From positions 124,001 through 188,000 of the forward strand of contig JACADZ010000022.1 in the NCBI GenBank assembly GCA_013389105.1: DNA of 64,000 nt, given 5' to 3'. The notes beneath the pieces were generated by a model that saw only the letters and a list, made by a program, of their open reading frames with translations, had not been told where the DNA came from and did no database searches. The DNA is from Parvularculaceae bacterium (lineage in GTDB: Bacteria; Pseudomonadota; Alphaproteobacteria; Caulobacterales; Parvularculaceae). Position numbers and translations under genes: made by a program. Of the stretch, positions 1 through 64,000 are shown piece by piece (positions within the stretch are counted from its first letter, which is position 1; each line of letters opens with the position of its first letter).

Positions 1-1
1 G

Positions 2-229
2 GTTATGCCGCTGCTGGGAGCGATGGCCGGTTTCGGCATCCGCCGGCAGCGCAACCTCCTGCAGCGCGCAATTCTGGGGTCGGCCCTCGGTTTCAGCTAT
101 TTTGTTGCGGAGAACCTGATGCTCGCGCTCGGCAAGCTCGGCGTGGCTCCGGCGATGATCGGCGCTTTCTTCCCTTTCGCCATCTTCATGGTCGTCGGCT
201 TTTCGATCATTCTCGCGATGGAAAGCTGA
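2..229 (+). CDS. LptF/LptG family LPS-export permease, C-terminal fragment
   Basis: The window opens inside this gene and only the last 75 codons are visible. They contain two hydrophobic stretches joined by a short loop (the second around APAMIGAFFPFAIFMVVGFS), a layout typical of the last two membrane helices of LptF/LptG, the inner-membrane permeases of the Lpt lipopolysaccharide export ABC transporter. The ALGFSYFV and LALGKLGVAP stretches resemble LptG more than LptF. With no periplasmic domain in view the assignment rests on the tail alone. It ends 66 bases before flbT on the same strand. Confidence 0.6.
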   Translation, partial: VMPLLGAMAGFGIRRQRNLLQRAILGSALGFSYFVAENLMLALGKLGVAPAMIGAFFPFAIFMVVGFSIILAMES

Positions 230-243
230 GTTTCACGCATCGT

Positions 244-281
244 TAATGGTTGTCGCCCACGTTTATTGCAACTAATGGTTG
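244..281 (+). repeat. 9-bp direct repeats upstream of flbT
   Basis: TAATGGTTG occurs at 244-252 and again at 273-281, one period of 29 bases, in the short gap before the flbT start. Two identical copies at this spacing could be binding sites for a dimeric regulator. The second copy contains an in-frame ATG (275) that could serve as an alternative flbT start. Confidence 0.35.
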
Positions 282-295
282 CAGAGCGAGGATTC

Positions 296-724
296 ATGGC
301 CGGCCTTATCCTGAAATTGCGCCCCTACGAGGAATTTCTCATCAACGGGGTCGTCTTGCAGAACGGCGACCGCAAGACAAGGCTTCGGGTCAAGACAGAT
401 GGCGCATCGGTCCTTCGCCTGCGGCACGCCATGCGCCCCGAAGAGGCGACGACCGTCGAGCGCCGCGCCTACTATGTTGCGCAAATGGCCGTTGCGGGCG
501 AGATCAGGCCGGACGAGGCCGCCGCCATCCTGCGCAACGCCCTTGATGTCCTCAAGGCCGACTACACGGGCCGGCCTGAGATCGAGGCCGTGCATCGCGC
601 GGGCGAGGAACTGGCGGCCGGCCGCTATTATGGGGTGATGCGCCGCCTCGGCGAGTTGGTGAGACCAGGAAACGAACCGGGCGGCGAGGACGGTGGTCCG
701 CTGAGGCAGGCTCGCGCCGTCTGA
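296..724 (+). CDS. flbT: Flagellar biosynthesis repressor FlbT
   Basis: FlbT is an alphaproteobacterial post-transcriptional regulator that destabilises flagellin mRNA by acting on its 5' untranslated region, coupling filament synthesis to hook assembly (family knowledge). The 142-residue product has the family's opening (GLILKLRPYEEFLINGVVLQ), the basic patch around DRKTRLRVKT and the YYVAQMAV segment, and a normal length. I start at ATG 296, preceded by AGCGAGGA; ATG 275 and TTG 266 are in-frame alternatives. No flaF or flagellin gene is adjacent, so its targets lie elsewhere. The C-terminal 20 residues are Gly/Arg-rich and probably disordered. Confidence 0.9.
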   Translation: MAGLILKLRPYEEFLINGVVLQNGDRKTRLRVKTDGASVLRLRHAMRPEEATTVERRAYYVAQMAVAGEIRPDEAAAILRNALDVLKADYTGRPEIEAVHRAGEELAAGRYYGVMRRLGELVRPGNEPGGEDGGPLRQARAV

Positions 725-734
725 CTTCAAAACG

Positions 735-749
735 GCCCCATGATGGGGC
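735..749. repeat. Perfect inverted repeat after flbT
   Basis: GCCCCAT-G-ATGGGGC is a 7-bp perfect palindrome with a one-base centre, 11 bases past the flbT stop. It lacks a T-run, so it is not a classic intrinsic terminator; it may be an mRNA-end hairpin or an operator for the downstream gene. Confidence 0.35.
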
Positions 750-778
750 AAGGACTGCGTTCGCCTCTGGGGGTCCGC

Positions 779-1276
779 ATGACCGAGAGCTTTGCCGCAG
801 AAGGCGGATGCGACTGCGCCGCCGCCCGTTACCGGATGACGCGGCGTCCCTTGTTCGTCCATTGCTGCCATTGTCGGTGGTGCCAGCGCGAAACCGGATC
901 CGCCTTTGCGCTCAACGCCATGATCGAGTCCGAAAGCGTCGAGCTGACCCACGGCGCGACGGAGAAGATATGGACTCCCTCAGAGAGCGGACGCGGCCAG
1001 CAGATCGTTCGCTGCCGAGTGTGCCGAATTGCGCTCTGGAGCTATTACGGCGGAAGCGGCGACAAAGTGAAATTCTTGCGCGTGGGCACGCTCGACGATC
1101 CGGATCTTCTGCCTCCGGATGTTCACATCTACACCGCGTCGAAGCAGCCATGGGTGGCGCTCGACCCAAGGACGCCGTCCTTCGAGGCCTATTACGACTG
1201 GAAGTCGCTGTGGCCGGCGGAAAGCCAGGAGCGGCGCCGGGCGATGAACGGCGCTCCGTCCGAAGACGCCGGGTAA
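779..1276 (+). CDS. GFA (CENP-V/Gfa-type) zinc-binding protein
   Basis: A 165-residue member of the glutathione-dependent formaldehyde-activating (GFA) fold family. All zinc-ligand motifs are present: the CDC pair near the N-terminus, CCHCRWC followed by QRETGSAF, and CRVC in the second half. Family members either catalyse S-hydroxymethylglutathione formation or are uncharacterised; most chromosomal copies, like this one, have no proven substrate. I start at ATG 779 because it sits just before the conserved first cysteines; ATG 740 and 743 in the same frame would add a poorly conserved leader. It stands alone between flbT and mtaB on the same strand. Confidence 0.85.
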   Translation: MTESFAAEGGCDCAAARYRMTRRPLFVHCCHCRWCQRETGSAFALNAMIESESVELTHGATEKIWTPSESGRGQQIVRCRVCRIALWSYYGGSGDKVKFLRVGTLDDPDLLPPDVHIYTASKQPWVALDPRTPSFEAYYDWKSLWPAESQERRRAMNGAPSEDAG

Positions 1277-1316
1277 ACCTAGCCTGACGGCGCCGCTTCT
1301 CGTATATCGCGCGGTC

Positions 1317-2585
1317 ATGAGCATCGACGTCGTCTCGCTGGGGTGCCGGCTGAACGCCTTCGAAGGCGAGGCGATGAAGCGCCTCGCCCGGGAGGCTGGG
1401 CTTGGCCGGGCGGTGATCGTCAATTCTTGCGCGGTCACCGCCGAGGCGGTGCGCCAGACTCGGCAGACGATCCGCCGCGCCCGCAGAGAGCAGCCTGAAG
1501 CCCGCATCGTCGTCACCGGTTGCGCGGCCCAGATCGACGCCGCGGCCTTCGCCGCCATGCCTGAAGTCGATGCGGTAGTCGGCAATGATGAGAAGCTCAT
1601 CGGAGCACGCTGGCGCTCGCTGGCCAAGGGCGGCGAACGCATCCTCGTGAACGACGTCATGTCGGTTCGCTCGACGGCCCCGCAGCTGGTGGAGGCCTAT
1701 GGGGATCGCGCGCGCGCGTTCCTTCAAATCCAAAACGGATGCGACCACCGCTGCACCTTCTGCATCATCCCTTACGGCAGAGGCCCCTCGAGATCGGTTC
1801 CCGTCGGAGATGTCGTCACGGCGGCTAGACGGTTGGTCGACGAGGGTCACGCAGAAATCGTGCTGACCGGCGTCGATATCACCTCCTATGGCGCCGATCT
1901 CGAAGGCGCGCCGACGCTGGGCATGCTGGTGGAGCGGCTGCTCATCGCGGCGCCGAAGCTTGTGAGGCTAAGGCTTTCTTCGGTCGACGGCGCGGAGATG
2001 GACCCCCGGCTCGTCGACCTGATCGCGTCGGAAACTCGACTGGCGCCGCATCTGCACCTCTCGCTGCAGTCAGGCGACGACATGATCCTGAAACGGATGA
2101 AGCGACGTCACCGTCGCACGGAGGCGATCAGCTTCTGCCGAAACCTTCGCGCACGTCGGCCCGACATTGCGTTCGGGGCGGACCTGATCGCGGGCTTTCC
2201 AACTGAAACCGACGAAATGTTCGGGCGGAGCGTCTTGCTGATCGAGGAAGCGGGGCTCAATTTCGTCCATGTTTTCCCCTATTCGCCAAGGCCCGGCACG
2301 CCCGCGGCGCGCATGCCGCAGCTGGACCGAGCAATCGTAAAGTCACGCGCCGCCCGTCTGCGCGAGGCTGCATCGGCGGCGCTGGTCCGCTTTCTCGACG
2401 ATCAGATCGGAAAACGCGCCGACGCCGTGATCGAGACCGGCGGCCGCATCCGGCTCCCGAATTTCGCCGTGGGCAAGCTATCGGCGCCCTCAGGCGCGCC
2501 AGGCGCCGTCATCCGGGTTGAGATTCTCGCGCGCAGGGGCGATGAGCTGGTCGCTGCGCCCGTTCATGCGAAAGAAGCCGCCTGA
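1317..2585 (+). CDS. mtaB: tRNA t6A37 methylthiotransferase MtaB
   Basis: A radical-SAM enzyme converting t6A to ms2t6A at position 37 of ANN-decoding tRNAs. The 422-residue product has the three cysteines of the N-terminal UPF0004 cluster (C10, C38, C69) and the radical-SAM CxxxCxxC motif at C142/C146/C149 in GCDHRCTFCIIPYGRG, followed by the family's LTGVDITSYG and HLSLQSG segments. The C-terminal TRAM-like domain is short and diverged. The start at 1317 follows a weak leader. Its stop overlaps the ftsY start (ATGA at 2585), so the two are translationally coupled. Confidence 0.93.
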   Translation: MSIDVVSLGCRLNAFEGEAMKRLAREAGLGRAVIVNSCAVTAEAVRQTRQTIRRARREQPEARIVVTGCAAQIDAAAFAAMPEVDAVVGNDEKLIGARWRSLAKGGERILVNDVMSVRSTAPQLVEAYGDRARAFLQIQNGCDHRCTFCIIPYGRGPSRSVPVGDVVTAARRLVDEGHAEIVLTGVDITSYGADLEGAPTLGMLVERLLIAAPKLVRLRLSSVDGAEMDPRLVDLIASETRLAPHLHLSLQSGDDMILKRMKRRHRRTEAISFCRNLRARRPDIAFGADLIAGFPTETDEMFGRSVLLIEEAGLNFVHVFPYSPRPGTPAARMPQLDRAIVKSRAARLREAASAALVRFLDDQIGKRADAVIETGGRIRLPNFAVGKLSAPSGAPGAVIRVEILARRGDELVAAPVHAKEAA

Positions 2586-3670
2586 TGGCGAAAGGATTTC
2601 TCACCGGGCTTTTCGGGCGCAAGCCATTGGGCGGCGATGCGGCGGCGACGGCCGATCGCCCGGATGCATCGCCGGCGGCCGCACCCGTTCCGCCGGTTCA
2701 CGAGCCCGCCGACCGCAACGATAGGGGCGAACCGGCGCGAAAGGGCTTCTTCGCGCGCCTCGCCGACGGGTTGTCGAAGACCTCCTCCAAGCTCTCTGGC
2801 GACGTCGCAGCGCTGTTCAACAAGCGAAAGCTGGACGCCGCGACGCTTGAGGAACTCGAGGAAATTCTCATCGCCGCGGATCTTGGTCTCCCCGCCGCAG
2901 TGCGGGTGGTCGAGGCCCTGGCAAAAGACCGTTTCGAAAGAGAAATATCGGACGTTGACGTTCGCGCGGCTCTCGCTCGAGAAGTAGCGCGCACGCTGGC
3001 GGAGTTCGAGCGACCGCTTCTTGTCGATCGCAACCGGCGCCCGTTCGTCATCCTGATGGTGGGCGTCAACGGGTCCGGCAAGACAACGACGATTGGCAAG
3101 CTCGCAGAGAAGTTCCGACGAGAGGGGCGCTCGGTCGTGATCGCGGCCGGCGACACGTTTCGGGCGGCTGCCATTGAGCAGTTGCAGGTCTGGGGCGCGC
3201 GGGCCGGCGCCGAGGTCGTTTCTCGGGCAGTTGGTGCAGACGCGGCGGGGCTGGCCTTCGATGCGCTGAAAGCGGCCCGCGACGCCGGCGCCGAGGTCCT
3301 CCTCATCGACACCGCCGGCCGTCTGCAGAATCGCAAAGAGCTGATGGATGAACTCGCGAAGATCGTCCGAGTGCTCAAAAAGATCGACCCCGACGCGCCG
3401 CACGCGACGATCCTGACGCTCGACGCCACAGTCGGCCAAAATGCGCTCGCCCAGGCCGAAGCCTTCAAGGAGATCGCCGGCGTGAATGGTCTCATCATGA
3501 CCAAGCTCGACGGTACGGCGCGGGGCGGCATTCTGGTCGCAATCGCGGAGAAGCATAAGATACCGGTTCACTTCATCGGAGTCGGAGAAGCCGTCGATGA
3601 CTTGCAGCCCTTCCACGCCGAGACTTTCGCCCGCGCGATCGCCGGGCTCCCGCCGGCTCCGGCGGCCTGA
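2585..3670 (+). CDS. ftsY: Signal recognition particle receptor FtsY
   Basis: The GTPase receptor that docks SRP-ribosome complexes at the inner membrane for co-translational insertion. After a Pro/Ala-rich linker of about 50 residues comes the four-helix N domain (from about 52), then the G domain with P-loop GVNGSGKTTT (160-169), DTAGR (242-246) and TKLD (306-309). The length of 361 is normal for alphaproteobacteria, whose acidic A domain is short. It overlaps mtaB by one base and abuts yciB directly (stop 3668-3670, next ATG 3671), so the three genes form a tight operon. Confidence 0.95.
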   Translation: MAKGFLTGLFGRKPLGGDAAATADRPDASPAAAPVPPVHEPADRNDRGEPARKGFFARLADGLSKTSSKLSGDVAALFNKRKLDAATLEELEEILIAADLGLPAAVRVVEALAKDRFEREISDVDVRAALAREVARTLAEFERPLLVDRNRRPFVILMVGVNGSGKTTTIGKLAEKFRREGRSVVIAAGDTFRAAAIEQLQVWGARAGAEVVSRAVGADAAGLAFDALKAARDAGAEVLLIDTAGRLQNRKELMDELAKIVRVLKKIDPDAPHATILTLDATVGQNALAQAEAFKEIAGVNGLIMTKLDGTARGGILVAIAEKHKIPVHFIGVGEAVDDLQPFHAETFARAIAGLPPAPAA

Positions 3671-4363
3671 ATGAGCGGGCCGGAAAAACGCAGGCTCTCG
3701 GGCCGGGCGAAATTCCTCGTGGATTTCGGCCCGCTTGCAGTTTTTTTCATTGCCTATTTTTTCGGTCGGCCGCTGGCCTCTGTCGCTGGCGGTTTCGTCG
3801 GCCGCGACTGGAGCATCCCTGAGGGCGAGGAAATATATCTCGCCATGGGCGCCTTCATGCCGGTGTTCGCCGTCGTCTTCGTCTACAGCGTGGTAAAGGA
3901 GCGACGCGTGGCGCCGATGCTGGGCGTCTCAGGCGCGGTTATCGCCGTCCTCGGCGGCCTCGCCTTCATCTTGCACGACCGCACCTTCATTTTCCTGAAG
4001 CCGACCATCGTCTACTCCCTCTTTGCGGTCGCCCTCGCCGCCGGGCTCGCAACCGGCCGGAACTTCCTGAAGACGCTGTTCGACGGGGCTCTGCACATGG
4101 AAGACGCGGCCTGGCGGATCCTAACCAAGCGTTTCGCCGGGTGTTTCGCCGTCCTCGCGCTCGCAAACGAAGTCGCCTGGCGCTACCTCATGAGGGACTG
4201 TGATTTCACTGCTGAAGCGCGCTGTCCCGGCGAGCCTGCCTGGGTAAACCTGAAAGTCTGGGGGTTCACAGGCGCCTACCTTGCGTTCTGCGTCGCACAG
4301 GCGCCGTTTCTGGCGAAGCACAGCCGTCAGGGACCTCAAAGTCCCTCGATCGGGTTGGAATAG
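3671..4363 (+). CDS. yciB: Septation/intracellular septation protein YciB (IspZ)
   Basis: An inner-membrane protein of the YciB/IspZ family, implicated in cell-envelope synthesis and septation through contacts with elongation and division proteins (family knowledge). The 230-residue product has about six hydrophobic segments and the signature runs LVDFGPLAVFFIAYF near the start, KPTIVYSLFA in the middle and WRILTKRFAGCF in the second half. It is longer than the E. coli form by an N-terminal basic leader and a loop with two cysteines. It begins one base after ftsY ends. Its last 28 bases overlap the convergent Nudix gene. Confidence 0.9.
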   Translation: MSGPEKRRLSGRAKFLVDFGPLAVFFIAYFFGRPLASVAGGFVGRDWSIPEGEEIYLAMGAFMPVFAVVFVYSVVKERRVAPMLGVSGAVIAVLGGLAFILHDRTFIFLKPTIVYSLFAVALAAGLATGRNFLKTLFDGALHMEDAAWRILTKRFAGCFAVLALANEVAWRYLMRDCDFTAEARCPGEPAWVNLKVWGFTGAYLAFCVAQAPFLAKHSRQGPQSPSIGLE

Positions 4364-4869
4364 GGCGGAAAATCGGACCTGTCGCGACTTTCGCGATGGT
4401 GACGCAGCGCCCAGTGCACTGTCGGGAAGGCGATATCCGGCCACGGAATGTCGTCCCAGGCGAAGAGTCGGACCTCGAGGCTTTCGGGTCCGGGAGCGAT
4501 GATGTCGTCTCTCAACTCGGCGCGATAAATGATCTGCACCTGACCGATGCGGGACACGGAGTAAACGGCAAGCAGCCGATCGATCGAAATATGAGCCGCG
4601 GCCTCCTCCGCGGCTTCACGCACGGCCCCTTCCTCCGCAGTTTCCCCCAATTCGAGATAGCCCGCCGGCAACGTCCAGAAGCCCTTGCGCGGCTCGATGG
4701 CGCGCCGGCACAACAAGATGCGACCGGACCGCTCTACTACCGAACCGACGACAAGTTTGGGATTTCTGTAGTCGATGAAACCGCAATGAGCGCATACGGC
4801 GCGTTCGCGATCTTCGGCAGGCGGAATACGCATGTCGAAGGCCGGCTCAAGTGCGGGTTTGTCGGCCAC
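4336..4869 (-). CDS. Nudix hydrolase with CxxC N-terminus
   Basis: A Nudix pyrophosphohydrolase of 177 residues. The Nudix box reads GYLELGETAEEGAVREAAEE, matching Gx5Ex7REUxEE. Upstream lie one CxxC (CAHCG) and the NPKLVVGSV strand typical of the zinc-ribbon/ADP-ribose-type Nudix subgroup, though only one cysteine pair is present, so a full ribbon is doubtful. The substrate is unknown. I choose GTG 4869 because a strong AAGGAGG lies 7 bases upstream; a TTG at 4914 in the same frame has no such site. It is convergent with yciB and overlaps its end. Confidence 0.85.
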   Translation of the reverse strand: MADKPALEPAFDMRIPPAEDRERAVCAHCGFIDYRNPKLVVGSVVERSGRILLCRRAIEPRKGFWTLPAGYLELGETAEEGAVREAAEEAAAHISIDRLLAVYSVSRIGQVQIIYRAELRDDIIAPGPESLEVRLFAWDDIPWPDIAFPTVHWALRHHRESRDRSDFPPYSNPIEGL

Positions 4870-5115
4870 GATCTTGCCTCCTTCATCAGGTCGGACTGCG
4901 GAATATCCGTCCAAGGCGCTTTCGCGCCATCGGCTGAATTTATCGATAGACGGATCATCGGCAATCCTCTATGTAGCCGCTCCAGCGCGCCGCCGTCGCT
5001 ACGCGGCGCCAGCTTGGGAGACGGCCGAAAACCGGGTTGCGCGCTCTCCTAAAGCGTTCTCGGGAACGCCGCCGGCGGTTGAGCGCCGGGGCGAAACTAA
5101 ACGGAGATGCTCCAG

Positions 5116-5631
5116 ATGGCTTTTTCACTCAAGAACTCGCCGGGCCACCTACTTCGCCGGGCGCAGCAATACGCTAACGACCTCTACGCCAAGGAGGTCG
5201 GCGCCAGCGGCCCGACGCCGCGGCAGTTCGAAGTGCTTTATTCAGTCGCTCAGAATGAGGGCCTCAGCCAGACAGATCTCGTCCGTGCAACCGGCATTGA
5301 TCGCTCGACTCTCGCCGACATGATCGCCCGCATGCTGAAAAAGGGCTTGCTGTCTCGCAGTCGAACCAAGGAAGACGCCCGCGCCAACGCCGTATCCATC
5401 ACGGCGTCAGGCAAGCGGATGCTGTCGTCGGCGCAGAGCGCCGTGAACAGGGCCGAGGCTGGCACGCTCGGCGTGTTGCCGGCGGCACAGCGCGGCGCCT
5501 TCATGAAGGCGCTGTCCGCCTACGCCGATGCCCTCGACAGGATGGAAGCCAGCATGGGCGACAGCCCGCGCGGCGGCCGAAAGGCAAAAAAGGGCAAAGC
5601 CAAAACCAAGCGCAAGGCCAAGCGCCGCTAA
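5116..5631 (+). CDS. MarR-family transcriptional regulator with basic tail
   Basis: A 171-residue winged-helix regulator. The MarR core is recognisable: the PTPRQFEVLYSVAQ helix, the recognition region LVRATGIDRSTLADMIARML and the wing SRTKEDARANAVSIT. The C-terminus (about the last 25 residues) is almost all Lys/Arg/Gly, resembling histone H1-like tails and unusual for MarR proteins; it may add non-specific DNA affinity. I start at ATG 5116 because CGGAG (5102-5106) lies 9 bases upstream; ATG 5107 directly abuts that site and is unlikely. No divergent partner gene reveals its target. It ends at a strong intrinsic terminator. Confidence 0.88.
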   Translation: MAFSLKNSPGHLLRRAQQYANDLYAKEVGASGPTPRQFEVLYSVAQNEGLSQTDLVRATGIDRSTLADMIARMLKKGLLSRSRTKEDARANAVSITASGKRMLSSAQSAVNRAEAGTLGVLPAAQRGAFMKALSAYADALDRMEASMGDSPRGGRKAKKGKAKTKRKAKRR

Positions 5632-5652
5632 CTCCCACGGTCGATTGACAGA

Positions 5653-5681
5653 AGCGGTGCGTTAGCGCCGCTTTTCTTTTT
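5653..5681 (+). terminator. Intrinsic terminator of the MarR gene
   Basis: An 8-bp stem (AGCGGTGC with GCGCCGCT, one T-G pair) and a GTTA loop are followed by CTTTTCTTTT-type U-tract. It starts 21 bases after the MarR stop. Its right arm overlaps the last codons of the convergent RNA methyltransferase gene. Confidence 0.75.
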
Positions 5682-6183
5682 GCACAGCCCGCCACTCGTC
5701 GAAGCGCGGGGGACCGCCCGCACGCACCGGGCGCGGCGGATATCCGCCGACTGAGAGAACGCGATCATACATGACGAGGGCGGCGGCCACCGAAAGGTTG
5801 ACGCAAAATTTCGTGGGGATCTTCACGAGATGCGCACAGGCGGATTTTGCGGTCGGCGAGAGGTCGCCTTTCTCCGGTCCAAGCACATAGGCGGCGTTTG
5901 GCGGATGCTTGAAGCTCGGAAGGTCGGTCGCTTCGGGATCGAGTTCGACGCCGACAAGCGCGCAGCCTTTCGGCAAGCGCAGCTCCTCCACGGACCCCCA
6001 CTCATATAGCGGGACATGCCCTTCCGTGCGAGACGTGTCGGCGTGACGGACGTCGCGCGACCTATGATGTGCGCCGATTGTAAACACGAAGCTCGCGCCG
6101 AAGGCATGCGCCGTACGGAGCACCGCGCCGAGGTTCATGGCCTTTGAGATGCGCTCGGCGCCGACCCCGAAATAGCCCCGCAT
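5662..6183 (-). CDS. SPOUT (TrmH/SpoU-type) RNA methyltransferase
   Basis: A 173-residue protein made of the SPOUT catalytic domain only. The three SpoU motifs are visible: motif 1 around NLGAVLRTAHAFGA, motif 2 VLGPEKGDLS, and motif 3 NLSVAAALVMYDR, which form the trefoil-knot SAM site. It probably 2'-O-methylates a tRNA or rRNA ribose; the particular RNA cannot be told from sequence because it lacks the substrate-binding N-terminal domain of TrmB/RlmB-type enzymes. The start is ATG 6183, close to motif 1. Its 3' end is embedded in the MarR terminator. Confidence 0.85.
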   Translation of the reverse strand: MRGYFGVGAERISKAMNLGAVLRTAHAFGASFVFTIGAHHRSRDVRHADTSRTEGHVPLYEWGSVEELRLPKGCALVGVELDPEATDLPSFKHPPNAAYVLGPEKGDLSPTAKSACAHLVKIPTKFCVNLSVAAALVMYDRVLSVGGYPPRPVRAGGPPRFDEWRAVQKEKRR

Positions 6184-6279
6184 AGCAGCACCAGCCCTTA
6201 GCTTTCGCCCGCGTTAAGCCGCGGCTTTCCTGCGGCAGTCAAGTGGACGTCGAGGCCGGTTTCGGGGCATTCTGGCGGC

Positions 6280-6780
6280 ATGGACGATGACAGGCCGGCC
6301 GCGCCCGAAGACGGACGCCTCAAATTCCTGCTGATCGCCGATGACTGCGACGAAGCGCGCCTCGCGGCCTATTTCATGGCGCGCCGTGCCCGGCATTCGA
6401 ATTCGGCGGTCACCTTGCTGCATGTCGTGGAGCCGCCGGAGCTTGGCCATTGGGCGACGGTGGCCGAGACGATGCGGGCCGAAGCGCATGAGAGGGGCGA
6501 GGCCTGTCTCGCCGAATTCGCCGCCATCGTCGAAGCCGAACTCGGTGAGCGTCCTGAGACCCTTATCCGCGAGGGTCGGCGCGCCGAGGAGATATCGCGT
6601 CTCATCGGCGAAGATCCCAAAGTCGCGCTCCTGTTCCTCGGCGCTTCGGCAGGTCCGGACGGGCCGGGACCCCTTGTCGCCGCGCTCGCGAGCAAGCCCG
6701 CCTACCTGGGGTCGCGCCCGATTCCGGTCGTGGTTGTTCCGGGCTCGGTGACGCGCGACGATCTGAAGGTCATCTCATGA
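6280..6780 (+). CDS. Universal stress protein (UspA family)
   Basis: A cytoplasmic single-domain Usp of 166 residues. The first strand LKFLLIADDCDEAR with its aspartates and the central ALLFLGAS segment fit the Usp alpha/beta fold, but the usual GxxGx9G(S/T) ATP loop is blurred (LGASAGPDGPGPL), so ATP binding is uncertain. The ending IPVVVVPGS is typical of the last strand. ATG 6280 is the first start. The stop overlaps the start of the next gene by 4 bases (ATGA 6777-6780), implying translational coupling with the kynureninase-like enzyme. Confidence 0.85.
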   Translation: MDDDRPAAPEDGRLKFLLIADDCDEARLAAYFMARRARHSNSAVTLLHVVEPPELGHWATVAETMRAEAHERGEACLAEFAAIVEAELGERPETLIREGRRAEEISRLIGEDPKVALLFLGASAGPDGPGPLVAALASKPAYLGSRPIPVVVVPGSVTRDDLKVIS

Positions 6781-7910
6781 CCACGGCGCTTGATTTGGGC
6801 GCCGCACGCGCGGCGTTTCTGATGCCCGACGGTCCGTATTTCCTGTCGCACTCCATCGGACTGCAGCCGCAGGCGGCAGCCAAGGCGATCGAGCGGCAGT
6901 TCCTTGCGCCGTGGCAGGGAGCGGCGGTCGATGTCTGGGATCACTGGCTCGCTGCGGTGGACAAGTTCAAGGCGGCGCTTGCGACAGTGATCGGCGCCGC
7001 CGCCGGCGACATTTGTCCGCAGACGAATATTTCGAGCGCCCTCACCAAGATCGTCTTCTCGCTTCCCGAACGCGCCCGCAGGCGGAAGATCGTTCTCACC
7101 GAGGACGATTTTCCAACAGTCGGCTTTGTTGCGGCGCAGGCGCGCCGTCTCGGTTATGACGTGCTCCTGCTGCCTGGCGGGCCCCGGCTCGCCGACATCG
7201 ACGCATGGTCGCCTGCGTTCCATGACGACGTGCAGCTTGTCATCGCCACGCATGTTTTCTCGAATACTTCCGTCAAGTCGCCAGCTGCCGAAATCGCCCG
7301 CCGCGCCCATGAGCGCGGCGTATTTTCCGTGCTCGACATCGCTCAGTCCGCCGGCGCCGTTCCGATTGATCTTTCGGCTTGGCGACCGGACTTCGCGGTC
7401 GGCACGTCGGTCAAGTATCTTTGCGGTGGTCCCGGCGCCTGTTTTCTGTGGGCTGAGGAAGATACCGCGGCGCGCTGCTCCCCCATCGATGTCGGCTGGT
7501 TCAGCCACGAAGCGCCCTTTGAATTCGACATCCGGAATTTCCGCTACGCGAGGGGCGCCCAGCGCTACTGGGGCGGCACGCCCTCGGTTGCGCCGTTTGC
7601 GGTCGCCGCCGCCGGACTTGAGATCATTTCGCGTTTCGGCGTCGACGCGATCTTCGAGCACAATCAGGCTTTGCTGTCCGTTTTGATCGGAGCGCTTCCT
7701 CAAGGGTCGCTGCTCTCGCACGGCCGCGCCGGCGAGCGCGGCTCCGCGGCCGTGATCAAGGTCAAGAATCCTGCCGGCGCCTCCCGCGCGCTGGCGCAAG
7801 CCGGGATCCGGCATGATCAGCGGATGGGCGGGGTCAGGCTATCGACGCACCTCTACGACGGACCGGAAGATGTTTCCCGCTTGCTCGACGTTCTTATACG
7901 GGAAATGTAG
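6777..7910 (+). CDS. Kynureninase-like PLP enzyme (aminotransferase class V fold)
   Basis: A fold-type I PLP enzyme of 377 residues that most resembles kynureninase (L-kynurenine to anthranilate and alanine). The PLP-binding lysine is K213 in GTSVKYLCGGPG, very like kynureninase's SYKYLNGGPG, and the cofactor aspartate lies in VLDIAQSAGAVPIDL. The substrate is not certain: the usual DLAHS is DIAQS here, and no kynA/kynB is adjacent. It is coupled to a universal stress protein, an odd partner. Kynureninase or a cysteine-desulfurase-like relative are the main options. Confidence 0.78.
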   Translation: MTTALDLGAARAAFLMPDGPYFLSHSIGLQPQAAAKAIERQFLAPWQGAAVDVWDHWLAAVDKFKAALATVIGAAAGDICPQTNISSALTKIVFSLPERARRRKIVLTEDDFPTVGFVAAQARRLGYDVLLLPGGPRLADIDAWSPAFHDDVQLVIATHVFSNTSVKSPAAEIARRAHERGVFSVLDIAQSAGAVPIDLSAWRPDFAVGTSVKYLCGGPGACFLWAEEDTAARCSPIDVGWFSHEAPFEFDIRNFRYARGAQRYWGGTPSVAPFAVAAAGLEIISRFGVDAIFEHNQALLSVLIGALPQGSLLSHGRAGERGSAAVIKVKNPAGASRALAQAGIRHDQRMGGVRLSTHLYDGPEDVSRLLDVLIREM

Positions 7911-7915
7911 CCGCA

Positions 7916-8725
7916 TCAGGACGCGAGCTTAAGCGTCACCGGCACGTGGTCTGAGGGTCGGTCCCAGCCGCGGCACTCGGTGTGGACCACGAAATGGGCG
8001 CGTCCGCCGCTGAGCGCCGCGTTTTTCAGCGAAGGGCTCACCCAGACATGGTCGAGACGGCGACCGCGATTGGACGCCCGCCAGTCATGAGCGCGATAAG
8101 ACCACCAAGTGTAGACCTTTTCCGGCTCCGGAATGACCTGTCGGGCCACATCCGTCCATTTGCCGGCGGCGATCGCCTTGTCCATGAGGGCGACCTCGGC
8201 GGTCGTATGCGAGACGACGTCAAGAAGCTGCCTGTGCGACCAGACGTCGTGTTCGCGCGGGGCGATATTGAGATCGCCTACCAGCACTGTCCTCGCGCCC
8301 GCGTCGCAGGCAGACTTCGCCCAGGCGCTCATGTCCCTCATGAAGGCGAGCTTGTGGGCGAATTTCTCGTTGACCTTCGGATCAGGCTCGTCGCCGCCGG
8401 CCGGCACGTAAAAATTATGGACACGCAAGCCGCCCGGCAGCGTGGCGGCGATGTGGCGCGCCTCATCTTTCCCTGCGAAGGCTCGTCGCTCGACGTCCCG
8501 AAGCGGCAGGCGGGAGACTATGGCGACGCCATGATAGCCTTTCTGGCCTGAGACGGCCTGATGGATATAGCCGGCGGCCTTGAGGGCCTTCGCCGGGAAC
8601 TGGTCGTCCCGGCATTTAATCTCCTGGAGGCACAGGACGTCGATATCCCCGATCGTCGTCAGAAATCGTTTGACGAGGTCGATACGCAAGCGAACGGAAT
8701 TGATGTTCCAGGTGGCGATTTTCAC
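7916..8725 (-). CDS. xthA: Exodeoxyribonuclease III
   Basis: An AP endonuclease/3'-5' exonuclease of base-excision repair, 269 residues. Motifs: ATWNINSVR at the N-terminus, the metal-binding glutamate in LQEIKC (E35), GDLNIAPREHDV in the middle, and the catalytic SDHVPV near the C-terminus. I start at GTG 8725, which begins directly at the conserved KIATWNINS; an upstream ATG (8815) would add 30 Arg/Pro-rich residues not seen in the family. It is convergent with the kynureninase-like gene (5-base gap) and divergent from the TauE gene. Confidence 0.92.
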   Translation of the reverse strand: MKIATWNINSVRLRIDLVKRFLTTIGDIDVLCLQEIKCRDDQFPAKALKAAGYIHQAVSGQKGYHGVAIVSRLPLRDVERRAFAGKDEARHIAATLPGGLRVHNFYVPAGGDEPDPKVNEKFAHKLAFMRDMSAWAKSACDAGARTVLVGDLNIAPREHDVWSHRQLLDVVSHTTAEVALMDKAIAAGKWTDVARQVIPEPEKVYTWWSYRAHDWRASNRGRRLDHVWVSPSLKNAALSGGRAHFVVHTECRGWDRPSDHVPVTLKLAS

Positions 8726-8829
8726 GGAGGCTGGCGAGGCTGAGCGGGCTCTGACACGGGCGTCCCGTCGGTTTCGAGGCGACGGTCGGTCCGAGCCTAT
8801 ACGCCCCGGCGGCAAGGCGCTACCGACGG

Positions 8830-9594
8830 ATGGCGCACATGCTTCCTGATTCAGTCACGCCCCTCGCCGCCCTAGCCGTGATCGTCGCGAGCTTTTTCAC
8901 GTCCGCGCTGACGGCCTCGTTCGGGCTCGGCGGCGGCCTTGCCCTCCTCGCGCTGATGTCCGGCGTGCTGCCGGCGTCAGCGGTGATCCCTGTCCATGGC
9001 GTCGCCCAGCTCGGTTCGAATTTCTTCCGCTTCCTGTTGCAGCGGCGCGATGTCGTCTGGCCGATCATTCTGTGGTTTGCGGTCGGCAGCCTCTTTGGCG
9101 CCTATGTCGGCGGCCGCCTTTACGTCGGCCTTCCCGAATGGCTGCTGAAGGCGGCCGTCGGACTCTTCGTTCTCTTCATGGTGTGGGGTCCGAAGCCAAG
9201 GGGCTTTGCCCCGGGCCCGAAGAGTTTCGCGGCGACCGGCGCGATGGGCGCCTTCCTCTCCATGTTCTTCGGCGCAACCGGGCCGATTACGGCGGCGATG
9301 TTGTCTGTCGCCAGGCTCAACAAATTGGAGACCGTCGCGACCCATGCGGCGGCGATGGTGTTCCAGCACGGCCTCAAGATATTCGTTTTCGGATTTCTGG
9401 GGTTTGCATTCGCCGAATGGGCGGCGCTGATCGCCGCGACCGTCGCGGCCGGGTTTCTGGGCTCCTGGGCCGGAACCCGGCTGTTGAAAAAGATGCCGGA
9501 GAAATCGTTTCGGCGGGGCTTCAACCTCGTGCTCACGGCGCTCGGCGTCTATCTCGTCATTGCCGGGACGGCCGAAGCCCTGGCCACGCGCTGA
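8830..9594 (+). CDS. TauE/SafE family membrane permease
   Basis: A polytopic inner-membrane protein of 254 residues with about eight hydrophobic segments in two similar halves, characteristic of TauE/SafE (sulfite/organosulfonate exporter) proteins. The glycine-rich segment FGLGGGLALLALMSGVLP in the first half and MFFGATGPITAAML in the second correspond to the family's repeated motif. The substrate could be sulfite, sulfoacetate or another small anion; the neighbours give no clue. ATG 8830 is the start; MLPDSV three codons later is an alternative. Confidence 0.88.
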   Translation: MAHMLPDSVTPLAALAVIVASFFTSALTASFGLGGGLALLALMSGVLPASAVIPVHGVAQLGSNFFRFLLQRRDVVWPIILWFAVGSLFGAYVGGRLYVGLPEWLLKAAVGLFVLFMVWGPKPRGFAPGPKSFAATGAMGAFLSMFFGATGPITAAMLSVARLNKLETVATHAAAMVFQHGLKIFVFGFLGFAFAEWAALIAATVAAGFLGSWAGTRLLKKMPEKSFRRGFNLVLTALGVYLVIAGTAEALATR

Positions 9595-9599
9595 ACTTT

Positions 9600-10364
9600 T
9601 CATCTGTCGGCGGTTGCGCAATCAGGGCAGGCGGGGTCGCGCGGCAGGCGCGCATACCGAGCGTCGAGCGCAAGCGGCGAATAAATGAACAGCCGCCCCG
9701 CAAGAGACGGCTGAAGTCCAAGAATTTCCCGGATCGCTTCGAGGGCGGCTGCGGCGCCGATGACGCCGGCGACAGGGCCGAGGATGCCCTCCTCGGCGCA
9801 GTTGAGCGTCGTTTCGCGCAGCGGGGCTGTCGGGACGAGGCAGCGATAACACGGAAGATTGGCCCCCGCGTAAGGCTTGAAGACTGACAGCTGCGCCTCG
9901 AACCTGCCGACGGCGGCGGAGATGAGCGGCTTTCTGGCTGCGATGACGGCGCGATTGAGCGCGTACCGAGCCTCGAAATTGTCGACGCCCTCGAGGACGA
10001 CATCGTAGCCGGCGACGAGCCGGCGGGCGTTGCCCTCGTCAATCTTTTCGCGATGCTCGACCACCTTCACGTCGGGGTTCAGCCGTGCCAGCGCTCCATT
10101 GACGGCGGCGGTCTTCGCCCCGCCGACCTCGTCCGTCAGGAATATGATCTGCCGCTGAAGGTTCGACAGCGAGACAAGATCGTCGTCGGCGACGCCGATG
10201 ATCCCGACTCCTGCCGCGGCAAGGTAAAGCAGGGCCGGGGCTCCAATGCCTCCCGCGCCGACGACGAGAATGCGGGCGGCCAGCAGCTTCTGCTGGCCCT
10301 GGGCGCCTACCTCCTTCAGGAGAATGTGGCGCAAATAGCGCTCACGCTGGTCGTCAGTCAGCAT
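9600..10364 (-). CDS. moeB: Molybdopterin-synthase adenylyltransferase MoeB-like (HesA/MoeB/ThiF)
   Basis: An E1-like enzyme that adenylates the C-terminal glycine of a ubiquitin-like sulfur carrier such as MoaD. The 254-residue protein has the nucleotide site GAGGIGAPALLYLAAAGVG, the following D of GVADDDLVSLSNLQRQ, and both zinc CxxC pairs (CYRC and CPDC). A cysteine near NCAEEGILGP sits in the usual crossover region. It lacks a rhodanese domain, as in E. coli MoeB. ThiF is the alternative. It is the last gene of a dut, small membrane protein, moeB unit. Confidence 0.85.
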   Translation of the reverse strand: MLTDDQRERYLRHILLKEVGAQGQQKLLAARILVVGAGGIGAPALLYLAAAGVGIIGVADDDLVSLSNLQRQIIFLTDEVGGAKTAAVNGALARLNPDVKVVEHREKIDEGNARRLVAGYDVVLEGVDNFEARYALNRAVIAARKPLISAAVGRFEAQLSVFKPYAGANLPCYRCLVPTAPLRETTLNCAEEGILGPVAGVIGAAAALEAIREILGLQPSLAGRLFIYSPLALDARYARLPRDPACPDCATADR

Positions 10365-10385
10365 GGCGCGCGGCTCCGCGAGGGG

Positions 10386-10565
10386 TCACCACCAACCGAG
10401 CATCGAACCGACCGGTCCGAGGATGAACATGGCGGCCCCGACGAAAAAGAGCGCGAAGCCGAGTCCCTTTACGTCGCTATGCAGCTCGCGAATGACGAGG
10501 CCGGCCACGGCGCACAACATCCCGACCGCCATGAACGCCTCGCGCCAGCTGACGCCCTCGATCAT
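10386..10565 (-). CDS. Small membrane protein (59 aa), hypothetical
   Basis: A 59-codon frame translated directly from the sequence between dut and moeB. The product starts [17 protein letters not shown] and has two hydrophobic segments (about residues 10-25 and 36-55) separated by a charged turn (RELHSDVKG), ending GWW. Its ATG overlaps the dut stop (ATGA, 10562-10565), which supports real, coupled translation. It ends 21 bases before moeB begins. I do not recognise the family; a small two-helix inner-membrane protein is all that can be said. Confidence 0.7.
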
Positions 10566-11002
10566 ACGCCGGTCGATCCGAAGCCGCCGGTCCCGCGCGC
10601 GGTCGCGTCAAGGGCGTCGACCTCGGTGAACTCAGCTTGAAACACCGGCGCGAAAACCAGCTGGCCAATCCGGTCTCCCCGCCTGATCTCGAAATCCTCC
10701 GTCCCATGATTGATAAGGATGATCTTCAGTTCGCCTCTGTAATCGGCGTCGATCGTTCCGGGCGAGTTGACGCAAGTGACGCCGTTTTTCGCGGCGAGCC
10801 CCGAACGGGGGCGCATCTGCGCCTCCCAGCCAGGGGGAAGAGCAATAGCGATTCCAGTCGGCGTGACGGCGCGCTCGCCGGGCTTGAGCCGCAAGGGCGC
10901 GTCGACCGGCACCGCGGCCCTGATGTCGCAGCCCGCCGCCAGCGCAGTTTCATAGCGCGGAAGCGGCAAACCTTGCCCGTGGGGCAACCGTTTCACCCGC
11001 AC
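10562..11002 (-). CDS. dut: dUTP diphosphatase
   Basis: Trimeric dUTPase, hydrolysing dUTP to dUMP and keeping uracil out of DNA; 146 residues. All five motifs are present: [30 protein letters not shown] (catalytic Asp), RIGQLV and the Gly-rich C-terminal arm [11 protein letters not shown] start at GTG 11002, which gives the usual short leader before KRLPHG and has AAGG about 10 bases upstream; an in-frame GTG at 11071 would add 23 atypical residues. The stop overlaps the next small gene. Confidence 0.93.
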
Positions 11003-11164
11003 CGACAGAACCGCCTTCTCCTTGTCGTCGAACACTTGCGCCTCCGATTCCGCGGAGAATAGCCCCTGCACAGCTGCTCGTCACTGGCGACTATCGCGGG
11101 ATTCAGCCGATTTTCTTGGCGCGGCCGGCCCGCAACAGGATATGCTACCTGCGTGGAAGAAGCC

Positions 11165-11827
11165 ATGAACAAGATCGCCGCCGGCGTCGTCAAATTCCAG
11201 GGCGAGGCCTATGAGCGCCGCAAGGAGCTGTTCCAGCAGCTTGCTGAGGGCCAGTCGCCCGAGGCCCTGTTTATTACCTGCTCGGACAGCCGTATCGACC
11301 CCAATCTCCTTACGCAGACGTCGCCGGGCGAGCTGTTCATCTGTCGCAACGCCGGCAACATCGTGCCGCCGCACACCAATCACACCGGGGCTATGACGGC
11401 GTCGATCGAGTTCGCTGTCGGCGCGCTCAACGTCCCGCACATCATCGTATGCGGACATTCCGGGTGCGGCGCCATGCAAGGGGCGATGAACATCGACAGC
11501 CTTGCGGAGTTCCCGCACGTGCGGGAATGGCTGAATTTCGCGCGCGCCGCTCGGCTTATCGCCGAGGAGAAGTGCGCGTCGGCGCCGCAGGCTGATCCAT
11601 TGACGCTGCTCACCAAGGAGAACATCCTGCTTCAGATCGCGCACCTGAAAACGCATCCATATGTGGCCGCGCGACTCGCTATGGGCAAAGTGCAGATACA
11701 CGGATGGTATTACGATATCGCCAGCGGCGACGTGCTCGCCTATAACGAGGCCGCCTCAGATTTTATTCCCGTGATTGCGCACTACCGTGCGCCTGTCGGC
11801 GACATGATCCATCACCGTCGAAGCTGA
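11165..11827 (+). CDS. Beta-class carbonic anhydrase
   Basis: A zinc enzyme interconverting CO2 and bicarbonate, supplying bicarbonate for carboxylases. The 220-residue protein has all catalytic residues: C39, D41 and R43 in ITCSDSRID, then H98 and C101 in CGHSGCGAM. The start at ATG 11165 has GGAAGAAG just upstream; a GTG at 11153 is the alternative. It appears monocistronic and is convergent with the flavin oxidase gene. No signal peptide, so cytoplasmic. Confidence 0.93.
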   Translation: MNKIAAGVVKFQGEAYERRKELFQQLAEGQSPEALFITCSDSRIDPNLLTQTSPGELFICRNAGNIVPPHTNHTGAMTASIEFAVGALNVPHIIVCGHSGCGAMQGAMNIDSLAEFPHVREWLNFARAARLIAEEKCASAPQADPLTLLTKENILLQIAHLKTHPYVAARLAMGKVQIHGWYYDIASGDVLAYNEAASDFIPVIAHYRAPVGDMIHHRRS

Positions 11828-11835
11828 GAGGTCCT

Positions 11836-13038
11836 TCAGAAAACCTTGCGCGCCGACACGGCCGCCTTCGTCGCCAGAGAAAACCTTGTCTCGACCGGCT
11901 TGCCGGGATCCGCGACATGTTCCGCGACAAGTCGGCCGACCGCCGGCCCGTGCTTGAAACCGTGACCTGAACCGCCGCCGACCAGCCAGACATTCTCATG
12001 TTCCGGGTGGCGGTCGATCAGGAAGTCGCCGTTCGAGCTGTTCTCGTACTGACAGACGCGCGAATGCACGAGCGGCGCATCCGCGAGATCTGGGAAACGC
12101 CGAGCGAGATAGGCACGTGCTCTTTCGACGCTATCGGCGGATATCCGCCGATCCTGCGTGTCGGGATCGATTTCGGGTCCGTGGCGGTCGAACGCGATCT
12201 TGAAGCCCTGACCCTCTAGATCGGGCATGCCGTAGACGATCTCGCCATTGTTGAAGTCCGCCCATGTCGGCTGATTTCCGGGCGCGAAGCGATCATCGCC
12301 AGGAGCGACGCCGAAATGCATCACCTCCTGCCGGGTCGCTAGAATGCGTCCTTTGAGGACCTCGGGGAAAATCTTCGGGAGCCATGGTCCGAGCGCGCAG
12401 ACCAGCGTCTTCGCGCTGACGCCGTCGGCCACATCGTAGACCCCCTTACGGCGTTTCGGCGCCGCAAGCCGTGCGTGCGCAAAGGGGATTTCATTGATCG
12501 CCACCACCGTCTGAACGGCGCGCCCGGCGATGAGCGCGCCCGTCTCCTCCTCGAGGAACCCCGCTTCGCCGTCGAAGAAGCGCATTTGCGGGTAGGCCTT
12601 GGCCAGGTCCTTGCGGTCCATACGTGCGTGCGCGATGCAATTGGCTCGCAGCCAGTCGAGGCTTCTCGCCATATAGGCGTCGCCCGCCGGCGAAAACCAC
12701 AAGACGCCGGTCTTGTAAAAGAGCGGCGTCGCCGCCCGCGCCGAAAGCTCCGTCCACGCCGCAAGAGATTCTCGCGCCATGGGCGAGTAAAGCGGATCGC
12801 CGCCATAGGAGAGCCGCGTCACCCGCGATTCTCCAGCGGAAGAGGAGCGCGCGTTGGCCGGCCCATATTGATCGACGAGAACGACCCGCGCGCCCGCGCG
12901 CTTCAATCGCTCGGCGGTCCAGGCGCCGAACACGCCGGCGCCGATGACGGCGACGTCGTAAGTTCCTGCGGCCGCTGCGGCCGGCGCAAACGCTGCTGCG
13001 CTCATGAGAGCCAACCCTTCCCGTCGCGTGAGGTTCAT
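11836..13038 (-). CDS. Tat-exported FAD-dependent oxidase, sarcosine/N-methyltryptophan oxidase-like
   Basis: A DAO-superfamily flavoprotein of 400 residues. It opens with a twin-arginine signal (NLTRREGLALMSAAAF, then an Ala-rich stretch), followed by the dinucleotide site VIGAGVFGAWTAERL. Near the C-terminus, RVCQYENSSNGDFLID aligns by eye with the cysteine that binds FAD covalently in monomeric sarcosine oxidase. It probably oxidises a secondary or N-methyl amine with O2, giving H2O2, in the periplasm. Export is unusual for this family. Its ATG overlaps the nadE stop (13035-13038), so it is translated with NAD synthase. Confidence 0.83.
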   Translation of the reverse strand: MNLTRREGLALMSAAAFAPAAAAAGTYDVAVIGAGVFGAWTAERLKRAGARVVLVDQYGPANARSSSAGESRVTRLSYGGDPLYSPMARESLAAWTELSARAATPLFYKTGVLWFSPAGDAYMARSLDWLRANCIAHARMDRKDLAKAYPQMRFFDGEAGFLEEETGALIAGRAVQTVVAINEIPFAHARLAAPKRRKGVYDVADGVSAKTLVCALGPWLPKIFPEVLKGRILATRQEVMHFGVAPGDDRFAPGNQPTWADFNNGEIVYGMPDLEGQGFKIAFDRHGPEIDPDTQDRRISADSVERARAYLARRFPDLADAPLVHSRVCQYENSSNGDFLIDRHPEHENVWLVGGGSGHGFKHGPAVGRLVAEHVADPGKPVETRFSLATKAAVSARKVF

Positions 13039-14696
13039 GTCCGGTCGCGCCAGCCATTGGTGATGGGATAGCGGCGGTCGCGTCCAAAGTTGACGGCGGT
13101 CACCTTCGGCCCCGGCGGGGCCTGCCGGCGCTTGTATTCGGCGACATAGAGCATGTGCTCGACCCGCCGGACGGTCGCTTCGTCGAAACCCGCGGCGACG
13201 ATGTCCCGAACCGACATCTCCTTCTCGACAAGCCGCTCAAGGATGGCGTCGAGGACGGCGTAGGGCGGCAGGCTATCCTCGTCGCGCTGGTTCGCGCGCA
13301 GTTCAGCCGAGGGCGCCTTTGTGATGATCCGCTCCGGGATGACCATGCCGCCGGGACCTTTGAGCGCGGCGGGCTTGTTCGCGTTGCGCCAGCGGCAGAG
13401 GCGAAAGACCTCAGTCTTGTAAATGTCCTTCAGCGGGTTATAGCCGCCGTTCATATCGCCGTAGAGCGTCGCATAGCCGACCGACATCTCCGACTTGTTG
13501 CCCGTCGTCAGCACCATCGAGCCGAACTTATTGGAGAGAGCCATCAAGATGACGCCACGGATGCGCGACTGGATGTTTTCCTCCGTCGTGTCCGGCTTCG
13601 TTCCGGCGAATGCCGGCGCCAGCACGATGGCAAAGGCATCGACGGCCGGTTCGATCGGGAGCGTTTCGTAGGAGACGCCGAGCCTTCGCGCGCATTCTTC
13701 GGCGTCCTCAAGGCTCTCGCGAGCGGTGTAGCGCGACGGCATCATCACGCAGCGTACGCGTGAGGCGCCGAGCGCGTCGACCGCGATCGCCGCCGTCAGC
13801 GCCGAATCGACGCCGCCGGACAAGCCGATTACGACGCCGGGAAAGCGGTTGCGCTCGATATAGTCGGCGACGCTCTGAACCACGGCGCGGTAGACCATCT
13901 CCTCGCCGGCGACCCACGTGGCCCCGGGGTCCGAAACGCAGGCCCAGGCGTTCGCCGACTTTTCCCATTCGGTGATGAAGACGCCTGGCTCGAACTGCGG
14001 CGCCCGGAAGACGACTTCGCCAATCGCATCCATCACGAAGGAGGCGCCCTCGAACACAACCTCGTCCTGGCCCGCGAATTGGTTGACGAAAATGAGCGGC
14101 AGGCGGGTCGCCGTCGTCCGTTCGCGCGCTGCGGCGGTGCGCTCTTCGAGAGCGGTTTTGCGGAAGGGCGAGCCGTGCGGGGCTATGAGGATTTCCGCTC
14201 CTCGCTCCGCCAGCCTCTCGCCGACGCCGGGGAGCCACATGTCCTCGCACACCATGAGGCCGAGATTGGCGTCCTTGTACCTGACGATCTCGATGTCGAG
14301 CGGTCCCGGCGTGAAATGGCGCGGTTCGTCGAAGACGCCGTAATTCGGGAGCTTCACCTTGCGCCGAATCGCCCTGATCTCTCCGCCGTGAAGCAGAAAC
14401 GCCGCGTTGTAGAGCGCCTCTCCCTCTCGCCACGGCGCGCCGACGATCAGCGCCGGCCCTTCGACGGTATCGCGCGCAAGCGCCTCGACGGCTTCGCGGC
14501 AGGCGCGCTGGAACGATGGTTTGCGTAACAGGTCTTCCGGCGGATAGCCGGCGATCACGAGCTCGCAGAAGACCACGAGATCTGCGCCCTTAGCGGCGGC
14601 CTCGAGGCGTGCGGCGCGAATCTTGGCGACGTTACCCGCGACGTCGCCGACAAAGGGCGATATCTGGGCGATGGCGATCTTGAGGCGCGAGGACAT
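13035..14696 (-). CDS. nadE: Glutamine-hydrolysing NAD+ synthase
   Basis: Last step of NAD synthesis: amidation of deamido-NAD using glutamine. The 553-residue protein is a fusion of an N-terminal nitrilase-type glutaminase (Glu in FCELVIAGYPPEDL, Lys in KLPNYGVFDE, Cys in MVCEDMW) and a C-terminal synthetase with the PP-loop GLSGGVDSAL near the middle and TTGNKSEMSVGY after it. Length and order match two-domain bacterial NadE. The start is ATG 14696. It is the first gene of a two-gene unit with the flavin oxidase. Confidence 0.94.
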   Translation of the reverse strand: MSSRLKIAIAQISPFVGDVAGNVAKIRAARLEAAAKGADLVVFCELVIAGYPPEDLLRKPSFQRACREAVEALARDTVEGPALIVGAPWREGEALYNAAFLLHGGEIRAIRRKVKLPNYGVFDEPRHFTPGPLDIEIVRYKDANLGLMVCEDMWLPGVGERLAERGAEILIAPHGSPFRKTALEERTAAARERTTATRLPLIFVNQFAGQDEVVFEGASFVMDAIGEVVFRAPQFEPGVFITEWEKSANAWACVSDPGATWVAGEEMVYRAVVQSVADYIERNRFPGVVIGLSGGVDSALTAAIAVDALGASRVRCVMMPSRYTARESLEDAEECARRLGVSYETLPIEPAVDAFAIVLAPAFAGTKPDTTEENIQSRIRGVILMALSNKFGSMVLTTGNKSEMSVGYATLYGDMNGGYNPLKDIYKTEVFRLCRWRNANKPAALKGPGGMVIPERIITKAPSAELRANQRDEDSLPPYAVLDAILERLVEKEMSVRDIVAAGFDEATVRRVEHMLYVAEYKRRQAPPGPKVTAVNFGRDRRYPITNGWRDRT

Positions 14697-14783
14697 GACG
14701 AAAGCATCCTAGCGCGTTCCATGGAAAAAGGTGCAGTCGCCTACAGGCCGGCGCCTTGGAGCCGGCAGCTCCATTAGATGTCC

Positions 14784-16075
14784 TCAATCCTGTCCGCGAT
14801 AGGCGAACGGAAGGTCCCCCCGCTCCAACGACTTGTAACGCTCGCGCATCCTCGTTTGGCGATTCTGCATCGACATCGCGCGACCGTCGATGAACACGGC
14901 GACGGCCCGCGTGGTGACTTCCAGAGGATCGCCGTCCCAGACGACGACGTCGCCAGCCTTGCCCGGCTCGATCGAGCCAAGGCGGTCGCCAAGGCCGTAC
15001 ATGGTCGCAGGATTAACAGTAAGCGCAGCGAGCGCCGCCTCATAGGGCAGGCCGTGCGCGACCGCATTGCCGGCCTGCTGCGTGAGCAGCCGGAGGTTGT
15101 GAGTCGCGCCGCCGTCCGGATTGTAGAAAGCGATCTTGACGCCGGCGCTTTGAAGCCTGGCGGCGTTGGCGAGAGTGGAGCCGAGGTCCTCATAGGAGCC
15201 GGGCAGGTTCGCCGCCGGGTCGAGGATCACCGGAATGTTGGTCGCAGCCAATTCGCGCGCGACGCGCCAAGCCTCAGTTCCGCCGAGGACGATGACGTTG
15301 ACGGCGTAGTCCGTCTTGAGGCGGATCAATCCGCGGATGTCGACGGCGCTGTCAACCGCGACGATCATGGGCTGTCGGCCTTCGACGACCGGAACCAGGG
15401 CCGCGAGATCGGCGAAGGTCATGTCGTTGTCCCGCGCGCGCGACTTGTAGTCGCGCGGGTTGGCGGCGTAGGCTTTCGTCTCGTCGAGGTAGCCCCGCAT
15501 CACCGCGAACGCGCCGAGACGGGAATCCCCGGCGCGCGCCGCGCCGGCGTAGCCGAGAACAGCGTTTTGGGCCGCCCGCGCCTTTGTGACCGATGCGATG
15601 CGTCCCGACAGATCGACCACCGCCGCTTGCCCGCCGAAGAGCTTGGAGCCGGGCTCCGGCGCCGTCAGCGCGCGGGTGACGCCGCCCGCGCGGTTGATGG
15701 CGATCAGCGAAGACGTCGAGTTGAAGGCGTCGGTCGCATCAAGGGCGGCGCTGAGAGGGAAATTGTCCCTGGTCGTTTCGTCATTGGCTTCCGCGTCGAG
15801 GCCCCATTCGCCGAGGCCGAGATTTGAGTAGGCGGCGAACAGGCCGGGCGTCACCACCTTGCCGTCGGCTTCGATTACGGTGGCGCCGGCGGGGGCTGCG
15901 ACATCGACGCCGACCGCCTGGATGACCCCGTCGTTCAGCAGCACGTCGCCGGCTTCAATGACGCCGGCGGGCCCCATGGTGTGGACCCGAGCGTTGCGGA
16001 TCAGCACCGGCTGGGCAAAGGCGACGCCCGCAAAAAGCGTGAGCGCGGCGGCTGCGCAAAGTGTTCGCAGAGCGG

Positions 16076-16079
<4 letters not shown>
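14784..16079 (-). CDS. Exported amidohydrolase-fold protein with lost metal ligands
   Basis: A 431-residue exported protein (signal peptide TALRTLCAAAALTLFAGVAFA) built like an imidazolonepropionase-type amidohydrolase: N-terminal beta-sandwich strands (VLIRNARVHTMGP), VVTPGLF, and the C-terminal LTVNPATMYGLGDRLGSIEPGKAGDVVVWDG cut here into family strands. Where active relatives have HxH after the TPG turn, it reads AAYSNLG; the mid-barrel histidines are replaced (LGGTEAW where the upstream partner has FHHGVEAY), and the late metal Asp region is FYNPDGG. It therefore looks catalytically inactive. Its ATG overlaps the stop of the upstream, intact paralogue by 4 bases, suggesting a heteromeric partner. 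Confidence 0.82.
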
Positions 16080-17647
<1,568 letters not shown>

Positions 17648-17783
17648 GTGTGTCGCCCCGAATAGGTTGCGGCGCCGGACGCGCGGTTTCATAAAGCGGT
17701 CGCCAAACTAGCGGAGTTTACGCGGGGCGGAAGGCCCGAACGCAGACAGCGGGCGTCGCTTGGTCGAATTTTCGGGGAGGGGA

Positions 17784-19529
17784 ATGATGTCGCCTATTTC
17801 AAGACGGGCAGCGCTCACGGTTGGCATTCTCGGCGGGGCCGCCGCCTGCTCGCCCCGTCCGCCGCGCACGTCATTTGAGTCCGTCGCGAGCGCCGGCGAG
17901 GAGTATTTCCGTCACGGCGTCGCCAGCGGCGATCCGGGACCGGACAGCGTCGTTATCTGGACGCGATTCCACAATGACCTGCTGCCGCCGCCTGTCGACG
18001 GACGCGCGATCGAGTGGGAGGTCGCCGAAGACGCCGAGTTCAAGGCGGTAGCCGCCAGCGGCTTCGCGCGAACTTCCCCAAGCGCGGACTGGACTGTGAA
18101 GGTCCTCGTCGAGGGCCTTCAGCCCGGCAGGCGCTATTTTTATCGATTTAACCGCGGCGGCTCCTATTCGGCGGTAGGACGAACGCGAACCCTGCCCGAG
18201 GGGTCGGTCAGCGAGGCGCGGTTCGCCATCGTTTCGTGTTCGAACTATCCCTTCGGCTACTTCAATGTTTACGACCAGATCGCGCGCCGCGACGACTTCG
18301 ACGCCGTGCTGCATCTTGGCGACTACATTTATGAGTACGGGCCTGACGGGTATGGCGGCGAAGTCGGCGCGCGCCTTGGACGCCCGCACGATCCCGCGCA
18401 TGAGATCGTGACGCTTGAGGACTATCGCCGCAGGCACGCCCAGTACAAGGCTGATCCGGCGAGTCGGGCGATGCACGCCGCCCATCCGGTGATTGCGATT
18501 TGGGACGATCACGAAACGACAAACAACTCGTGGATGGGCGGCGCCGAAAATCACACGCCCGAAACCGAGGGAGACTGGGCCGTCCGCAAACGAGCGGCGC
18601 TTCAGGCTTATTATGAGTGGATGCCGATCCGGGAACCGGAACCCGGCCGACTTCGCGAGGCGATCTTCAGGAGCTTTTCATACGGCGACCTTCTGACGCT
18701 GGCGGCGCTTGAGACGCGCCTTATGGCGCGAGGGGAGCAGCTCAGTTTCAACGATTTCGGGCCGTCTTTGAGAACGCCCGCCGACGTTGAGAAGTTCCGG
18801 CGTGAAGTTCTATGGGACAAGGCCCGCGACATGCTCGGCGAGGAGCAGCTCGCCTTTCTGGCGAGCGTGTTTCGCGCCTCTGTCGCCAAAGGGCAGCCCT
18901 GGAGGCTTCTCGCCAACCAGATCATCATGGCGGAGACGATCGCGCCTGACCTTTCTCCTCATGTCGATGAGGCGGAGATTCAGGAGCTGGAAAAATCCTG
19001 GGATCAGGCGCGCGCTTTCGTTGAAGTCTCAAAGCTCGGCCTGCCGACCAATCTCGACGCCTGGGACGGCTATCCGGCGGCCCGCGAGCGCCTCTACGAC
19101 ATGATCAAACGCGAGGGGCGCGACGGCCTCATCGTCGTCACCGGCGATACGCACACCTGGTGGGCCAACGACCTCAAGGCCGCTGACGGGACGAAGATGG
19201 GCGTCGAGCTCGGCGTGCACTCGGTGACCTCCCCCTCTCCTTACCGCAAGTCGTTTCTCGGCGGCCGCGGCGAGCGCTACGCGCTTCTCACAAACCAGCA
19301 GAACAGGGCGGTGCGCTATCTCAACGGAGAGGAGCATGGGTACATCGATCTATTGATCCGCAGGGACGGCGCGGAAGCGAAGTTCATGGCGGTCGACAAC
19401 ATCGAAACCCCTGTTTATTCGGCATTCGAAAAGGCAGCTTTCGCCATCAAGCGGGGCGGCGGCGCCGCCAAGTTCGCCGGCGCGAGGCATATTTCCCTCA
19501 AGGAGCAGTGGCTGTTCAACCGCACGTGA
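17784..19529 (+). CDS. phoD: PhoD-type alkaline phosphatase/phosphodiesterase
   Basis: A secreted metallophosphatase of 581 residues releasing phosphate from phosphodiesters and monoesters. The Tat signal SRRAALTVGILGGAAAC also looks like a lipobox, so it may be a lipid-anchored Tat substrate. PhoD motifs follow: the N-terminal FRHGVASGDPGPDSVVIWTR domain, the metal-binding LHLGDYIYEYG, IWDDHETTNN and VTGDTHTWW. I start at ATG 17784, directly after the purine-rich GGGGAGGGGA; ATG 17760-frame alternatives add eight residues. The stop overlaps a GTG that probably starts adenine deaminase. Confidence 0.92.
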   Translation: MMSPISRRAALTVGILGGAAACSPRPPRTSFESVASAGEEYFRHGVASGDPGPDSVVIWTRFHNDLLPPPVDGRAIEWEVAEDAEFKAVAASGFARTSPSADWTVKVLVEGLQPGRRYFYRFNRGGSYSAVGRTRTLPEGSVSEARFAIVSCSNYPFGYFNVYDQIARRDDFDAVLHLGDYIYEYGPDGYGGEVGARLGRPHDPAHEIVTLEDYRRRHAQYKADPASRAMHAAHPVIAIWDDHETTNNSWMGGAENHTPETEGDWAVRKRAALQAYYEWMPIREPEPGRLREAIFRSFSYGDLLTLAALETRLMARGEQLSFNDFGPSLRTPADVEKFRREVLWDKARDMLGEEQLAFLASVFRASVAKGQPWRLLANQIIMAETIAPDLSPHVDEAEIQELEKSWDQARAFVEVSKLGLPTNLDAWDGYPAARERLYDMIKREGRDGLIVVTGDTHTWWANDLKAADGTKMGVELGVHSVTSPSPYRKSFLGGRGERYALLTNQQNRAVRYLNGEEHGYIDLLIRRDGAEAKFMAVDNIETPVYSAFEKAAFAIKRGGGAAKFAGARHISLKEQWLFNRT

Positions 19530-20557
19530 AAGCCCAGGTCCCCATAGACAAAAGCCGGCTCATCGAGTTCGCGCGCCGTCTTCCGAAGGCGGAGCTTCAC
19601 ATCCACATCGAGGGCAGCCTCGAACCCGAGCTCATGTTCGCTCTCGCCGAGCGCAACCGCGTCGCGATCCCGTTCCGGTCGGTCGAGGACGTACGCGCGG
19701 CCTACGCCTTCTCGAACCTGGAGGATTTTCTCGACATCTACTATCAGGGCATGAGCGTCCTGAGGACCGAAGAGGACTTCTTCGACCTCACCATGGCCTA
19801 TCTGAACCGGGCGCGGGCCGACAATGTCCGGCACGCCGAGATCTTTTTCGATCCGCAGGGTCACACCGGCCGCGGCGTGCCGTTCGGCGTCGCCATCAGC
19901 GGAATCCTGACGGCGCTTCAGCTGAGCCGAGCGCAGTTCGGCATGACGAGCAGACTGATCATGTGTTTTCTCCGGCACCTCTCGGAGGAAGACGCCTTCG
20001 CAACGCTGAAAGAGGCCGAGCCCTGGCTCGATCGCCTCGTCGCCGTCGGACTTGATTCCTCCGAGGTCGGCCATCCGCCGGCGAAGTTCGCGCGCGTCTT
20101 CAGGGCTGCGCGCGAGCGGGGGTTGAAACTCGTCGCGCATGCGGGGGAAGAGGGGCCGCCGGAATATGTTCGTGAGGCCCTTGATCTTCTTGCGATCGAC
20201 CGTCTCGACCATGGCAACCGCAGCCTCGAGGACGTCGCGCTTGTCGCGCGCCTCGCCGAAGCGCAAATGACGCTGACGGTTTGTCCGCTCTACAATCTGA
20301 AGCTTCGCGTGGTGAACGACATGCGCGCGCACCCGCTAAAGCGCATGCTTGATCTTGGTCTTCGCGCGACCGTCAATTCAGACGATCCGGCCTATTTCGG
20401 CGGCTACATGCTGGCCAACTTCAAGGCGGCGATCGAGGCGCTCGATCTTGATGCCGGCGATCTGCGCGCCTTGGCGCGAAATTCGTTTCTCGGCTCGTTC
20501 CTTTCCGAAGGCGAGAAGCGCGCCCAGGTCGCGGCGATCGAGCAGGCCGCGGCCTGA
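19526..20557 (+). CDS. Adenine deaminase (adenosine deaminase superfamily, type 2)
   Basis: A zinc enzyme converting adenine to hypoxanthine in purine salvage. It follows the type 2 adenine deaminase pattern closely: LPKAELHIHIEGSLEPELMF (HxH metal pair), IFFDPQGHT, FLRHLSEED, VGLDSSEVGHPP, VAHAGEEGPPE and VNSDDPAYFGGY. These segments distinguish it from classical adenosine deaminase. Length is about 343. The start is uncertain: GTG 19526 overlaps the phoD stop (GTGA), while GTG 19508 has AGGAG only two bases upstream. No signal peptide is visible, so it acts in the cytoplasm. Confidence 0.9.
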   Translation: MKAQVPIDKSRLIEFARRLPKAELHIHIEGSLEPELMFALAERNRVAIPFRSVEDVRAAYAFSNLEDFLDIYYQGMSVLRTEEDFFDLTMAYLNRARADNVRHAEIFFDPQGHTGRGVPFGVAISGILTALQLSRAQFGMTSRLIMCFLRHLSEEDAFATLKEAEPWLDRLVAVGLDSSEVGHPPAKFARVFRAARERGLKLVAHAGEEGPPEYVREALDLLAIDRLDHGNRSLEDVALVARLAEAQMTLTVCPLYNLKLRVVNDMRAHPLKRMLDLGLRATVNSDDPAYFGGYMLANFKAAIEALDLDAGDLRALARNSFLGSFLSEGEKRAQVAAIEQAAA

Positions 20558-20572
20558 TCGGCGCGGCGGCCG

Positions 20573-21121
20573 TCAATCCGTGTGAATCCTGGTGATCTTC
20601 GATCCTTCGAGGGCAAGATTATACATGAGGCCCTTTGAGTCGAAGATGAAGGCGACGATCGGCTGATTGAGTTTTGTCGCGTCGATCTGGCCGCCGGCCC
20701 CGACGACGACGACCGTCACCGAACCGTCGACGCCTATCTCCCAGTTGTCGGAGCTGCGGAACTTGTCGAGCGCGCTCTGATCGAGAAAAACCAGAATCTG
20801 CCGTCGCGCCTGCGCGCCAAGCTGAAAGCCGATCGAGGCGGCCGCGGTCGAATAATAGGAGACGGTTCGTCCGCCGATGCGGAGCGCGCCCTCGCCGTAC
20901 TCCCCCCCGACGCCGATGCCGGCCTTCTTTATCGACGGAAAGACCAGGACGCCGACAGACTTGGCGATAACGGCGTCGGCGCCCTTCACGGCGCTTCGGA
21001 ACTCAGCCAGCGCTTTGTCGACCCGCTTGTCGATCTTTTCCTTGGAGGCGGCCAGCGCCGCGCCGGACATGGCGAGGGCGGCGAGCAAGGCGAAGGCGAC
21101 ATGCCGTGTTGCGACGCTCAT
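20573..21121 (-). CDS. SYLF-domain (Ysc84-like) exported protein
   Basis: A 182-residue exported protein (signal peptide around ATRHVAFALLAALAMSGAALAA) carrying the SYLF/Ysc84 lipid-binding domain. Typical segments are VLVFPSIKKAGIGVGGEYGEG, RTVSYYSTAAASIGFQLG and LVFLDQSALDKF. Bacterial members are periplasmic and poorly understood; binding to phospholipid or phosphoinositide is known only for eukaryotic relatives. I start at ATG 21121, with GGGAG five bases upstream; the earlier in-frame codon at 21133 is TTG. Convergent with adenine deaminase. Confidence 0.88.
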   Translation of the reverse strand: MSVATRHVAFALLAALAMSGAALAASKEKIDKRVDKALAEFRSAVKGADAVIAKSVGVLVFPSIKKAGIGVGGEYGEGALRIGGRTVSYYSTAAASIGFQLGAQARRQILVFLDQSALDKFRSSDNWEIGVDGSVTVVVVGAGGQIDATKLNQPIVAFIFDSKGLMYNLALEGSKITRIHTD

Positions 21122-21148
21122 GGGAGCTCCCAAGCGAACCGGGAAAAT

Positions 21149-21820
21149 CTATCCCGACGCAAGGGCCGCCGCCAGCCTGGCGCGGAACTCCTTGAACCGT
21201 CCGTCATAGCGCTCGCGCATGGCGGCCAGCGACCGGGCGTCGGCCTTGTCCGGCGCTCCGGAATCGAATGGCGGCGCGGGATCATATTCCAGGGCGAGCT
21301 GAATGGCCCTGGCGCAAGGCTCCCCGGCGATCTCCGCGGCGAGCGTAAAGGCGAAATCGAGCCCGGCGGTGACGCCGCCGCCGGTGAAGACGTTTCCGTC
21401 GCGGACGACGCGCGCCTTTACCGGGATCGCCCCGACATCGGCGAGCGCCGCGTGATAGGCCCAATGCGTCGTCGCCCGCCTGCCCCGGAGGAGGCCCGCG
21501 GCTCCGAGGATGAAGGCCCCGGTGCACACCGAGGTCACAAATCTTGCGCGCCCGCCCTCGCGTCGGACGAAGTTCATCAGCACGCGGTCATGCATGGCGT
21601 CGTCGACGCCGAAGCCGCCTGGAACGCAAAGGACATCCGCAGGCGGACAGTCGGCAAAGACTGCGGTCGGGTTCAGCGTGAGCGTCGCGTCAGTCGTGAC
21701 TGGCGCAAGCGCGCGCGCCGCAATATGAATTTTGGCGCCGGGGAGTCGCGAAAGCACCTGCAGCGGTCCGGTGAAATCGAGCTGGGTGAGATTCGGGAAC
21801 AGGACGAATACGACGTTCAT
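21149..21820 (-). CDS. DJ-1/PfpI family protein (isonitrile hydratase-like)
   Basis: A 223-residue class I glutamine-amidotransferase-like protein. The nucleophile elbow reads VTSVCTGAFILGAAGLL, and the opening VVFVLFPNLTQLDFTGPLQVL plus the later THWAYH (His) and GVTAGLDFAFTL are typical of the InhA/isonitrile hydratase branch. It lacks an AraC-type DNA-binding domain, so it is an enzyme-type member rather than a GlxA regulator. The start is ATG 21820 with AAGG upstream; the longer frame to 21925 adds a non-conserved leader. Substrate unknown. Confidence 0.85.
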   Translation of the reverse strand: MNVVFVLFPNLTQLDFTGPLQVLSRLPGAKIHIAARALAPVTTDATLTLNPTAVFADCPPADVLCVPGGFGVDDAMHDRVLMNFVRREGGRARFVTSVCTGAFILGAAGLLRGRRATTHWAYHAALADVGAIPVKARVVRDGNVFTGGGVTAGLDFAFTLAAEIAGEPCARAIQLALEYDPAPPFDSGAPDKADARSLAAMRERYDGRFKEFRARLAAALASG

Positions 21821-21867
21821 GCCGCCTTGGTAGATCTCTTTCGGAGAAGCGCAAGCTTGGCGGAGAT

Positions 21868-22134
21868 CTATAGCGCCGGGCCTCGCGATCTCGCTTCGGC
21901 GAGCGGTCTTGACCGAACTACCCAATGAGCGCCCCGGCGCTCATACTGCGCCCCGGACCGGGCGTCGATCCAGACATGCCCCTCGGGCGCCGAGGTCGGC
22001 GGCGCCGCGCCAAAGCTCGCGCCGGCCTGCGGGCGCACTTTGACGGCGGCTTTGTCATGAGCGTCGCATGCGAGCGGGCCGTGCGCCGCCGCGAGCGTCG
22101 AGAGGGCGGCGGCCGTTGCGGCCAAATGCTTCAT
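21868..22134 (-). CDS. Small exported protein, hypothetical
   Basis: An 88-residue product with a plausible signal peptide (KHLAATAAALSTLAAAHG, cysteine a few residues later) followed by a Pro/Ala linker and a short motif GHVWIDARSGAQYERRGAHWVV. That motif resembles the Trp/Tyr-rich repeats of small periplasmic proteins with a GxVWxxG pattern. The upstream AGGA is poorly placed. It sits 47 bases before the DJ-1/PfpI gene. No function assigned; a chance frame remains possible. Confidence 0.5.
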   Translation of the reverse strand: MKHLAATAAALSTLAAAHGPLACDAHDKAAVKVRPQAGASFGAAPPTSAPEGHVWIDARSGAQYERRGAHWVVRSRPLAEARSRGPAL

Positions 22135-22223
22135 GAGACGTCACCGGTCCTATGTCGGTCCGACTATGCCTCGGCGCGCTTAGCCGCCGGTGAGCGAACT
22201 TGCGCGAATTTAAACGATGATCT

Positions 22224-22604
22224 TCACCGCCAGCCGGCCATCGCCTCCATCACCCAAGCGATGTCGAGGCCCGCGCGCGCGATGCATCGCTGTGATGGAC
22301 CCCGCCAGCGATGGAGGCGCCAATCGACGGCCCCGTTCCGGCGGAAGACGACGCCCTCTTTCTTAAGGAGGCGCCGCTGTTCCGCGGCCCGGGAATGATC
22401 CGCCATGGCGCCGGAGGCGGTGACGATGCGGAACCAAGGCAGTCCCTTCGGCGCGGAATGCAGCGCCCGCGCCACTTGGCGAGGCCCGACGCCAGGAACG
22501 AGGCTCGCAATCATACCGTAGCTGGCGACCTCGCCCTTCGGGACGTCGAAAATGAGCGCGTGGACCGTCGCGGCGACGTCCTTGGTCGCCAGGGATTTTT
22601 TCAC
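22224..22604 (-). CDS. Alkyltransferase-like protein (Atl, MGMT family without Cys)
   Basis: A 126-residue protein with the DNA-binding half of O6-alkylguanine-DNA alkyltransferase: [30 protein letters not shown] and [12 protein letters not shown]. The alkyl-accepting PCHR is PWFR, so it cannot accept an alkyl group; Atl proteins instead mark O6-alkylguanine for nucleotide excision repair (family knowledge). I start at GTG 22604, which overlaps the thiolase stop (GTGA). The frame continues upstream but that part is antisense-like basic sequence. Translational coupling to a thiolase is unusual. Confidence 0.85.
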
Positions 22605-23797
22605 GCCACCTCGAACAGCCCGGCCGCGCCCATGCCGCCGCCCACGCACATGGTGCAGACGACATATTTCGCCTTTCGGCGCCTGCCCTCGATGAGCGCG
22701 TGGCCGACCATGCGCGCGCCCGACATGCCGTAAGGGTGACCGATCGAGATGGCGCCGCCGTTGACGTTGAGCAGCTCGTTCGGAATTCCGAGCTTGTCGC
22801 GGCAATATAGGACCTGCACGGCGAAAGCCTCGTTGAGCTCCCAGAGGCCGATATCATCCATTTTAAGCCCGAATTTCTGCAGGAGCTTCGGCACCGCGAA
22901 GACCGGCCCGATGCCCATCTCGTCCGGCTGCGCGCCGGCGACCGCCATGCCGCGATAAACGCCGAGCGGCTGAAGGCCGCGGCGCGAGGCTTCCCTCGCC
23001 TCCATCAAGACCGCCGCCGACGCGCCGTCCGAAAGCTGCGACGCGTTGCCGGCGGTAATGTGCTTGCCCTCAGCGATCGTCAGCCCGTTCTTGAAGACGG
23101 GCTTCAAACCCCGAAGGCCCTCGATGGTCGTGTCGGGGCGGTTGCCCTCGTCCTTCTTGAGGTGCGCCTCGACCTCGGAGATTTTGCCCGTCGACTTGTC
23201 CTCGTACTTCATGATCGAGGGCAGCGGCACGATTTCGTCATCGAACTTGCCGGCCTGTTGTGCGGCGTGCGTACGCTGCTGTGATTGCAAGGCGAACTGG
23301 TCCTGCGCTTCGCGCGAAATCTTGTAGCGCTCGGCGACGGTCTCCGCCGTTTCGATCATCGACATGTAGGTAGCGGGAAGATTTTCGACGAGCCATGGAT
23401 CCTGGATGCGGAACATCTGCGGCGTCTGGTTCATCGAGATCGACTCGACGCCGACCGCCATGGCGACCTGCATGTTGTCCGCGACGATCTCCTTGGCGGC
23501 GGTCGCGATCGCCATCATGCCGGAGGCGCACTGGCGGTCGAGGGTCATGCCGGCGACGCTCGTCGGGAAGCCGGCCCTCAGCAGGGAGAGCCGAGCGAGG
23601 TTCGGGGCCGCCGTGCCTTGATGGTGCGCCGAGCCCGCGATGACGTCCTCGACCTCCTGCAGGTCGATCTTGGCGCGCTCGGCCGCGTGCTTCATCGCGT
23701 GCGCCGCGAGCGCCGGCGAGCCGGTATTGTTGAATGCGCCGCGATAGGCCTTGCCGATCGGCGTCCTTGCGGTCGAAACGATGACGGCTTCTCTCAT
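22601..23797 (-). CDS. Acetyl-CoA acyltransferase (thiolase)
   Basis: A 398-residue type I thiolase cleaving 3-ketoacyl-CoA with CoA in beta-oxidation. It has the acylation cysteine in [12 protein letters not shown], the [19 protein letters not shown] segment with the catalytic His, and the second cysteine in [13 protein letters not shown]. The start ATG 23797 has AAGGATG upstream. It lies 4 bases after the SDR gene in a run of fatty-acid-type genes, and its stop is coupled to the Atl gene. Confidence 0.93.
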
Positions 23798-23801
23798 GGC
23801 T

Positions 23802-24710
23802 TCATCCTTTGTGCATCTGGGCTTTGGTGAGGAAGTTCATGTTCGGCGCGCCGCCGTTCTCATGAAAATGAAGCTTGCTGGCATCCGAGATGTCGCTCCA
23901 GCGCGCAGCGAGCGCCTCGGGCGTCTGATCGTTGGGGGGAAGATAGACCCCGTCGGTTTCGACGACATGTGCGCGCGCATAGCCGCCGGCGGCGCATGAG
24001 AGGATGGCGCGCGACGGCGCATCGGCGCTGACAAGATAGAGGGCGGCGGCCGTCACCGCCTCGGGAGTCATAAGGTCGAGAACCGGCGGCGGCACGCCGA
24101 GGTCCTCCGTCATACGGGTCCGCGCCGATGGCGACAGCAGATTTATACGGATATCGTATTTGGCGCCTTCGAGGTGAAGCGCGTTCATGAAGCCGATGAG
24201 GCCCGCTTTGGCCGCGCCGTAATTCGCCTGGCCGAACATTCCGTAAAGACCGGACGGCGATGTCGTGCACAGGATGCGGCCGTAGGCCTGCTGGCGCATG
24301 ATCTCCCACACGGCTTTCGTGCAGATAGCCGTGCCGACAAGGTGCACGTCGAGAACGGCGCGGAAATCGGCGATATCCATTTTGGCGAAAGACTTGTCGC
24401 GCAGGATGCCGGCGTTGTTGATAAGGATGTCGATGCGTCCCCACTTGCTGAGCGCGCTTTCGACCATCGCCGCGACAGCCGTCTCGTCTGCGACGCTGGC
24501 GCCGTTCGCGATCGCCTCGCCGCCGGCCCGTCGCACTTCGTCGACGACGCTTTCCGCGGCCGAGAGCGACCCGCCAGTTCCGTCCCGGGCGCCGCCCAAG
24601 TCGTTGACGACGACCTTCGCCCCGCGCGCGGAGAGCGCAAGCGCATGGCAGCGACCAAGACCGTTGCCGGCTCCCGTGACAATGGCGACCCTGTCCTTAA
24701 AGCTGATCAT
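23802..24710 (-). CDS. SDR-family 3-hydroxyacyl-CoA dehydrogenase-like protein
   Basis: A 302-residue short-chain dehydrogenase with TGAGNGLG (cofactor loop), NNAGILRD, the catalytic serine in TTSPSGLYG and YGAAK. The insertion [14 protein letters not shown] after strand 2 is characteristic of the dehydrogenase part of peroxisomal multifunctional enzyme 2 (HSD17B4), so it probably oxidises a (3R)-hydroxyacyl-CoA. This fits the neighbouring MaoC hydratase, which makes that stereoisomer. The C-terminal 80 residues are atypical for the family. ATG 24710. Confidence 0.88.
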
Positions 24711-24735
24711 TCGATGGCGGTCTTTTTCTGACGGT

Positions 24736-25188
24736 TCATGCCGGCCCCGAGACGACGATTTCGGTCTTCACTGAGTTGGCGATGAAACATTCCTCGTGAG
24801 CGCGCCTGTGAAGTTGCGCCAGCGCGGCGGCCTCGACGACGGCCCCCCTGCCGAACGTGATTTTCGGCCGCAGGTCGACGCGCGTGATAGCGAGTTTGCC
24901 CGCTTCGTTCTGCTCCATGCGGCCGACCGCCCGATCCTCGTAGGAATCAACAACGATGCGCTTTTTCGCGCAGATCGCCAGAAACGTCAGCATGTGGCAG
25001 CTCGCGATGGCGGCGACGAGAGCCTCCTCGGGATCGACGCAGTCGGGCTCGCCGCGATAAGCCGGCGCTGCGGCGGCGGGAACGGCGACCCCGGCGTCGA
25101 AGCGCCAGACATGGCGGCGATTATACTCTTCGTAGGAAAAGCCGGGGCTCATGCGCCGCCACGAGATTTCCGCCACATGCTCCGACAT
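24736..25188 (-). CDS. OsmC-family protein
   Basis: A 150-residue OsmC-fold protein with both redox cysteines: ASCHMLTFL in the central helix and HEECFIANSVKT near the end. Family members reduce organic hydroperoxides as homodimers. It lies inside the acyl-CoA degradation cluster, 8 bases from the MaoC gene, where it may deal with lipid hydroperoxides or merely share the promoter. ATG 25188 is the start. Cytoplasmic. Confidence 0.9.
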   Translation of the reverse strand: MSEHVAEISWRRMSPGFSYEEYNRRHVWRFDAGVAVPAAAAPAYRGEPDCVDPEEALVAAIASCHMLTFLAICAKKRIVVDSYEDRAVGRMEQNEAGKLAITRVDLRPKITFGRGAVVEAAALAQLHRRAHEECFIANSVKTEIVVSGPA

Positions 25189-25195
25189 CGACGCC

Positions 25196-25651
25196 TCAGA
25201 CCATCTGCATGCTGAGCCACTCGGCGACGAGCGCCGGCTTCTCTTCGCCCTCGATCTCCACGCGCACGGCGTACTTGAACGCCCACTGTCCAGGAACTTT
25301 CTCGCGCGCGCTCATCAGCGTGAATCGGCCGCGTATGCGCTTGCCTGACTTTACGGGCATGGCGAAGCGCACCTTGTCGAAGCCGTAATTCACGCCCATC
25401 TCGAAACCTTCGCAAACTGGAACCACGCCGACGGCCATCCGCGAAAGCAGCGACAGGGTCAAAAATCCATGCGCGACCGTCTGGCCGAACGGCGTCTTGG
25501 CGGCGGCCTCCGGATCGACGTGGATGAACTGGTGGTCCTCGGTCACGTCGGCGAAGCCGTTGATGCGGGCCTGATCGACGGCGATCCAGTCAGAGACCCC
25601 GACTTCCGAGCCGACGAGCGAGGCGATCTCCGAGATCTTGACGAACTTCAT
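25196..25651 (-). CDS. MaoC-family (R)-specific enoyl-CoA hydratase
   Basis: A 151-residue hotdog-fold hydratase. The hydratase-2 motif appears as DVTEDHQFIHVDPEAAA, with the catalytic Asp/His pair, followed by FGQTVAHGFLTLSLLSRM. It hydrates trans-2-enoyl-CoA to (3R)-hydroxyacyl-CoA. Single-domain length and the surrounding ACAD, SDR and thiolase genes make it the hydration step of this pathway. ATG 25651, close after the acyl-CoA dehydrogenase gene. Confidence 0.92.
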   Translation of the reverse strand: MKFVKISEIASLVGSEVGVSDWIAVDQARINGFADVTEDHQFIHVDPEAAAKTPFGQTVAHGFLTLSLLSRMAVGVVPVCEGFEMGVNYGFDKVRFAMPVKSGKRIRGRFTLMSAREKVPGQWAFKYAVRVEIEGEEKPALVAEWLSMQMV

Positions 25652-25710
25652 GACATTTCATCAGAAAAGTAGAACGGGCGCGGTTGACCTGCGCCCGCTC
25701 CGCGCGGCCG

Positions 25711-26850
25711 TCAATAGCCGCGCAGCCGCGCGATCTTGTCGGCGTGATAGGCGAAGTCCCCGAACATCTCCTGCGCGACGCGAATACGCTTCATGTAGAA
25801 TCCGATGTCGTATTCGTCGGTCATGCCGATGCCGCCATGCATCTGCACGGCCTCCTGGCTGACCAGCTTGGCGACTTCGCCGGCTTTCGCCTTGGCGAGC
25901 GAACAGGTGATTCCGGCGAAACCGAAATTGCCATCCAGATCCTGCAGCGCTTTGAGAACTACCGATTTTACGAGTTCAATTTCCACATGAAGCTGGGCGG
26001 CGCGATGCTGCAGGGCCTGAAACGAGCCAATGACGCGGCCGAACTGGGTCCGCTGTTTCAGATAGTCGGTCGTCATCGCGAAAGCCGCCTGCGCGGCGCC
26101 CGACATCTCGGCGGCAAGGCCCGCATTGCCGGCCGCGAGCACGCCGTCGAGCACGGCTGCGCCGCCGTCGACCTCGCCAATGACGTCTTCGCCGGTCGCC
26201 TCGACGCGGTCGAATTTGAGGCGGGCCGCATTTCGGCTGTCGACCATCTCGGTACGCTCGGCTGCGACACCCTTCGCGGTGGCGTCGACGAGGAACAGCG
26301 TGAGCCCCCCGGTCTCTCCCGGAGCGCCGGCGGTGCGCGCAGCGACGATGATCTTATCGGCCACATGGCCGTCAGCGACGAAGGTCTTGTCGCCGGAGAG
26401 TCGGAACCCGTTGCCGGATTTTTCCGCCCGCATGGCGATCTGGGCGGGGCGGTGCTTTGAGGTCTCATCGACCGCGAGCGCGAACAAAGCCTCGCCCGCC
26501 GCGATCTTCGGCAGCAGCGCGTCCTGCTGCGACTTGTTCGCGAACTTCCGCAGGGCCGTCGCCGCAAGGATGGACGTCGACAAGAAGGGCGAGGCCGTGA
26601 GGGTGCGGCCCATTTCTTCGGCAAGGACGCCCGCGCCGACGAAGCCAAAATCCGAGCCGCCATGGCGCTCCTCGACGAGAACGCCGGCCCAGCCGGCCTC
26701 GGCCATCTCCTTCCAGAGCGGACGCGAAAAGCCGACCGCATCACGGGAATCTCGAAGCTTGCGGAGCGCGGACACTGGCGCCTTCTCGTCGAGAAATCCG
26801 CGTGCGGATTCTCTAAGCAGTTGCTGTTCTTCGGTCAGGACAAGGGGCAT
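25711..26850 (-). CDS. Acyl-CoA dehydrogenase, subunit lacking the usual catalytic Glu
   Basis: A 379-residue ACAD-fold flavoprotein. Expected segments are present (LTEEQQLLRESARGFL, EERHGGSDFGFVGAGVLAEEMG, RLSGDKTFVADGH, GIGMTDEYDIGFYMKRI). The C-terminus, however, runs KRIRVAQEMFGD with no EGT motif, so the normal catalytic Glu is missing. In heteromeric ACADs of actinobacterial sterol degradation, one subunit type lacks it. The adjacent ACAD has the motif, which makes a pair likely. ATG 26850. Confidence 0.9.
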   Translation of the reverse strand: MPLVLTEEQQLLRESARGFLDEKAPVSALRKLRDSRDAVGFSRPLWKEMAEAGWAGVLVEERHGGSDFGFVGAGVLAEEMGRTLTASPFLSTSILAATALRKFANKSQQDALLPKIAAGEALFALAVDETSKHRPAQIAMRAEKSGNGFRLSGDKTFVADGHVADKIIVAARTAGAPGETGGLTLFLVDATAKGVAAERTEMVDSRNAARLKFDRVEATGEDVIGEVDGGAAVLDGVLAAGNAGLAAEMSGAAQAAFAMTTDYLKQRTQFGRVIGSFQALQHRAAQLHVEIELVKSVVLKALQDLDGNFGFAGITCSLAKAKAGEVAKLVSQEAVQMHGGIGMTDEYDIGFYMKRIRVAQEMFGDFAYHADKIARLRGY

Positions 26851-26919
26851 TCGCGACTTCCTTCAGGGCGGGCGGCCGGAGCGGGCGGCCAGAGCAGGCA
26901 GGGCGGCGAGACGACCGGT

Positions 26920-28119
26920 CTAGGCGTCCGGCAGTTCGAGGATGCGCTTCGAGATGATGTTGAGCTGCACTTCCGAGGTGCCGCCCTCGATGGAATTTGC
27001 TTTCGTGCGCAGCCAGCTTTTCGCCAGCTTGCCGTCATTGGTGCGCGCGCCTTCCCATTCGAGCTCCTTCGAGCCGCCCGAATCCATCGCGATCTCGAAG
27101 CGGCGCTTGTTGAACTCGGCGCCGTAGTATTTGAGCACGGAAGACGCGGCGCCCATGCCGACGCCAGCCTTGGCCTCGTCTTTCATGCGCTCGATGGTCA
27201 GGAGAAACGCCCAGCCGTCGACTTCGGCCTGCGCGATTTTCGCGCGCAGCAGCGGATCGGCGAGGACGCCGCCCTCGAGCCCGATCTCCTGCGCCGCGAC
27301 TTCGCCGAGGCCGCGCGTCGCGAAGAGGCCGCCGCCGCCCGCGCCGATCATCTCGCGCTCATGCGTCAGGAGATACTTCGCGACATCCCAGCCGCGGTTG
27401 ATCTCGCCGACAATGGCGGAGACGCCGGGCGCGTGTTCCTTCGGGACCTTCACATTGTCGAAGAAGGTTTCGCAAAAGGGCGAGGCGCCGGAGATGAGCC
27501 TGATCGGCTTCGTCGAGACGCCGGGCGCGGCCATGTCGATCAGGATGAACGAGATGCCGTCGTGCTTGGCCGCTTTCGGATCGGTCCGCACAAGGACGAA
27601 AATCCAGTCGGCCTTGTCGGCGTAGGACGTCCACACTTTCTGGCCGTTGACGAGCCAGTGATCGCCTTTGTCCTCGCACTTGCATTGCAGCGACGCGAGG
27701 TCCGAACCGGCGTTCGGCTCGGAATAGCCCTGCGCCCAGCGGATTTCGCCGCGCGCGATCGGCGGGAGGAAATACTTCTTCTGCGCCTCGGTCCCGTATT
27801 TCAGGAGCGCCGGCCCCAGCATCCAGATGCCGAAGCTCTCGAGCGGCGAGCGGACCTTCATCCGTTTCATCTCGTCCTTCAGGATCTTGGTTTCCTCTTT
27901 CGAGAGTCCGCCGCCCCCGTACTCCTTCGGCCACGCGGGCACGGTCCAGCCCTTCTCCGCCGCCCGCATGAGCCAGGTCTTCTGCGCCTCGGAGGAAAAC
28001 TTCCAGCGCTTGCCCCCCCAGCAAACAAACTCCTCGCCGATCCCGCCGTCGCGCATTTCGGCGGGCGCGTTTTTCTCGAGCCAGGCGCGGGCTTCTGCGC
28101 GGAACGCTTCTTCAGGCAT
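26920..28119 (-). CDS. Acyl-CoA dehydrogenase, catalytic subunit
   Basis: A 399-residue ACAD with GIWMLGPALLKYGTEAQKK, the FAD/substrate segment YSEPNAGSDLASLQ, NGQKVWTSYADKADW and near the C-terminus SIEGGTSEVQ, whose Glu matches the catalytic base of medium-chain-type ACADs. Directly downstream is an ACAD without that residue, so the two may form a heteromer. I start at ATG 28119 (PEEAFRAEARAWL); the frame continues upstream without coding character. Substrate unknown; the cluster looks like fatty-acyl or steroid side-chain degradation. Confidence 0.92.
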   Translation of the reverse strand: MPEEAFRAEARAWLEKNAPAEMRDGGIGEEFVCWGGKRWKFSSEAQKTWLMRAAEKGWTVPAWPKEYGGGGLSKEETKILKDEMKRMKVRSPLESFGIWMLGPALLKYGTEAQKKYFLPPIARGEIRWAQGYSEPNAGSDLASLQCKCEDKGDHWLVNGQKVWTSYADKADWIFVLVRTDPKAAKHDGISFILIDMAAPGVSTKPIRLISGASPFCETFFDNVKVPKEHAPGVSAIVGEINRGWDVAKYLLTHEREMIGAGGGGLFATRGLGEVAAQEIGLEGGVLADPLLRAKIAQAEVDGWAFLLTIERMKDEAKAGVGMGAASSVLKYYGAEFNKRRFEIAMDSGGSKELEWEGARTNDGKLAKSWLRTKANSIEGGTSEVQLNIISKRILELPDA

Positions 28120-28201
28120 TTCGGAACTCCATGGACGCGGCGCGCCGATCTTTACCGGCGGCCCCTCGGGCGTGAAGCAATTTGTGCAGTGCGGGGCAAG
28201 G

Positions 28202-29899
28202 TTACGCTTTCCACGCCGGCGGGTGCTGAAGCGCCACCATCCGGATCGTGCGCTTGTCGAACTTCTCGGTGCCGAGCCGCGGTAAGGGCTGGGGAGAGAT
28301 CCAGATGCGCTCCGGAACCTTGAATGCCGCAAGCTCCTCGCCCATGAAATCGCGCAAGGCCTTCGGGTCGAGCGGGCCTTTGGGATACACGACAAGGCCG
28401 ACGCGCTCGCCGAGCACCTGGTCGGGCACGGAAAAAGCCGAAGCTTCTGCAACGGCGTCGTGCTGGTAGGCCCGGTTCTCGACCTCGACGCACGAGATGT
28501 TCTCGCCGCCGCGGATGATGAGGTCCTTGAGGCGGTCGACGATGTAGAGGAAACCCTCCTCATCGACTTTGCCGAGATCGCCGCTCCTGAACCAGCCGTC
28601 CGGGGTCAGCGCCCTGGCGGTCTCCTGCGGCAGGTTGAGATAGCCTCGGAAGTTCGCGGCGGTCCTGATCCAGACCTCGCCGACCTCGCCCGTCCTGGCT
28701 TCTCCGGTCTCGGTCATGATCTTGATGTCGCATACCGGCGGCACAGCGCGCCCGGTCGATTCAGGACGTTGCAGGTAGTCGTCGAGCGAGATGATGCAGC
28801 CGAGCGCGTTGGTTTCGGAAAGACCGTATCCCGAAGCGGGGTAGACGGTCGGAAACTTCTCCCTCAGGCGGCGCACGTGCTCGGGCGGCCGCTTGGCGCC
28901 GCCGGAGCCGAGATCGACCAGGGACGGCATCTGCGTGTCGCCAGCCGCCTCAATGAGTTCGTAGGACTGGCTCGGCACGCCGACAAAGTTCGTCAGCTGA
29001 TGCTTATTAATAAGTTCGATCGCGTGACGCGCATCCCACTTGTACATGATGCAGACGCGCCGGCCGACGATCATCGACATCAGGAACAGGGAATGCGAAC
29101 CCGTGACGTGAAACAGGGGCACTGCGAGGAGGATGCCCGGATTGTCGCCGAACAGGCTGACGCCGCCGCGCGCCTCTTTGATCGCTGCGGCGACGAAGGC
29201 CCAGGAAAACAGCGTCGTGACCACGCCGCGATGGGTGAGGATCACGCCCTTCGGGTTCCCGGTCGAGCCCGAGGTGTAGACGATCGAGAAATCATCTTCC
29301 GGATCAATCGAGACATCAGGCGGCGCCGTGTTCGAGGACGAGGCGAGCAAATCCTCGAAGCTGATGTCAGCGCCTTTGGCCCAGTCACGGGCGAGAACGA
29401 ACGTCAGCCCCAATTCTTCCTTGTGCGGGAGCAGGTACTCAAGGCGGCGCCCGTCGACGAAGACCAGCTTCGCCCCGCAGTCCTTCAGACCGTAATGAAG
29501 TTCTTCCGACTTCCACCAGGCGTTCAGCGGCACCGCCACAGCGCCGAGCGAAATGATCGCCATGTAGGCGATGCACCACTCCGGGTAGTTGCGCATGGCG
29601 ATGGCGACCTTGTCGCCCTTCCTGACGCCGAAACGAGCCTGGAGCGCGTGCGACAGCCGCCATGATCGGGCGAACGCCTCGCGAAAGCTGAGGCGCTCGT
29701 CTTCGAACAAGAGAAAGTCCTTGTCGCCATGGGTCGCGCCGAACTTGAAGACACCGACCAGGCTGGGGGGGGCGTTCTTGAATATCCGGTAGGAGTTGCC
29801 GCGGATTTCAGCTTCGCCCACGGCGAACATCGGCTCTTCCGCGATCTGGCGCGCCATGGCGGCGAAGACTTTGATCGGGTCGAGAACGGCGTCCGCCAT
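28202..29899 (-). CDS. Acyl-CoA synthetase (AMP-binding, fatty-acid/steroid CoA ligase-like)
   Basis: An ANL-superfamily ligase of 565 residues that activates a carboxylic acid to its CoA thioester. It has the P-loop YTSGSTGNPKGV, the GYGLSETNAL segment, WFRSGDLG with the ribose-binding Asp, RLKDLIIRGGENIS, and the catalytic lysine in GTEKFDKR. It is first in the cluster, so it supplies the acyl-CoA for the dehydrogenases downstream. ATG 29899 is close to the usual family start. Confidence 0.92.
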   Translation of the reverse strand: MADAVLDPIKVFAAMARQIAEEPMFAVGEAEIRGNSYRIFKNAPPSLVGVFKFGATHGDKDFLLFEDERLSFREAFARSWRLSHALQARFGVRKGDKVAIAMRNYPEWCIAYMAIISLGAVAVPLNAWWKSEELHYGLKDCGAKLVFVDGRRLEYLLPHKEELGLTFVLARDWAKGADISFEDLLASSSNTAPPDVSIDPEDDFSIVYTSGSTGNPKGVILTHRGVVTTLFSWAFVAAAIKEARGGVSLFGDNPGILLAVPLFHVTGSHSLFLMSMIVGRRVCIMYKWDARHAIELINKHQLTNFVGVPSQSYELIEAAGDTQMPSLVDLGSGGAKRPPEHVRRLREKFPTVYPASGYGLSETNALGCIISLDDYLQRPESTGRAVPPVCDIKIMTETGEARTGEVGEVWIRTAANFRGYLNLPQETARALTPDGWFRSGDLGKVDEEGFLYIVDRLKDLIIRGGENISCVEVENRAYQHDAVAEASAFSVPDQVLGERVGLVVYPKGPLDPKALRDFMGEELAAFKVPERIWISPQPLPRLGTEKFDKRTIRMVALQHPPAWKA

Positions 29900-29972
29900 G
29901 TAGTGAACCTCCCTTGTCGTTTGATTTTTCCTCGCATTAACGTGCGGCTCCTCGCAACCCCTCGCGCCAGGG

Positions 29973-31469
29973 TCAGGCGGGCGACTTGCGCCGAATGCGT
30001 CGCAGCGTTCGCACCAGCAGGCTCTCGACGCCGTCCGGTCCGCCTTCCGCGCGCCAGAGGCCGAGCAGGGCCGCGCAGTAGACTGCGCCCCCGGCGATAA
30101 TGTCCGCCGCGAGCCTGATGAGCGGCTGGCTGTCTGGAAGATCGAACTGGGGTCGGAGCAGCAGGAAATAGAGCGACATGGCGGCGACCGCGCCGATCGG
30201 ACGCCGCGCTCTCCAGAGGGGCTCCCAGAACGGTCGGCCGCTCGCTTGGGCGTAGACGGCGAGATTGAGGCCGACGCGAATGAAGCCGAGCAAGCCGCCA
30301 GCCACGATCGCTCCCATAAGGCCGTGGGCGAAGACTGCCCAAGCGAAGGGCGGCAGGCGCAGCACGAAATAGAGAACCTCGCGCATGAAGATGAGCCGCG
30401 CCCGTCCGAGCGCCAGCGCGTAGTAGTAGGTCGCGATGAAAATGCACTGGAAGCCGAGAACCGGTCCGGCGAACTGAACCACAGGAATGGCCTCGCGCCA
30501 TTGGTCGCCGAGCAGGAGCGGCACGGCGTCCCGCGCCACGAAGGTCAGGCCGAAGGCCGCGGGAAGGCATGTCACGGCCAGCGCCTCAACGCCCTTGAGA
30601 AACGCCGGCGCCATGCGCTGGGGCTGGTCCTGCAGCGCCGACAGACCTGGATAGACGGCGCGGGCGATGGGTGCGGCGATCTCGGTCGTCGGCAGCTCGG
30701 CGAACTGGCCGCCGACGGAGTAAAGCCCGGTCTCGGCCGGCGTCACGGCGCGCGCAACGATGAACATATCGAGCTTGTTGTTGAGCGCGGTGACGATGCT
30801 GACGCCGAAGAGCCAACCCGAGAAGCCAAGGACGTCCCCAACCCCCCGTAACGTGAAGCGCGGCAGATAGGGTCGCAGGACGTATGACAGGAGCAATTGA
30901 ACGAGGGCCCCGGCCGAGAGGCCGAGGATGATCGCCCAGTAGTTCTTGAAGATGACGGCGACGGCGATCGAGACCGCCACCGAGATGAGCTTGTTGATCG
31001 AATTCGAGATGAATTCCTTCGAGAGCTTCAGGTCGCGCTCGAACTCGTAGAAGGCCGGATTGAGGAAGCCGAGTATCAGCGGATAGAGCGAGATACCTGC
31101 GAACACCCAAAAGACCCGAGGGTCGTCGTAGAACTGCGCCGCCGGTCCTGCGATGGCGAAAAGAAACGCCGCTATGACGACTCCTCGGATCGCCGACAGT
31201 GTGAATAGGGGGTCCAGCGCTGCGCGTCCTGACGAGCGGAATTTGATGACGGCCTGGCTGACGCCGAAATCGGTGACGCCCTGAAGGAGCTGCATCGCCG
31301 CCGTCGCGATGGCCACGACGCCGAAATCGGCGGGCGCCAGCAGGCGCGCGAGGATGATGGTATTGATGAATCCGAGCGATCGCATCACGAGACGGGCGGC
31401 GACAATCCAGGCCGCGCCTGCGGCGACCTTTCCTGTCAGACCGGCAGACTTCTGTTCCTCGACCGTCAT
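29973..31469 (-). CDS. MOP-family polysaccharide/lipid flippase (Wzx-like)
   Basis: An integral membrane protein of 498 residues with about twelve to fourteen hydrophobic segments and the MOP opening AAWIVAARLVMRSLGFINTIILARLLAPADFGVVAIATA. This matches oligosaccharide flippases of the Wzx/PST (RfbX) type that move undecaprenyl-linked glycans across the inner membrane. No glycosyltransferases flank it, so its glycan is unknown. I start at ATG 31469 (TVEEQKS); the frame continues back to 31526 with an unlikely leader. Confidence 0.87.
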   Translation of the reverse strand: MTVEEQKSAGLTGKVAAGAAWIVAARLVMRSLGFINTIILARLLAPADFGVVAIATAAMQLLQGVTDFGVSQAVIKFRSSGRAALDPLFTLSAIRGVVIAAFLFAIAGPAAQFYDDPRVFWVFAGISLYPLILGFLNPAFYEFERDLKLSKEFISNSINKLISVAVSIAVAVIFKNYWAIILGLSAGALVQLLLSYVLRPYLPRFTLRGVGDVLGFSGWLFGVSIVTALNNKLDMFIVARAVTPAETGLYSVGGQFAELPTTEIAAPIARAVYPGLSALQDQPQRMAPAFLKGVEALAVTCLPAAFGLTFVARDAVPLLLGDQWREAIPVVQFAGPVLGFQCIFIATYYYALALGRARLIFMREVLYFVLRLPPFAWAVFAHGLMGAIVAGGLLGFIRVGLNLAVYAQASGRPFWEPLWRARRPIGAVAAMSLYFLLLRPQFDLPDSQPLIRLAADIIAGGAVYCAALLGLWRAEGGPDGVESLLVRTLRRIRRKSPA

Positions 31470-31593
31470 GGCCCGGCAGCATCCCGTCCAGATAAGCGTC
31501 TTAGTCGAATCGTAACGCCAGCACACGCCCGCCGAGGCTTGCGCGGCGGTCGGCGACAGTTAAGGTGCCGCGCCCAGTGTTTAGAAAGTCCGC

Positions 31594-32382
31594 ATGCCGC
31601 ACGCCTCCGCCGTGATGACCGTGATGATCGCCGCCGCCCGTAAGGCCGCCAAAGGCCTCAGAAGGGATTTCGGCGAAGTTGAAGCGCTGGCGGTCTCCAA
31701 GAAGGGAGCGGCCGATTTCGTCACGGCGGCCGACATCAGGGCCGAGCAGGCGATCTTCGAGGAGCTGTCGAAGGGGCGGCCGAAATACGGTTTCATCATG
31801 GAGGAGCGCGGCGAGATCGAAGGGGCCGACAACTCGAATCGATGGGTCGTCGATCCGCTCGACGGCACGTCGAACTTCCTGCATGGACTGCCGCATTTCG
31901 CCATATCAATCGGGCTTGAACGCGACCGCCAACCCTACGCCGGCGTGATCTATAATCCGGCAACTGACGAACTCTACTGGGCCGAAAAAGGCGAAGGCGC
32001 GTTCCTCAACGACCGGCGACTGCGGGTCTCGGCCCGCGGCGATCTGGAGAGTGCGCTGTTCGCGACCGGATTTCCCTTCAAGGGCCGGCCGGGACGCGCG
32101 CAGGCGCTCATGGAGACCGAGCGCGTTCTGGAGGCGACGGCGGGCGTCCGGCGTTTCGGCGCGGCCTCGCTCGATCTTGCTTTCGTTGCGGCAGGTCGCT
32201 TCGACGCCTATTGGGAGCGCGGCCTCAGGCCATGGGACGTTTCAGCGGGAATCGTTCTGGTGCGCGAGGCGGGCGGCCTCGTGAGCGAAATCGATGGCGG
32301 ACAGAAGCCGGCTTATGAGGGGTCTATCCTCGCCGCCAATGCCGAGATTTATTCGAAAGCCAAAGATCTGCTCGCGGCCTGA
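31594..32382 (+). CDS. suhB: Inositol monophosphatase family protein (SuhB)
   Basis: A Mg-dependent phosphatase of 262 residues. Both metal-site motifs are clear: WVVDPLDGTSNF in the middle and WDVSAGIVLVREAG near the C-terminus, with the first carboxylate in MEERGE. It dephosphorylates inositol-1-phosphate or related sugar phosphates, and SuhB also binds RNA polymerase in some bacteria. ATG 31594 was chosen; internal ATGs follow closely. The operon context is monocistronic. Confidence 0.9.
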   Translation: MPHASAVMTVMIAAARKAAKGLRRDFGEVEALAVSKKGAADFVTAADIRAEQAIFEELSKGRPKYGFIMEERGEIEGADNSNRWVVDPLDGTSNFLHGLPHFAISIGLERDRQPYAGVIYNPATDELYWAEKGEGAFLNDRRLRVSARGDLESALFATGFPFKGRPGRAQALMETERVLEATAGVRRFGAASLDLAFVAAGRFDAYWERGLRPWDVSAGIVLVREAGGLVSEIDGGQKPAYEGSILAANAEIYSKAKDLLAA

Positions 32383-32388
32383 TCGCGC

Positions 32389-32640
32389 CTATACGCAATC
32401 GTAGTGCCGGTACCGCCAACGGACCGAATTGGGATCGATCGTCTCATCGACGTAAACGGCGCGTCGGCCGTAGGCGCCGCAATGCTGGTCGGCTTGCTCG
32501 AACAGTTCGTCCGGATCGTAATTGTAGGGGTCGTAAGGAATGGTAATCGACTGTTCGGCGCCGCGCGGCGTCCCATAGCCGGAAGTCGTTTCACAGCCGA
32601 TGAGCGCGAGCGCCGCCGCCATCCCCAGAAACCAACGCAT
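32389..32640 (-). CDS. Small lipoprotein, hypothetical
   Basis: An 83-residue lipoprotein with signal RWFLGMAAALALIGC (lipobox LIGC) and an ending rich in Tyr/Asp/Arg (YDPYNYDPDELFEQAD, WRYRHYDCV). Two further cysteines could form a disulphide. AAGGAG lies just upstream of ATG 32640, which decides the start; the frame upstream has no coding character. No known function. Convergent with suhB. Confidence 0.75.
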   Translation of the reverse strand: MRWFLGMAAALALIGCETTSGYGTPRGAEQSITIPYDPYNYDPDELFEQADQHCGAYGRRAVYVDETIDPNSVRWRYRHYDCV

Positions 32641-32780
32641 GCCCCGCTCCTTGATTGCTACGCAACGCGGGGAGGCTAACAGGCCCGGGCGCCACAATAA
32701 AGGGCGCCCCCGCTGGGAGGGTCAGCGGAAGCGCTCCTTCGTTTCGAAGGCGAGTAACGCCTCCCCTGCTTTCCGGGCCG

Positions 32781-33242
32781 TCAGGCGGCCTTTTCGCCCC
32801 TGAGAACCTTGACGTTGTTTGCATCGTCGCCGTTGATCGAGATCTTCCGCGGCTTCATGGCTTCGGGAATCTCGCGCTTCAGGTCGATGTGCAGCAGGCC
32901 GTTAACCAAACGGGCGCCGTCGACCCGGACATGTTCGGCGAGTTGGAACCGGCGCTCGAACGAGCGTCCGGCGATACCTTGGTGGAGGAATACCCGGGTT
33001 TCGTCGCCATCGGGGCGCCGGCCCGTAACGGTGAGGGTCTGCTCGCGAACCTCGATGTCAAGGTCGGCTTCAGCAAAGCCGGCGACGGCGAGCGTGATCT
33101 GGTAGTCGTTCTCCGACACCCGTTCGATGTTGTAGGGCGGGTAGCCGCCAGCCTCGGTCTTCCCGAGCGTGTCCAACAGGTCGAACACCCGGTCAAAACC
33201 GACGGTCGAGCGGTAGAGGGGGGTGAGGTCGTAGCTACGCAT
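32781..33242 (-). CDS. Small heat-shock protein Hsp20 (IbpA-like)
   Basis: A 153-residue ATP-independent chaperone that binds unfolding proteins. The alpha-crystallin domain spans about residues 38-125, with YQITLAVAGFAEADLDIEV, the TGRR turn, and the closing GLLHIDLKREIPE; the family's C-terminal IxI-type motif is seen as RKISING. The N-terminus RSYDLTPLYRSTVGFDRVFDLL is typical of rhizobial-type IbpA. AAGGAGAAGG lies 4-13 bases upstream of ATG 33242 and is itself part of a possible thermometer hairpin. Confidence 0.93.
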   Translation of the reverse strand: MRSYDLTPLYRSTVGFDRVFDLLDTLGKTEAGGYPPYNIERVSENDYQITLAVAGFAEADLDIEVREQTLTVTGRRPDGDETRVFLHQGIAGRSFERRFQLAEHVRVDGARLVNGLLHIDLKREIPEAMKPRKISINGDDANNVKVLRGEKAA

Positions 33243-33275
33243 GTGGCCTTCTCCTTGGAAGCAAGGTTTATGAAC
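33243..33275 (-). promoter_or_regulatory. Possible ROSE-like RNA thermometer
   Basis: Reading the minus strand before the hsp20 start, CCTTGCTTCCAAGGAGAAGG (33266-33247) can fold so that CCTT pairs with AAGG of the ribosome-binding site over a six-base loop. CTTGCT followed by AGGAG resembles the last hairpin of ROSE elements, which melt on heating to expose the site in alphaproteobacterial small heat-shock genes. The stem is short and unproven. Confidence 0.5.
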
Positions 33276-33324
33276 CCGCCCAAATCGGCGCGGGGCCGGA
33301 GCCAGATGGCCTCCGACCCCGATG

Positions 33325-33352
33325 ACCTAGGCGCCCGAGGCGGCGTTTCAAG
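33325..33352 (-). promoter_or_regulatory. Possible sigma-32 promoter of hsp20
   Basis: On the minus strand CTTGAAA (33352-33346) matches the heat-shock -35 box exactly, and CCTAGGT (33331-33325), 14 bases on, resembles the -10 box CCCATNT moderately. It lies about 80 bases upstream of the hsp20 start. The -10 match is weak. Confidence 0.4.
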
Positions 33353-33435
33353 GCCCCCCTTTCCGACTTCGCGGGGGGGCGTTTCACGGGGGCCGAAAGC
33401 GGCCTAAGGGGAGACAACCGCAAGGAACCACCTTC

Positions 33436-34314
33436 ATGCGCGCCTTTTTGCTCCTCCTGATCGCCGCCGCTCTCGCGAGCTGCTCGCCCAAGTCGGAACT
33501 GGAGAGCAATGGAGAGGTCCGGCCGTCGGTCGCGACGCTTCTCGACGAGGCGATCGTCGGAGCTCACCGCTCGCCCGAAGAGCGCGCGCGCGATCAGTAC
33601 CGCCATCCGAAGGAAACGCTGCTGTTTTTCGGTCTGGAGCCGAATATGACGGTGATCGAGGTCTGGCCCGGCGGCGGCTGGTACGCCAACATTCTGGCCC
33701 CGGTGCTCAAGCGCGGCGGCGGCGTCTATGTCGCCGCCGGTCTCGACCCCGAGTCGGGCGCACGCGCGCGCGAGGCGGTTGACGCGTTCCGCCGAAAGAT
33801 GGAGAGCGACCCGGACCTCTACGGCGACGTCGTGATCACGGTGCTCGGCGAGGGGGTGAAGATGGCTCCTGAAGGCGGAGCCGATCTCGTCCTGACCTTT
33901 CGTAATGTCCACAACTGGCTCGCGGCCGGGACGGGAGAAGCGCACTTCAAGGCATTCTATGACGTATTGAAGCCTGGCGGCGTCCTCGGCGTCGTCGAAC
34001 ATCGCGCCCCGCCGGACGCTTCGCCGGAATCAGAAATAGCGACCGGATATGTCCGGGAGGAGACCGTGAAGTCGCTCGCCCTCGGCGCGGGGTTTGAGTT
34101 CGAGGCCGCCTCTGAAATCAACGCCAATCCCAAGGACACCAAAGACCATCCTTTCGGCGTATGGACGTTGCCGCCAACCAGCCGGACGTCCGCAGTCCGC
34201 GGCGTCGAGGATCCAGCGTTCGACCGCGCGAAGTACCTAGCGATTGGCGAAAGCGACCGCATGACGCTGAAGTTCAGAAAACCGCTGAGCGCCGACGGCG
34301 CGTTGCTCGAATGA
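33436..34314 (+). CDS. Exported lipoprotein with SAM-methyltransferase-like fold (COG4798-type)
   Basis: A 292-residue protein with a lipoprotein signal (RAFLLLLIAAALASC) followed by a class I methyltransferase-like domain: TVIEVWPGGGWYANILAPVL (motif I region), VYVAAGLDPESG, VLTFRNVHNWLA and VLKPGGVLGVVEHR. Export of a SAM-dependent enzyme to a compartment without SAM is puzzling, so this may be a structural relative with another role. The stop overlaps an ATG (34311-34314) of the next gene. Divergent from hsp20. Confidence 0.83.
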   Translation: MRAFLLLLIAAALASCSPKSELESNGEVRPSVATLLDEAIVGAHRSPEERARDQYRHPKETLLFFGLEPNMTVIEVWPGGGWYANILAPVLKRGGGVYVAAGLDPESGARAREAVDAFRRKMESDPDLYGDVVITVLGEGVKMAPEGGADLVLTFRNVHNWLAAGTGEAHFKAFYDVLKPGGVLGVVEHRAPPDASPESEIATGYVREETVKSLALGAGFEFEAASEINANPKDTKDHPFGVWTLPPTSRTSAVRGVEDPAFDRAKYLAIGESDRMTLKFRKPLSADGALLE

Positions 34315-34634
34315 CGCTCGACGACGAGCTGTTTCGCGCCGCGACGGCCGCCTTCGCCGAGCCGTTCGACGGCGTCATCCGCATCGAAACGGAGGGGCGG
34401 GCGCCCATCTGGGTCGACGGGCGTCCGGCGCCGCCGCGGATCGTGGCGTCCGCGCCCGCGGACCTACCGCCGGACGGCCTCGGCCTGTGCGTCTGGTTTG
34501 CGGCGCGCGACACTGTGCTGCGAATCCTCGAGGAGGAACGGTTCCTAGCGAGTTCCTTCGTTTCAGGAAGGCTCAATCTCGCTGGCGACATGAGCGTCAT
34601 GGCTCGGCTCAGGCTCGGCGCGCCGCATGGCTGA
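34311..34634 (+). CDS. SCP2-like small protein
   Basis: A 107-residue protein whose C-terminal half (VLRILEEERFLASSFVSGRLNLAGDMSVMARL by position 34490-34620) resembles the sterol carrier protein 2 fold, where a Gly-x-hydrophobic-x-hydrophobic-x-Gly-Asp turn ends the lipid pocket. The match is modest. It starts at ATG 34311 inside the preceding stop and ends 8 bases inside the following hydrolase gene, so the three genes are translated as one unit. Confidence 0.65.
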   Translation: MTLDDELFRAATAAFAEPFDGVIRIETEGRAPIWVDGRPAPPRIVASAPADLPPDGLGLCVWFAARDTVLRILEEERFLASSFVSGRLNLAGDMSVMARLRLGAPHG

Positions 34635-35571
34635 TTTCATCCGCATCCCTCAAAACCCCGCCCCGCCGGGCGGCGAGGCCTTCGAGTTCATGGCGGCCGA
34701 CGGCGCAAAACTGCGAGCCGCCGTTTTCAATGCGGCGAACGCGCGGGGCGGCGTCGTGCTGATGTCCGGCCGGTCCGAGTTCATCGAGAAGTACTTCGAG
34801 GTGGTTGGGGAACTGCTGGCCCGAAAGTTCTCTGTCGCGCTCATGGACTGGCGCGGACAGGGTTTGTCAGCGCGCCTCCTGCCGGTCCCCGTCAAAGGCC
34901 ATATCACCGATTTCGGCGCCTACCGCGCCGACCTTCGGCTGTTTACGGAGCAAGTCGTGAAGAAGCGCTTCGTCGGCGGGCCGCTCGTGCTCATGACCCA
35001 TTCCATGGGCGGCGCCCCAGCCCTTCAGCTCCTGGGCGACGGCTATGACGCCTTTGATGCGGCCGTTCTTTGCGCGCCGATGACACGGCTTTTCGCCAAT
35101 CCGGTGAAACGCGCCTATGCGCGGATCGCCTCTAGCATCGCCTGCGCGCTCGGCGCGTCCCGGCAGTCGATCCTCGGCGTCAAGGAGCATTCGATGCAGT
35201 TCGAGGGCAACATCCTGACCACCGATCGCCGCCGCCACGACCGTTTCCGGGAGCTCCAGTCGGCGGCGCCCAACGCCGTCATTCTCGAGCCGACCTATGG
35301 CTGGCTCAAGGCGGCGATCGAGGCGATGGCCGATTTGCATCGCCCGGGGAGATTTGCGGCGCTGAAGACGCCGACGCTTATTGTTTCGGCAGAAAACGAC
35401 CGACTCGTCGATTCTGACGACCACGCCTATCTCGCGAGCCAAAGCCCTCTAATCGAACGGGTGCTGATCAAGGGCGCGCTGCACGAGATCATGATGGAAA
35501 GCGACCCCTATCGCGACCGCTACTGGGAAGCGGTCGACAGCTTCCTCGCCGCGAAACTGACGCGCGCCTGA
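34627..35571 (+). CDS. Alpha/beta hydrolase, lysophospholipase-like
   Basis: A 314-residue hydrolase of the PldB/monoglyceride lipase type. The nucleophile elbow is MTHSMGG, the oxyanion region lies at VLMSGRSEFIEKY, DWRGQGLS follows, the acid is in VSAENDRLVDSD and the catalytic His in KGALHEIMMESD. No signal peptide, so it works in the cytoplasm, on lysophospholipid or monoacylglycerol. It overlaps the SCP2-like gene by 8 bases, which suggests a shared lipid substrate. Confidence 0.9.
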   Translation: MADFIRIPQNPAPPGGEAFEFMAADGAKLRAAVFNAANARGGVVLMSGRSEFIEKYFEVVGELLARKFSVALMDWRGQGLSARLLPVPVKGHITDFGAYRADLRLFTEQVVKKRFVGGPLVLMTHSMGGAPALQLLGDGYDAFDAAVLCAPMTRLFANPVKRAYARIASSIACALGASRQSILGVKEHSMQFEGNILTTDRRRHDRFRELQSAAPNAVILEPTYGWLKAAIEAMADLHRPGRFAALKTPTLIVSAENDRLVDSDDHAYLASQSPLIERVLIKGALHEIMMESDPYRDRYWEAVDSFLAAKLTRA

Positions 35572-35585
35572 ACGAAGGCGCGCCG

Positions 35586-36056
35586 CTATTGCGGCTCTGC
35601 CGCCTTTTCGGGTTGCGCCGGAGCGGGCGTCTCTTCCGACGGCGGCGGAAGTTCCGAGGGGTCGATCGGATCAGGGACAGGGGCGCCGCCGCCCTGATAG
35701 CCGCCGGCGGCCGGGTCGTAGACGTCCTCGAAGGGCTCGTCCTCAACGAAGTCCCCGCTGCCCTCAGTCCCTTCCACGGTCTCGGGGTCGAGCCAAGGAT
35801 CGCCCTCGACGCCCGAGTCGTCGCCGAGTGGGTCGGTCGCCTCCTCCTCGCCCGGGATGTCCGCCGATGGCGTCTCGACCGCCAAGGTGTCTTCGGCTTC
35901 CTCGCCAACAAACGAAGCGGGATCGGCGTCCGCCGCTTTCGGGACCGCGCTTTTCTTGAAGACGAAGAAATAGGCTCCCAGCGCGGCGGCAGCGGCCGCC
36001 AGCGCCCCGAGCGCCATCAGGATCAAACCGCGCGACGTCACCTCGACCTCTCCCAT
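35586..36056 (-). CDS. Single-pass membrane protein with acidic Pro-rich tail
   Basis: A 156-residue protein with one hydrophobic segment (about residues 11-33, LILMALGALAAAAAALGAYF) and then a strongly acidic, Pro/Gly/Glu-rich C-terminus that looks disordered. ATG 36056. I do not recognise a family. Alphaproteobacterial proteins of this shape are usually annotated as hypothetical. Convergent with the hydrolase. Confidence 0.6.
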   Translation of the reverse strand: MGEVEVTSRGLILMALGALAAAAAALGAYFFVFKKSAVPKAADADPASFVGEEAEDTLAVETPSADIPGEEEATDPLGDDSGVEGDPWLDPETVEGTEGSGDFVEDEPFEDVYDPAAGGYQGGGAPVPDPIDPSELPPPSEETPAPAQPEKAAEPQ

Positions 36057-36207
36057 TGGTCCCGCAAAGCCGGAACCCCCGCTGAAAGCCTACTGGAGCC
36101 GCATTCATTTACAAGCGCAGCCATGTCGCGCCGCGCCGCCCACGGAGGCTGGAGAAACCACATATTTTCGGCAGGCCGGGACCGGCCGGCGTGGTCGCGC
36201 AGCGACA

Positions 36208-36906
36208 CTAACCCTTAATTCGCTCGAGGCCTTGTTCGATGGCGCCGTCGACCGCCGGAATCTCGCGGATTTCCTCAAGACCCCGCCAGATCATGTCGCC
36301 GGCGACGAACAGAATGATGGCGAGTCCGAGATAGGCGATCCATCGGAATCGCGAGAGCAGCCGTGCGATGAAAGTTGCTGCGACGCCCATCAGGAAAATC
36401 GAGAGGGCCAGGCCGAAGATCAGGACGGTCGGATGCTCGCGGGCGGCGCCCGCCACCGCCAGCACGTTGTCGAGGGACATGGAGACGTCGGCGATGATAA
36501 TCTGCGTAACCGCTTCGCGAAGGGTCTTCGGTTTTGCGCCTTTGACCTGGGCGTCGCCCTGAGGCCCATCCTTCAGGGCCTCGGAGCCGATCTCGGCATG
36601 CGCCGGTCTGCGTAGTTCGCGCCACATCTTCCAGCTCACCCACAGCAGCAACACGCCGCCGGCAAAGAGGAGCCCGACGATCTGGAGCAACTGGGTCGTA
36701 ATAAGCGAGAATCCGATCCTGAGGACGGTCGCCGCCAGAATGCCGATCACGATGGCGCGGCCGCGCTGTTCTTTGGGAAGACCGGCCGCCGCGAGCCCGA
36801 TCACCACTGCATTGTCGCCGGCAAGCGTCAGGTCGATGAGGATGACCTGCACAAGCGCGGCCACGAAGGCTGCATCGGCCTCAATGAGCTTTTCGAAAAA
36901 CTCCAT
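36208..36906 (-). CDS. TerC/YjbE-family membrane protein
   Basis: A 232-residue membrane protein with about seven hydrophobic helices. The Asp-containing helix motifs DLTLAGDNAVVIGLA and DVSMSLDNVLAVAGA form the symmetric pair conserved in TerC/YjbE proteins, which are implicated in manganese export or metalation of exported proteins. I start at ATG 36906 (EFFEKLIEAD); the frame to 36957 adds a Pro/Arg leader. No riboswitch sequence was recognised in the short upstream gap. Confidence 0.9.
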   Translation of the reverse strand: MEFFEKLIEADAAFVAALVQVILIDLTLAGDNAVVIGLAAAGLPKEQRGRAIVIGILAATVLRIGFSLITTQLLQIVGLLFAGGVLLLWVSWKMWRELRRPAHAEIGSEALKDGPQGDAQVKGAKPKTLREAVTQIIIADVSMSLDNVLAVAGAAREHPTVLIFGLALSIFLMGVAATFIARLLSRFRWIAYLGLAIILFVAGDMIWRGLEEIREIPAVDGAIEQGLERIKG

Positions 36907-37040
36907 GCCCGACCGCAACCCCTCGCCAGCCCGACGCCGCCCGCCCGGCGGAGGCATATAGGCGGAATCCCGCGCCGAGCAACTGCCGCGTCGCCGATGC
37001 GAGCCGGCCCCTTTCGGGCCCCGGCGTCACGATGTCGAGC

Positions 37041-38798
37041 CTAAAGCTGCGCGAGCGTCAGGCTTTTGGCGTCGCCGCTCCAAGCCTTCTTGAACAGCGC
37101 ACGGGCGTATTTGGCGCCCGCCTTGTCGCCGCCGAGACGGTTCGCCTCGGCGAGTCCGTAAAGCGCCCATCCGTTGTTCGGCGTCTCGGCGAGCGCCTCA
37201 ATGAATAGCTGGCCGGCCCGTTCCGCGTCGCCGCTTTTCAGGACGAGGGCGGCGAGGGTCTGGCGCGCGGGATAATACCAGTAGGCGGGCTCGGTGTAGG
37301 GCAGGAGATCCTGCCGCGTGACAACCTCCTCCATGATGCGGATCGCCTCGCCGATCCTGCCTTCGGCGGCGGAAGCGCGGGCCAGCAGGGTCAACTCCTG
37401 GATCTTCATTATGTCCGGAGCTGGAATGTTGAGTTCCAGAAGCGGTGAGAAGTCTTCCTCCTCGGCGAGTTTGGCGATGGCCTGCGCTTCGGCTCTCGCC
37501 CGCGCGCCGTCGCCGAGACGTGCGTAGGCTTCGCCGCGCGCATAGCGCCACGCAGCCGCAACGAAGGGAACGTCCATACCAGGATCAGCGGCGCCAAGAA
37601 TGGCGCTGGGCGAAGCGAACTGCGCCATGGCGTAATAGGGAGCGACCTTGATCGGTTGCGAGAACGGCACCTCGCCGGCGAAGGCGAGCGGCAGCTTGGC
37701 GTTGAGCTTGTCCGCCATCTCAAGAGCGGTCTCCGAGTCGCCCGCCATTTGCGCCGACGTCATCACGAAATGGATATTGTGGACATAATAGCCGTACTCA
37801 TACATCGGTTCAGCCTTGTTGGCCGAGAGAAACGCCTCGTCCGCCGCTACTGCCGCGGCGTTGAGGTCCAGGGACTGCCGGTAGCGGCCGATGCGGAAAT
37901 AAGTGTGCGACGGCATGTGGATGAGGTGACCGAGCCCTGGCGTCAGCCCAGCCAGCTTGTCCGCATACGGAACAGCGCGGAAGGGATCGACGGTCGCCTC
38001 AGTCAGATGGATGTAGAGATGGATTGCGGCGGGGTGGTTCGGATTGCGCCGCAGCACGTTCTCGACGAGGTCCACGGCATGCGCGGTCCGGCCCTTGGGC
38101 GTGCGGCCGTCCGCCTCCCAATAATCCCAAGGCGCTGTGTCCATGTCGGCTTCGGCGGCGACCGACAGGATAAAGTCGTCGTCCGGGTATTGCGCGGCGA
38201 CTTTGGCCATGGCCTCGGCGAAGGCGGCGTCGAGCGGGGCGCGGTCCTTCACCGGCGCAGGCGCGTAACGCTTTCCAAGCGCGGCGATGAGCGCGCGCTC
38301 CTTTTCCGAGGCCCCCTTCGCCGCCTTCGCCTTTTTTAGCGCCGCATAGGCGGGGGCGACGGCGTCGTCCGGCATCGGCATGTTGATATTCGGGCCGAAG
38401 GCGAACGCCTCGCCCCACCAGCACATGGCGCAATCCGGATCCGCGGCTTGCGCGGCCTTGAACGAAGCGATGGCGGCGCCGTGGTTGAAGTTCAGCATAT
38501 GGGCGAGGCCGGCGTTGAAATGCGCCTGAGCCTGCGGCGATGTCGTGGTGACCGCGTAGGCGATATTGCCGACCTGCTTTGGCGCGCCGGCAATCGCCGG
38601 CGCCGCTTCTTTCGCGGCGGCTGCGCCGATTGCTGCAAAAAAGGCCCGGCTCTGGGCGCCTCCGCCGCCGCACAATGAATTGGCGATGACCCGGGGCTCG
38701 ACGAACGACGCACCCTCGCCAGCCGCCTGCCGATCCACGACGACGCCGCCAAGGACCAAAGCCGCCGCGCTCGCAGCGATCAAAAGCTTCGATTTCAT
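37041..38798 (-). CDS. Exported tetratricopeptide repeat protein
   Basis: A 585-residue secreted protein with a signal peptide (KSKLLIAASAAALVLGGVVV) and TPR-like helices through the whole length, for example AQAHFNAGLAHMLNFNHGAAIASFKAAQAADP, AIRIMEEVVTRQ and GWALYGLAEANRL. A CWWGEAF motif near the N-terminus and conserved HMPSHTYFRIGRY are typical of a family of periplasmic TPR proteins without a defined role. I start at ATG 38798, preceded by a purine-rich GGGAGAGAG; the frame upstream runs antisense to xseA. Confidence 0.85.
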   Translation of the reverse strand: MKSKLLIAASAAALVLGGVVVDRQAAGEGASFVEPRVIANSLCGGGGAQSRAFFAAIGAAAAKEAAPAIAGAPKQVGNIAYAVTTTSPQAQAHFNAGLAHMLNFNHGAAIASFKAAQAADPDCAMCWWGEAFAFGPNINMPMPDDAVAPAYAALKKAKAAKGASEKERALIAALGKRYAPAPVKDRAPLDAAFAEAMAKVAAQYPDDDFILSVAAEADMDTAPWDYWEADGRTPKGRTAHAVDLVENVLRRNPNHPAAIHLYIHLTEATVDPFRAVPYADKLAGLTPGLGHLIHMPSHTYFRIGRYRQSLDLNAAAVAADEAFLSANKAEPMYEYGYYVHNIHFVMTSAQMAGDSETALEMADKLNAKLPLAFAGEVPFSQPIKVAPYYAMAQFASPSAILGAADPGMDVPFVAAAWRYARGEAYARLGDGARARAEAQAIAKLAEEEDFSPLLELNIPAPDIMKIQELTLLARASAAEGRIGEAIRIMEEVVTRQDLLPYTEPAYWYYPARQTLAALVLKSGDAERAGQLFIEALAETPNNGWALYGLAEANRLGGDKAGAKYARALFKKAWSGDAKSLTLAQL

Positions 38799-38910
38799 GT
38801 CTCTCTCCCGGGGCCGTTCAACCCTGCCGGAAGCTACAGGCCGCCCGCTGCGCGGGCAACCGCACGGAGCGGCTGTTCGCGCCGACCTTAATTCGTGGTT
38901 TAACCGCCGC

Positions 38911-40437
38911 ATGGCCGAAAACGAGTTGCCGAACCTTAAGGAATACTCCGTCTCGGAACTGGCCGGCGCGTTGAAGCGCGCTATCGAGACCGGCTTTCCC
39001 TTCGTGAAGGTGCGGGGCGAACTCGGGCAGGTGAAGCGCTACGGCGACACGATTTATGTCGATCTAAAAGACGAGAACGCGACGCTCGCCTGCGTCATCT
39101 GGAGAAACGCGGCGTCGCGACTGAAGATCAAGCCCGAGCAGGGCATGGAGGTGGTCGCGACGGGACGCCTGTCGACCTACGGGGCGCAGTCGAAGTACCA
39201 GCTTGTCATCGACAGTCTTGAGGCGGCCGGCGTCGGCGCCCTCATGGCGCTTCTTGAGGAGCGGAAGAAGAAGCTGGCGGCGGAAGGCCTGTTCGATGCG
39301 GCCCGTAAGCGCCCGATTCCCTATCTTCCCGAGACTATCGGCGTAGTCACGTCGCCGTCCGGCGCCGTCATCCGCGACATTCTCCATCGCCTGCGCGAGC
39401 GGTTTCCTCGGCGGGTTTTGGTTTGGCCGACGCCCGTGCAGGGCAAAGGCGCGGAGACGAAGATCGCCGCCGCCATCGAGGGGTTCAACGCCCTGCCTGA
39501 AACCGGCGTCATTCCGCGTCCGGATGTTCTCATCGTCGCGAGGGGGGGCGGGTCGATCGAGGACCTTTGGTGCTTCAACGAGGAGGTGGTCGCACGCGCC
39601 GTCGCCGCTAGCCGGATTCCGGTGATTTCGGCAGTCGGCCACGAAACCGACACGACCCTCATCGACTTCGTCGCCGATCACCGCGCGCCGACCCCGACGG
39701 CGGCCGCCGAAAAATCCGTGCCCATGCGCACCGATCTTGCGGCGCGCCTGGCGACGATCGAGGCCCGCCTCATGAAAACCATGGCCAGAGCCGCCGAGCG
39801 CCGGTCCGTCGCCCTGCGTGCGGCCACTCGCGGCCTCGGGCGGCCGGACGGAATTCTAGGGCCTAGGACCCAGCGCCTTGACCGCGCCGGCGACCGGCTA
39901 AGGGCGGCGGCTGCGCAACGCCTCGACGCGGCGCGCCTTCGCGCGTCGCGCCCCCGTTTCGGCCGGTCTCTCCTCGCCGCCGGGCTGGCGGAGCGGGGAA
40001 CGCGGGTCCATCGCGCCGCATCGGCGCTTGGCGCCGGCGCGGCGCGCCTTCTCGATCGTCGGCGCGGGCAGCTCGCCGGGTTGCGCCTCGCGGCGCAGAG
40101 TCTTGTTCGTCGTTATGCCGGAGAGGTCGGCCGTCTGGACGGCCTCAACGATCGGCTCGTCCTGCTCGCGGGCCGGCTCTTGGCGTCGAGGGAAGCGTCG
40201 CTTGCAACGGCGGGAAAGCTGCTCGCCTCGCTTTCCTACGAGAACGTCCTCGCGCGGGGCTTCGTCCTCGTCCAGACGCCGGCGGGCCGGCTCGTCGCCG
40301 GCGCCGCCGAGGCGCGGCCGGGCGCGCAGGTCGTCCTCCGGTTTCACGACGGGGCAAGAGACGCGGTCATTAGCGGCGGCGCCGGTTCCAAGAAGAGTGA
40401 AGTCCGTCCGTCTCCGCAAAAGACGCTGTTCGATTGA
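38911..40437 (+). CDS. xseA: Exodeoxyribonuclease VII large subunit
   Basis: The nuclease subunit of exonuclease VII, degrading single-stranded DNA from both ends. It has the N-terminal OB-fold (VKVRGELGQVKRYGDTIYVDLKD, about 30-110), the conserved VTSPSGAVIRDI and PDVLIVARGGGSIEDLWCFN, and AVGHETDTTLIDFVAD, then a long Arg/Ala-rich helical part that forms the coiled coil. ATG 38911 is family-consistent; the frame continues upstream antisense to the TPR gene. 508 residues, normal. The small xseB subunit is not in the window. Confidence 0.93.
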   Translation: MAENELPNLKEYSVSELAGALKRAIETGFPFVKVRGELGQVKRYGDTIYVDLKDENATLACVIWRNAASRLKIKPEQGMEVVATGRLSTYGAQSKYQLVIDSLEAAGVGALMALLEERKKKLAAEGLFDAARKRPIPYLPETIGVVTSPSGAVIRDILHRLRERFPRRVLVWPTPVQGKGAETKIAAAIEGFNALPETGVIPRPDVLIVARGGGSIEDLWCFNEEVVARAVAASRIPVISAVGHETDTTLIDFVADHRAPTPTAAAEKSVPMRTDLAARLATIEARLMKTMARAAERRSVALRAATRGLGRPDGILGPRTQRLDRAGDRLRAAAAQRLDAARLRASRPRFGRSLLAAGLAERGTRVHRAASALGAGAARLLDRRRGQLAGLRLAAQSLVRRYAGEVGRLDGLNDRLVLLAGRLLASREASLATAGKLLASLSYENVLARGFVLVQTPAGRLVAGAAEARPGAQVVLRFHDGARDAVISGGAGSKKSEVRPSPQKTLFD

Positions 40438-40515
40438 CCCGCGCTCGACGGCGCGGGGCCGCCTTGCTAGGAATCCGCCACGCTTTTCGTTTCATTGGAG
40501 CAGCCGGATCGAACC

Positions 40516-40737
40516 ATGAATCTCCAGGAGAACTTCGGCGGCGGCGAAGCCGTGCTCGAATATCGCGACGCGGAATTTGCGATCCGGCGCCCTGGGGCTT
40601 TTGTTCGGTGCGCCGTCACCGGCGTGCAGATCCCATTGAACACGCTGCGCTATTGGAACGTGGACAAGCAGGAAGCCTATGCGGACGCGGCCGCCGCCCT
40701 CAAGGGATTTGGCCTCGCCGGGGGGAAGCGATCATGA
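40516..40737 (+). CDS. DUF2093 family protein
   Basis: A 73-residue alphaproteobacterial protein. The diagnostic segment is AVLEYRDAEFAIRRPGAFVRCAVTG and LNTLRYWNVDKQEAY. It typically sits directly after xseA, as here, and has no known role. ATG 40516. Its stop overlaps the start of the M23-peptidase lipoprotein gene by 4 bases (ATGA at 40734-40737). Confidence 0.85.
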   Translation: MNLQENFGGGEAVLEYRDAEFAIRRPGAFVRCAVTGVQIPLNTLRYWNVDKQEAYADAAAALKGFGLAGGKRS

Positions 40738-41741
40738 AGCTGGGTGTCGTGGTCGGCGCGCTGGCGTTTCTCGGGTGCGCCGCAAGCTCGGCTCCCGCCG
40801 ACGTGGACGGCGCCGTCGAAGCGACGGAGGAGGCGCCGGCGCAGCCCACGCCGTCTGATCCCGACGCCGCCGACGCGGAGCTCGTCAGGAAGGCCGCCTA
40901 TGCGGAGGTCATGAAGGACGTTGAGGCGCGCACGCTGGCGTTCCCGGATTCCTCCGAGCACGTCCGATTGTCCGGCGGCTTCACCCAGGGCGGACTTCTA
41001 TTCGGCGAGACGACTCCCGGCGCTCGTGTGCGCCTCGACGGCGCCGACGTCATGGTCGGCGCCGACGGGCGATTTGTGATCGGTTTCGGCCGCGACAGCG
41101 CGCTATCGGCGCTTCTCCTCGTCAATTTGCCGGACGGCGCCGAAGAACGGATCGCCATCAAGATCGAGGACCGGGAGTTTCCGGTGCAGCGGATCGACGG
41201 TCTCGACCAGTCAAAGGTCTCGGGTTTCACCGAGGAGCAGCTGAAAAAGATCGCCGCCGACAACGAGAAGAAGAAGGCCGCACGCGTTGCGACCGACGCG
41301 ACCGCGCACTGGGCCGGCGGGTTTTCATGGCCCGCCAAGGGCCCCATCAGCGGCGTGTTCGGCTCCCAGCGCATTCTCAACGGCGAGCCGAAGACGCCTC
41401 ATTCGGGCCTCGACGTCGCTGCGCCTTAAGGAACGCCCGTCCTCGCCCCCGCCGACGGAATCGTGCGGCTCGCAGAACCTGACATGTATTTCGAGGGCGG
41501 ACTCGTCCTGCTGGATCATGGTCACTGGGTCGAAAGCGCGTTTCTCCACCTTTCGCGCCTTGATGTGACGCCGGGCCAGATCGTGAAGAAGGGAGAGCCT
41601 ATCGGCGCAGTGGGCGCAACCGGCCGCGCCACCGGACCTCATCTTCACTGGAGTCTCAAATGGACCGGCCGCCTGGTCGATCCGCAACTTCTGGTCAAGC
41701 CAGAGGAAAACCCCCAGCCGGGGCCAGGAGCGGGGCGGTAA
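40734..41741 (+). pseudogene. M23 (LytM-type) peptidase lipoprotein, interrupted by in-frame TAA
   Basis: The frame encodes a lipoprotein (KLGVVVGALAFLGC, lipobox FLGC), a beta-rich middle and an M23 metallopeptidase domain. The first zinc ligands are in PHSGLDVAAP; the next codon, at 41427-41429, is TAA, after which the same frame continues GTPVLAPADGIVRLAEP, then FLHLSRLD and GPHLHW with the remaining catalytic histidines. No frame change occurs, so one codon (probably Lys, Glu or Gln) has become a stop. The truncated 231-residue product would be inactive. Sequencing error or stop readthrough are alternatives. An internal ATG (41463) could only make a fragment. Confidence 0.78.
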
Positions 41742-41753
41742 GGACTTTTTTTT

Positions 41754-41772
41754 GCAGTTGACAATCATTCGC
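41754..41772 (+). promoter_or_regulatory. Fur-box-like operator before bfd
   Basis: GCAGTTGACAATCATTCGC matches the box before bfr at 15 of 19 positions and contains a TTGACA-like -35 sequence (41758-41763). A repressor bound here would block RNA polymerase, so the gene would be expressed when iron is low. Irr or RirA could be the protein instead. Confidence 0.55.
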
Positions 41773-41822
41773 ATCTGGGCGAAACATTCTCGCGTCAACT
41801 CGTCTGAGGCCGTCGTTCGCCC

Positions 41823-42014
41823 ATGTTTGTGTGCATCTGCAACGCGTTGCGGGACCGAGACCTTGCGGAAGCGGCCAAAACCGATACGCCGACCGTAGCT
41901 GAAGTTTTCCGCCGCTGCGGCAGCCGCCCTAAATGCGGTAAGTGCCTCCCAGACGTCGCGCAGATGATCGACGAAGCGCGCGGTCTCCAGCAGGTTTTTG
42001 CAGCCGCCGGGTAA
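41823..42014 (+). CDS. bfd: Bacterioferritin-associated ferredoxin (Bfd-like)
   Basis: A 63-residue [2Fe-2S] protein that reduces heme-bound iron in bacterioferritin so it can be released. The ligand pattern is complete: C4 and C6 (VCICN) then C38 and C41 (PKCGKC), 31 residues apart as in characterised Bfd. ATG 41823. It precedes bfr on the same strand, both under similar operators. Confidence 0.92.
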   Translation: MFVCICNALRDRDLAEAAKTDTPTVAEVFRRCGSRPKCGKCLPDVAQMIDEARGLQQVFAAAG

Positions 42015-42035
42015 GACCTGCCGCGAACTTCCCGC

Positions 42036-42054
42036 GCGAATGAAAATCATTCGC
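42036..42054 (+). promoter_or_regulatory. Palindromic Fur box before bfr
   Basis: GCGAATGAAAATCATTCGC is a perfect 8-bp inverted repeat with an AAA centre and contains TGAAAATCA, close to Fur-box cores (GATAATGATAATCATTATC). It lies 67 bases upstream of bfr. Confidence 0.65.
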
Positions 42055-42121
42055 CGCATTCGCGCTTTTTCGTCTGGAAAAGCTCTGCCAAAAGCGGCGC
42101 GAAACCGGTCTGGAGGAATGC

Positions 42122-42601
42122 GTGAAGGGCGATCCCAAAGTCATCGAATATCTCAACCGCGCGCTGAAGCTCGAACTAACGACCGTCAACCAGTATTTCC
42201 TTCATGCCCGCATGCTGCGGAGCTGGGGCTTTCCCAAGCTCGCTGACCGCGTCTACAAGGAATCCATCGATGAAATGAAGCATGCGGACAAACTCATTGA
42301 ACGCATCCTCATTCTCGAAGGCCTCCCCAACGTCCAGGACCTCGACAAGGTCTATATCGGCGAAAGCGTGAAGGAGACGCTCGAGTGCGATTTGCGCGCC
42401 GAGCGGCGCGCGCACCCGCTCTATCTCGAGGCCATCGCCTATTTCGAGAGCATCCGTGATTTCGTGAGCCGTGATATCCTCACCGGCATCCTTAAGAGCG
42501 AGGAAGAGCATATCGACTTCCTCGAAACCCAGCTCGAGCTCATCGCCAAGCTGGGCGAGGCCTTGTATATGCAAAGCCTCGTAGAGCCCAAAGGAGAGTG
42601 A
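42122..42601 (+). CDS. bfr: Bacterioferritin
   Basis: A 24-mer iron-storage protein with heme, 159 residues. Ferroxidase residues are all in place: E18, E51, H54, E94, E127 and H130; the heme-ligand methionine is M52 in DEMKHAD. The start is GTG 42122 (KGDPKVIEYLNRAL), five bases after GGAGGA. A nearby ATG (42119) is out of frame. It belongs with the upstream bfd gene for iron loading and release. Confidence 0.95.
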   Translation: MKGDPKVIEYLNRALKLELTTVNQYFLHARMLRSWGFPKLADRVYKESIDEMKHADKLIERILILEGLPNVQDLDKVYIGESVKETLECDLRAERRAHPLYLEAIAYFESIRDFVSRDILTGILKSEEEHIDFLETQLELIAKLGEALYMQSLVEPKGE

Positions 42602-42602
42602 C

Positions 42603-42944
42603 ATGTTGAAGGGTCTCGCCGGCGCCGCCGTTCTGCTGCTTGCCGCCTGCTCGTCGAACGGCGCCGGGGACGCGGATCGGGTCGGCATTCCGACGGGAGA
42701 GACGGGCGGCATGTGCGCCGGCGTCGCCGGCGTCCGGTGCAACAATGACTTTGACTACTGCGCCATGCCGGACGGGGAATGCCGCGGCATCGCCGACGCC
42801 GCCGGAACATGCGCCAAGAAGCCGGAAGCATGCACGCGCGATTACCGTCCGGTCTGCGGCTGCGACGGACGCACCTATTCCAACGCCTGCACGGCGAAGG
42901 CCGCCGGGACCAGCGTCGCCGCAGAGGGCCCCTGCGGGTCGTAA
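42603..42944 (+). CDS. Kazal-type serine-protease-inhibitor-like lipoprotein
   Basis: A 113-residue lipoprotein: signal LKGLAGAAVLLLAAC (lipobox LAAC), a first Cys-rich part (MCAGVAGVRCNNDFDYC) and a C-terminal Kazal domain, CTRDYRPVCGCDGRTYSN followed by the last Cys pair. The P1 position on the inhibitory loop is uncertain. Bacterial Kazal proteins are few and mostly unstudied; a role against host or predator proteases is plausible. It starts just after the bfr stop and is followed by an M16 peptidase. Confidence 0.87.
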   Translation: MLKGLAGAAVLLLAACSSNGAGDADRVGIPTGETGGMCAGVAGVRCNNDFDYCAMPDGECRGIADAAGTCAKKPEACTRDYRPVCGCDGRTYSNACTAKAAGTSVAAEGPCGS

Positions 42945-42955
42945 CGAAGAACGTC

Positions 42956-45829
42956 ATGAAGCCGTTCGTCGCCTGCGTCGCCGCCGCCGCGGCGCTTCTT
43001 TTCGCCTGCTCCAAGGGCGACAGATTCGCTGACAAAGGAGAGCCGGTGTCCTCAGCACCCGCCAGCGCCGCAACCGGCGTCGCCGTCCAGCCCATGCGGT
43101 TCGCACACCGAAAACTCGCCAACGGGCTCGACGTCTATTCGATGCCCGACCCCTCGACCGCCAACGTGTCGGTGCAAGTCTGGTATCGTGTCGGCTCGAA
43201 GGACGATCCAAAGGGCCGCTCTGGCTTCGCGCATCTCTTTGAACACATCATGTTCAAGGCGACGCGCAACATGCCGAACGAGTTTTTCGATCGGCTGACC
43301 GAGGATGTCGGCGGCTTCAACAACGCGTCGACCTATGACGACTTCACCAATTACTACGAAGTCGTGCCGGCCAACCATCTCGAGCGTATTCTTTGGGCCG
43401 AGGCGGAGCGCATGGGCTCCCTCGTCGTCGACGAGGCGGTGTTCTCCTCGGAGCGGAATGTGGTGAAGGAGGAGCTCCGCCAGCGCGTTCTCGCCGAGCC
43501 CTACGGCCGCCTTTTTTACCTTTACCTCAACCAGGCGAATTTCGCCGTCCACCCCTATGGCCGACCAGGAATCGGATCGATCGAGGATCTCGACGCGGCG
43601 ACGGTCGATGACGTGCGGGCGTTTCATTCGGCCTGGTACAGGCCCGACAACGCCGTCCTTGTAGTGGCCGGGAATTTCGACCAGCAGGAATTCGATCGCT
43701 GGGTCGACAAGTATTTCGGTGCGCTGAGAACGCCGAACCGGCCCATTCAGCGCATCGACGTCAAGGAGCCGCCGCGCGTGGCGAAGACGCTGACGACCTA
43801 TGCGCCGAACGTGCCGCTGCCGGCGGTTGCGGTGTCCTATCCGCTGTTCGCGGCGTCCTCGCCGGATTACCCGGCGCTGCTGGTGCTCGACGCCATCCTC
43901 ACACGCGGGGACTCGTCACGGTTCTATCAGTCGCTCGTCTATAGGCAGCAGATTGCGTCCGAGGCGTTCTCCTTCTCCGAAGCGACCCGTGACCCGAGCA
44001 TCTACACCGTCGCGGTAATTCTTAGCGAAGGCCGGACCGCGGACGAGGGCCTCGCCGCGCTCAAGGCCGAGGTTGCGAAACTGGCGGGCGCCCCGCCGAC
44101 CGAAGCCGAGCTTGAGGAAGCCAAAAACGAACTCGTGACCGCGCGCCTAGAAGAACGCGAGACGGCGTTCGGGCGGGCGTTCGAACTCGCCGATTCGGTG
44201 ATGCGATACGACGATCCTTCGGCCGGCGACCGCATTCTGGCGGCCATCCAGAATACGACCGCAGCCGATGTTCAGCGCGTGGCGAAGACGGTTTTCGACG
44301 ACTCAAAGAGCGTCGCAATCAAATACCTGAACGAAGACATGGCGCCAGCGGGCGCCAAGGGGGACGTCATTGAGACCTCGCCCGCGATCGAGGCCGGCCC
44401 GTTGCCGGTTGCGGCCGCGGACGCGCCCGTGTTCGCGCTGGCGAGCTATAGCGCGCGCGAAGGCCCGCCGCCGCCCGGGCCGCCCGTCAGCCCTCGCATA
44501 CCGGAAACCAGGGAGCGGACGCTCGCCAACGGCCTCCGCGTGATCGTCGCGACGCGGGACGCGCTGCCGCTCGTTAGCGCCAATCTGCGTTTTGGCGCGG
44601 GAAGCGCTTCAGATCCCGGCGATCTCGCCGGCGTCGCCGACCTGACGGCGACCCTCGTCACAAAGGGCACGACGACGCGCAGCGCGACGGACATCGCCCA
44701 ACAGGTCGAACGCCTCGGCGCCTCGCTCTCGGCGAACGCCGGCGCCGACTCGTCGGCCGTGTCCTTGTTTACGCGGGCCGACCGTCGTGACGAAGCCTTC
44801 GCGTTGCTGGCCGACGTGACGCGCAATCCAGTTTTCGACGAAGCGGAACTGGATCGGGAGCGCCAGCAGGCGCTCGACGACCTATCCGTCGCCATGAGCA
44901 ATCCGGGGCAGATCGCCGCGCGGGTCATGACGCGCCTGCTTTACGGCGCGGCGCCCTATGGCGGCGTTGCGACCGAGCGCAGTCTTGAAGCGATCACGAG
45001 AGCGGCCGCTCGCGACTTTCACTTGAAGTACTGGCGCCCCGAGAACGGCGTCCTCGTGATTGCAGGCGCCGTCTCCGCCGACGAGGGGTTCGCGCTCGCC
45101 GAAAAGCATTTCGGCGGCTGGGCTCCGGGCCCCAATCCGCTCGCCGTCGCTTCGACGGCGGCGCCGCCTCCGCCCCCGGCCGAGACCCGCACGGTCGTCG
45201 TAGACCTGCCGGACTCAGGCCAGGCCGCCGTGGCGTTCGGATTGAGGACGCTTGAAAGGACGCATACGGATTATTATCCGGCGCTGCTGGCGACCACCGT
45301 TCTTGGCGGGGGATACTCGGCGCGCCTCAACGCGGAAATCCGCATCAAGCGCGGCCTTTCCTACGGCGCCGGCGCGTCGCTCGCCGCCCGTAAAAATGCG
45401 GCGCCCCTGATTGCGCGAACGCAAACGAAGAACGAGTCGGCGAGCCTCGTCGTCGACCTGATCGCCGCCGAATTCGCGCGCCTCGGCGCTGAGCCCGCCT
45501 CCCCGGCAGAGCTCGCGGCGCGCAAGGCGACGCTCATCGGCGATTTCGGACGCGAGATCGAGACGATTTCCGGTCTCGGCGACGAGATCTCGTCCCTCGC
45601 GCTGTTCAGGCTGCCGCCGGAAAAGCTGAAGTCTTACGCCGCCGACATCGACGGCGTCGGCGCGGACGCAACCATGGCGTCGGCGCGCACCTGGCTCGCG
45701 CCGCAAAAGGCGTCGATCGTCGGCGTCGGCGACGCCTCCGTCTTTTGGGACGAATTCAGCAGGAAACATCCGTCTGCGGAGCGCCTGCCGCTAGAGGCGC
45801 TCGACCTCGACAAGGCGGGGCTGAAGTAG
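42956..45829 (+). CDS. M16-family zinc peptidase lipoprotein
   Basis: A 957-residue insulinase-type peptidase with a lipoprotein signal (KPFVACVAAAAALLFAC, C18). The N-terminal M16 half carries the inverted zinc motif HLFEH (H93, E96, H97) and a later glutamate in ERNVVKEELRQR. The second half repeats the fold (RFGAGSASDPGDLAGVADL) but without the zinc motif, as in other single-chain M16 proteins. It likely degrades peptides in the periplasm. ATG 42956. Confidence 0.9.
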   Translation: MKPFVACVAAAAALLFACSKGDRFADKGEPVSSAPASAATGVAVQPMRFAHRKLANGLDVYSMPDPSTANVSVQVWYRVGSKDDPKGRSGFAHLFEHIMFKATRNMPNEFFDRLTEDVGGFNNASTYDDFTNYYEVVPANHLERILWAEAERMGSLVVDEAVFSSERNVVKEELRQRVLAEPYGRLFYLYLNQANFAVHPYGRPGIGSIEDLDAATVDDVRAFHSAWYRPDNAVLVVAGNFDQQEFDRWVDKYFGALRTPNRPIQRIDVKEPPRVAKTLTTYAPNVPLPAVAVSYPLFAASSPDYPALLVLDAILTRGDSSRFYQSLVYRQQIASEAFSFSEATRDPSIYTVAVILSEGRTADEGLAALKAEVAKLAGAPPTEAELEEAKNELVTARLEERETAFGRAFELADSVMRYDDPSAGDRILAAIQNTTAADVQRVAKTVFDDSKSVAIKYLNEDMAPAGAKGDVIETSPAIEAGPLPVAAADAPVFALASYSAREGPPPPGPPVSPRIPETRERTLANGLRVIVATRDALPLVSANLRFGAGSASDPGDLAGVADLTATLVTKGTTTRSATDIAQQVERLGASLSANAGADSSAVSLFTRADRRDEAFALLADVTRNPVFDEAELDRERQQALDDLSVAMSNPGQIAARVMTRLLYGAAPYGGVATERSLEAITRAAARDFHLKYWRPENGVLVIAGAVSADEGFALAEKHFGGWAPGPNPLAVASTAAPPPPPAETRTVVVDLPDSGQAAVAFGLRTLERTHTDYYPALLATTVLGGGYSARLNAEIRIKRGLSYGAGASLAARKNAAPLIARTQTKNESASLVVDLIAAEFARLGAEPASPAELAARKATLIGDFGREIETISGLGDEISSLALFRLPPEKLKSYAADIDGVGADATMASARTWLAPQKASIVGVGDASVFWDEFSRKHPSAERLPLEALDLDKAGLK

Positions 45830-45844
45830 CCGTCCGCCGCCGGC

Positions 45845-46786
45845 TCAGGCGACGTGGACGGATTTCGGCCAGCGGCGGTGCAACCAGAGCCACTGCTCGG
45901 GTCGAGCCCGCACATAGGATTCGAGGCGCTGATTGATGAGAGTGGTCAGCGCCCGTACGTCCTCGGCGGTTTCGCCGGTCGGCGTAAACGCGATCGGCGG
46001 ATCGACGATTACGCGGAAATGCGCCCCCTTCAGCCTTTCGATCCGGCCAGCGAGGATGGGGGCCCCGAACTTCAAGGAAAGCCGCGCCGCCGCCGGAGCC
46101 GTCATCGCGTCACGGCCCATAAACGGCGCGGCAATGCCGTCGTTAAGCTTCTGATCGACAAGCAGGGCCGGCGAGCGACCGTCGCGCAGCGCTTCGATCA
46201 GCGCGCGGCCGCCTCGCTTGCCCTTGGGGATCTGCAGGCGTCCCATGACGGCGGCGCGAGTGCGAATGACGAATTCGTCGACCAGCGGATTGTTGGCGGC
46301 GCGGTAGATGACGGCGGGTTTAGCGCCCCAGCGATGAAGCAGGATCGCCATGATTTCCCAGTTGGCGAAATGCCCGGAAACGAAGATCGCCGGAGAGCCG
46401 GACCGCACGACTGCGCGGACGTGCTCCGCGCACGCGACGTCGACGCGGCCGTTCTCCTCGCCGGGGCGAAACTTGTCGAGATGGGCCATCTCGGCGGCCG
46501 TGCGCCCGAGATTTTCCCAGACCCCCGCCGCGATCCGTCTGCGCTCAGCGGGGCTCATCTCGGGATATATCATCCTGAGATTGTCGTCAGCGCGCCGATT
46601 GACCGGCAGAAGCGGTCCGACGACGCGCATAAATCCGCCGGCGAGAGCGGAAGCGGCGTCGACGCCGATAAGACGAAAGACGAAAAACAGCACACGGAGC
46701 AGTCCGTACTCGAGCGCGTGCAGAAGGGTCACCGGCTTGTCGCGGCGCGCGGGCAGCGGGAGGTCTTCGGCCGCAGCCTCAGACAT
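45845..46786 (-). CDS. Lipid A acyltransferase (LpxL/HtrB type)
   Basis: Inner-membrane late acyltransferase of 313 residues that adds a secondary acyl chain to Kdo2-lipid IVA. The HX4E catalytic motif is HFANWE, with the family's WENLGRTAAEMAHLDKF and PKGKRGGRAL segments. ATG 46786 overlaps the lpxK stop by 8 bases; the upstream in-frame codon (46822) is TTG. It is last in the DUF374, waaA, lpxK, lpxL-like operon. Confidence 0.9.
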   Translation of the reverse strand: MSEAAAEDLPLPARRDKPVTLLHALEYGLLRVLFFVFRLIGVDAASALAGGFMRVVGPLLPVNRRADDNLRMIYPEMSPAERRRIAAGVWENLGRTAAEMAHLDKFRPGEENGRVDVACAEHVRAVVRSGSPAIFVSGHFANWEIMAILLHRWGAKPAVIYRAANNPLVDEFVIRTRAAVMGRLQIPKGKRGGRALIEALRDGRSPALLVDQKLNDGIAAPFMGRDAMTAPAAARLSLKFGAPILAGRIERLKGAHFRVIVDPPIAFTPTGETAEDVRALTTLINQRLESYVRARPEQWLWLHRRWPKSVHVA

Positions 46787-47771
46787 GGCGCCGGCCGCCG
46801 TAAGCGTGCGCCGCAGCCGCAACGAGCGCCGTGAGCCGCGCCGGATCGTCCACCTTCATGACGACGGGGAAAACTTGCACGCCTTCGCGCAGGTTCTGCG
46901 GCAAACGCGCGAAGTCTTTCGCGGTCGTCAGCAGCGCCGCGGACTTCTCCCGCGCCTCGCGGCGCAGACCGTCGATCTCGGCGCGGGCGTAGACGTGGTG
47001 GTCGGGGAAGCTGCGCTCGCCGACGACGGCGTAATCCGCGCGCTTGAGGGCGGCGAAAAATCTCGCCGGCCTGCCGATACCGCAAAAGGCGACGGCCCGC
47101 GCGCCCGCGCCGGAAATCTGCGGCGCGAGGAACGCCGAAAAAGCGGGTTTGCCTCCGGCGGACGGGACCGCCGCGGCGGAGTCGTCGTCGCTGACCGCGA
47201 CGACGGCGTCGGCGCGGGCGAGCGCTTCGCCGAGCGGCTCGCGATAGGGCCCGGCGGGTAACAGCCGGCCGCCCGCGTCGGCCGCATCGATCAGAAGAAT
47301 TGAGAAGGCCTTTTCGACCGCGGGGTTCTGGAAACCGTCGTCCATGATGACGGCGTCGGCGCCGAGCGACGCGGCGAAGCGGGCCCCCGCCGCTCTATCC
47401 TTCGCGACGACTGTCGGGGCGACGGCGGCAAGGAGCAAGGCCTCGTCCCCCACCGCGGCGGCGGCGTGCGCGACGGGGTCGACGCGCGTCGGACCGGATT
47501 CGCGGCCGCCATAGCCGCGCGTAAGGAAGGCCGGTTGGAACCCATGTGCGGCGAGCAACGGCGCGAGCATCAGAGCGAAGGGCGTCTTGCCGACCCCGCC
47601 CACCGTCGCGTTGCCGATGCAGACGACCGGCGCCGGCGGCCGTTCGGGGCGAGTCGTCGCGCGCTTGAGGCGTCGGCCCGCGTCATAAAGCGCCGACAGC
47701 GGCGACAGCATGAACCCGACGGCCTCAGCGCCTGGCGAGTCGGCGCGCCAGAACCAGGGCTCCTTGATCAT
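46779..47771 (-). CDS. lpxK: Tetraacyldisaccharide 4'-kinase LpxK
   Basis: Membrane-associated kinase of 330 residues that makes lipid IVA. The P-loop-like GNATVGGVGKTP motif, the conserved LTRGYGG, the Asp in IMDDGFQN and the LLTTAKDFARLP segment are present. It is translated from ATG 47771, which overlaps the stop of waaA (47768-47771). Confidence 0.94.
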   Translation of the reverse strand: MIKEPWFWRADSPGAEAVGFMLSPLSALYDAGRRLKRATTRPERPPAPVVCIGNATVGGVGKTPFALMLAPLLAAHGFQPAFLTRGYGGRESGPTRVDPVAHAAAAVGDEALLLAAVAPTVVAKDRAAGARFAASLGADAVIMDDGFQNPAVEKAFSILLIDAADAGGRLLPAGPYREPLGEALARADAVVAVSDDDSAAAVPSAGGKPAFSAFLAPQISGAGARAVAFCGIGRPARFFAALKRADYAVVGERSFPDHHVYARAEIDGLRREAREKSAALLTTAKDFARLPQNLREGVQVFPVVMKVDDPARLTALVAAAAHAYGGRRHV

Positions 47772-49081
47772 GCCGCCCGCGGTTCGGTCGCGAACCGGGC
47801 AAGGACGAGATCGCTGACCTCGATCAACACGCGCTCGGCGCTGGCTTCCGCCGCCTTGCGCGCGGCCGAGGCCATGGCGAGACGGGTTTTTTCGTCGGAT
47901 AGAAGCCGACGCACGGCGGTCGCGAGCTCGCGGTCGTTGCGGACGAGAGCCGCGCCGCCTCCGGCGCGCATTTCGCCATAGGTCTCGACGAAATTGAAGG
48001 TGTAGGGACCATGCAGGATCGCCCCGCCAAGCCGGGCAGGTTCGAGCGGATTGTGACCGCCCTTCGGCGTCAGGCTCCCGCCGACGAAAGAGATGTCGGA
48101 CAGCCGGTAGAACAGTCCGAGCTCGCCGAGGGTGTCGGCGATATAGACGTCGGTTTCGTGGGTGATCGGGTCGCTAGGCGCGCGGCGGCTGGCGTTGAGG
48201 CCGGCGGCGGCGGCGAGTTCGCGGACTTCAACGCCCCTTTCGGGATGGCGCGGCGCGATGATGGTGAGGAGGTCGGGGAACGAGACCTTCAGAGCCTTGT
48301 GGGCCGCGAACACCGCGGGGTCTTCGCCGGGATGCGTCGATGCGGCGAGCCAGATCGGCCGGCCGCCGAGGCTCGCCCTGAGGCCGTCAAGGGCTTCCTT
48401 GGCGGCGGGCAGGGGCGGGGCGGCGTTTTTGAGGTTTCCGAACGTCGCGACGTCCCGGCCCGAAAGCACTTTGAGCCGCTCCGCATTCTGACGATCCTGC
48501 GCAAGCATCAGGTCGAACGCTGACAGCACGTACCGGATGGTTTCGCGCTTTTTCGACCACTCTTCGAACGATTTCGGCGACACGCGCCCGTTGATGAGCG
48601 CCATGAAACCGGCATGTGCGCGCGCCGACAGAATGAGATTCGGCCAGAACTCAGATTCGACGAAAATCGCCGCCTGGGGCCGCCAGTGCGCGAGAAAGCC
48701 CTCGACGAAGCGCGGGTGATCGAGCGGAATGTACTGATGGAACGCGCCTTCCGGCAGGCGTTCGGCCATCAGTCGGGCCGACGTCGTCGTTCCGGTCGTT
48801 ACCAGAAAACTGAGGTCGCAGCGCAGATGCTTGAGGCGGTTCACGAGCGGCAGAACGGAGAGGGACTCGCCGACGCTCGCGCCGTGGATCCAGAAAAGCG
48901 GCCCCTCAGGGCGGGCCATGCCGGGGACGCCGCGACGCTCGCCGATGCGCGCGGGGTCTTCTTTTCCGGCCTTGAGGCGCCTCGCGAGGGCAAGCTCCGC
49001 CACCGGGCCCAAGGCGCGGCTTGCCGTACGGTAGAGGCGCAGGCCCCATGGTTCCGGGGCGGGATGGACGGCGGCGGTCAT
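47768..49081 (-). CDS. waaA: 3-deoxy-D-manno-octulosonic acid transferase WaaA (KdtA)
   Basis: A GT-B glycosyltransferase of 437 residues attaching Kdo to lipid IVA. Expected segments are FWIHGASVGESLSVLPL near the N-terminus, ESEFWPNLIL, and the C-terminal GHNPLEPARLGGAILHGP. ATG 49081; next to the DUF374 acyltransferase (9-base gap) and coupled to lpxK. Confidence 0.94.
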   Translation of the reverse strand: MTAAVHPAPEPWGLRLYRTASRALGPVAELALARRLKAGKEDPARIGERRGVPGMARPEGPLFWIHGASVGESLSVLPLVNRLKHLRCDLSFLVTTGTTTSARLMAERLPEGAFHQYIPLDHPRFVEGFLAHWRPQAAIFVESEFWPNLILSARAHAGFMALINGRVSPKSFEEWSKKRETIRYVLSAFDLMLAQDRQNAERLKVLSGRDVATFGNLKNAAPPLPAAKEALDGLRASLGGRPIWLAASTHPGEDPAVFAAHKALKVSFPDLLTIIAPRHPERGVEVRELAAAAGLNASRRAPSDPITHETDVYIADTLGELGLFYRLSDISFVGGSLTPKGGHNPLEPARLGGAILHGPYTFNFVETYGEMRAGGGAALVRNDRELATAVRRLLSDEKTRLAMASAARKAAEASAERVLIEVSDLVLARFATEPRAA

Positions 49082-49090
49082 TACGGCATC

Positions 49091-49822
49091 CTAACGCATC
49101 GAGTCGCCGTCAGGCGAGCGGCCGACCAGCCGATCGGCGTCATCGGCCGCTTTATTGAGCGCGCCTTCGAGTTGCAAGCGGGCGGCCTCCATCTCCTGAG
49201 GAGAGGCGTCGCGAGCAACCCGAAGCGCCGGCCCGCCCCCGACAAAGGCTCCCTTGGAGAAGGGGGCCGCAAGAAAGAAGCGATCCCATGTTTTGAGGCG
49301 AAAGGCGCGATCGGTCGCAAACGCGCCGGTGATGATCGGCGCTCCTGACAACTGCGCCAGGCGGATGACCCCCGCCTGCGCCCGGCGCGACGGGCCTCTT
49401 GGTCCGTCCGGCGTCACGCCCACGATGCCGCCGGCCTTGAGTGCGCCGATCATCTGCGCAAGAGCGGACGCGCCGCCTTTGTCTTTCTCCTTTTTTTTCG
49501 GATTGGCTGACGAGCCGCGGATGAATTCGATGCCGAATGGAGCAACGCCTCGGGCGATGATCTCCCCGTCCCGGTGGGCGGAGATCAGCATATAGACCTT
49601 TCGGTCGGTCTGGCGCCTGAGGACGGCGCCCATCAGCAGCCTTTGGTGCCAGAAGGCGACTATGAAGCCCTCGCCGGTCGCGAGCGCAGCGTCGATCGGC
49701 TCGCGGCCGACCAGGGTCCAGCTTGAGGTCGCGAAGACAAAGCGGATGTAGAGCGTGATGAACCAGCTCGCGAGGCGGCCGGCGACGTCGCTTTTCAGGA
49801 ATTGCTTCAGCGGGGAGGACAT
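49091..49822 (-). CDS. DUF374 lysophospholipid acyltransferase-like protein
   Basis: A 243-residue protein of the DUF374 (PlsC-related) family, often upstream of waaA in alphaproteobacteria. Recognisable segments include FIVAFWHQRLLMG, ISAHRDGEIIA, GIVGVTPDGPRGPSRRAQAG and APIITGAFATDRAF. Probably an inner-membrane acyltransferase for a lipid A or phospholipid precursor. ATG 49822; divergent from the MsbA-like exporter, so the two share a short promoter region. Confidence 0.9.
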   Translation of the reverse strand: MSSPLKQFLKSDVAGRLASWFITLYIRFVFATSSWTLVGREPIDAALATGEGFIVAFWHQRLLMGAVLRRQTDRKVYMLISAHRDGEIIARGVAPFGIEFIRGSSANPKKKEKDKGGASALAQMIGALKAGGIVGVTPDGPRGPSRRAQAGVIRLAQLSGAPIITGAFATDRAFRLKTWDRFFLAAPFSKGAFVGGGPALRVARDASPQEMEAARLQLEGALNKAADDADRLVGRSPDGDSMR

Positions 49823-49828
49823 TCAGGA

Positions 49829-49905
49829 AGGTTGTCGGTTGCACCTCGCCGGTTGTAGGGACAGCCCGCAATGCGGCGCAACCAGCAGCCTGCCGCCGAC
49901 AACCT
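49829..49905. repeat. 10-bp inverted repeat in the divergent lipid A region
   Basis: AGGTTGTCGG (49829-49838) is inverted as CCGACAACCT (49896-49905), with 57 bases between. It flanks the intergenic region and an early in-frame ATG (49871) of the exporter. It may be an operator or an mRNA hairpin; chance cannot be excluded. Confidence 0.3.
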
Positions 49906-49927
49906 GCGCCCGCGGCCGCAACCTCGA

Positions 49928-51688
49928 ATGAGCGAAACTCCCGCCCCAACTCTGACGCTCGCCGGCCGGCTCTGGCGTGGTTATCTCCAGCGCTACGCCC
50001 CGCAGCTGCTCCTCGCCCTCGCGGCCATGGCGGTTTATGCGGCTTCGGCAAGCCTCATTCCCGCCGGCGTCGAATGGATCAACAAGGCGCTTTCGGGGCA
50101 GGGCGCCCCGATCCCCGGCGACGTGCTCGCCTGGGGGCCGGTCCTCGTCGTCGGTCTCGGACTCGTCAATGCGCTCTCCCAGTATCTGCAGGCCCGGCTC
50201 TCGGCCGCTGCTGCCCTCGCCGCGCTGCGCGACCTTCAAGATGAGATGTTCCGCAAGCTCCTCGTCGTCGACGACGCGCAGTTGCGCGCGCTCGGGCAAG
50301 GCCAGGCCATCGGCAGGCTGACCAACGACGCGACGGTGCTGCGCGAGACGCTGACCCGCGCGACGACCGCGGTCCGGGACGTTCTGACGTTTACCGGCCT
50401 GTGCGCCATGATGATCTGGTACGACTGGGCCCTTTTCGTGATTGTCGCCGCCGTCTATGCGGTCATCGGCTGGCCCGTCGCGCGCATCGGCAGATATCTG
50501 CGCAAGAGCTCGCGCGAGGCGCAGGCGCAGACCGGCGAGATCGCCTCGATCGCCGGCGAGGCGGTCGGCGGCGGCCGGATGATCCGGACCTACCGCCTCG
50601 AAGCCCAGGAGGGCGCGCGCGGCCGCGCCGCCTTTGACCGGCGGCTGAAAGTGCTGCAGCGCATGGCGCATCTTCGCGCGCTGAACGAGCCGTTCATTTT
50701 CTTTGTCGGCTCGGTCGCGCTGGCGATCGTGATCGCCGCCGTCGCGCTGCGCATCGAGGCCGGCGCGCTCGACGCGACGGAATTCATCGCCTTCATCGTC
50801 GCGCTTCTCCTCCTGTCGCAGCCGGCGCGCGGGCTTTCGACGCTGAACGCCGTCATGCAGGAAGGCTTCGGCGCTTTCGAGCGCATGCTCGAAGTCATCG
50901 ACCTGAAGCCGCGCATCGCCGATCGCGCGGACGCCGCGCCGCTCGCGCTGAAAGGCGGCGCTGTTTCTTTTCGCGACGTGCGCTTTTCCTATGGCGACGG
51001 CGTCGCAGCGCTCGACGGATTTTCGCTGGAGGTTCCCGCCGGCGCGACGGTCGCCCTCGTCGGGGAGTCCGGGGCGGGCAAGTCGACCGTGTTCGCGCTG
51101 CTGCCGCGCCTTTACGAGCCGCAATCGGGCGCGATCCTGATCGACGGCGCCGACATCGCCGGCGTCACGCTCGCCTCGTTGCGCGCGGCGATCGCGGTCG
51201 TCAGCCAGGAGACAATTCTCTTCAACGACACGGTCGCGGCCAATATCGGCTTCGGCAAGCCGGGCGCGAGCGACGCCGAGATCGTCCAAGCGGCGACCGC
51301 GGCGGCCGCCGACGATTTCATCCGCGCCCTCCCAAACGGCTACCGGACGTTCGTCGGCGAGGGCGGCCAGAATCTCTCCGGCGGCCAGCGCCAGCGTATC
51401 GCCATCGCCCGCGCGTTCCTGAAAGAGGCGCCGATCCTGCTGCTGGACGAGGCGACGTCCGCGCTCGACGCGGAGTCCGAGTCGCTGGTGCAGGCCGCGC
51501 TGAAGCGCCTCGCCAAGGGGCGCACCACGCTCGTCATCGCGCACCGCCTCTCGACCGTGCGCGAGGCGGATTTGATTGCGGTTGTGGACAAGGGGCGCGT
51601 CGTGGAGACGGGGACACACGCGGCGTTGACGTCGAAATCCGGCGCGTATGCGCGTGTGGTGGAGATGCAGCTACAGCGGACGGCCTAG
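49928..51688 (+). CDS. MsbA-like ABC exporter (lipid A / multidrug type)
   Basis: A half-transporter of 586 residues with a six-helix membrane domain and an ABC domain: Walker A GESGAGKST, Q-loop near VSQETILFND, signature LSGGQRQR, Walker B ILLLDEATSALD and H-loop VIAHRLSTVR. Its location opposite the lipid A genes suggests it flips lipid A-core. I start at ATG 49928 (SETPAPT), nearest to the first helix; ATG 49871 in the same frame adds a Pro/Arg leader. Confidence 0.9.
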   Translation: MSETPAPTLTLAGRLWRGYLQRYAPQLLLALAAMAVYAASASLIPAGVEWINKALSGQGAPIPGDVLAWGPVLVVGLGLVNALSQYLQARLSAAAALAALRDLQDEMFRKLLVVDDAQLRALGQGQAIGRLTNDATVLRETLTRATTAVRDVLTFTGLCAMMIWYDWALFVIVAAVYAVIGWPVARIGRYLRKSSREAQAQTGEIASIAGEAVGGGRMIRTYRLEAQEGARGRAAFDRRLKVLQRMAHLRALNEPFIFFVGSVALAIVIAAVALRIEAGALDATEFIAFIVALLLLSQPARGLSTLNAVMQEGFGAFERMLEVIDLKPRIADRADAAPLALKGGAVSFRDVRFSYGDGVAALDGFSLEVPAGATVALVGESGAGKSTVFALLPRLYEPQSGAILIDGADIAGVTLASLRAAIAVVSQETILFNDTVAANIGFGKPGASDAEIVQAATAAAADDFIRALPNGYRTFVGEGGQNLSGGQRQRIAIARAFLKEAPILLLDEATSALDAESESLVQAALKRLAKGRTTLVIAHRLSTVREADLIAVVDKGRVVETGTHAALTSKSGAYARVVEMQLQRTA

Positions 51689-51737
51689 CGCGTTACACGA
51701 TTACTGTTATCAAAAGCTTTGATGTGCAATAAAACAG

Positions 51738-51743
51738 TTGACA
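51738..51743 (+). promoter_or_regulatory. Possible -35 box of the secreted-protein pair
   Basis: TTGACA precedes an AT-rich stretch with a run of ten T's before the TTG-start gene at 51800. No convincing -10 box is visible at 17-base spacing. The 110-base gap after the exporter holds nothing else I recognise. Confidence 0.25.
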
Positions 51744-51799
51744 TTCTTTTTTTTTGGTAGCGTGAAATTGCCACAGAAATTGGAGTCGATATCCAGAGA

Positions 51800-52279
51800 T
51801 TGTTGCGATATTTTACGACCGTCGCGCTGGTTTCCGCAACGGTTGCAGCCCAGCCGGCGTCAGCCCAAAGCGATCCATGTGAAGGTGTGCCCGGCGACTG
51901 TGTAGGCGTCACCGGCGAGCGAACCAACTGGGGTCTTGATTTCTGGATATTTATCGTTGGCCGTGGCGGAGGCGGCGGCAGCGGGATTGGCCAAGGCGCG
52001 GGGGGAGGCATTTACGTTCCTGCCGATTCGCCCTTTGATCCAATGCCTCCGCCGGCCGGGTATATCAGCATTTCGGCCGTTCCGCCATTTTCGCCGCCGA
52101 CCGGCACTGTAGCCGTCGTTGTCAACGTGCGGCATTGCGTTGACCAAAACGCCGACGGCGTGTCGGATGAGACGATTGAAGGCGGGTTCACGGTTCGCGG
52201 TCGCGACCTGGACTACAACCAGCGACCGGATGTCTGGGACCAGCTTGAGCAGCAAGGGCGCGTTTGGCAGTGCCCATGA
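51800..52279 (+). CDS. Secreted Gly/Pro-rich protein with Ca-binding-like loops
   Basis: A 159-residue exported protein: signal LRYFTTVALVSATVAAQPASA, then a cysteine pair (PCEGVPGDC), a glycine-rich run (RGGGGGSGIGQGAGGG), a Pro-rich stretch and two acidic loops, DQNADGVSDE (115-124) and DLDYNQRPDVWD (136-147) resembling EF-hand or thrombospondin-3 repeats. The last 50 residues hold two further cysteines. TTG 51800 or 51803 starts it; no ATG or GTG precedes it before an in-frame TAG. Its lower G+C and TTG start match the aspartic-protease gene 40 bases downstream. Unknown family. Confidence 0.6.
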   Translation: MLRYFTTVALVSATVAAQPASAQSDPCEGVPGDCVGVTGERTNWGLDFWIFIVGRGGGGGSGIGQGAGGGIYVPADSPFDPMPPPAGYISISAVPPFSPPTGTVAVVVNVRHCVDQNADGVSDETIEGGFTVRGRDLDYNQRPDVWDQLEQQGRVWQCP

Positions 52280-52319
52280 CCGCCCTCTAAGTGCTCATGA
52301 CCGCAAGGAGGAAGCAGCG

Positions 52320-53663
52320 TTGCAGCGAGTGTCAAAATTTGTTTTTTTGTGGGCGCTGCTTTCCTCTTGCCTCGTGCGGACATTTGTATCGACCGTATCG
52401 GCGTCTGAAGATGCGAAATTCTGCGATCGCTATCGAGAGGTTTCAATAGGCGCGATTCTGGAAGGCTCGGACCCTTTTGCGCTTAGGTGCGCGCTGGCAG
52501 GTAAACTTGGCGACCGAGCGTTAACTGCCGACCAGGCTCTCGCCGCTGAAACGCTGCTGAATCTCTTTGAGGTCAATAATGGCGCGGGCATAGTCGGCGC
52601 ACTTCGCTATCTGGAGGGACGCGCCGAAAGCTCGGATACACTATGCAACAAGATTTCCCGGGAACTGCGCCGGGCATATCTCCTTGAGGGCAATTACGCC
52701 GCTTACGTCCGCCTGCGCGCCGCTTCGTGTTCTGAAATGGCGCAAGCGGTTCAGGGCATCCGTTCGGGCCCAAAGCAATCGACCAAGGCCTCTCGCATTG
52801 GCGTCCAAGCCCGCCTGAAACTCAAAACGCTCCCAACCGGACATCGCTTCGTGGAAGCTACCGCGGCTGATACTGCGATTGAGATGATCATCGACACTGG
52901 CAGTGAAGTGTCGCTCGTTCCGCGCTCACTGGCGCAAGAGCTTGGTTTTCAGCGCCTTGGCGCGGAGCAAGGCGTCGCGGTCAGTCTATCAGGTAATTTT
53001 TCCGGGTACTTTGCACTGTCTCCTGTTCTTCAGCTGGGCGAAATGACTGTGGAACACTTGATCTTCTTTGTCATTGACGATGATCCGAAGACGCGCAAAT
53101 TTTTTGGCGATCGGCCGGTTCTCGGTCTTAACGCCCTGATCGCGGCGGGAGGCGCGACTTTCCTGGGAAGGGAAGATGCGTTGATTCTCGGGCGGCCTGC
53201 GAAATCGCAACGCTGCTGGCGCAATCGCGATGAGATGTTCATAATGAATGGCCGTCCCTATCTGACGGCGCACTTCGAAACCGGCCCCGCCTTGGCGTTT
53301 TTCGATACCGGCATCAATTATAACGCGGGTTTTGCGCCGCCCGTCGGCTTCTATGCTGATGAGTTGCGTGTCATAAGCCATTCTGGTTTCTATGCGCCGA
53401 ATGACAATGCTCTCATCCAGGGTGGGACATTTACAGGGGTGCGGCGCGCCCGCTTTTCGCTTGCGGAACAAGAGCTGACCATTCGGGACTTGCCGATATT
53501 TCGGCTCAAGGCTGGCGGCAAGCTCGGTGCCACGTTGTGGCTGGGTGCGCCGCTGGTCGAGCGACTAGACGTTTTGATGCTCGATTTTGAAAGCATGACT
53601 TTTTCGGTCGAGAAGAAGCAGAGCGAGATTTCGGCCGCTTGCCTGCAATTTGCAGCCGACTGA
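52320..53663 (+). CDS. Secreted protein with two retropepsin-like aspartic protease lobes
   Basis: A 447-residue exported protein. The leader has an N-terminal hydrophobic run (FVFLWALLSSC) and a Cys-containing 150-residue region. Then come two aspartic-protease-like units: IIDTGSEVSLVP (DTG at 192-194) with a hydrophobic-Gly strand at VLGLNALI (267-), and AFFDTGINYNAG (DTG at 329-331) with LWLGAPLVERLDVLMLDF. Retropepsins normally dimerise with one DTG per chain; two in a chain could form one pepsin-like site. TTG 52320 is the start, with AAGGAGGA 8 bases upstream. Moderately lower G+C than the flanks. Active status is unproven. Confidence 0.8.
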   Translation: MQRVSKFVFLWALLSSCLVRTFVSTVSASEDAKFCDRYREVSIGAILEGSDPFALRCALAGKLGDRALTADQALAAETLLNLFEVNNGAGIVGALRYLEGRAESSDTLCNKISRELRRAYLLEGNYAAYVRLRAASCSEMAQAVQGIRSGPKQSTKASRIGVQARLKLKTLPTGHRFVEATAADTAIEMIIDTGSEVSLVPRSLAQELGFQRLGAEQGVAVSLSGNFSGYFALSPVLQLGEMTVEHLIFFVIDDDPKTRKFFGDRPVLGLNALIAAGGATFLGREDALILGRPAKSQRCWRNRDEMFIMNGRPYLTAHFETGPALAFFDTGINYNAGFAPPVGFYADELRVISHSGFYAPNDNALIQGGTFTGVRRARFSLAEQELTIRDLPIFRLKAGGKLGATLWLGAPLVERLDVLMLDFESMTFSVEKKQSEISAACLQFAAD

Positions 53664-53741
53664 AACGATCTCGTTGTTGATTGGAGTACAGAATACATGA
53701 AGCGCTGTGATCGCTTCATGCCAGCCGGAGCGTTTCAGACT

Positions 53742-54458
53742 TCATTCCCGCCGCAGAATCCGTTCCGTCAGTAGATTGCCCCACCACGATCCCATAAATT
53801 CGCGCTTCAGGGCGACGGGGTCGTAGGCGGGGCTCTCCGCCCACGCCATGAAGGCGTCGACATCGGCGAGCGACACGCCAGCGGTGCGGGCATGTTCGAG
53901 GTAGCGCTCGAGCGCATAGTCGATGACGCCGGTCTTGCCCTGCCGCACATGGCCGTAGCGGAATGACAGCTGCTGGCGCATCGCCTCATCGAGCGCAACG
54001 CCTTCTTCGAAAAAGAGGTAGAGGGTTGCGGCGATGCCGACGCGGTCCGCGCCGGACTTGCAGTGCATCAGGGCCGGATACTCGATCTCGCCGAACAGGG
54101 CGCGCAGGCGCTTCAAGAACTCCTTGGGCGGCGCCTCGCGCGAGAAAGCCCGCAAGGGAATGTGGCGCACGCGGGCCTTCGCGCAGGCCTCCTCTTCAAG
54201 GAAGAGAAAGCCGCTGGGCTTGTCGCCGCGCAGGTTGACGATCGTTCTGACGCCGCGCGCCGCCCAGCGCGCGATCTCCGCCGGCGAGGGCTGGTGCGAA
54301 CGCCAGAGCTTGCCGGGCGCGACCTCATGGACGTTGCGGTGGAACAGCCGGATCAGTCCGTGATCGGCGAACATGAGCTCGCGCACCGCGCGGCGGCGGC
54401 CGGCTTCGGTCGCGAAGTCCTCGCGCGTAAGGGGCTTGCCCTCAGTGATCGTCGCCAT
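53742..54458 (-). CDS. Protein tyrosine phosphatase-like protein
   Basis: A 238-residue phosphatase of the dual-specificity/DSP-PTP type. The CX5R loop is HCKSGADRVG, and the general-acid region lies in the preceding EAPPKEF-type stretch; NLRGDKPSG is typical of bacterial DSP-like proteins. ATG 54458 overlaps the end of DUF4170 by 17 bases, so both are co-translated. It may act on phosphotyrosine or on a phosphoinositide/sugar. The frame to 54581 has no coding character. Confidence 0.85.
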   Translation of the reverse strand: MATITEGKPLTREDFATEAGRRRAVRELMFADHGLIRLFHRNVHEVAPGKLWRSHQPSPAEIARWAARGVRTIVNLRGDKPSGFLFLEEEACAKARVRHIPLRAFSREAPPKEFLKRLRALFGEIEYPALMHCKSGADRVGIAATLYLFFEEGVALDEAMRQQLSFRYGHVRQGKTGVIDYALERYLEHARTAGVSLADVDAFMAWAESPAYDPVALKREFMGSWWGNLLTERILRRE

Positions 54459-54729
54459 CGGGATCAAGCAGCCGATGTAGGTGCACGATGAAATAGCGCA
54501 TATGCGCATTGTCGATCGTCGCCTGCGCCTTCGCGCGCCAGGCGCGTTCGGCCTCCGCATAGTTCGGATATAGGCCGACAATGTCCACCGCGGAGAGGTC
54601 TCGGAATTCGGTTCCGTCGAGATCCTTGAGTTCTCCGCCCAGAACGAGATGCAGGAGCTGTTTTGCCGCCGGGGCCGGCTTGGCGGTTTTTGTTTTCGAC
54701 TTGGCGGTTGATTTTGCTGCCTTGGCCAT
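54442..54729 (-). CDS. DUF4170 family protein
   Basis: A 95-residue alphaproteobacterial protein with a Lys/Ala-rich N-terminal tail and the conserved core HLVLGGELKDLDG, VDIVGLYPNYAEAERAWRA and RYFIVHLHRLLDP. No function is known. It overlaps the phosphatase gene and lies 16 bases after pmbA, in the same minus-strand run. Confidence 0.85.
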   Translation of the reverse strand: MAKAAKSTAKSKTKTAKPAPAAKQLLHLVLGGELKDLDGTEFRDLSAVDIVGLYPNYAEAERAWRAKAQATIDNAHMRYFIVHLHRLLDPDGDDH

Positions 54730-54745
54730 GAGCGCTCCGGGTGGG

Positions 54746-56089
54746 TCAGTCGCCGGCGATGGTCATCTCGCCGACGAGAAGCGACGGCGCGTTGACGGCG
54801 CCCGTGAATTCAAGATCGTCGGCGGGAACGAGCGACTTGAACATGTCGAGGATATTGCCTGCGACCGTGATCTCGCTGACGGCGTGCGCGATGGCGCCGT
54901 TCTCGAACCAGAAGCCGGCGCAGCCGACGGAGTAGTCGCCGGTGTTGGAGTTGACCTGAGGCCCGAACATGTCGGTGACGAGGAGGCCCTTGCCGGCCTG
55001 CGCCATCAGCGCCGCCCGCGAAACCCGTCCGTTTTCGAGGTAGAGATTCGTCGGGCCCGACCCTGGCGGTCCGCCGACGCCGCGCGTTGCGCGCCCATTG
55101 GTCGCGAGCTTGAGCTGGCGCGCCTGCGAAGAGTTCATGATCCAGTCGGCGAGCACGCCGTCGTCGATGAGCTTTATCACGCCGGCCGCGACGCCCTCGC
55201 CGTCGAAGGGGCGCGATCCATGGCCGCGCTTCATATGCGGATCGTCGATGACGTTGACGCCGCGCGGAAAGACGGCGGCGCCCTTCTTGTCTTTGAGGAA
55301 TGAAACGCCGCGCGCGATGGCCGCGCCGTTCGCGGCGCCGGCTAACGTGGAAAGCAGGGAGCCGGAGAGACGTCGGTCGTAAATGACCGGCGCGGTCTGG
55401 CTCTTGATCCGTCTCGGGGACAACCGCTCGACCGCCCGAGCCCCCGCGCGCGCGCCGATCGCCTCAGGCTCGCGCAGGTCGGCGACGTATCTCTTCGAGT
55501 CCCAATCGTAATCGCGCTCCATGCCGTTGGCGTCCTCGGCGATCACGGTGACGGAGAGCGAGTGGTGGGATCCGCGAGAGACGCCGAAGAACCCGCTCGA
55601 CGTCGCGAACCACTTCGCGCCCTCGCCATAGCTGGCGCCGGCGCTGTCGGAGTTGACGACGCCCGTGACGGCGAGCGCCGCCTCTTCGCAGGCGGCCGCG
55701 CGCTGTTTCAGCATCGAAGTGTCGGGCTCTGCAAAGTCGCCGGCTTCAAGATCGGGAAAAGGCGGCTTCGCGAGTCGATCGACGGGCGCGAGGCCGCAAT
55801 AAGGGTCCTCAGGCGCCGTCTTCGCCATGGCCGCGCAGCGCTCGACTAGCTCGGCGAGGGCGGGCTTGGAGAAATCAGTCGTGGAAACCGACGCCTGTCG
55901 CTTGCCCGTCAGAATGCGCAAACCGAGGTCCCGGCCTTCGGAGCGCTCGACGTCCTCAAGCTTGCCGAGCCGCCAGGTGACGCCGGACGAGACCGAACGG
56001 TAGATGACGGCGTCGGCTGCATCGGCGCCGGCGCGCCGGGCGGATGCGATCAGGTGGTCAAGAATGATCTGGGCGTCGCTGTCGTTCAT
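54746..56089 (-). CDS. pmbA: TldE/PmbA-type metallopeptidase subunit
   Basis: A 447-residue TldD/PmbA-family protein. The TldD/PmbA pair forms a protease that matures peptides such as microcin B17 and clears others. N-terminal AGADAADAVIYRSVSSGVTW, YGEGAKWFATSSGFFG and C-terminal GCAGFWFENGAIAHAVSEITVAG are typical of PmbA. PmbA lacks the zinc HExxxH of TldD, as here. tldD is not in the window. ATG 56089. Confidence 0.92.
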   Translation of the reverse strand: MNDSDAQIILDHLIASARRAGADAADAVIYRSVSSGVTWRLGKLEDVERSEGRDLGLRILTGKRQASVSTTDFSKPALAELVERCAAMAKTAPEDPYCGLAPVDRLAKPPFPDLEAGDFAEPDTSMLKQRAAACEEAALAVTGVVNSDSAGASYGEGAKWFATSSGFFGVSRGSHHSLSVTVIAEDANGMERDYDWDSKRYVADLREPEAIGARAGARAVERLSPRRIKSQTAPVIYDRRLSGSLLSTLAGAANGAAIARGVSFLKDKKGAAVFPRGVNVIDDPHMKRGHGSRPFDGEGVAAGVIKLIDDGVLADWIMNSSQARQLKLATNGRATRGVGGPPGSGPTNLYLENGRVSRAALMAQAGKGLLVTDMFGPQVNSNTGDYSVGCAGFWFENGAIAHAVSEITVAGNILDMFKSLVPADDLEFTGAVNAPSLLVGEMTIAGD

Positions 56090-56162
56090 GCGCGCGAAAT
56101 AGAGGGTGCGGCACGATGATGCAACGCCGGCGGCTTTGACCGGTTCAGCGCGGCGTTTCTGG

Positions 56163-56804
56163 TTAGACTTCCCGCGCCGCCCCCTCGCCCCATTCCTTCA
56201 TGGCGGGCAGCGCGAACATCATGTCGCGCCATTCGGCGGCGCGCGGCGGCAGCGCCACCGGACCATAGGTGACGAAGCGCGAGACGACCGGCGCGTACAT
56301 GGCGTCGGCGATCGAAAAGCGGCCGAACAGGAACGGGCCGCCACCGCTTTCCTTCTCGCCCCAGCGCGCGCGTGCGCCTTCCCAGATGGCTGCAATCCGC
56401 GCGATGTCGGCCCTGACCGCGTCGGGCTGGATGTGACGCATCCCCTGCCGCGAGAAGTTCATCGGCCATACCGTGCGCAGGGCGGAAAAGCCCGAATGCA
56501 TCTCCGCCGAGATCGCGCGCGCCTCGGCGCGTGCGGCCTTGTCCTCAGGCCAGAGTCGCTTTTCGGGAAAGCTCTCGGCGAGATACTCGGCGATGGCGAG
56601 CGAGTCCCATATCGCCGTCTCACCGTCGACGAGGCAGGGCACCAGCCCTGTCGGGGCGTGCTTTAGCATCTCCGAGCGCGTCTCGGGGCGGCCGAAGCGA
56701 ATCATATTCTCCGTAAACGGAATTCCGGCCTGCTTGAGGAGGAGCCAGGGACGCAGCGACCATGAGGAGAGATTCTTGTCGCCGATGTGCAGGGTCATGG
56801 TCAC
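56163..56804 (-). CDS. Glutathione S-transferase family protein
   Basis: A 213-residue GST: thioredoxin-like N-terminal part with the catalytic Ser region NLSSWSLRPWLLLKQ, cis-Pro in LVPCL, the ES/SLAIAEYL glutathione site, and a helical C-terminus with FSIADAMYAPVV. Substrate unknown. The start is GTG 56804, overlapping the upstream amidotransferase stop (GTGA); ATG 56798 is an alternative. Confidence 0.88.
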   Translation of the reverse strand: MTMTLHIGDKNLSSWSLRPWLLLKQAGIPFTENMIRFGRPETRSEMLKHAPTGLVPCLVDGETAIWDSLAIAEYLAESFPEKRLWPEDKAARAEARAISAEMHSGFSALRTVWPMNFSRQGMRHIQPDAVRADIARIAAIWEGARARWGEKESGGGPFLFGRFSIADAMYAPVVSRFVTYGPVALPPRAAEWRDMMFALPAMKEWGEGAAREV

Positions 56805-57535
56805 GGGGCGCGTCCTTCGAAAAATGCGGCGATCCAGCCGCTAAGGAGATCGCTGTCGGTTCGCCGGGTCAACAAGGAGGCCCGGGCCGCGTCATAGAGG
56901 CCTTGCGCGAAGCGCTCCTTGCGCAGGTCGAGCAGGGCCCGCGCGTATTCCGCCGAAAACTCCGGATGCATTTGGAACGACACGGCCGGCCCCTGCGCGT
57001 AGGAGAGCGCCGCATGCGGGCAGAAATCCGACGCCGCCAGCGTGCGGGCGCCCGGCGGCGGCGAGACGACCTGGTCCTGATGCGAGGCGACGCAGGCGAT
57101 GCGCGCCGCCGCGGGCCGCATCCAGTCTTCCACGCCGCGAACCTCATAGTCATGGACGCCGACGCCCCAGCCTTTTTCAGATGTTTCGACCCGGCCGCCG
57201 AACGCCTCGGCCATCAGTTGATGGCCGAAACAAATCCCCACGCTCGGCCGGCGCGCCGATGCAGCGCGCCGCACCAGGTCCTTCAGCGGCTCGATCCAGG
57301 GATGGCCCTCATAGACCGCAGCCGGCGAGCCGGTGATGAGGAGCCCGTCAAACTCGGCCGGCGCCGGCAGGATCGGGTCCGGCGCCGCCTTGATGGCGAC
57401 AAAGCTGAGGCGACGGGAATGGGGCGCGAGCAGCCGCTCAAGCATGCGCGGATAATCGCCATGAGCGGCGATGAGCGCCGCCGGCGGCGCCCCGGTTTCA
57501 AGGATGGCGATGCGCAAAGCTCGACGATTCCTCAC
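56801..57535 (-). CDS. Class I glutamine amidotransferase-like protein
   Basis: A 244-residue free-standing GATase1-like protein resembling the GMP-synthase amidotransferase domain. The nucleophile elbow is VGICFGHQLMAEAFGG, and the His/Glu pair lies in SFQMHPEFSAEYA. Standalone members are often of unknown partner; glutaminase on a carrier or gamma-glutamyl hydrolysis (PuuD-type) are possible. Start GTG 57535 has no clear ribosome site; TTG 57517 is possible. Coupled to the GST gene. Confidence 0.85.
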   Translation of the reverse strand: MRNRRALRIAILETGAPPAALIAAHGDYPRMLERLLAPHSRRLSFVAIKAAPDPILPAPAEFDGLLITGSPAAVYEGHPWIEPLKDLVRRAASARRPSVGICFGHQLMAEAFGGRVETSEKGWGVGVHDYEVRGVEDWMRPAAARIACVASHQDQVVSPPPGARTLAASDFCPHAALSYAQGPAVSFQMHPEFSAEYARALLDLRKERFAQGLYDAARASLLTRRTDSDLLSGWIAAFFEGRAP

Positions 57536-57542
57536 AAGGAAA

Positions 57543-57569
57543 GCGCCCGCGCTCGGCGCGCGGGCGCTC
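57543..57569 (-). terminator. Terminator after the small lipoprotein gene
   Basis: AGCGCCCGCGC and GCGCGGGCGCT form an 11-bp perfect stem with a five-base loop; on the minus strand it is followed by TTTCCTTGT. It lies 22 bases after the lipoprotein stop. Confidence 0.6.
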
Positions 57570-57591
57570 CATCAAACTCGGTCGGCTGGCG

Positions 57592-58134
57592 TCAGAACAG
57601 ATCGATCGCCTTGCCCGGATTGGATTTGTCGTAGGCCTCCACGGCGTTGATGAAGCCCTGGACGTAGTGAGACGGCGCGGAGGCCGACATCGAGCCGTCC
57701 TGGCCTTTTAGCGTCACTTTGAGGCCGCTGGTCTTGGCGGCAGCGATGGAATTGGCGTCGAGCTTTACGGCGACCATCTCATCGACGCGGCAGTTTTTGG
57801 CGTAGGCGCGGCACGATGTTCCGGCGCGGCCCATGGGGACCGCATGAAGCGTCGCGCCGGTGCTATCGGTCGCCTCCTTGACGCCGGCAACGTCGGACGC
57901 AAGTTCGAGCTTGTAGGACCAAGCGCCGTCGAGGCTGCGGGTTCCCGACAGGAGCCAGGTTTTGCCATTGGCTGTCATCGTCGGCCCTTTAGCCGTCACG
58001 ACGCCGGACATTTCTTCCTTGAACTTGGTCTGAGATTCGACTTGACCTGCCGTAGTCAAGGCCGGCGACCCCGGTTGGACCGAGGCGCACGCCGCCAAAG
58101 CCAGCGTTGCAAGGCTGGCGACCAGAATTCTCAT
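57592..58134 (-). CDS. Lipoprotein, hypothetical
   Basis: A 180-residue lipoprotein with signal RILVASLATLALAAC (lipobox LAAC). The mature part is rich in Lys, Ala, Ser and Thr, with two more cysteines (SCRAYAKNC) that could form a disulphide. I do not recognise a family. ATG 58134 has GAGGAAG just upstream; the frame continues back without coding character. Followed by a strong hairpin terminator. Confidence 0.7.
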   Translation of the reverse strand: MRILVASLATLALAACASVQPGSPALTTAGQVESQTKFKEEMSGVVTAKGPTMTANGKTWLLSGTRSLDGAWSYKLELASDVAGVKEATDSTGATLHAVPMGRAGTSCRAYAKNCRVDEMVAVKLDANSIAAAKTSGLKVTLKGQDGSMSASAPSHYVQGFINAVEAYDKSNPGKAIDLF

Positions 58135-58448
58135 GACTTCCTCACCCCTAAAATCCCGGACCACTATGGCCCTCGGGACGCCTTTTTAACCATGGGTGCG
58201 GCCAGGGGAGCAACAATAGGCTTGCACGTGGCTGCTCGGGAATTGGCGGGGGGCGCGGCATGGCGGCAACACGGTGACAATTACGCAACAAGCTCACGGG
58301 TTTGACATCTTCACCAAGTGGGTTTGTTGACTCCGGAAGGGCTTCGTAAAATTGTAATAAGTAGACAGGCGGATTTTGGGGCAGGCGAGGGCGACAGACC
58401 CTCCGCGTCAGTTTTCGCCGGGCAAGCAGGGAACAGAGGGCTCATATC
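58135..58448. other. Divergent intergenic region before the TonB receptor
   Basis: The 314-base gap holds TTAACCAT (58186-58193), a CtrA half-site-like octamer, and two TTGAC-type -35 candidates for the receptor: TTGACA at 58302-58307, and TTGACT at 58327-58332 with TGTAAT further on (58353-58358, spacing 20). None is a full promoter match. No Fur box was found. Confidence 0.3.
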
Positions 58449-61400
58449 ATGAGAAAGACCAAGCGCGCGTTCGCGTTGCGTGCATTTCTGGCGGCGAGCG
58501 TGTCGACCGTCGCCATGACGTCGTTTGCGGTCGCGCAAGACCCGGCGGACGATGAGGAAGAGGCGGCAAAGGACGAAATCGTCGTCACAGGTTCTCGTAT
58601 CGGCCGCGGCGCGCTCGACGCGCCCCAGCCCCTGCAGCAGTTCACGGGAGAGGACATCACGCTGTCGGGCGAACCGAACATCGTCGACTACCTCGCCGAC
58701 GTCCCGGCCCTGCAAGGCTCCACTGTTCCGGAAGACACCACGGGCGCCGGTCTCGGCGACGGCGGCCTGTCGCTCCTCAACCTGCGCCAGCTCGGCTCGG
58801 CCCGCACCCTCGTTCTGGTCGACGGCCGCCGGCATGTCGGGGCCAACCCGGGCACATCCTCGGTCGACGTCGACTCGATCCCGCGGCTTCTCATTGAGAG
58901 CGTCGATGTCGTCACCGGCGCGAACTCCGCCGTCTACGGCGCGGACGCCGTGTCCGGCGTCGTCAACTTCGTTCTCAAGGACGACTTTGAAGGGCTGACG
59001 GTCGATGCGGCCGGCGCGTCGATCGCTCAAGGCTTCGAGGGCTACAACTATCGCGCCTCGCTGCTCGCCGGCAAAAATTTGTTCGACGACCGGATGAACA
59101 TCTATGTCGCCGCGGAATATGAAAACAGCGACGAAATCAAGCAGGGCCAGCTCGACCTCGACATCGCGGATTCGCGGCTAGTCAACGTCGATCTCGACTT
59201 CACCGGTCAGATCAACGACGGAGTCCTCGACAACGTGGCCGTCTTCGGCAATTTGCGCACGATCTCGCGTCCGACGGGCGGCATCTTCACCCTCGGCCAC
59301 GACATCCGGCAGAACGGCATCCAGAACAACGTCAACGTGCCGTTCGTCTCGTGCTCTACGACGAGCGTGACCTCCGGCAACTGCTTCATTATCGACCCGC
59401 CCTTCTCGTCGCTGTTCGGTCCGGGCGGCACGGTCATTACGCCGAACTACGGCACCTTCCGCTCGCCGACCGGTTCGCTGCGAACCCTGGTCCAGAACGG
59501 CTCGGGCGATCCGTTCTCGCTGTTCCAGGCATCCCAGCTTCCGGAAGCCGAAGCCATGCGCTTCCAGGCGGGCATGAAATTTGAGCTGACGAACAACATC
59601 GAGTTCTTCGCCGAAGGCAAATATGTCGATGAAGACGTGCTGGACAACTTCCAGCCGGCCTTCTTCGACGTTCAGTTCGAAACCACCGGCGTTGCGCCGA
59701 CGTCGCTGACGGCGCCGAACCAAGATACGTTCGCCTTCCCGCAGCCCGGCGGGTTCCTGACGTCGCTCAACCAGTTCCGTCTGCGGATCTTCAACACGCC
59801 CGGCAACGTCAACCCGCTGATTCCCGCCTCGATCGTCTCGGCGATCGCCGCGAACACGCGGACGACCTACGCGTCGAACACCTGCTCGCCCGACCCCGTC
59901 ACCGGTCTTTGCACCAACCCGCTGTTCTACACGCCGACGGGCTCTGTCGCGTTCCCGGTCGGCCAGATCCGCGTATTCACGACCGATTACGGCGATCGCC
60001 CGCAGGACCTTAACCGCACCACCTATCGTGCGGTCGGCGGCTTCCGCGGCTCGATGGATCAGTTCGGCTTCATCGACAACATGAACTGGGAAGTCGGCTA
60101 CACCTACGGCTCGGTCAGCGATGAGAACCGCGAATTCGGAACGATCGACGTGTTCCGGTTCGCCAACTCGCTCGACGTCGTGCCGAACACAGCCGCGACC
60201 CCGAGCCTCGGGCCGGTCGGCACGCCGGTTTGCCGCGTCAAGGTGCTGGCGGCCCTCGGCCTTTTCGGCTTCAGCCCGACCGATCCATATGTGGCGGAAT
60301 GTATTCCCGGCAGCCTCTTCGGCGCGGGCGGCCTCACCCCAACGGCTCCCTACGTCCTGACGGATCTCGGCCGCACCAACAAGAACGCCCAGCATGACGT
60401 TCTGGCGTTCATGTCCGGCGACCTGTTCGATCTCTGGGGCGCCGGCCCCGTGCAGTTCTCGCTCGGCGGCGAATGGCGTCGTGAATCGACGCAAGGGACG
60501 GTCGACTATGCGCCGACCGATCCGCGCACGCTGTTCGCCAATACCGGCCTCGACTTCCCGAAGACCTCGTTCGGCGTGAAGGAAGGCTTCTTCGAAGCCC
60601 GGATCCCGCTTCTTGCCGACAGCTTCATCGCGCAGAGCCTCGAAGTCGGCGGCGCGGTCCGCGTCTCGGATTATTCCTCGATCGGAACCACGACGACGTG
60701 GAACACCAACGCAGTGTGGGAATGGAACGACCAGGTGACGCTGCGCGGCACCTACGGCGTCGCCGTTCGCGCGCCGAACCTGTCGGAACTGTTCTCGCCG
60801 CCGGGCCAGACCTTCCTGCAGATCACCGACCCCTGCTCGCAGCCGGTCATTCTCGGGACGGTCGATGCGACCATCCGGAACAACCGCATCGCCAACTGCG
60901 CGGCGCAGGGCATTCCGAACACCTATGTAGACCCGAACCCGGGCTCGTCGAACGCCGGACAGCAGGGCGGCAACTCCCTCCTGAAGGCTGAAAAGTCCCG
61001 GAGCTGGACGGCGAGCCTGATCTACCAGCCGGAATGGCTCGACCGCTTCTCGATGGTCGTCGATTTCTACGGGATCGAGATCACTGACGCGATCGCCAAC
61101 CCGTCGATCCAGGCCCTCGTCAACGGCTGCTATGACGGCACCAGTCTCAACGCCAACTTCTGCAGCCTGTTCACGCGCGATCCTGGGACCTTCGAGATCA
61201 ACTTCTTCAACCTCTCGCCGGTCAACTTCCAGGCCCTGAAGGCGCGCGGCATCGACTACGCCTTCAAGTTCGGCTTCGACCTCGCCGACGACTGGGGTCA
61301 GGGCGGCTTGATCCCCGGCTCGATCGACTTCAGCCTGCGCGGCTCTTATGTCATGCACCGCGTCGACTTCGTGAACGTGTCCGATCCGAACGATCAGACC

Positions 61401-61748
61401 GAACTCGACGGCACGGTCAATTTCCCCAAGAACCGGTTCCTCGTCACTACGGCGTGGAATTACGGCAAGTTCCGCCTTGCGCACGACCTCGACTACTTCA
61501 CGAGCCAGGACTTCGAGGAGGCCGAATCCTACATCGGCAACGAAGACTCCGGCTTGCAAGTCTACCGCAAGACGGGTTCGTGGACCCAGCACGACCTCAC
61601 GGCCAGCTACGAGTTCAACGACAACTTCTCGTTCCGCGCGGGCGTCGTGAACCTGTTCGACAACGAGCCGCCGCTGCGCGTGCTCTACAACGACCTCTGG
61701 GATCTCTGGGGCCGCCGCTACTTCATCGGCGCGACCGCGAACTTCTGA
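58449..61748 (+). CDS. TonB-dependent outer-membrane receptor
   Basis: A 1,099-residue receptor importing large substrates across the outer membrane using proton-motive force via TonB. It has a signal peptide ([20 protein letters not shown] with cleavage after FAVAQ), a TonB-box-like DEIVVTGSR, a plug domain (about residues 55-200: [48 protein letters not shown]) and a beta-barrel ending in the terminal Phe of IGATANF. The barrel is long. It belongs to the oligotroph-type receptors without adjacent transporters, so the substrate is unclear. Confidence 0.93.
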
Positions 61749-61768
61749 TCGGTCGTCCGAAGACTTCG

Positions 61769-61800
61769 GAAAGGGCCCCGCGCGGGGCCCTTTCTTTTTT
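61769..61800 (+). terminator. Strong intrinsic terminator of the TonB receptor
   Basis: GAAAGGGCCCCGC and GCGGGGCCCTTTC form a 26-base perfect palindrome directly followed by TTTTTT, 20 bases past the receptor stop. Confidence 0.92.
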
Positions 61801-61825
61801 GCGGACGGGGGCTAAGAGCCTCCCC

Positions 61826-63352
61826 ATGGCCTACCGATCCCTTCGCGACTTCATTGCGCGCCTCGAAAGCGTCGGCGAACTGAAGCGCGTCGCCGAGCCG
61901 GTCTCGGTCGTCCTCGAAATGACGGAGGTTCAAACGCGCCTTCTCGCCGAGGGCGGGCCGGCGGTGCTGTTCGAAAAACCGGTCCGCGAAGACGGGCGCG
62001 TCTGCGACATCCCGGTGCTCGTAAACCTCTTCGGCACGGTGAAACGGGTCGCAATGGGCGTGACGCTCGGCGGCAGGGAACGCACGACCGCGGCCGAGCT
62101 AAGAGAGGTGGGCGAAATGCTCGCCTTCCTGCGCCAGCCCGAACCGCCAGGCGGCCTTAAGGAGGCGCTAGGGCTTCTGCCGCTCGCGCGCCACGTGCTG
62201 GCGATGGCGCCTTCGCGCCGCGCCTTCGGCGCGCCCTGTCAGGAAGTCGTGCTGACGGGCGCCGATATCGATCTTGGCCGCCTGCCGATCCAGACCTGCT
62301 GGCCCGGCGAGCCGGCGCCGCTCATCACCTGGCCGCTTGTCGTCACAAAAGGTCCGTCAGCGGACAAAGAGGACGGCTTCAATCTCGGCATCTACCGTAT
62401 GCAGAAGATCGCCCGCGACAAGACTGTCATGCGCTGGCTGAAGCATCGCGGCGGCGCGCAGCACCACCGGCGCTGGGGCGAATCGAAACGCGATCCGCTG
62501 CCCGCCGCCGCCGTCATCGGGGCCGATCCCGGAACTATTCTCGCGGCAGTGACGCCCGTACCGGATACGTTGAGCGAGTATCATTTCGCCGGGCTGCTGC
62601 GGGGCGCCAGGGCCGATCTCGTCGACTGCAAAACTGTGCCGCTGAAAGTCCCGGCGGAAGCCGAGATCGTGCTTGAGGGTCATGTTTCGCTTGATGAGCA
62701 TGCGGACGAGGGTCCCTATGGCGACCACACCGGCTACTACAACTCGGTTGAGCGCTTCCCGGTTTTCACCATCAGCGCCATCACCATGCGCCGCGAGCCG
62801 ATCTATCTTTCGACTTTCACGGGCCGCCCGCCGGACGAGCCGAGCGTCCTCGGCGAGGCGCTCAACGAGGTCTTCATTCCGCTCCTGCGCCAGCAGTTCC
62901 CCGAGATCGTCGATTTCTGGCTGCCGCCCGAGGGCTGCTCCTACCGCATCGCCGTCGTGTCGATGAAGAAAGCCTATCCCGGCCAAGCCAAGCGCGTGAT
63001 GATGGGCGTATGGTCGTATTTGCGCCAGTTCATGTACACGAAGTGGATCATCGTCGTGGACGACGACATCGACGCCCGCGACTGGAAGGACGTGATGTGG
63101 GCGCTCTCGACCCGCATGGATCCGGCGCGCGACATCACGCTGATCGAGAACACGCCGATCGACTATCTCGATTTCGCGTCGCCGCAGTCGGGGCTCGGCT
63201 CCAAGATCGGCCTCGACGCCACCAACAAATGGCCGCCGGAGACGACACGCGAATGGGGCGTGAAAATCCGCATGAGCGAGGATGTCGTCCGCCGCATCGA
63301 CGATCTATGGGCCCGGCTCGGCCTGCCGGGATCGGGCAAGTCCATCTGGTGA
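61826..63352 (+). CDS. ubiD: UbiD-family prenylated-FMN decarboxylase
   Basis: A 508-residue member of the UbiD family, 3-octaprenyl-4-hydroxybenzoate decarboxylase type (ubiquinone biosynthesis). Family segments: [38 protein letters not shown], the active-site [11 protein letters not shown] and [23 protein letters not shown]-like C-terminal part. It uses prFMN made by UbiX, which is not in the window. ATG 61826. Roughly 25 bases after the terminator, so it has its own promoter. Confidence 0.93.
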
Positions 63353-63452
63353 GGGCAGGGCGATGGGCAATGGCCCGTCGGCGAGTTAGACTGGCGCGTC
63401 TGTCGTAACTGAGCGACAGCCGGACAGTCACGCCCCGGTCGCCATTCGCCCT

Positions 63453-64000
63453 TTGCCCCTCCTGCAGAAAACCATCCTTCAAGTGGTCCCGGAGCTGAAC
63501 TCCGGCGGGGCCGAGCGCTCGACGCTGGAAATGGTCGAGGCGATCGTCGGCGCCGGCGGTCGCGCGCTGGTGGCGACGAGCGGCGGCCGTCTCGAAGCGG
63601 AGATCGCCGCCGTCGGCGGCGCCGTGTTCCGGATTCCCGTTCATTCCAAGAATCCCGCGACCATCTGGGCCAATGCCGGCCGCCTCGCCCGCCTGATCGA
63701 AGATGCGCAAGTCGATCTCGTTCATGTGCGCAGTCGAGCGCCCGCCTGGAGCGCGCTCTGGGCCGCCCGGAGAACGGGCAAGCCGCTCGTTTCCACTTAT
63801 CACGGCGCCTATTCTGCAAGGGGGCCGGCCAAGCGGCTCTACAATTCGGCCATGGTCCGCGCCGACCGCGTGATCGCCAATTCGGCCTATACGGCGAAAG
63901 CGGTCCGGGCCGAATACAGCCTCGATCCGGGGCGACTGCGCGTCATCCCGCGCGGGGCCGACCTCGACGTTTTCGATCCGGTAAAGGTTGAGCCGGGGCG
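63453..64000 (+). CDS. GT4-type glycosyltransferase, 5' part (runs off window)
   Basis: An open frame to the window end, translated directly, 182 visible codons. The start is ILQVVPELNSGGAERSTLEM, the usual N-terminal glycine-rich loop of GT4 glycosyltransferases; later STYHGAYS and the NSAYTAKAVR helix fit the acceptor half of GT-B. TTG 63453 is the only usable start before a run without ATG. The substrate is not readable from this part; lipopolysaccharide or another envelope glycan is likely. Confidence 0.78.
   Translation, partial: MPLLQKTILQVVPELNSGGAERSTLEMVEAIVGAGGRALVATSGGRLEAEIAAVGGAVFRIPVHSKNPATIWANAGRLARLIEDAQVDLVHVRSRAPAWSALWAARRTGKPLVSTYHGAYSARGPAKRLYNSAMVRADRVIANSAYTAKAVRAEYSLDPGRLRVIPRGADLDVFDPVKVEPG

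Follow-up and report, generated by a model that had tools for sequence, protein, structure and literature searches.

Two plus-strand genes lie between an MsbA-like exporter gene and a phosphatase/DUF4170 unit in the genome of a Parvularculaceae bacterium, in DNA that looks unlike its surroundings. We asked how this pair came to sit there, and whether its two products work together. The window, meaning the whole stretch of DNA that was analysed, comprises 64,000 nucleotides (G000:C18:124001-188000) of the source genome G000, an assembly of 3.03 Mb in 234 contigs. Positions refer to the window unless a contig or locus is named.

A two-gene unit with its own leader

A first-pass annotation had placed two genes with TTG starts at this site, and both were found as open frames on the same strand, 40 nt apart (Table 1). 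The TTG of gene 1 is the earliest ATG, GTG or TTG past the upstream in-frame stop. The longest frame of gene 2 opens at 52119 rather than at its TTG; that TTG has the AGGAGG close upstream and a signal-peptide-like stretch after it. Both products had been called exported, and signal-peptide-like stretches, judged by eye, agree with that prediction.

Table 1. Features between the msbA-like gene and the phosphatase gene
Feature	Positions in the window	Strand	Description
A+T-rich leader	51689-51799	+	promoter/operator candidate
Gene 1	51800-52279	+	159-aa putative exported protein (export read by eye); TTG start; VTG motif, Gly-rich stretch and two Asp-rich calcium-loop-like motifs
Gene 2	52320-53663	+	447-aa putative exported (read by eye) retropepsin-type aspartic protease; two DTG motifs (D192, D329); TTG start after AGGAGG
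Insert tail to phosphatase stop	53664-53741		inverted repeat ATGAAGCG...CGCTTCAT at 53698-53720

The leader holds a near-palindrome, ATCAAAAGCTTTGAT, at 51709-51723, just upstream of a TTGACA at 51738-51743, and this near-palindrome is a possible operator of the inserted pair. Nine consecutive T at 51747-51755 correspond to the upstream T-run of the first-pass annotation; the window has three such runs of at least eight. A promoter scan found no full sigma-70-type site on the plus strand of the leader. Genes 1 and 2 would form a small accessory operon and be transcribed together.

Base composition and codon use set the pair apart from its neighbours, as had been suspected from its G+C. In 500-base steps, G+C drops from about 66-71% in the exporter gene to 54-60% across the pair, against 65-70% on its flanks, and climbs again at the phosphatase. 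Across the window the mean is 0.649 (sd 0.031, 635 steps of 500 bases); 29 of the 635 steps fall below 0.60, and 20 of these 29 start within 51501-53501. GC3 is 0.63 in gene 1 and 0.60 in gene 2, whereas 58 ORFs drawn from a mechanical non-overlapping set, each with GC3 above GC2 by more than 0.05, average 0.77 (sd 0.055). In a hand-picked set of 44 window genes, which excludes antisense-looking or doubtful ORFs, including low-G+C ORFs at 41325-42745, genes 1 and 2 have the two lowest scores (z -4.1 and -4.4) when compared with the synonymous codon usage of the remaining 42.

Three other places in the window stand out. The gene at 4396-5052, which has no Pfam match, comes next after the pair in atypical codon usage among the 44 genes (z -3.3). 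A second low-G+C stretch (0.56-0.60) at 41701-42700 contains two minus-strand ORFs without a Pfam match. At 57592-58164, a small minus-strand gene, also without a Pfam match, encodes an exported-looking protein, and its 5' part lies in a slightly low-G+C stretch.

Probable insertion at a convergent junction

The block kdtA-acyltransferase-msbA (the first two named by eye) faces phosphatase-DUF4170-pmbA convergently, an arrangement conserved across the genus. The junction between the two halves was readable in six of eight same-genus relatives; msbA was not found in the G002 and G004 stretches, and the G004 contig stops at the phosphatase. None of the six readable relatives carries the gene pair at this junction. 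The stop codons of msbA and the phosphatase are 2 nt apart in G003, 2 nt apart in G008 and, read directly from the sequence, 3 nt apart in G006, and in the window the junction (51688-53742) spans 2,053 nt and holds the pair. Since the pair is absent from six relatives, three of which have the two stops this close together, insertion is the simplest explanation. One insertion is the most parsimonious account of the junction data, better than several clean losses, and we conclude that the pair is very probably an inserted accessory unit. The operon would have entered the junction in this lineage, either imported or drawn from genes shared within the genus.

The same junction seems to accept different genes. 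In G001 it holds 239 noncoding nt that include an inverted repeat and no convincing gene, in G005 738 nt with short ORFs, and in G007 1,628 nt with a minus-strand gene that looks by eye like an oxidoreductase. With different inserts across related genomes (L057-L063), it is a possible landing site, and it illustrates how envelope genes peculiar to one lineage come to lie between housekeeping genes that converge.

A predicted two-lobed retropepsin-type protease

The gene 2 product matches Pfam Asp_protease_2 (PF13650; E 2.6e-9, 38.1 bits against a cutoff of 24.3; 37.4 for a homologue in G004, described below) and falls below the cutoff for the NCBIfam clan AA protease TIGR02281 (18.5 against 57.95). 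An alignment of 28 rows set it beside 25 homologues encoded at loci within the order; three of 28 loci (L017, L018 and L037) were missed by the search pattern, of which L017 and L018 were added for the tree, and L019, L033 and L036 entered the tree with the protease part alone. The two aspartic-protease motifs reported by the first-pass annotation are borne out by this alignment: D192-T-G and D329-T-G line up with the lobe 1 and lobe 2 motifs of other two-lobed retropepsins, and V267-L-G and W407-L-G with the second conserved element of each lobe. Thus, both catalytic halves lie in one chain. An N-terminal helical region is predicted, with helices at 43-148 in an otherwise poor model.

From these features the gene 2 product is probably an exported, active retropepsin-type aspartic protease with two lobes in a single chain. 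It belongs to a known kind of enzyme, and a profile search at E 0.001 found relatives in this broad sense in 93 of the 398 genomes searched in the order. Our literature search found no paper on a Parvularcula aspartic protease. Among solved structures nothing meaningful was found for either protein, the one match to gene 2 being marginal (E 0.85, titled 'Exported protein'). Structure models were poor, with a pLDDT of 38.7 for gene 2 (AlphaFold2 on a two-row alignment) and 33.7 for the other model.

A small, putatively exported protein of no known family

Gene 1 encodes a new protein, outside any known family: it has no fit in Pfam, NCBIfam or PHROGs, and its one NCBIfam match reaches 16 bits against a cutoff of 168. 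Its homologue in G004 shares the VTGE, FW and Gly-rich GGGSG elements and, towards the C terminus, D115, D119, G120, D123, D136, D138, N140, P143, D144 and W146. The calcium-binding-like loops of the first-pass annotation survive in part. The motifs D115xN117xD119-G120xxD123 and D136xD138xN140xxxD144 are visible by eye, with a spacing of Asp residues that we take to resemble calcium loops, and these Asp residues are invariant in the single G004 homologue. No Pfam calcium family (EF-hand, dockerin or TSP3) matched the mature part or the G004 protein at E values up to 5, and a literature search found no paper joining thrombospondin type 3 to a bacterial secreted calcium aspartic protease. We suggest that the Asp-rich loops may bind calcium.

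The pair in a second genome

Relatives of gene 1 are rare. As a query it matched two of 61 genomes (its own and G004), and a two-row profile found the same number among 62 genomes of the family and 398 of the order. Across the class, the profile returned the own copy and weak matches in 4 of 385 genomes (E 0.002-0.009), which we rejected: one is the start of a TonB receptor (E 0.003), and the others look unrelated. A scan of named contigs confirmed at least one locus, L044, among 52 pattern stretches, a lower bound because both scan patterns were strict.

L044 (G004:C134, Parvularcula sp. UBA11161, 3,572 bases), from another species of the genus, carries a second pair, with the small gene followed by the protease in the same orientation. 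The gene 1 homologue there (L044:1405-1824, plus strand) encodes 139 aa from a GTG start chosen by eye. Order and adjacency are kept despite low identity to the window copies (38% for the small protein, 26% for the protease); pmbA, DUF4170 and phosphatase of G004 are 61-70% identical to those of the window. The second pair sits behind a gamma-glutamyltransferase-like gene (named by eye), a site unlike that in the window. It too is poor in G+C (0.52 and 0.56), with a GC3 of 0.53 and 0.63 against 0.82 for two host genes. Scattered homologues of gene 1 away from the protease were not found: the small gene lies directly upstream of the protease in two of two known cases, a thin count as two pairs are known in total. 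The protease, for its part, also occurs without the small gene: it stands alone at G000:C201 and at 17 other loci (L016-L031 and L084), and none of these 17 has a small VTG-type gene upstream in ORF lists read by eye.

In a tree of 31 rows, the window, G004 and G000:C201 proteases form one clade (support 97/95), within which long branches make the order unsure; the best protease match outside G000 and G004 among the 398 genomes of the order has an E value of 1e-25. The C201 copy (G000:C201:99311-100584; L002:1166-2439) lies in the source genome itself, between proS and a CoA-ligase-like gene that adjoin within 1.5 kb in none of seven relatives examined. It has a broken frame, no small gene upstream, a G+C of 0.58 and a GC3 of 0.63 against 0.83-0.89. 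The lobe 2 motif is altered in both sister copies (DTA in G004, DGG in C201), and the G004 protease has a frame change near its end. These disruptions may reflect decaying activity or faulty assemblies, and of the three copies, that in the window alone combines both motifs with an intact frame.

The clade also bears on a different history, in which these are old genus-level genes under relaxed selection that descended vertically and were lost in most species, their low G+C being a sign of weak selection, not import. Three subfamily members grouped within the genus, all G+C-poor in their hosts, and the lack of an outside donor among the genomes searched fit such descent. However, it calls for repeated clean losses that leave junctions of 2-3 nt, the pair occupies different positions in the two genomes, and the grouping involves long branches that meet inside the clade. 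We judge this history unlikely.

Likely transfer and the search for a donor

Transfer of the pair between genomes is likely. The first-pass annotation had proposed a transferred two-gene cassette; the foreign composition, the insertion and the occurrence of the same pair elsewhere support that proposal in part, and its vehicle and donor were not found. The window holds no tRNA and no Rfam match, no long repeat flanks the pair within 51600-53800, and none of six proteins scanned at 49871-56089 is a mobile-element protein. Within that scope we saw no sign of an integron cassette, an IS or a transposon, such as an integrase or transposase, terminal repeats or a tRNA site. Searches by tblastn gave no match for gene 2 among plasmid and phage records or for gene 1 among plasmid records, and neither gene has a relative in viral contigs; PHROGs gave no match.

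A donor of the protease was also sought with profiles across the class and phylum. At E 1e-12 just one genome among 289 matched, the source itself; at E 1e-8 two among 309 did, the source and G974, whose protease is without the small partner gene. Known anti-phage defence proteins (PADLOC) were also set aside, with one weak match for gene 2 (E 0.035) and none for gene 1.

A protease and its candidate partner

We propose that the protease would act outside the cytoplasm, with the gene 1 product as its cognate substrate or regulator. That the small protein works with the protease in this compartment is the most likely reading of its role, and a protease-substrate relationship is plausible, yet a true functional partnership of the two genes is a tentative claim that we hold at somewhat less than even chances. 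The best explanation overall is an inserted accessory operon encoding a two-lobed exported protease and a cognate small exported partner, which we regard as evenly poised.

Alternatively, the two genes might be functionally unrelated and have travelled or drifted together. In that case the protease would act on envelope proteins in general, and the small protein would have a separate role. The protease is indeed widespread without the small gene and has a lone copy in the same genome. Against this, both known copies of the small gene, diverged and at different sites, sit immediately upstream of a member of this protease subfamily, and we consider chance companionship rather unlikely.

PerP of Caulobacter, a periplasmic aspartic protease of an alphaproteobacterium, has a specific envelope substrate and cleaves PodJ. 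To our knowledge, few bacterial retropepsin-like proteases have known substrates. Here a protease gene has stayed beside a single small gene for a putatively exported protein, despite deep divergence and different genome sites, and that neighbour is a directly testable candidate substrate or regulator. The pair is moderately interesting as a test case for finding substrates, and is not a new class of system.

The closest architecture is that of the two-lobed retropepsins of the order (L016, L019, L020-L031 and L084), which have two aligned motifs and an N-terminal region of similar length. Unlike them, gene 2 sits on a long branch, with about 22% identity at best, and has a small partner upstream. 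RloA of Pseudomonas (PMC12239564) and APRc of Rickettsia (PMC4140852) are reported to be exported or membrane retropepsin-like proteases, single-lobed and working as dimers, with links to envelope stress or surface-protein processing; RloA has the operon partners RloB and RloC. The gene 2 product shares with them a D[TS]G motif, a hydrophobic-hydrophobic-Gly element and predicted export, and itself matches a Pfam retropepsin-type domain. It differs in carrying two motifs in one chain, unlike the single lobe per chain of the homodimeric RloA/APRc type. Their reported roles fit the general setting of the pair, yet neither its partner gene nor the two lobes of its protease. Shewasin-type pepsin homologues are bilobal single-chain aspartic proteases in bacteria (PMC4814920). 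The gene 2 product resembles them in being predicted bilobal and single-chain; it is not recognised as such by sequence, and Pfam places it in retropepsin-type families.

A TonB-box lead

A further possibility is that the small protein is a secreted factor that engages TonB through a TonB box after its signal peptide, is released or matured by the protease, and serves in nutrient capture or acts like a bacteriocin. Just past the signal peptide, receptors in this genus have DEIIVTG and DEIVVTG, a motif that we presume to be the TonB box, and the G004 small protein has DEILVTG at the same place. Two of six non-self matches of an N-terminal profile are such receptors, with weak E values (0.16 and 0.33), as is the rejected class-wide match at E 0.003. 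The window itself contains a TonB-dependent receptor at 58449-61748 whose mature start is DEIVVTGSR. TonB-dependent colicins also have a TonB box (PMC11658791).

Gene 1 of the window, however, has just DCVGVTGER, a weaker version, and the E values are weak. By composition, a signal peptide followed by VTG draws matches to receptors, which are numerous; among 44 window proteins, two have VTG at residues 20-60, and the receptor is one of these. Since the motif in gene 1 is the weaker one, the TonB box remains a weak lead, and a TonB-engaging factor is highly improbable in our view.

In its fullest form, which we rate a long shot, the pair would make up a mobile envelope system of two genes. The two-lobed retropepsin would process the small secreted protein, with its TonB-box-like leader and calcium loops, and proteolysis and calcium together would gate a TonB-dependent process. 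Such a gated process, if true, would serve nutrient capture or competition between strains.

Follow-up and report, generated by a model that had tools for sequence, protein, structure and literature searches.

Aspartic proteases of the pepsin family A1 are bilobed single chains, whereas retropepsins of family A2 possess a single lobe per chain and are active as homodimers. The bilobed pepsins are still contrasted with the dimeric retropepsins in the literature, and structural arguments have been made that pepsin arose by duplication and fusion (PMC2761423, PMC4140852, PMC12239564). Retropepsin-like proteases of clan AA are also present in bacteria, such as RloA/RimB, with signal peptides in the Rlo proteins (PMC12239564), and the single-lobed APRc (PMC4140852). 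Moreover, a crystal structure from Bacteroides fragilis, annotated as "putative endopeptidase" and "Exported protein", was released in the PDB on 2025-08-06 (9iy9). A literature search of sources outside subscription journals returned no paper on 9iy9 or its activity, and none on bilobed retropepsin-like bacterial proteins.

The window analysed here, a stretch of 64,000 nucleotides from a Parvularculaceae bacterium, carries a gene for an exported protein (Table 1) which has two aspartic protease halves in one chain with a pepsin-like predicted fold. Like RloA/RimB and APRc, which are described as retropepsin-like, the protein belongs to bacterial clan AA, and like the Rlo proteins it has a signal-peptide-like start; unlike APRc and the A2 retropepsins, it has two lobes per chain. 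As a divergent member of a bacterial family that is widespread and has a solved structure already, it is mostly ordinary. What is specific to it is a genus branch with an eroding second motif and a linked small gene.

Table 1. Features of the protease locus in the window
Feature	Coordinates	Strand	Remarks
Small exported protein, 159 aa	51800..52279	+	40 bp upstream of protease gene, same strand
Two-lobed aspartic protease-like exported protein, 447 aa	52320..53663	+	TTG start; coordinates include stop
Signal peptide region, ~residues 1-28	52320..52403	+	Direct sequence reading; model helix 3-36
N-terminal helical domain, ~residues 31-150	52410..52769	+	Model helices between 43 and 145
Lobe 1, ~residues 160-300, D192-T-G	52797..53219	+	PF13650 2.6e-9 at residues 178-256
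Lobe 2, ~residues 302-435, D329-T-G-I	53223..53624	+	Lobe-2 profile 21.3 bits; model

Gene, export signal and domain content

The open reading frame and the DTG triplets at residues 192-194 and 329-331 are placed exactly as in an earlier note on this DNA. A Shine-Dalgarno-like AAGGAGG (52305-52311) lies ahead of the TTG at 52320, at which a signal-peptide-like hydrophobic leader begins, while the same frame is still open upstream, with an alternative TTG at 52119. By direct reading, VSA-SE is a possible signal peptide cut and LSSC (residues 14-17) is compatible with a lipobox, so that the mature protein may be periplasmic or lipid-anchored.

The Pfam scan assigned lobe 1 to Asp_protease_2 (PF13650) and to PF13975 (1.1e-6), which places a clan AA retropepsin-like domain in the chain, and left lobe 2, too divergent, with no match. 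However, when a lobe-2 profile was made from relatives alone, with the window protein left out, lobe 2 scored 21.3 bits (E 9e-6), as compared with 10.0 bits for the best of 1,000 shuffles, which shows that the lobe is genuine. Its second half contributed most of this score; the DTG part by itself reached a weak 2.5 bits. Chance occurrence of the DTG triplets was ruled out by the PF13650 match in lobe 1 together with the lobe-2 profile score above the shuffles. Each lobe has D[TS]G, as in the two-lobe family with a helical N-terminus, and also a hydrophobic-Gly motif, namely VLGL (G269) in lobe 1 and LWLG (G409) in lobe 2; both strands are as previously described, and both glycines are invariant across 28 sequences (alignment A3). 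Residue 332, directly after the second triplet, is Ile in the window protein and mostly Ala in its relatives.

Among NCBIfam models, TIGR02281 was the sole match and sub-threshold. The earlier note had likened the chain to retropepsins and pepsins alike; the retropepsin type stands (PF13650, PF13975), while no pepsin-family model appeared in the Pfam results with an E threshold of 10, in a scan whose filters discard weak matches. As for the N-terminal part, said to be of no recognisable family, it has indeed no Pfam match, but the N-terminal part of 9iy9 aligns with the window protein from residue 41 by structure. The N-termini of relatives match TPR weakly, and a family profile of this region does not separate the window protein from shuffles; the match there is by fold only.

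Predicted fold and solved structures

An AlphaFold2 model, computed with the window protein and 27 relatives as input, reached a pLDDT of 82.7 and a pTM of 0.84, with poor regions at residues 341-370 of lobe 2 (pLDDT ~50) and in the last 12 residues. The best Foldseek match of this model was 9iy9 (E 2.7e-23), followed by renins and plasmepsins. According to VIA-align, 9iy9 aligns over 371 residues (window residues 41-431; Z 31, rmsd 4.2 Å), and the family sequence profile matches it over nearly its whole length (2.8e-43) with the DTG aligned in both lobes. The two proteins thus resemble each other in whole-length fold, N-terminal helices and two DTG lobes (FDTGA in lobe 1 and FDTGN in lobe 2 of 9iy9), but differ in phylum and share only ~13-14% identity.

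In addition, pepsins could be placed on the model in one rigid superposition over both lobes, covering ~250 residues with Z up to 16.7 (window residues 162-433 on 1-326, rmsd 3.5-3.8 Å), and fungal pepsins gave Z 16-17 over window residues ~160-435. The predicted model is therefore bilobed, each lobe having one Asp and a hydrophobic-Gly motif, as in family A1 (pepsin, penicillopepsin, renin). Since both lobes fit pepsin simultaneously, D192 and D329 are predicted to face each other, as the earlier note had supposed. The window protein differs from A1 in having no Pfam pepsin-family match, in its retropepsin-type lobes by sequence and in the extra N-terminal helical domain.

The same packing bears on whether the protein works as a retropepsin-like homodimer, in which the first lobes of two chains would pair and the second would have a structural role only. 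Lobe 1 by itself is the better conserved Asp_protease_2 domain, as such a dimer might lead one to expect, but the model shows the two lobes packed on each other, as do the matches to 9iy9 and pepsins, and the lobe-2 aspartate is conserved across phyla, which makes this arrangement very improbable.

A widespread family and a divergent genus branch

The earlier note took two lobes in one chain to be unusual in bacteria, on the premise that most bacterial retropepsin-like proteins carry one DTG. Neither view holds in this order. Asp_protease_2 matches occur in 57 of 60 genomes of the order, and among the matches listed at least 16 open frames carry a pair of them, while a short single-lobed frame occurs roughly once per genome. 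Five Asp_protease_2 proteins were found in the window's own genome, four of them two-lobed: the window protein, its second copy C201, and C167 and C175, each with a pair of matches, although that of C175 includes one below the Pfam cut-off. Only C4 looks single-lobed.

Profile searches across the order and GTDB genomes recovered two-lobed relatives from four phyla: Pseudomonadota (Hyphomonadaceae, Maricaulaceae and Burkholderiales), Acidobacteriota, Bacteroidota and Verrucomicrobiota. Like the window protein, these exported PF13650 proteins have a helical N-terminus, two DTG/DSG lobes and a signal-peptide-like start, yet most of them read DTGA/DSGA and contain a lobe-2 GGAGG stretch, whereas the window protein has DTGI, a divergent loop and 13-20% identity to them. 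The lobe-1 aspartate is retained in all 27 scorable loci and the lobe-2 aspartate in 26 (L043, the 28th locus, was left out because its start had been set too late for lobe 1 to be scored), and both are present in 13/13 members of alignment A2. According to the earlier note, the idea of a self-contained pepsin-like unit would have been refuted had most homologues lost one DTG, which is not what is seen; the idea is backed by the model, the fold matches and the aspartates retained in 26/27 relatives, so that the two lobes may well form such a unit. In the remaining relative, L055 (Rikenellaceae, Bacteroidota), the lobe-2 catalytic Asp is replaced by Asn, making it a possible natural pseudo-enzyme candidate.

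A tree was built from 76 lobes and 144 columns; pepsin lobes were not among them, so it is silent on pepsin. One starred branch (98/89) splits all 30 family second lobes, together with four second lobes of other layouts, from all 30 first lobes, which favours one old duplication, earlier than the dispersal across phyla. The exact place of the window lobes is unsure owing to long branches (3.69 for window lobe 2) and few columns. The second lobes of two order members, L022 and L025, fall outside the lobe-2 group, so these proteins were set apart; this placement hints at a separate origin of their two lobes. Both have two lobes followed by a C-terminal PDZ-type part, matched by Pfam PDZ in L022. 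In another open frame, L026 (611 aa), the domain order of the window protein is reversed: the two retropepsin-like lobes come first, and a long tetratricopeptide-like part forms the C-terminus. A broader scenario, in which one old duplication/fusion of a retropepsin-like lobe preceded the spread over four phyla and the family is a living intermediate between single-lobed retropepsins and pepsins, or shares its fusion with the pepsins, is in our estimate quite doubtful.

The branch of the window protein is present in only 2/9 genomes of its genus, and those two genomes are the only ones of 62 in the bacterial family Parvularculaceae with a two-lobed match to the window protein; outside the genus, a class-wide sample of 385 genomes gave nothing at 1e-12, and a close-relative scan of genome contigs with the window protein as sole query gave no match. 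A second copy in the same genome (contig C201, L002:1166-2439, +; 26% identity) reads DSG and then DGG-F; there, the N-terminal part is encoded in one frame and the protease lobes in another, an interruption due either to a broken gene or to an indel in the assembly. The other species of the genus (L003) has one copy with DTG and then DTA-F, apparently also broken near its 3' end.

Ile332, together with DGG-F and DTA-F in the genus relatives, raises the possibility that in this branch the activity is being lost or altered. It might thus have become a pseudo-enzyme that keeps the two-lobed fold and binds peptides or a partner without cutting as lobe 2 drifts. The erosion of the second motif within the genus (DTG-I, DGG-F and DTA-F), the broken frames of the paralogue and of L003, the long branch of window lobe 2 and the Asp-to-Asn change in L055 would all agree with such drift. 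However, the window copy retains both DTG triplets and both hydrophobic-Gly motifs, and all three genus copies retain both aspartates. We regard loss of cutting as possible but unlikely.

The upstream gene and the proposed function

The small protein encoded upstream of the protease, for which the Pfam scan gave no match, is glycine-rich in its middle and ends in an aspartate-rich stretch (DQNADG, DLDYNQRPD) that possibly binds calcium. A related gene lies directly upstream of the protease in the second species (G003, L003:1749-2426), the C-termini of the two proteins sharing 42% identity over 50 residues; this conservation of gene order is based on two genomes, a small sample. The small gene is probably the first gene of the protease transcript. 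A simple consensus scan of the + strand of 51500-53900 found no sigma-70 type promoter, so the case for a shared transcript consists of the 40-bp gap plus the gene order conserved in the second species. No other neighbouring gene was tied to the protease apart from gene order.

We propose that the window protein is an aspartic endopeptidase that works as a single chain after export, either in the periplasm or lipid-anchored. Lobes 1 and 2 would pack together pepsin-style, so that D192 and D329 would share one catalytic water and a dimer would be unnecessary; the N-terminal helices may serve as a holder or as a guide for the substrate, and the small exported protein could plausibly, though as a guess, be the substrate or partner. 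In favour of an endopeptidase are the conservation of the aspartates, the quality of the model, the pepsin superposition, the full-length 9iy9 match and the conserved upstream gene. Against it stand the weakness of lobe 2, in model confidence at 341-370 (pLDDT ~50) and in its DTG half (2.5 bits), as well as Ile332, the DGG-F and DTA-F motifs of the genus and the broken L002 and L003 frames. On balance, we consider the explanation as a whole fairly likely.

Finally, the family is of greater importance than this single protein. Widespread bacterial two-lobed chains of retropepsin type, whose first and second lobes group separately across phyla, provide sequences with which the duplication/fusion origin of pepsin may be tested.
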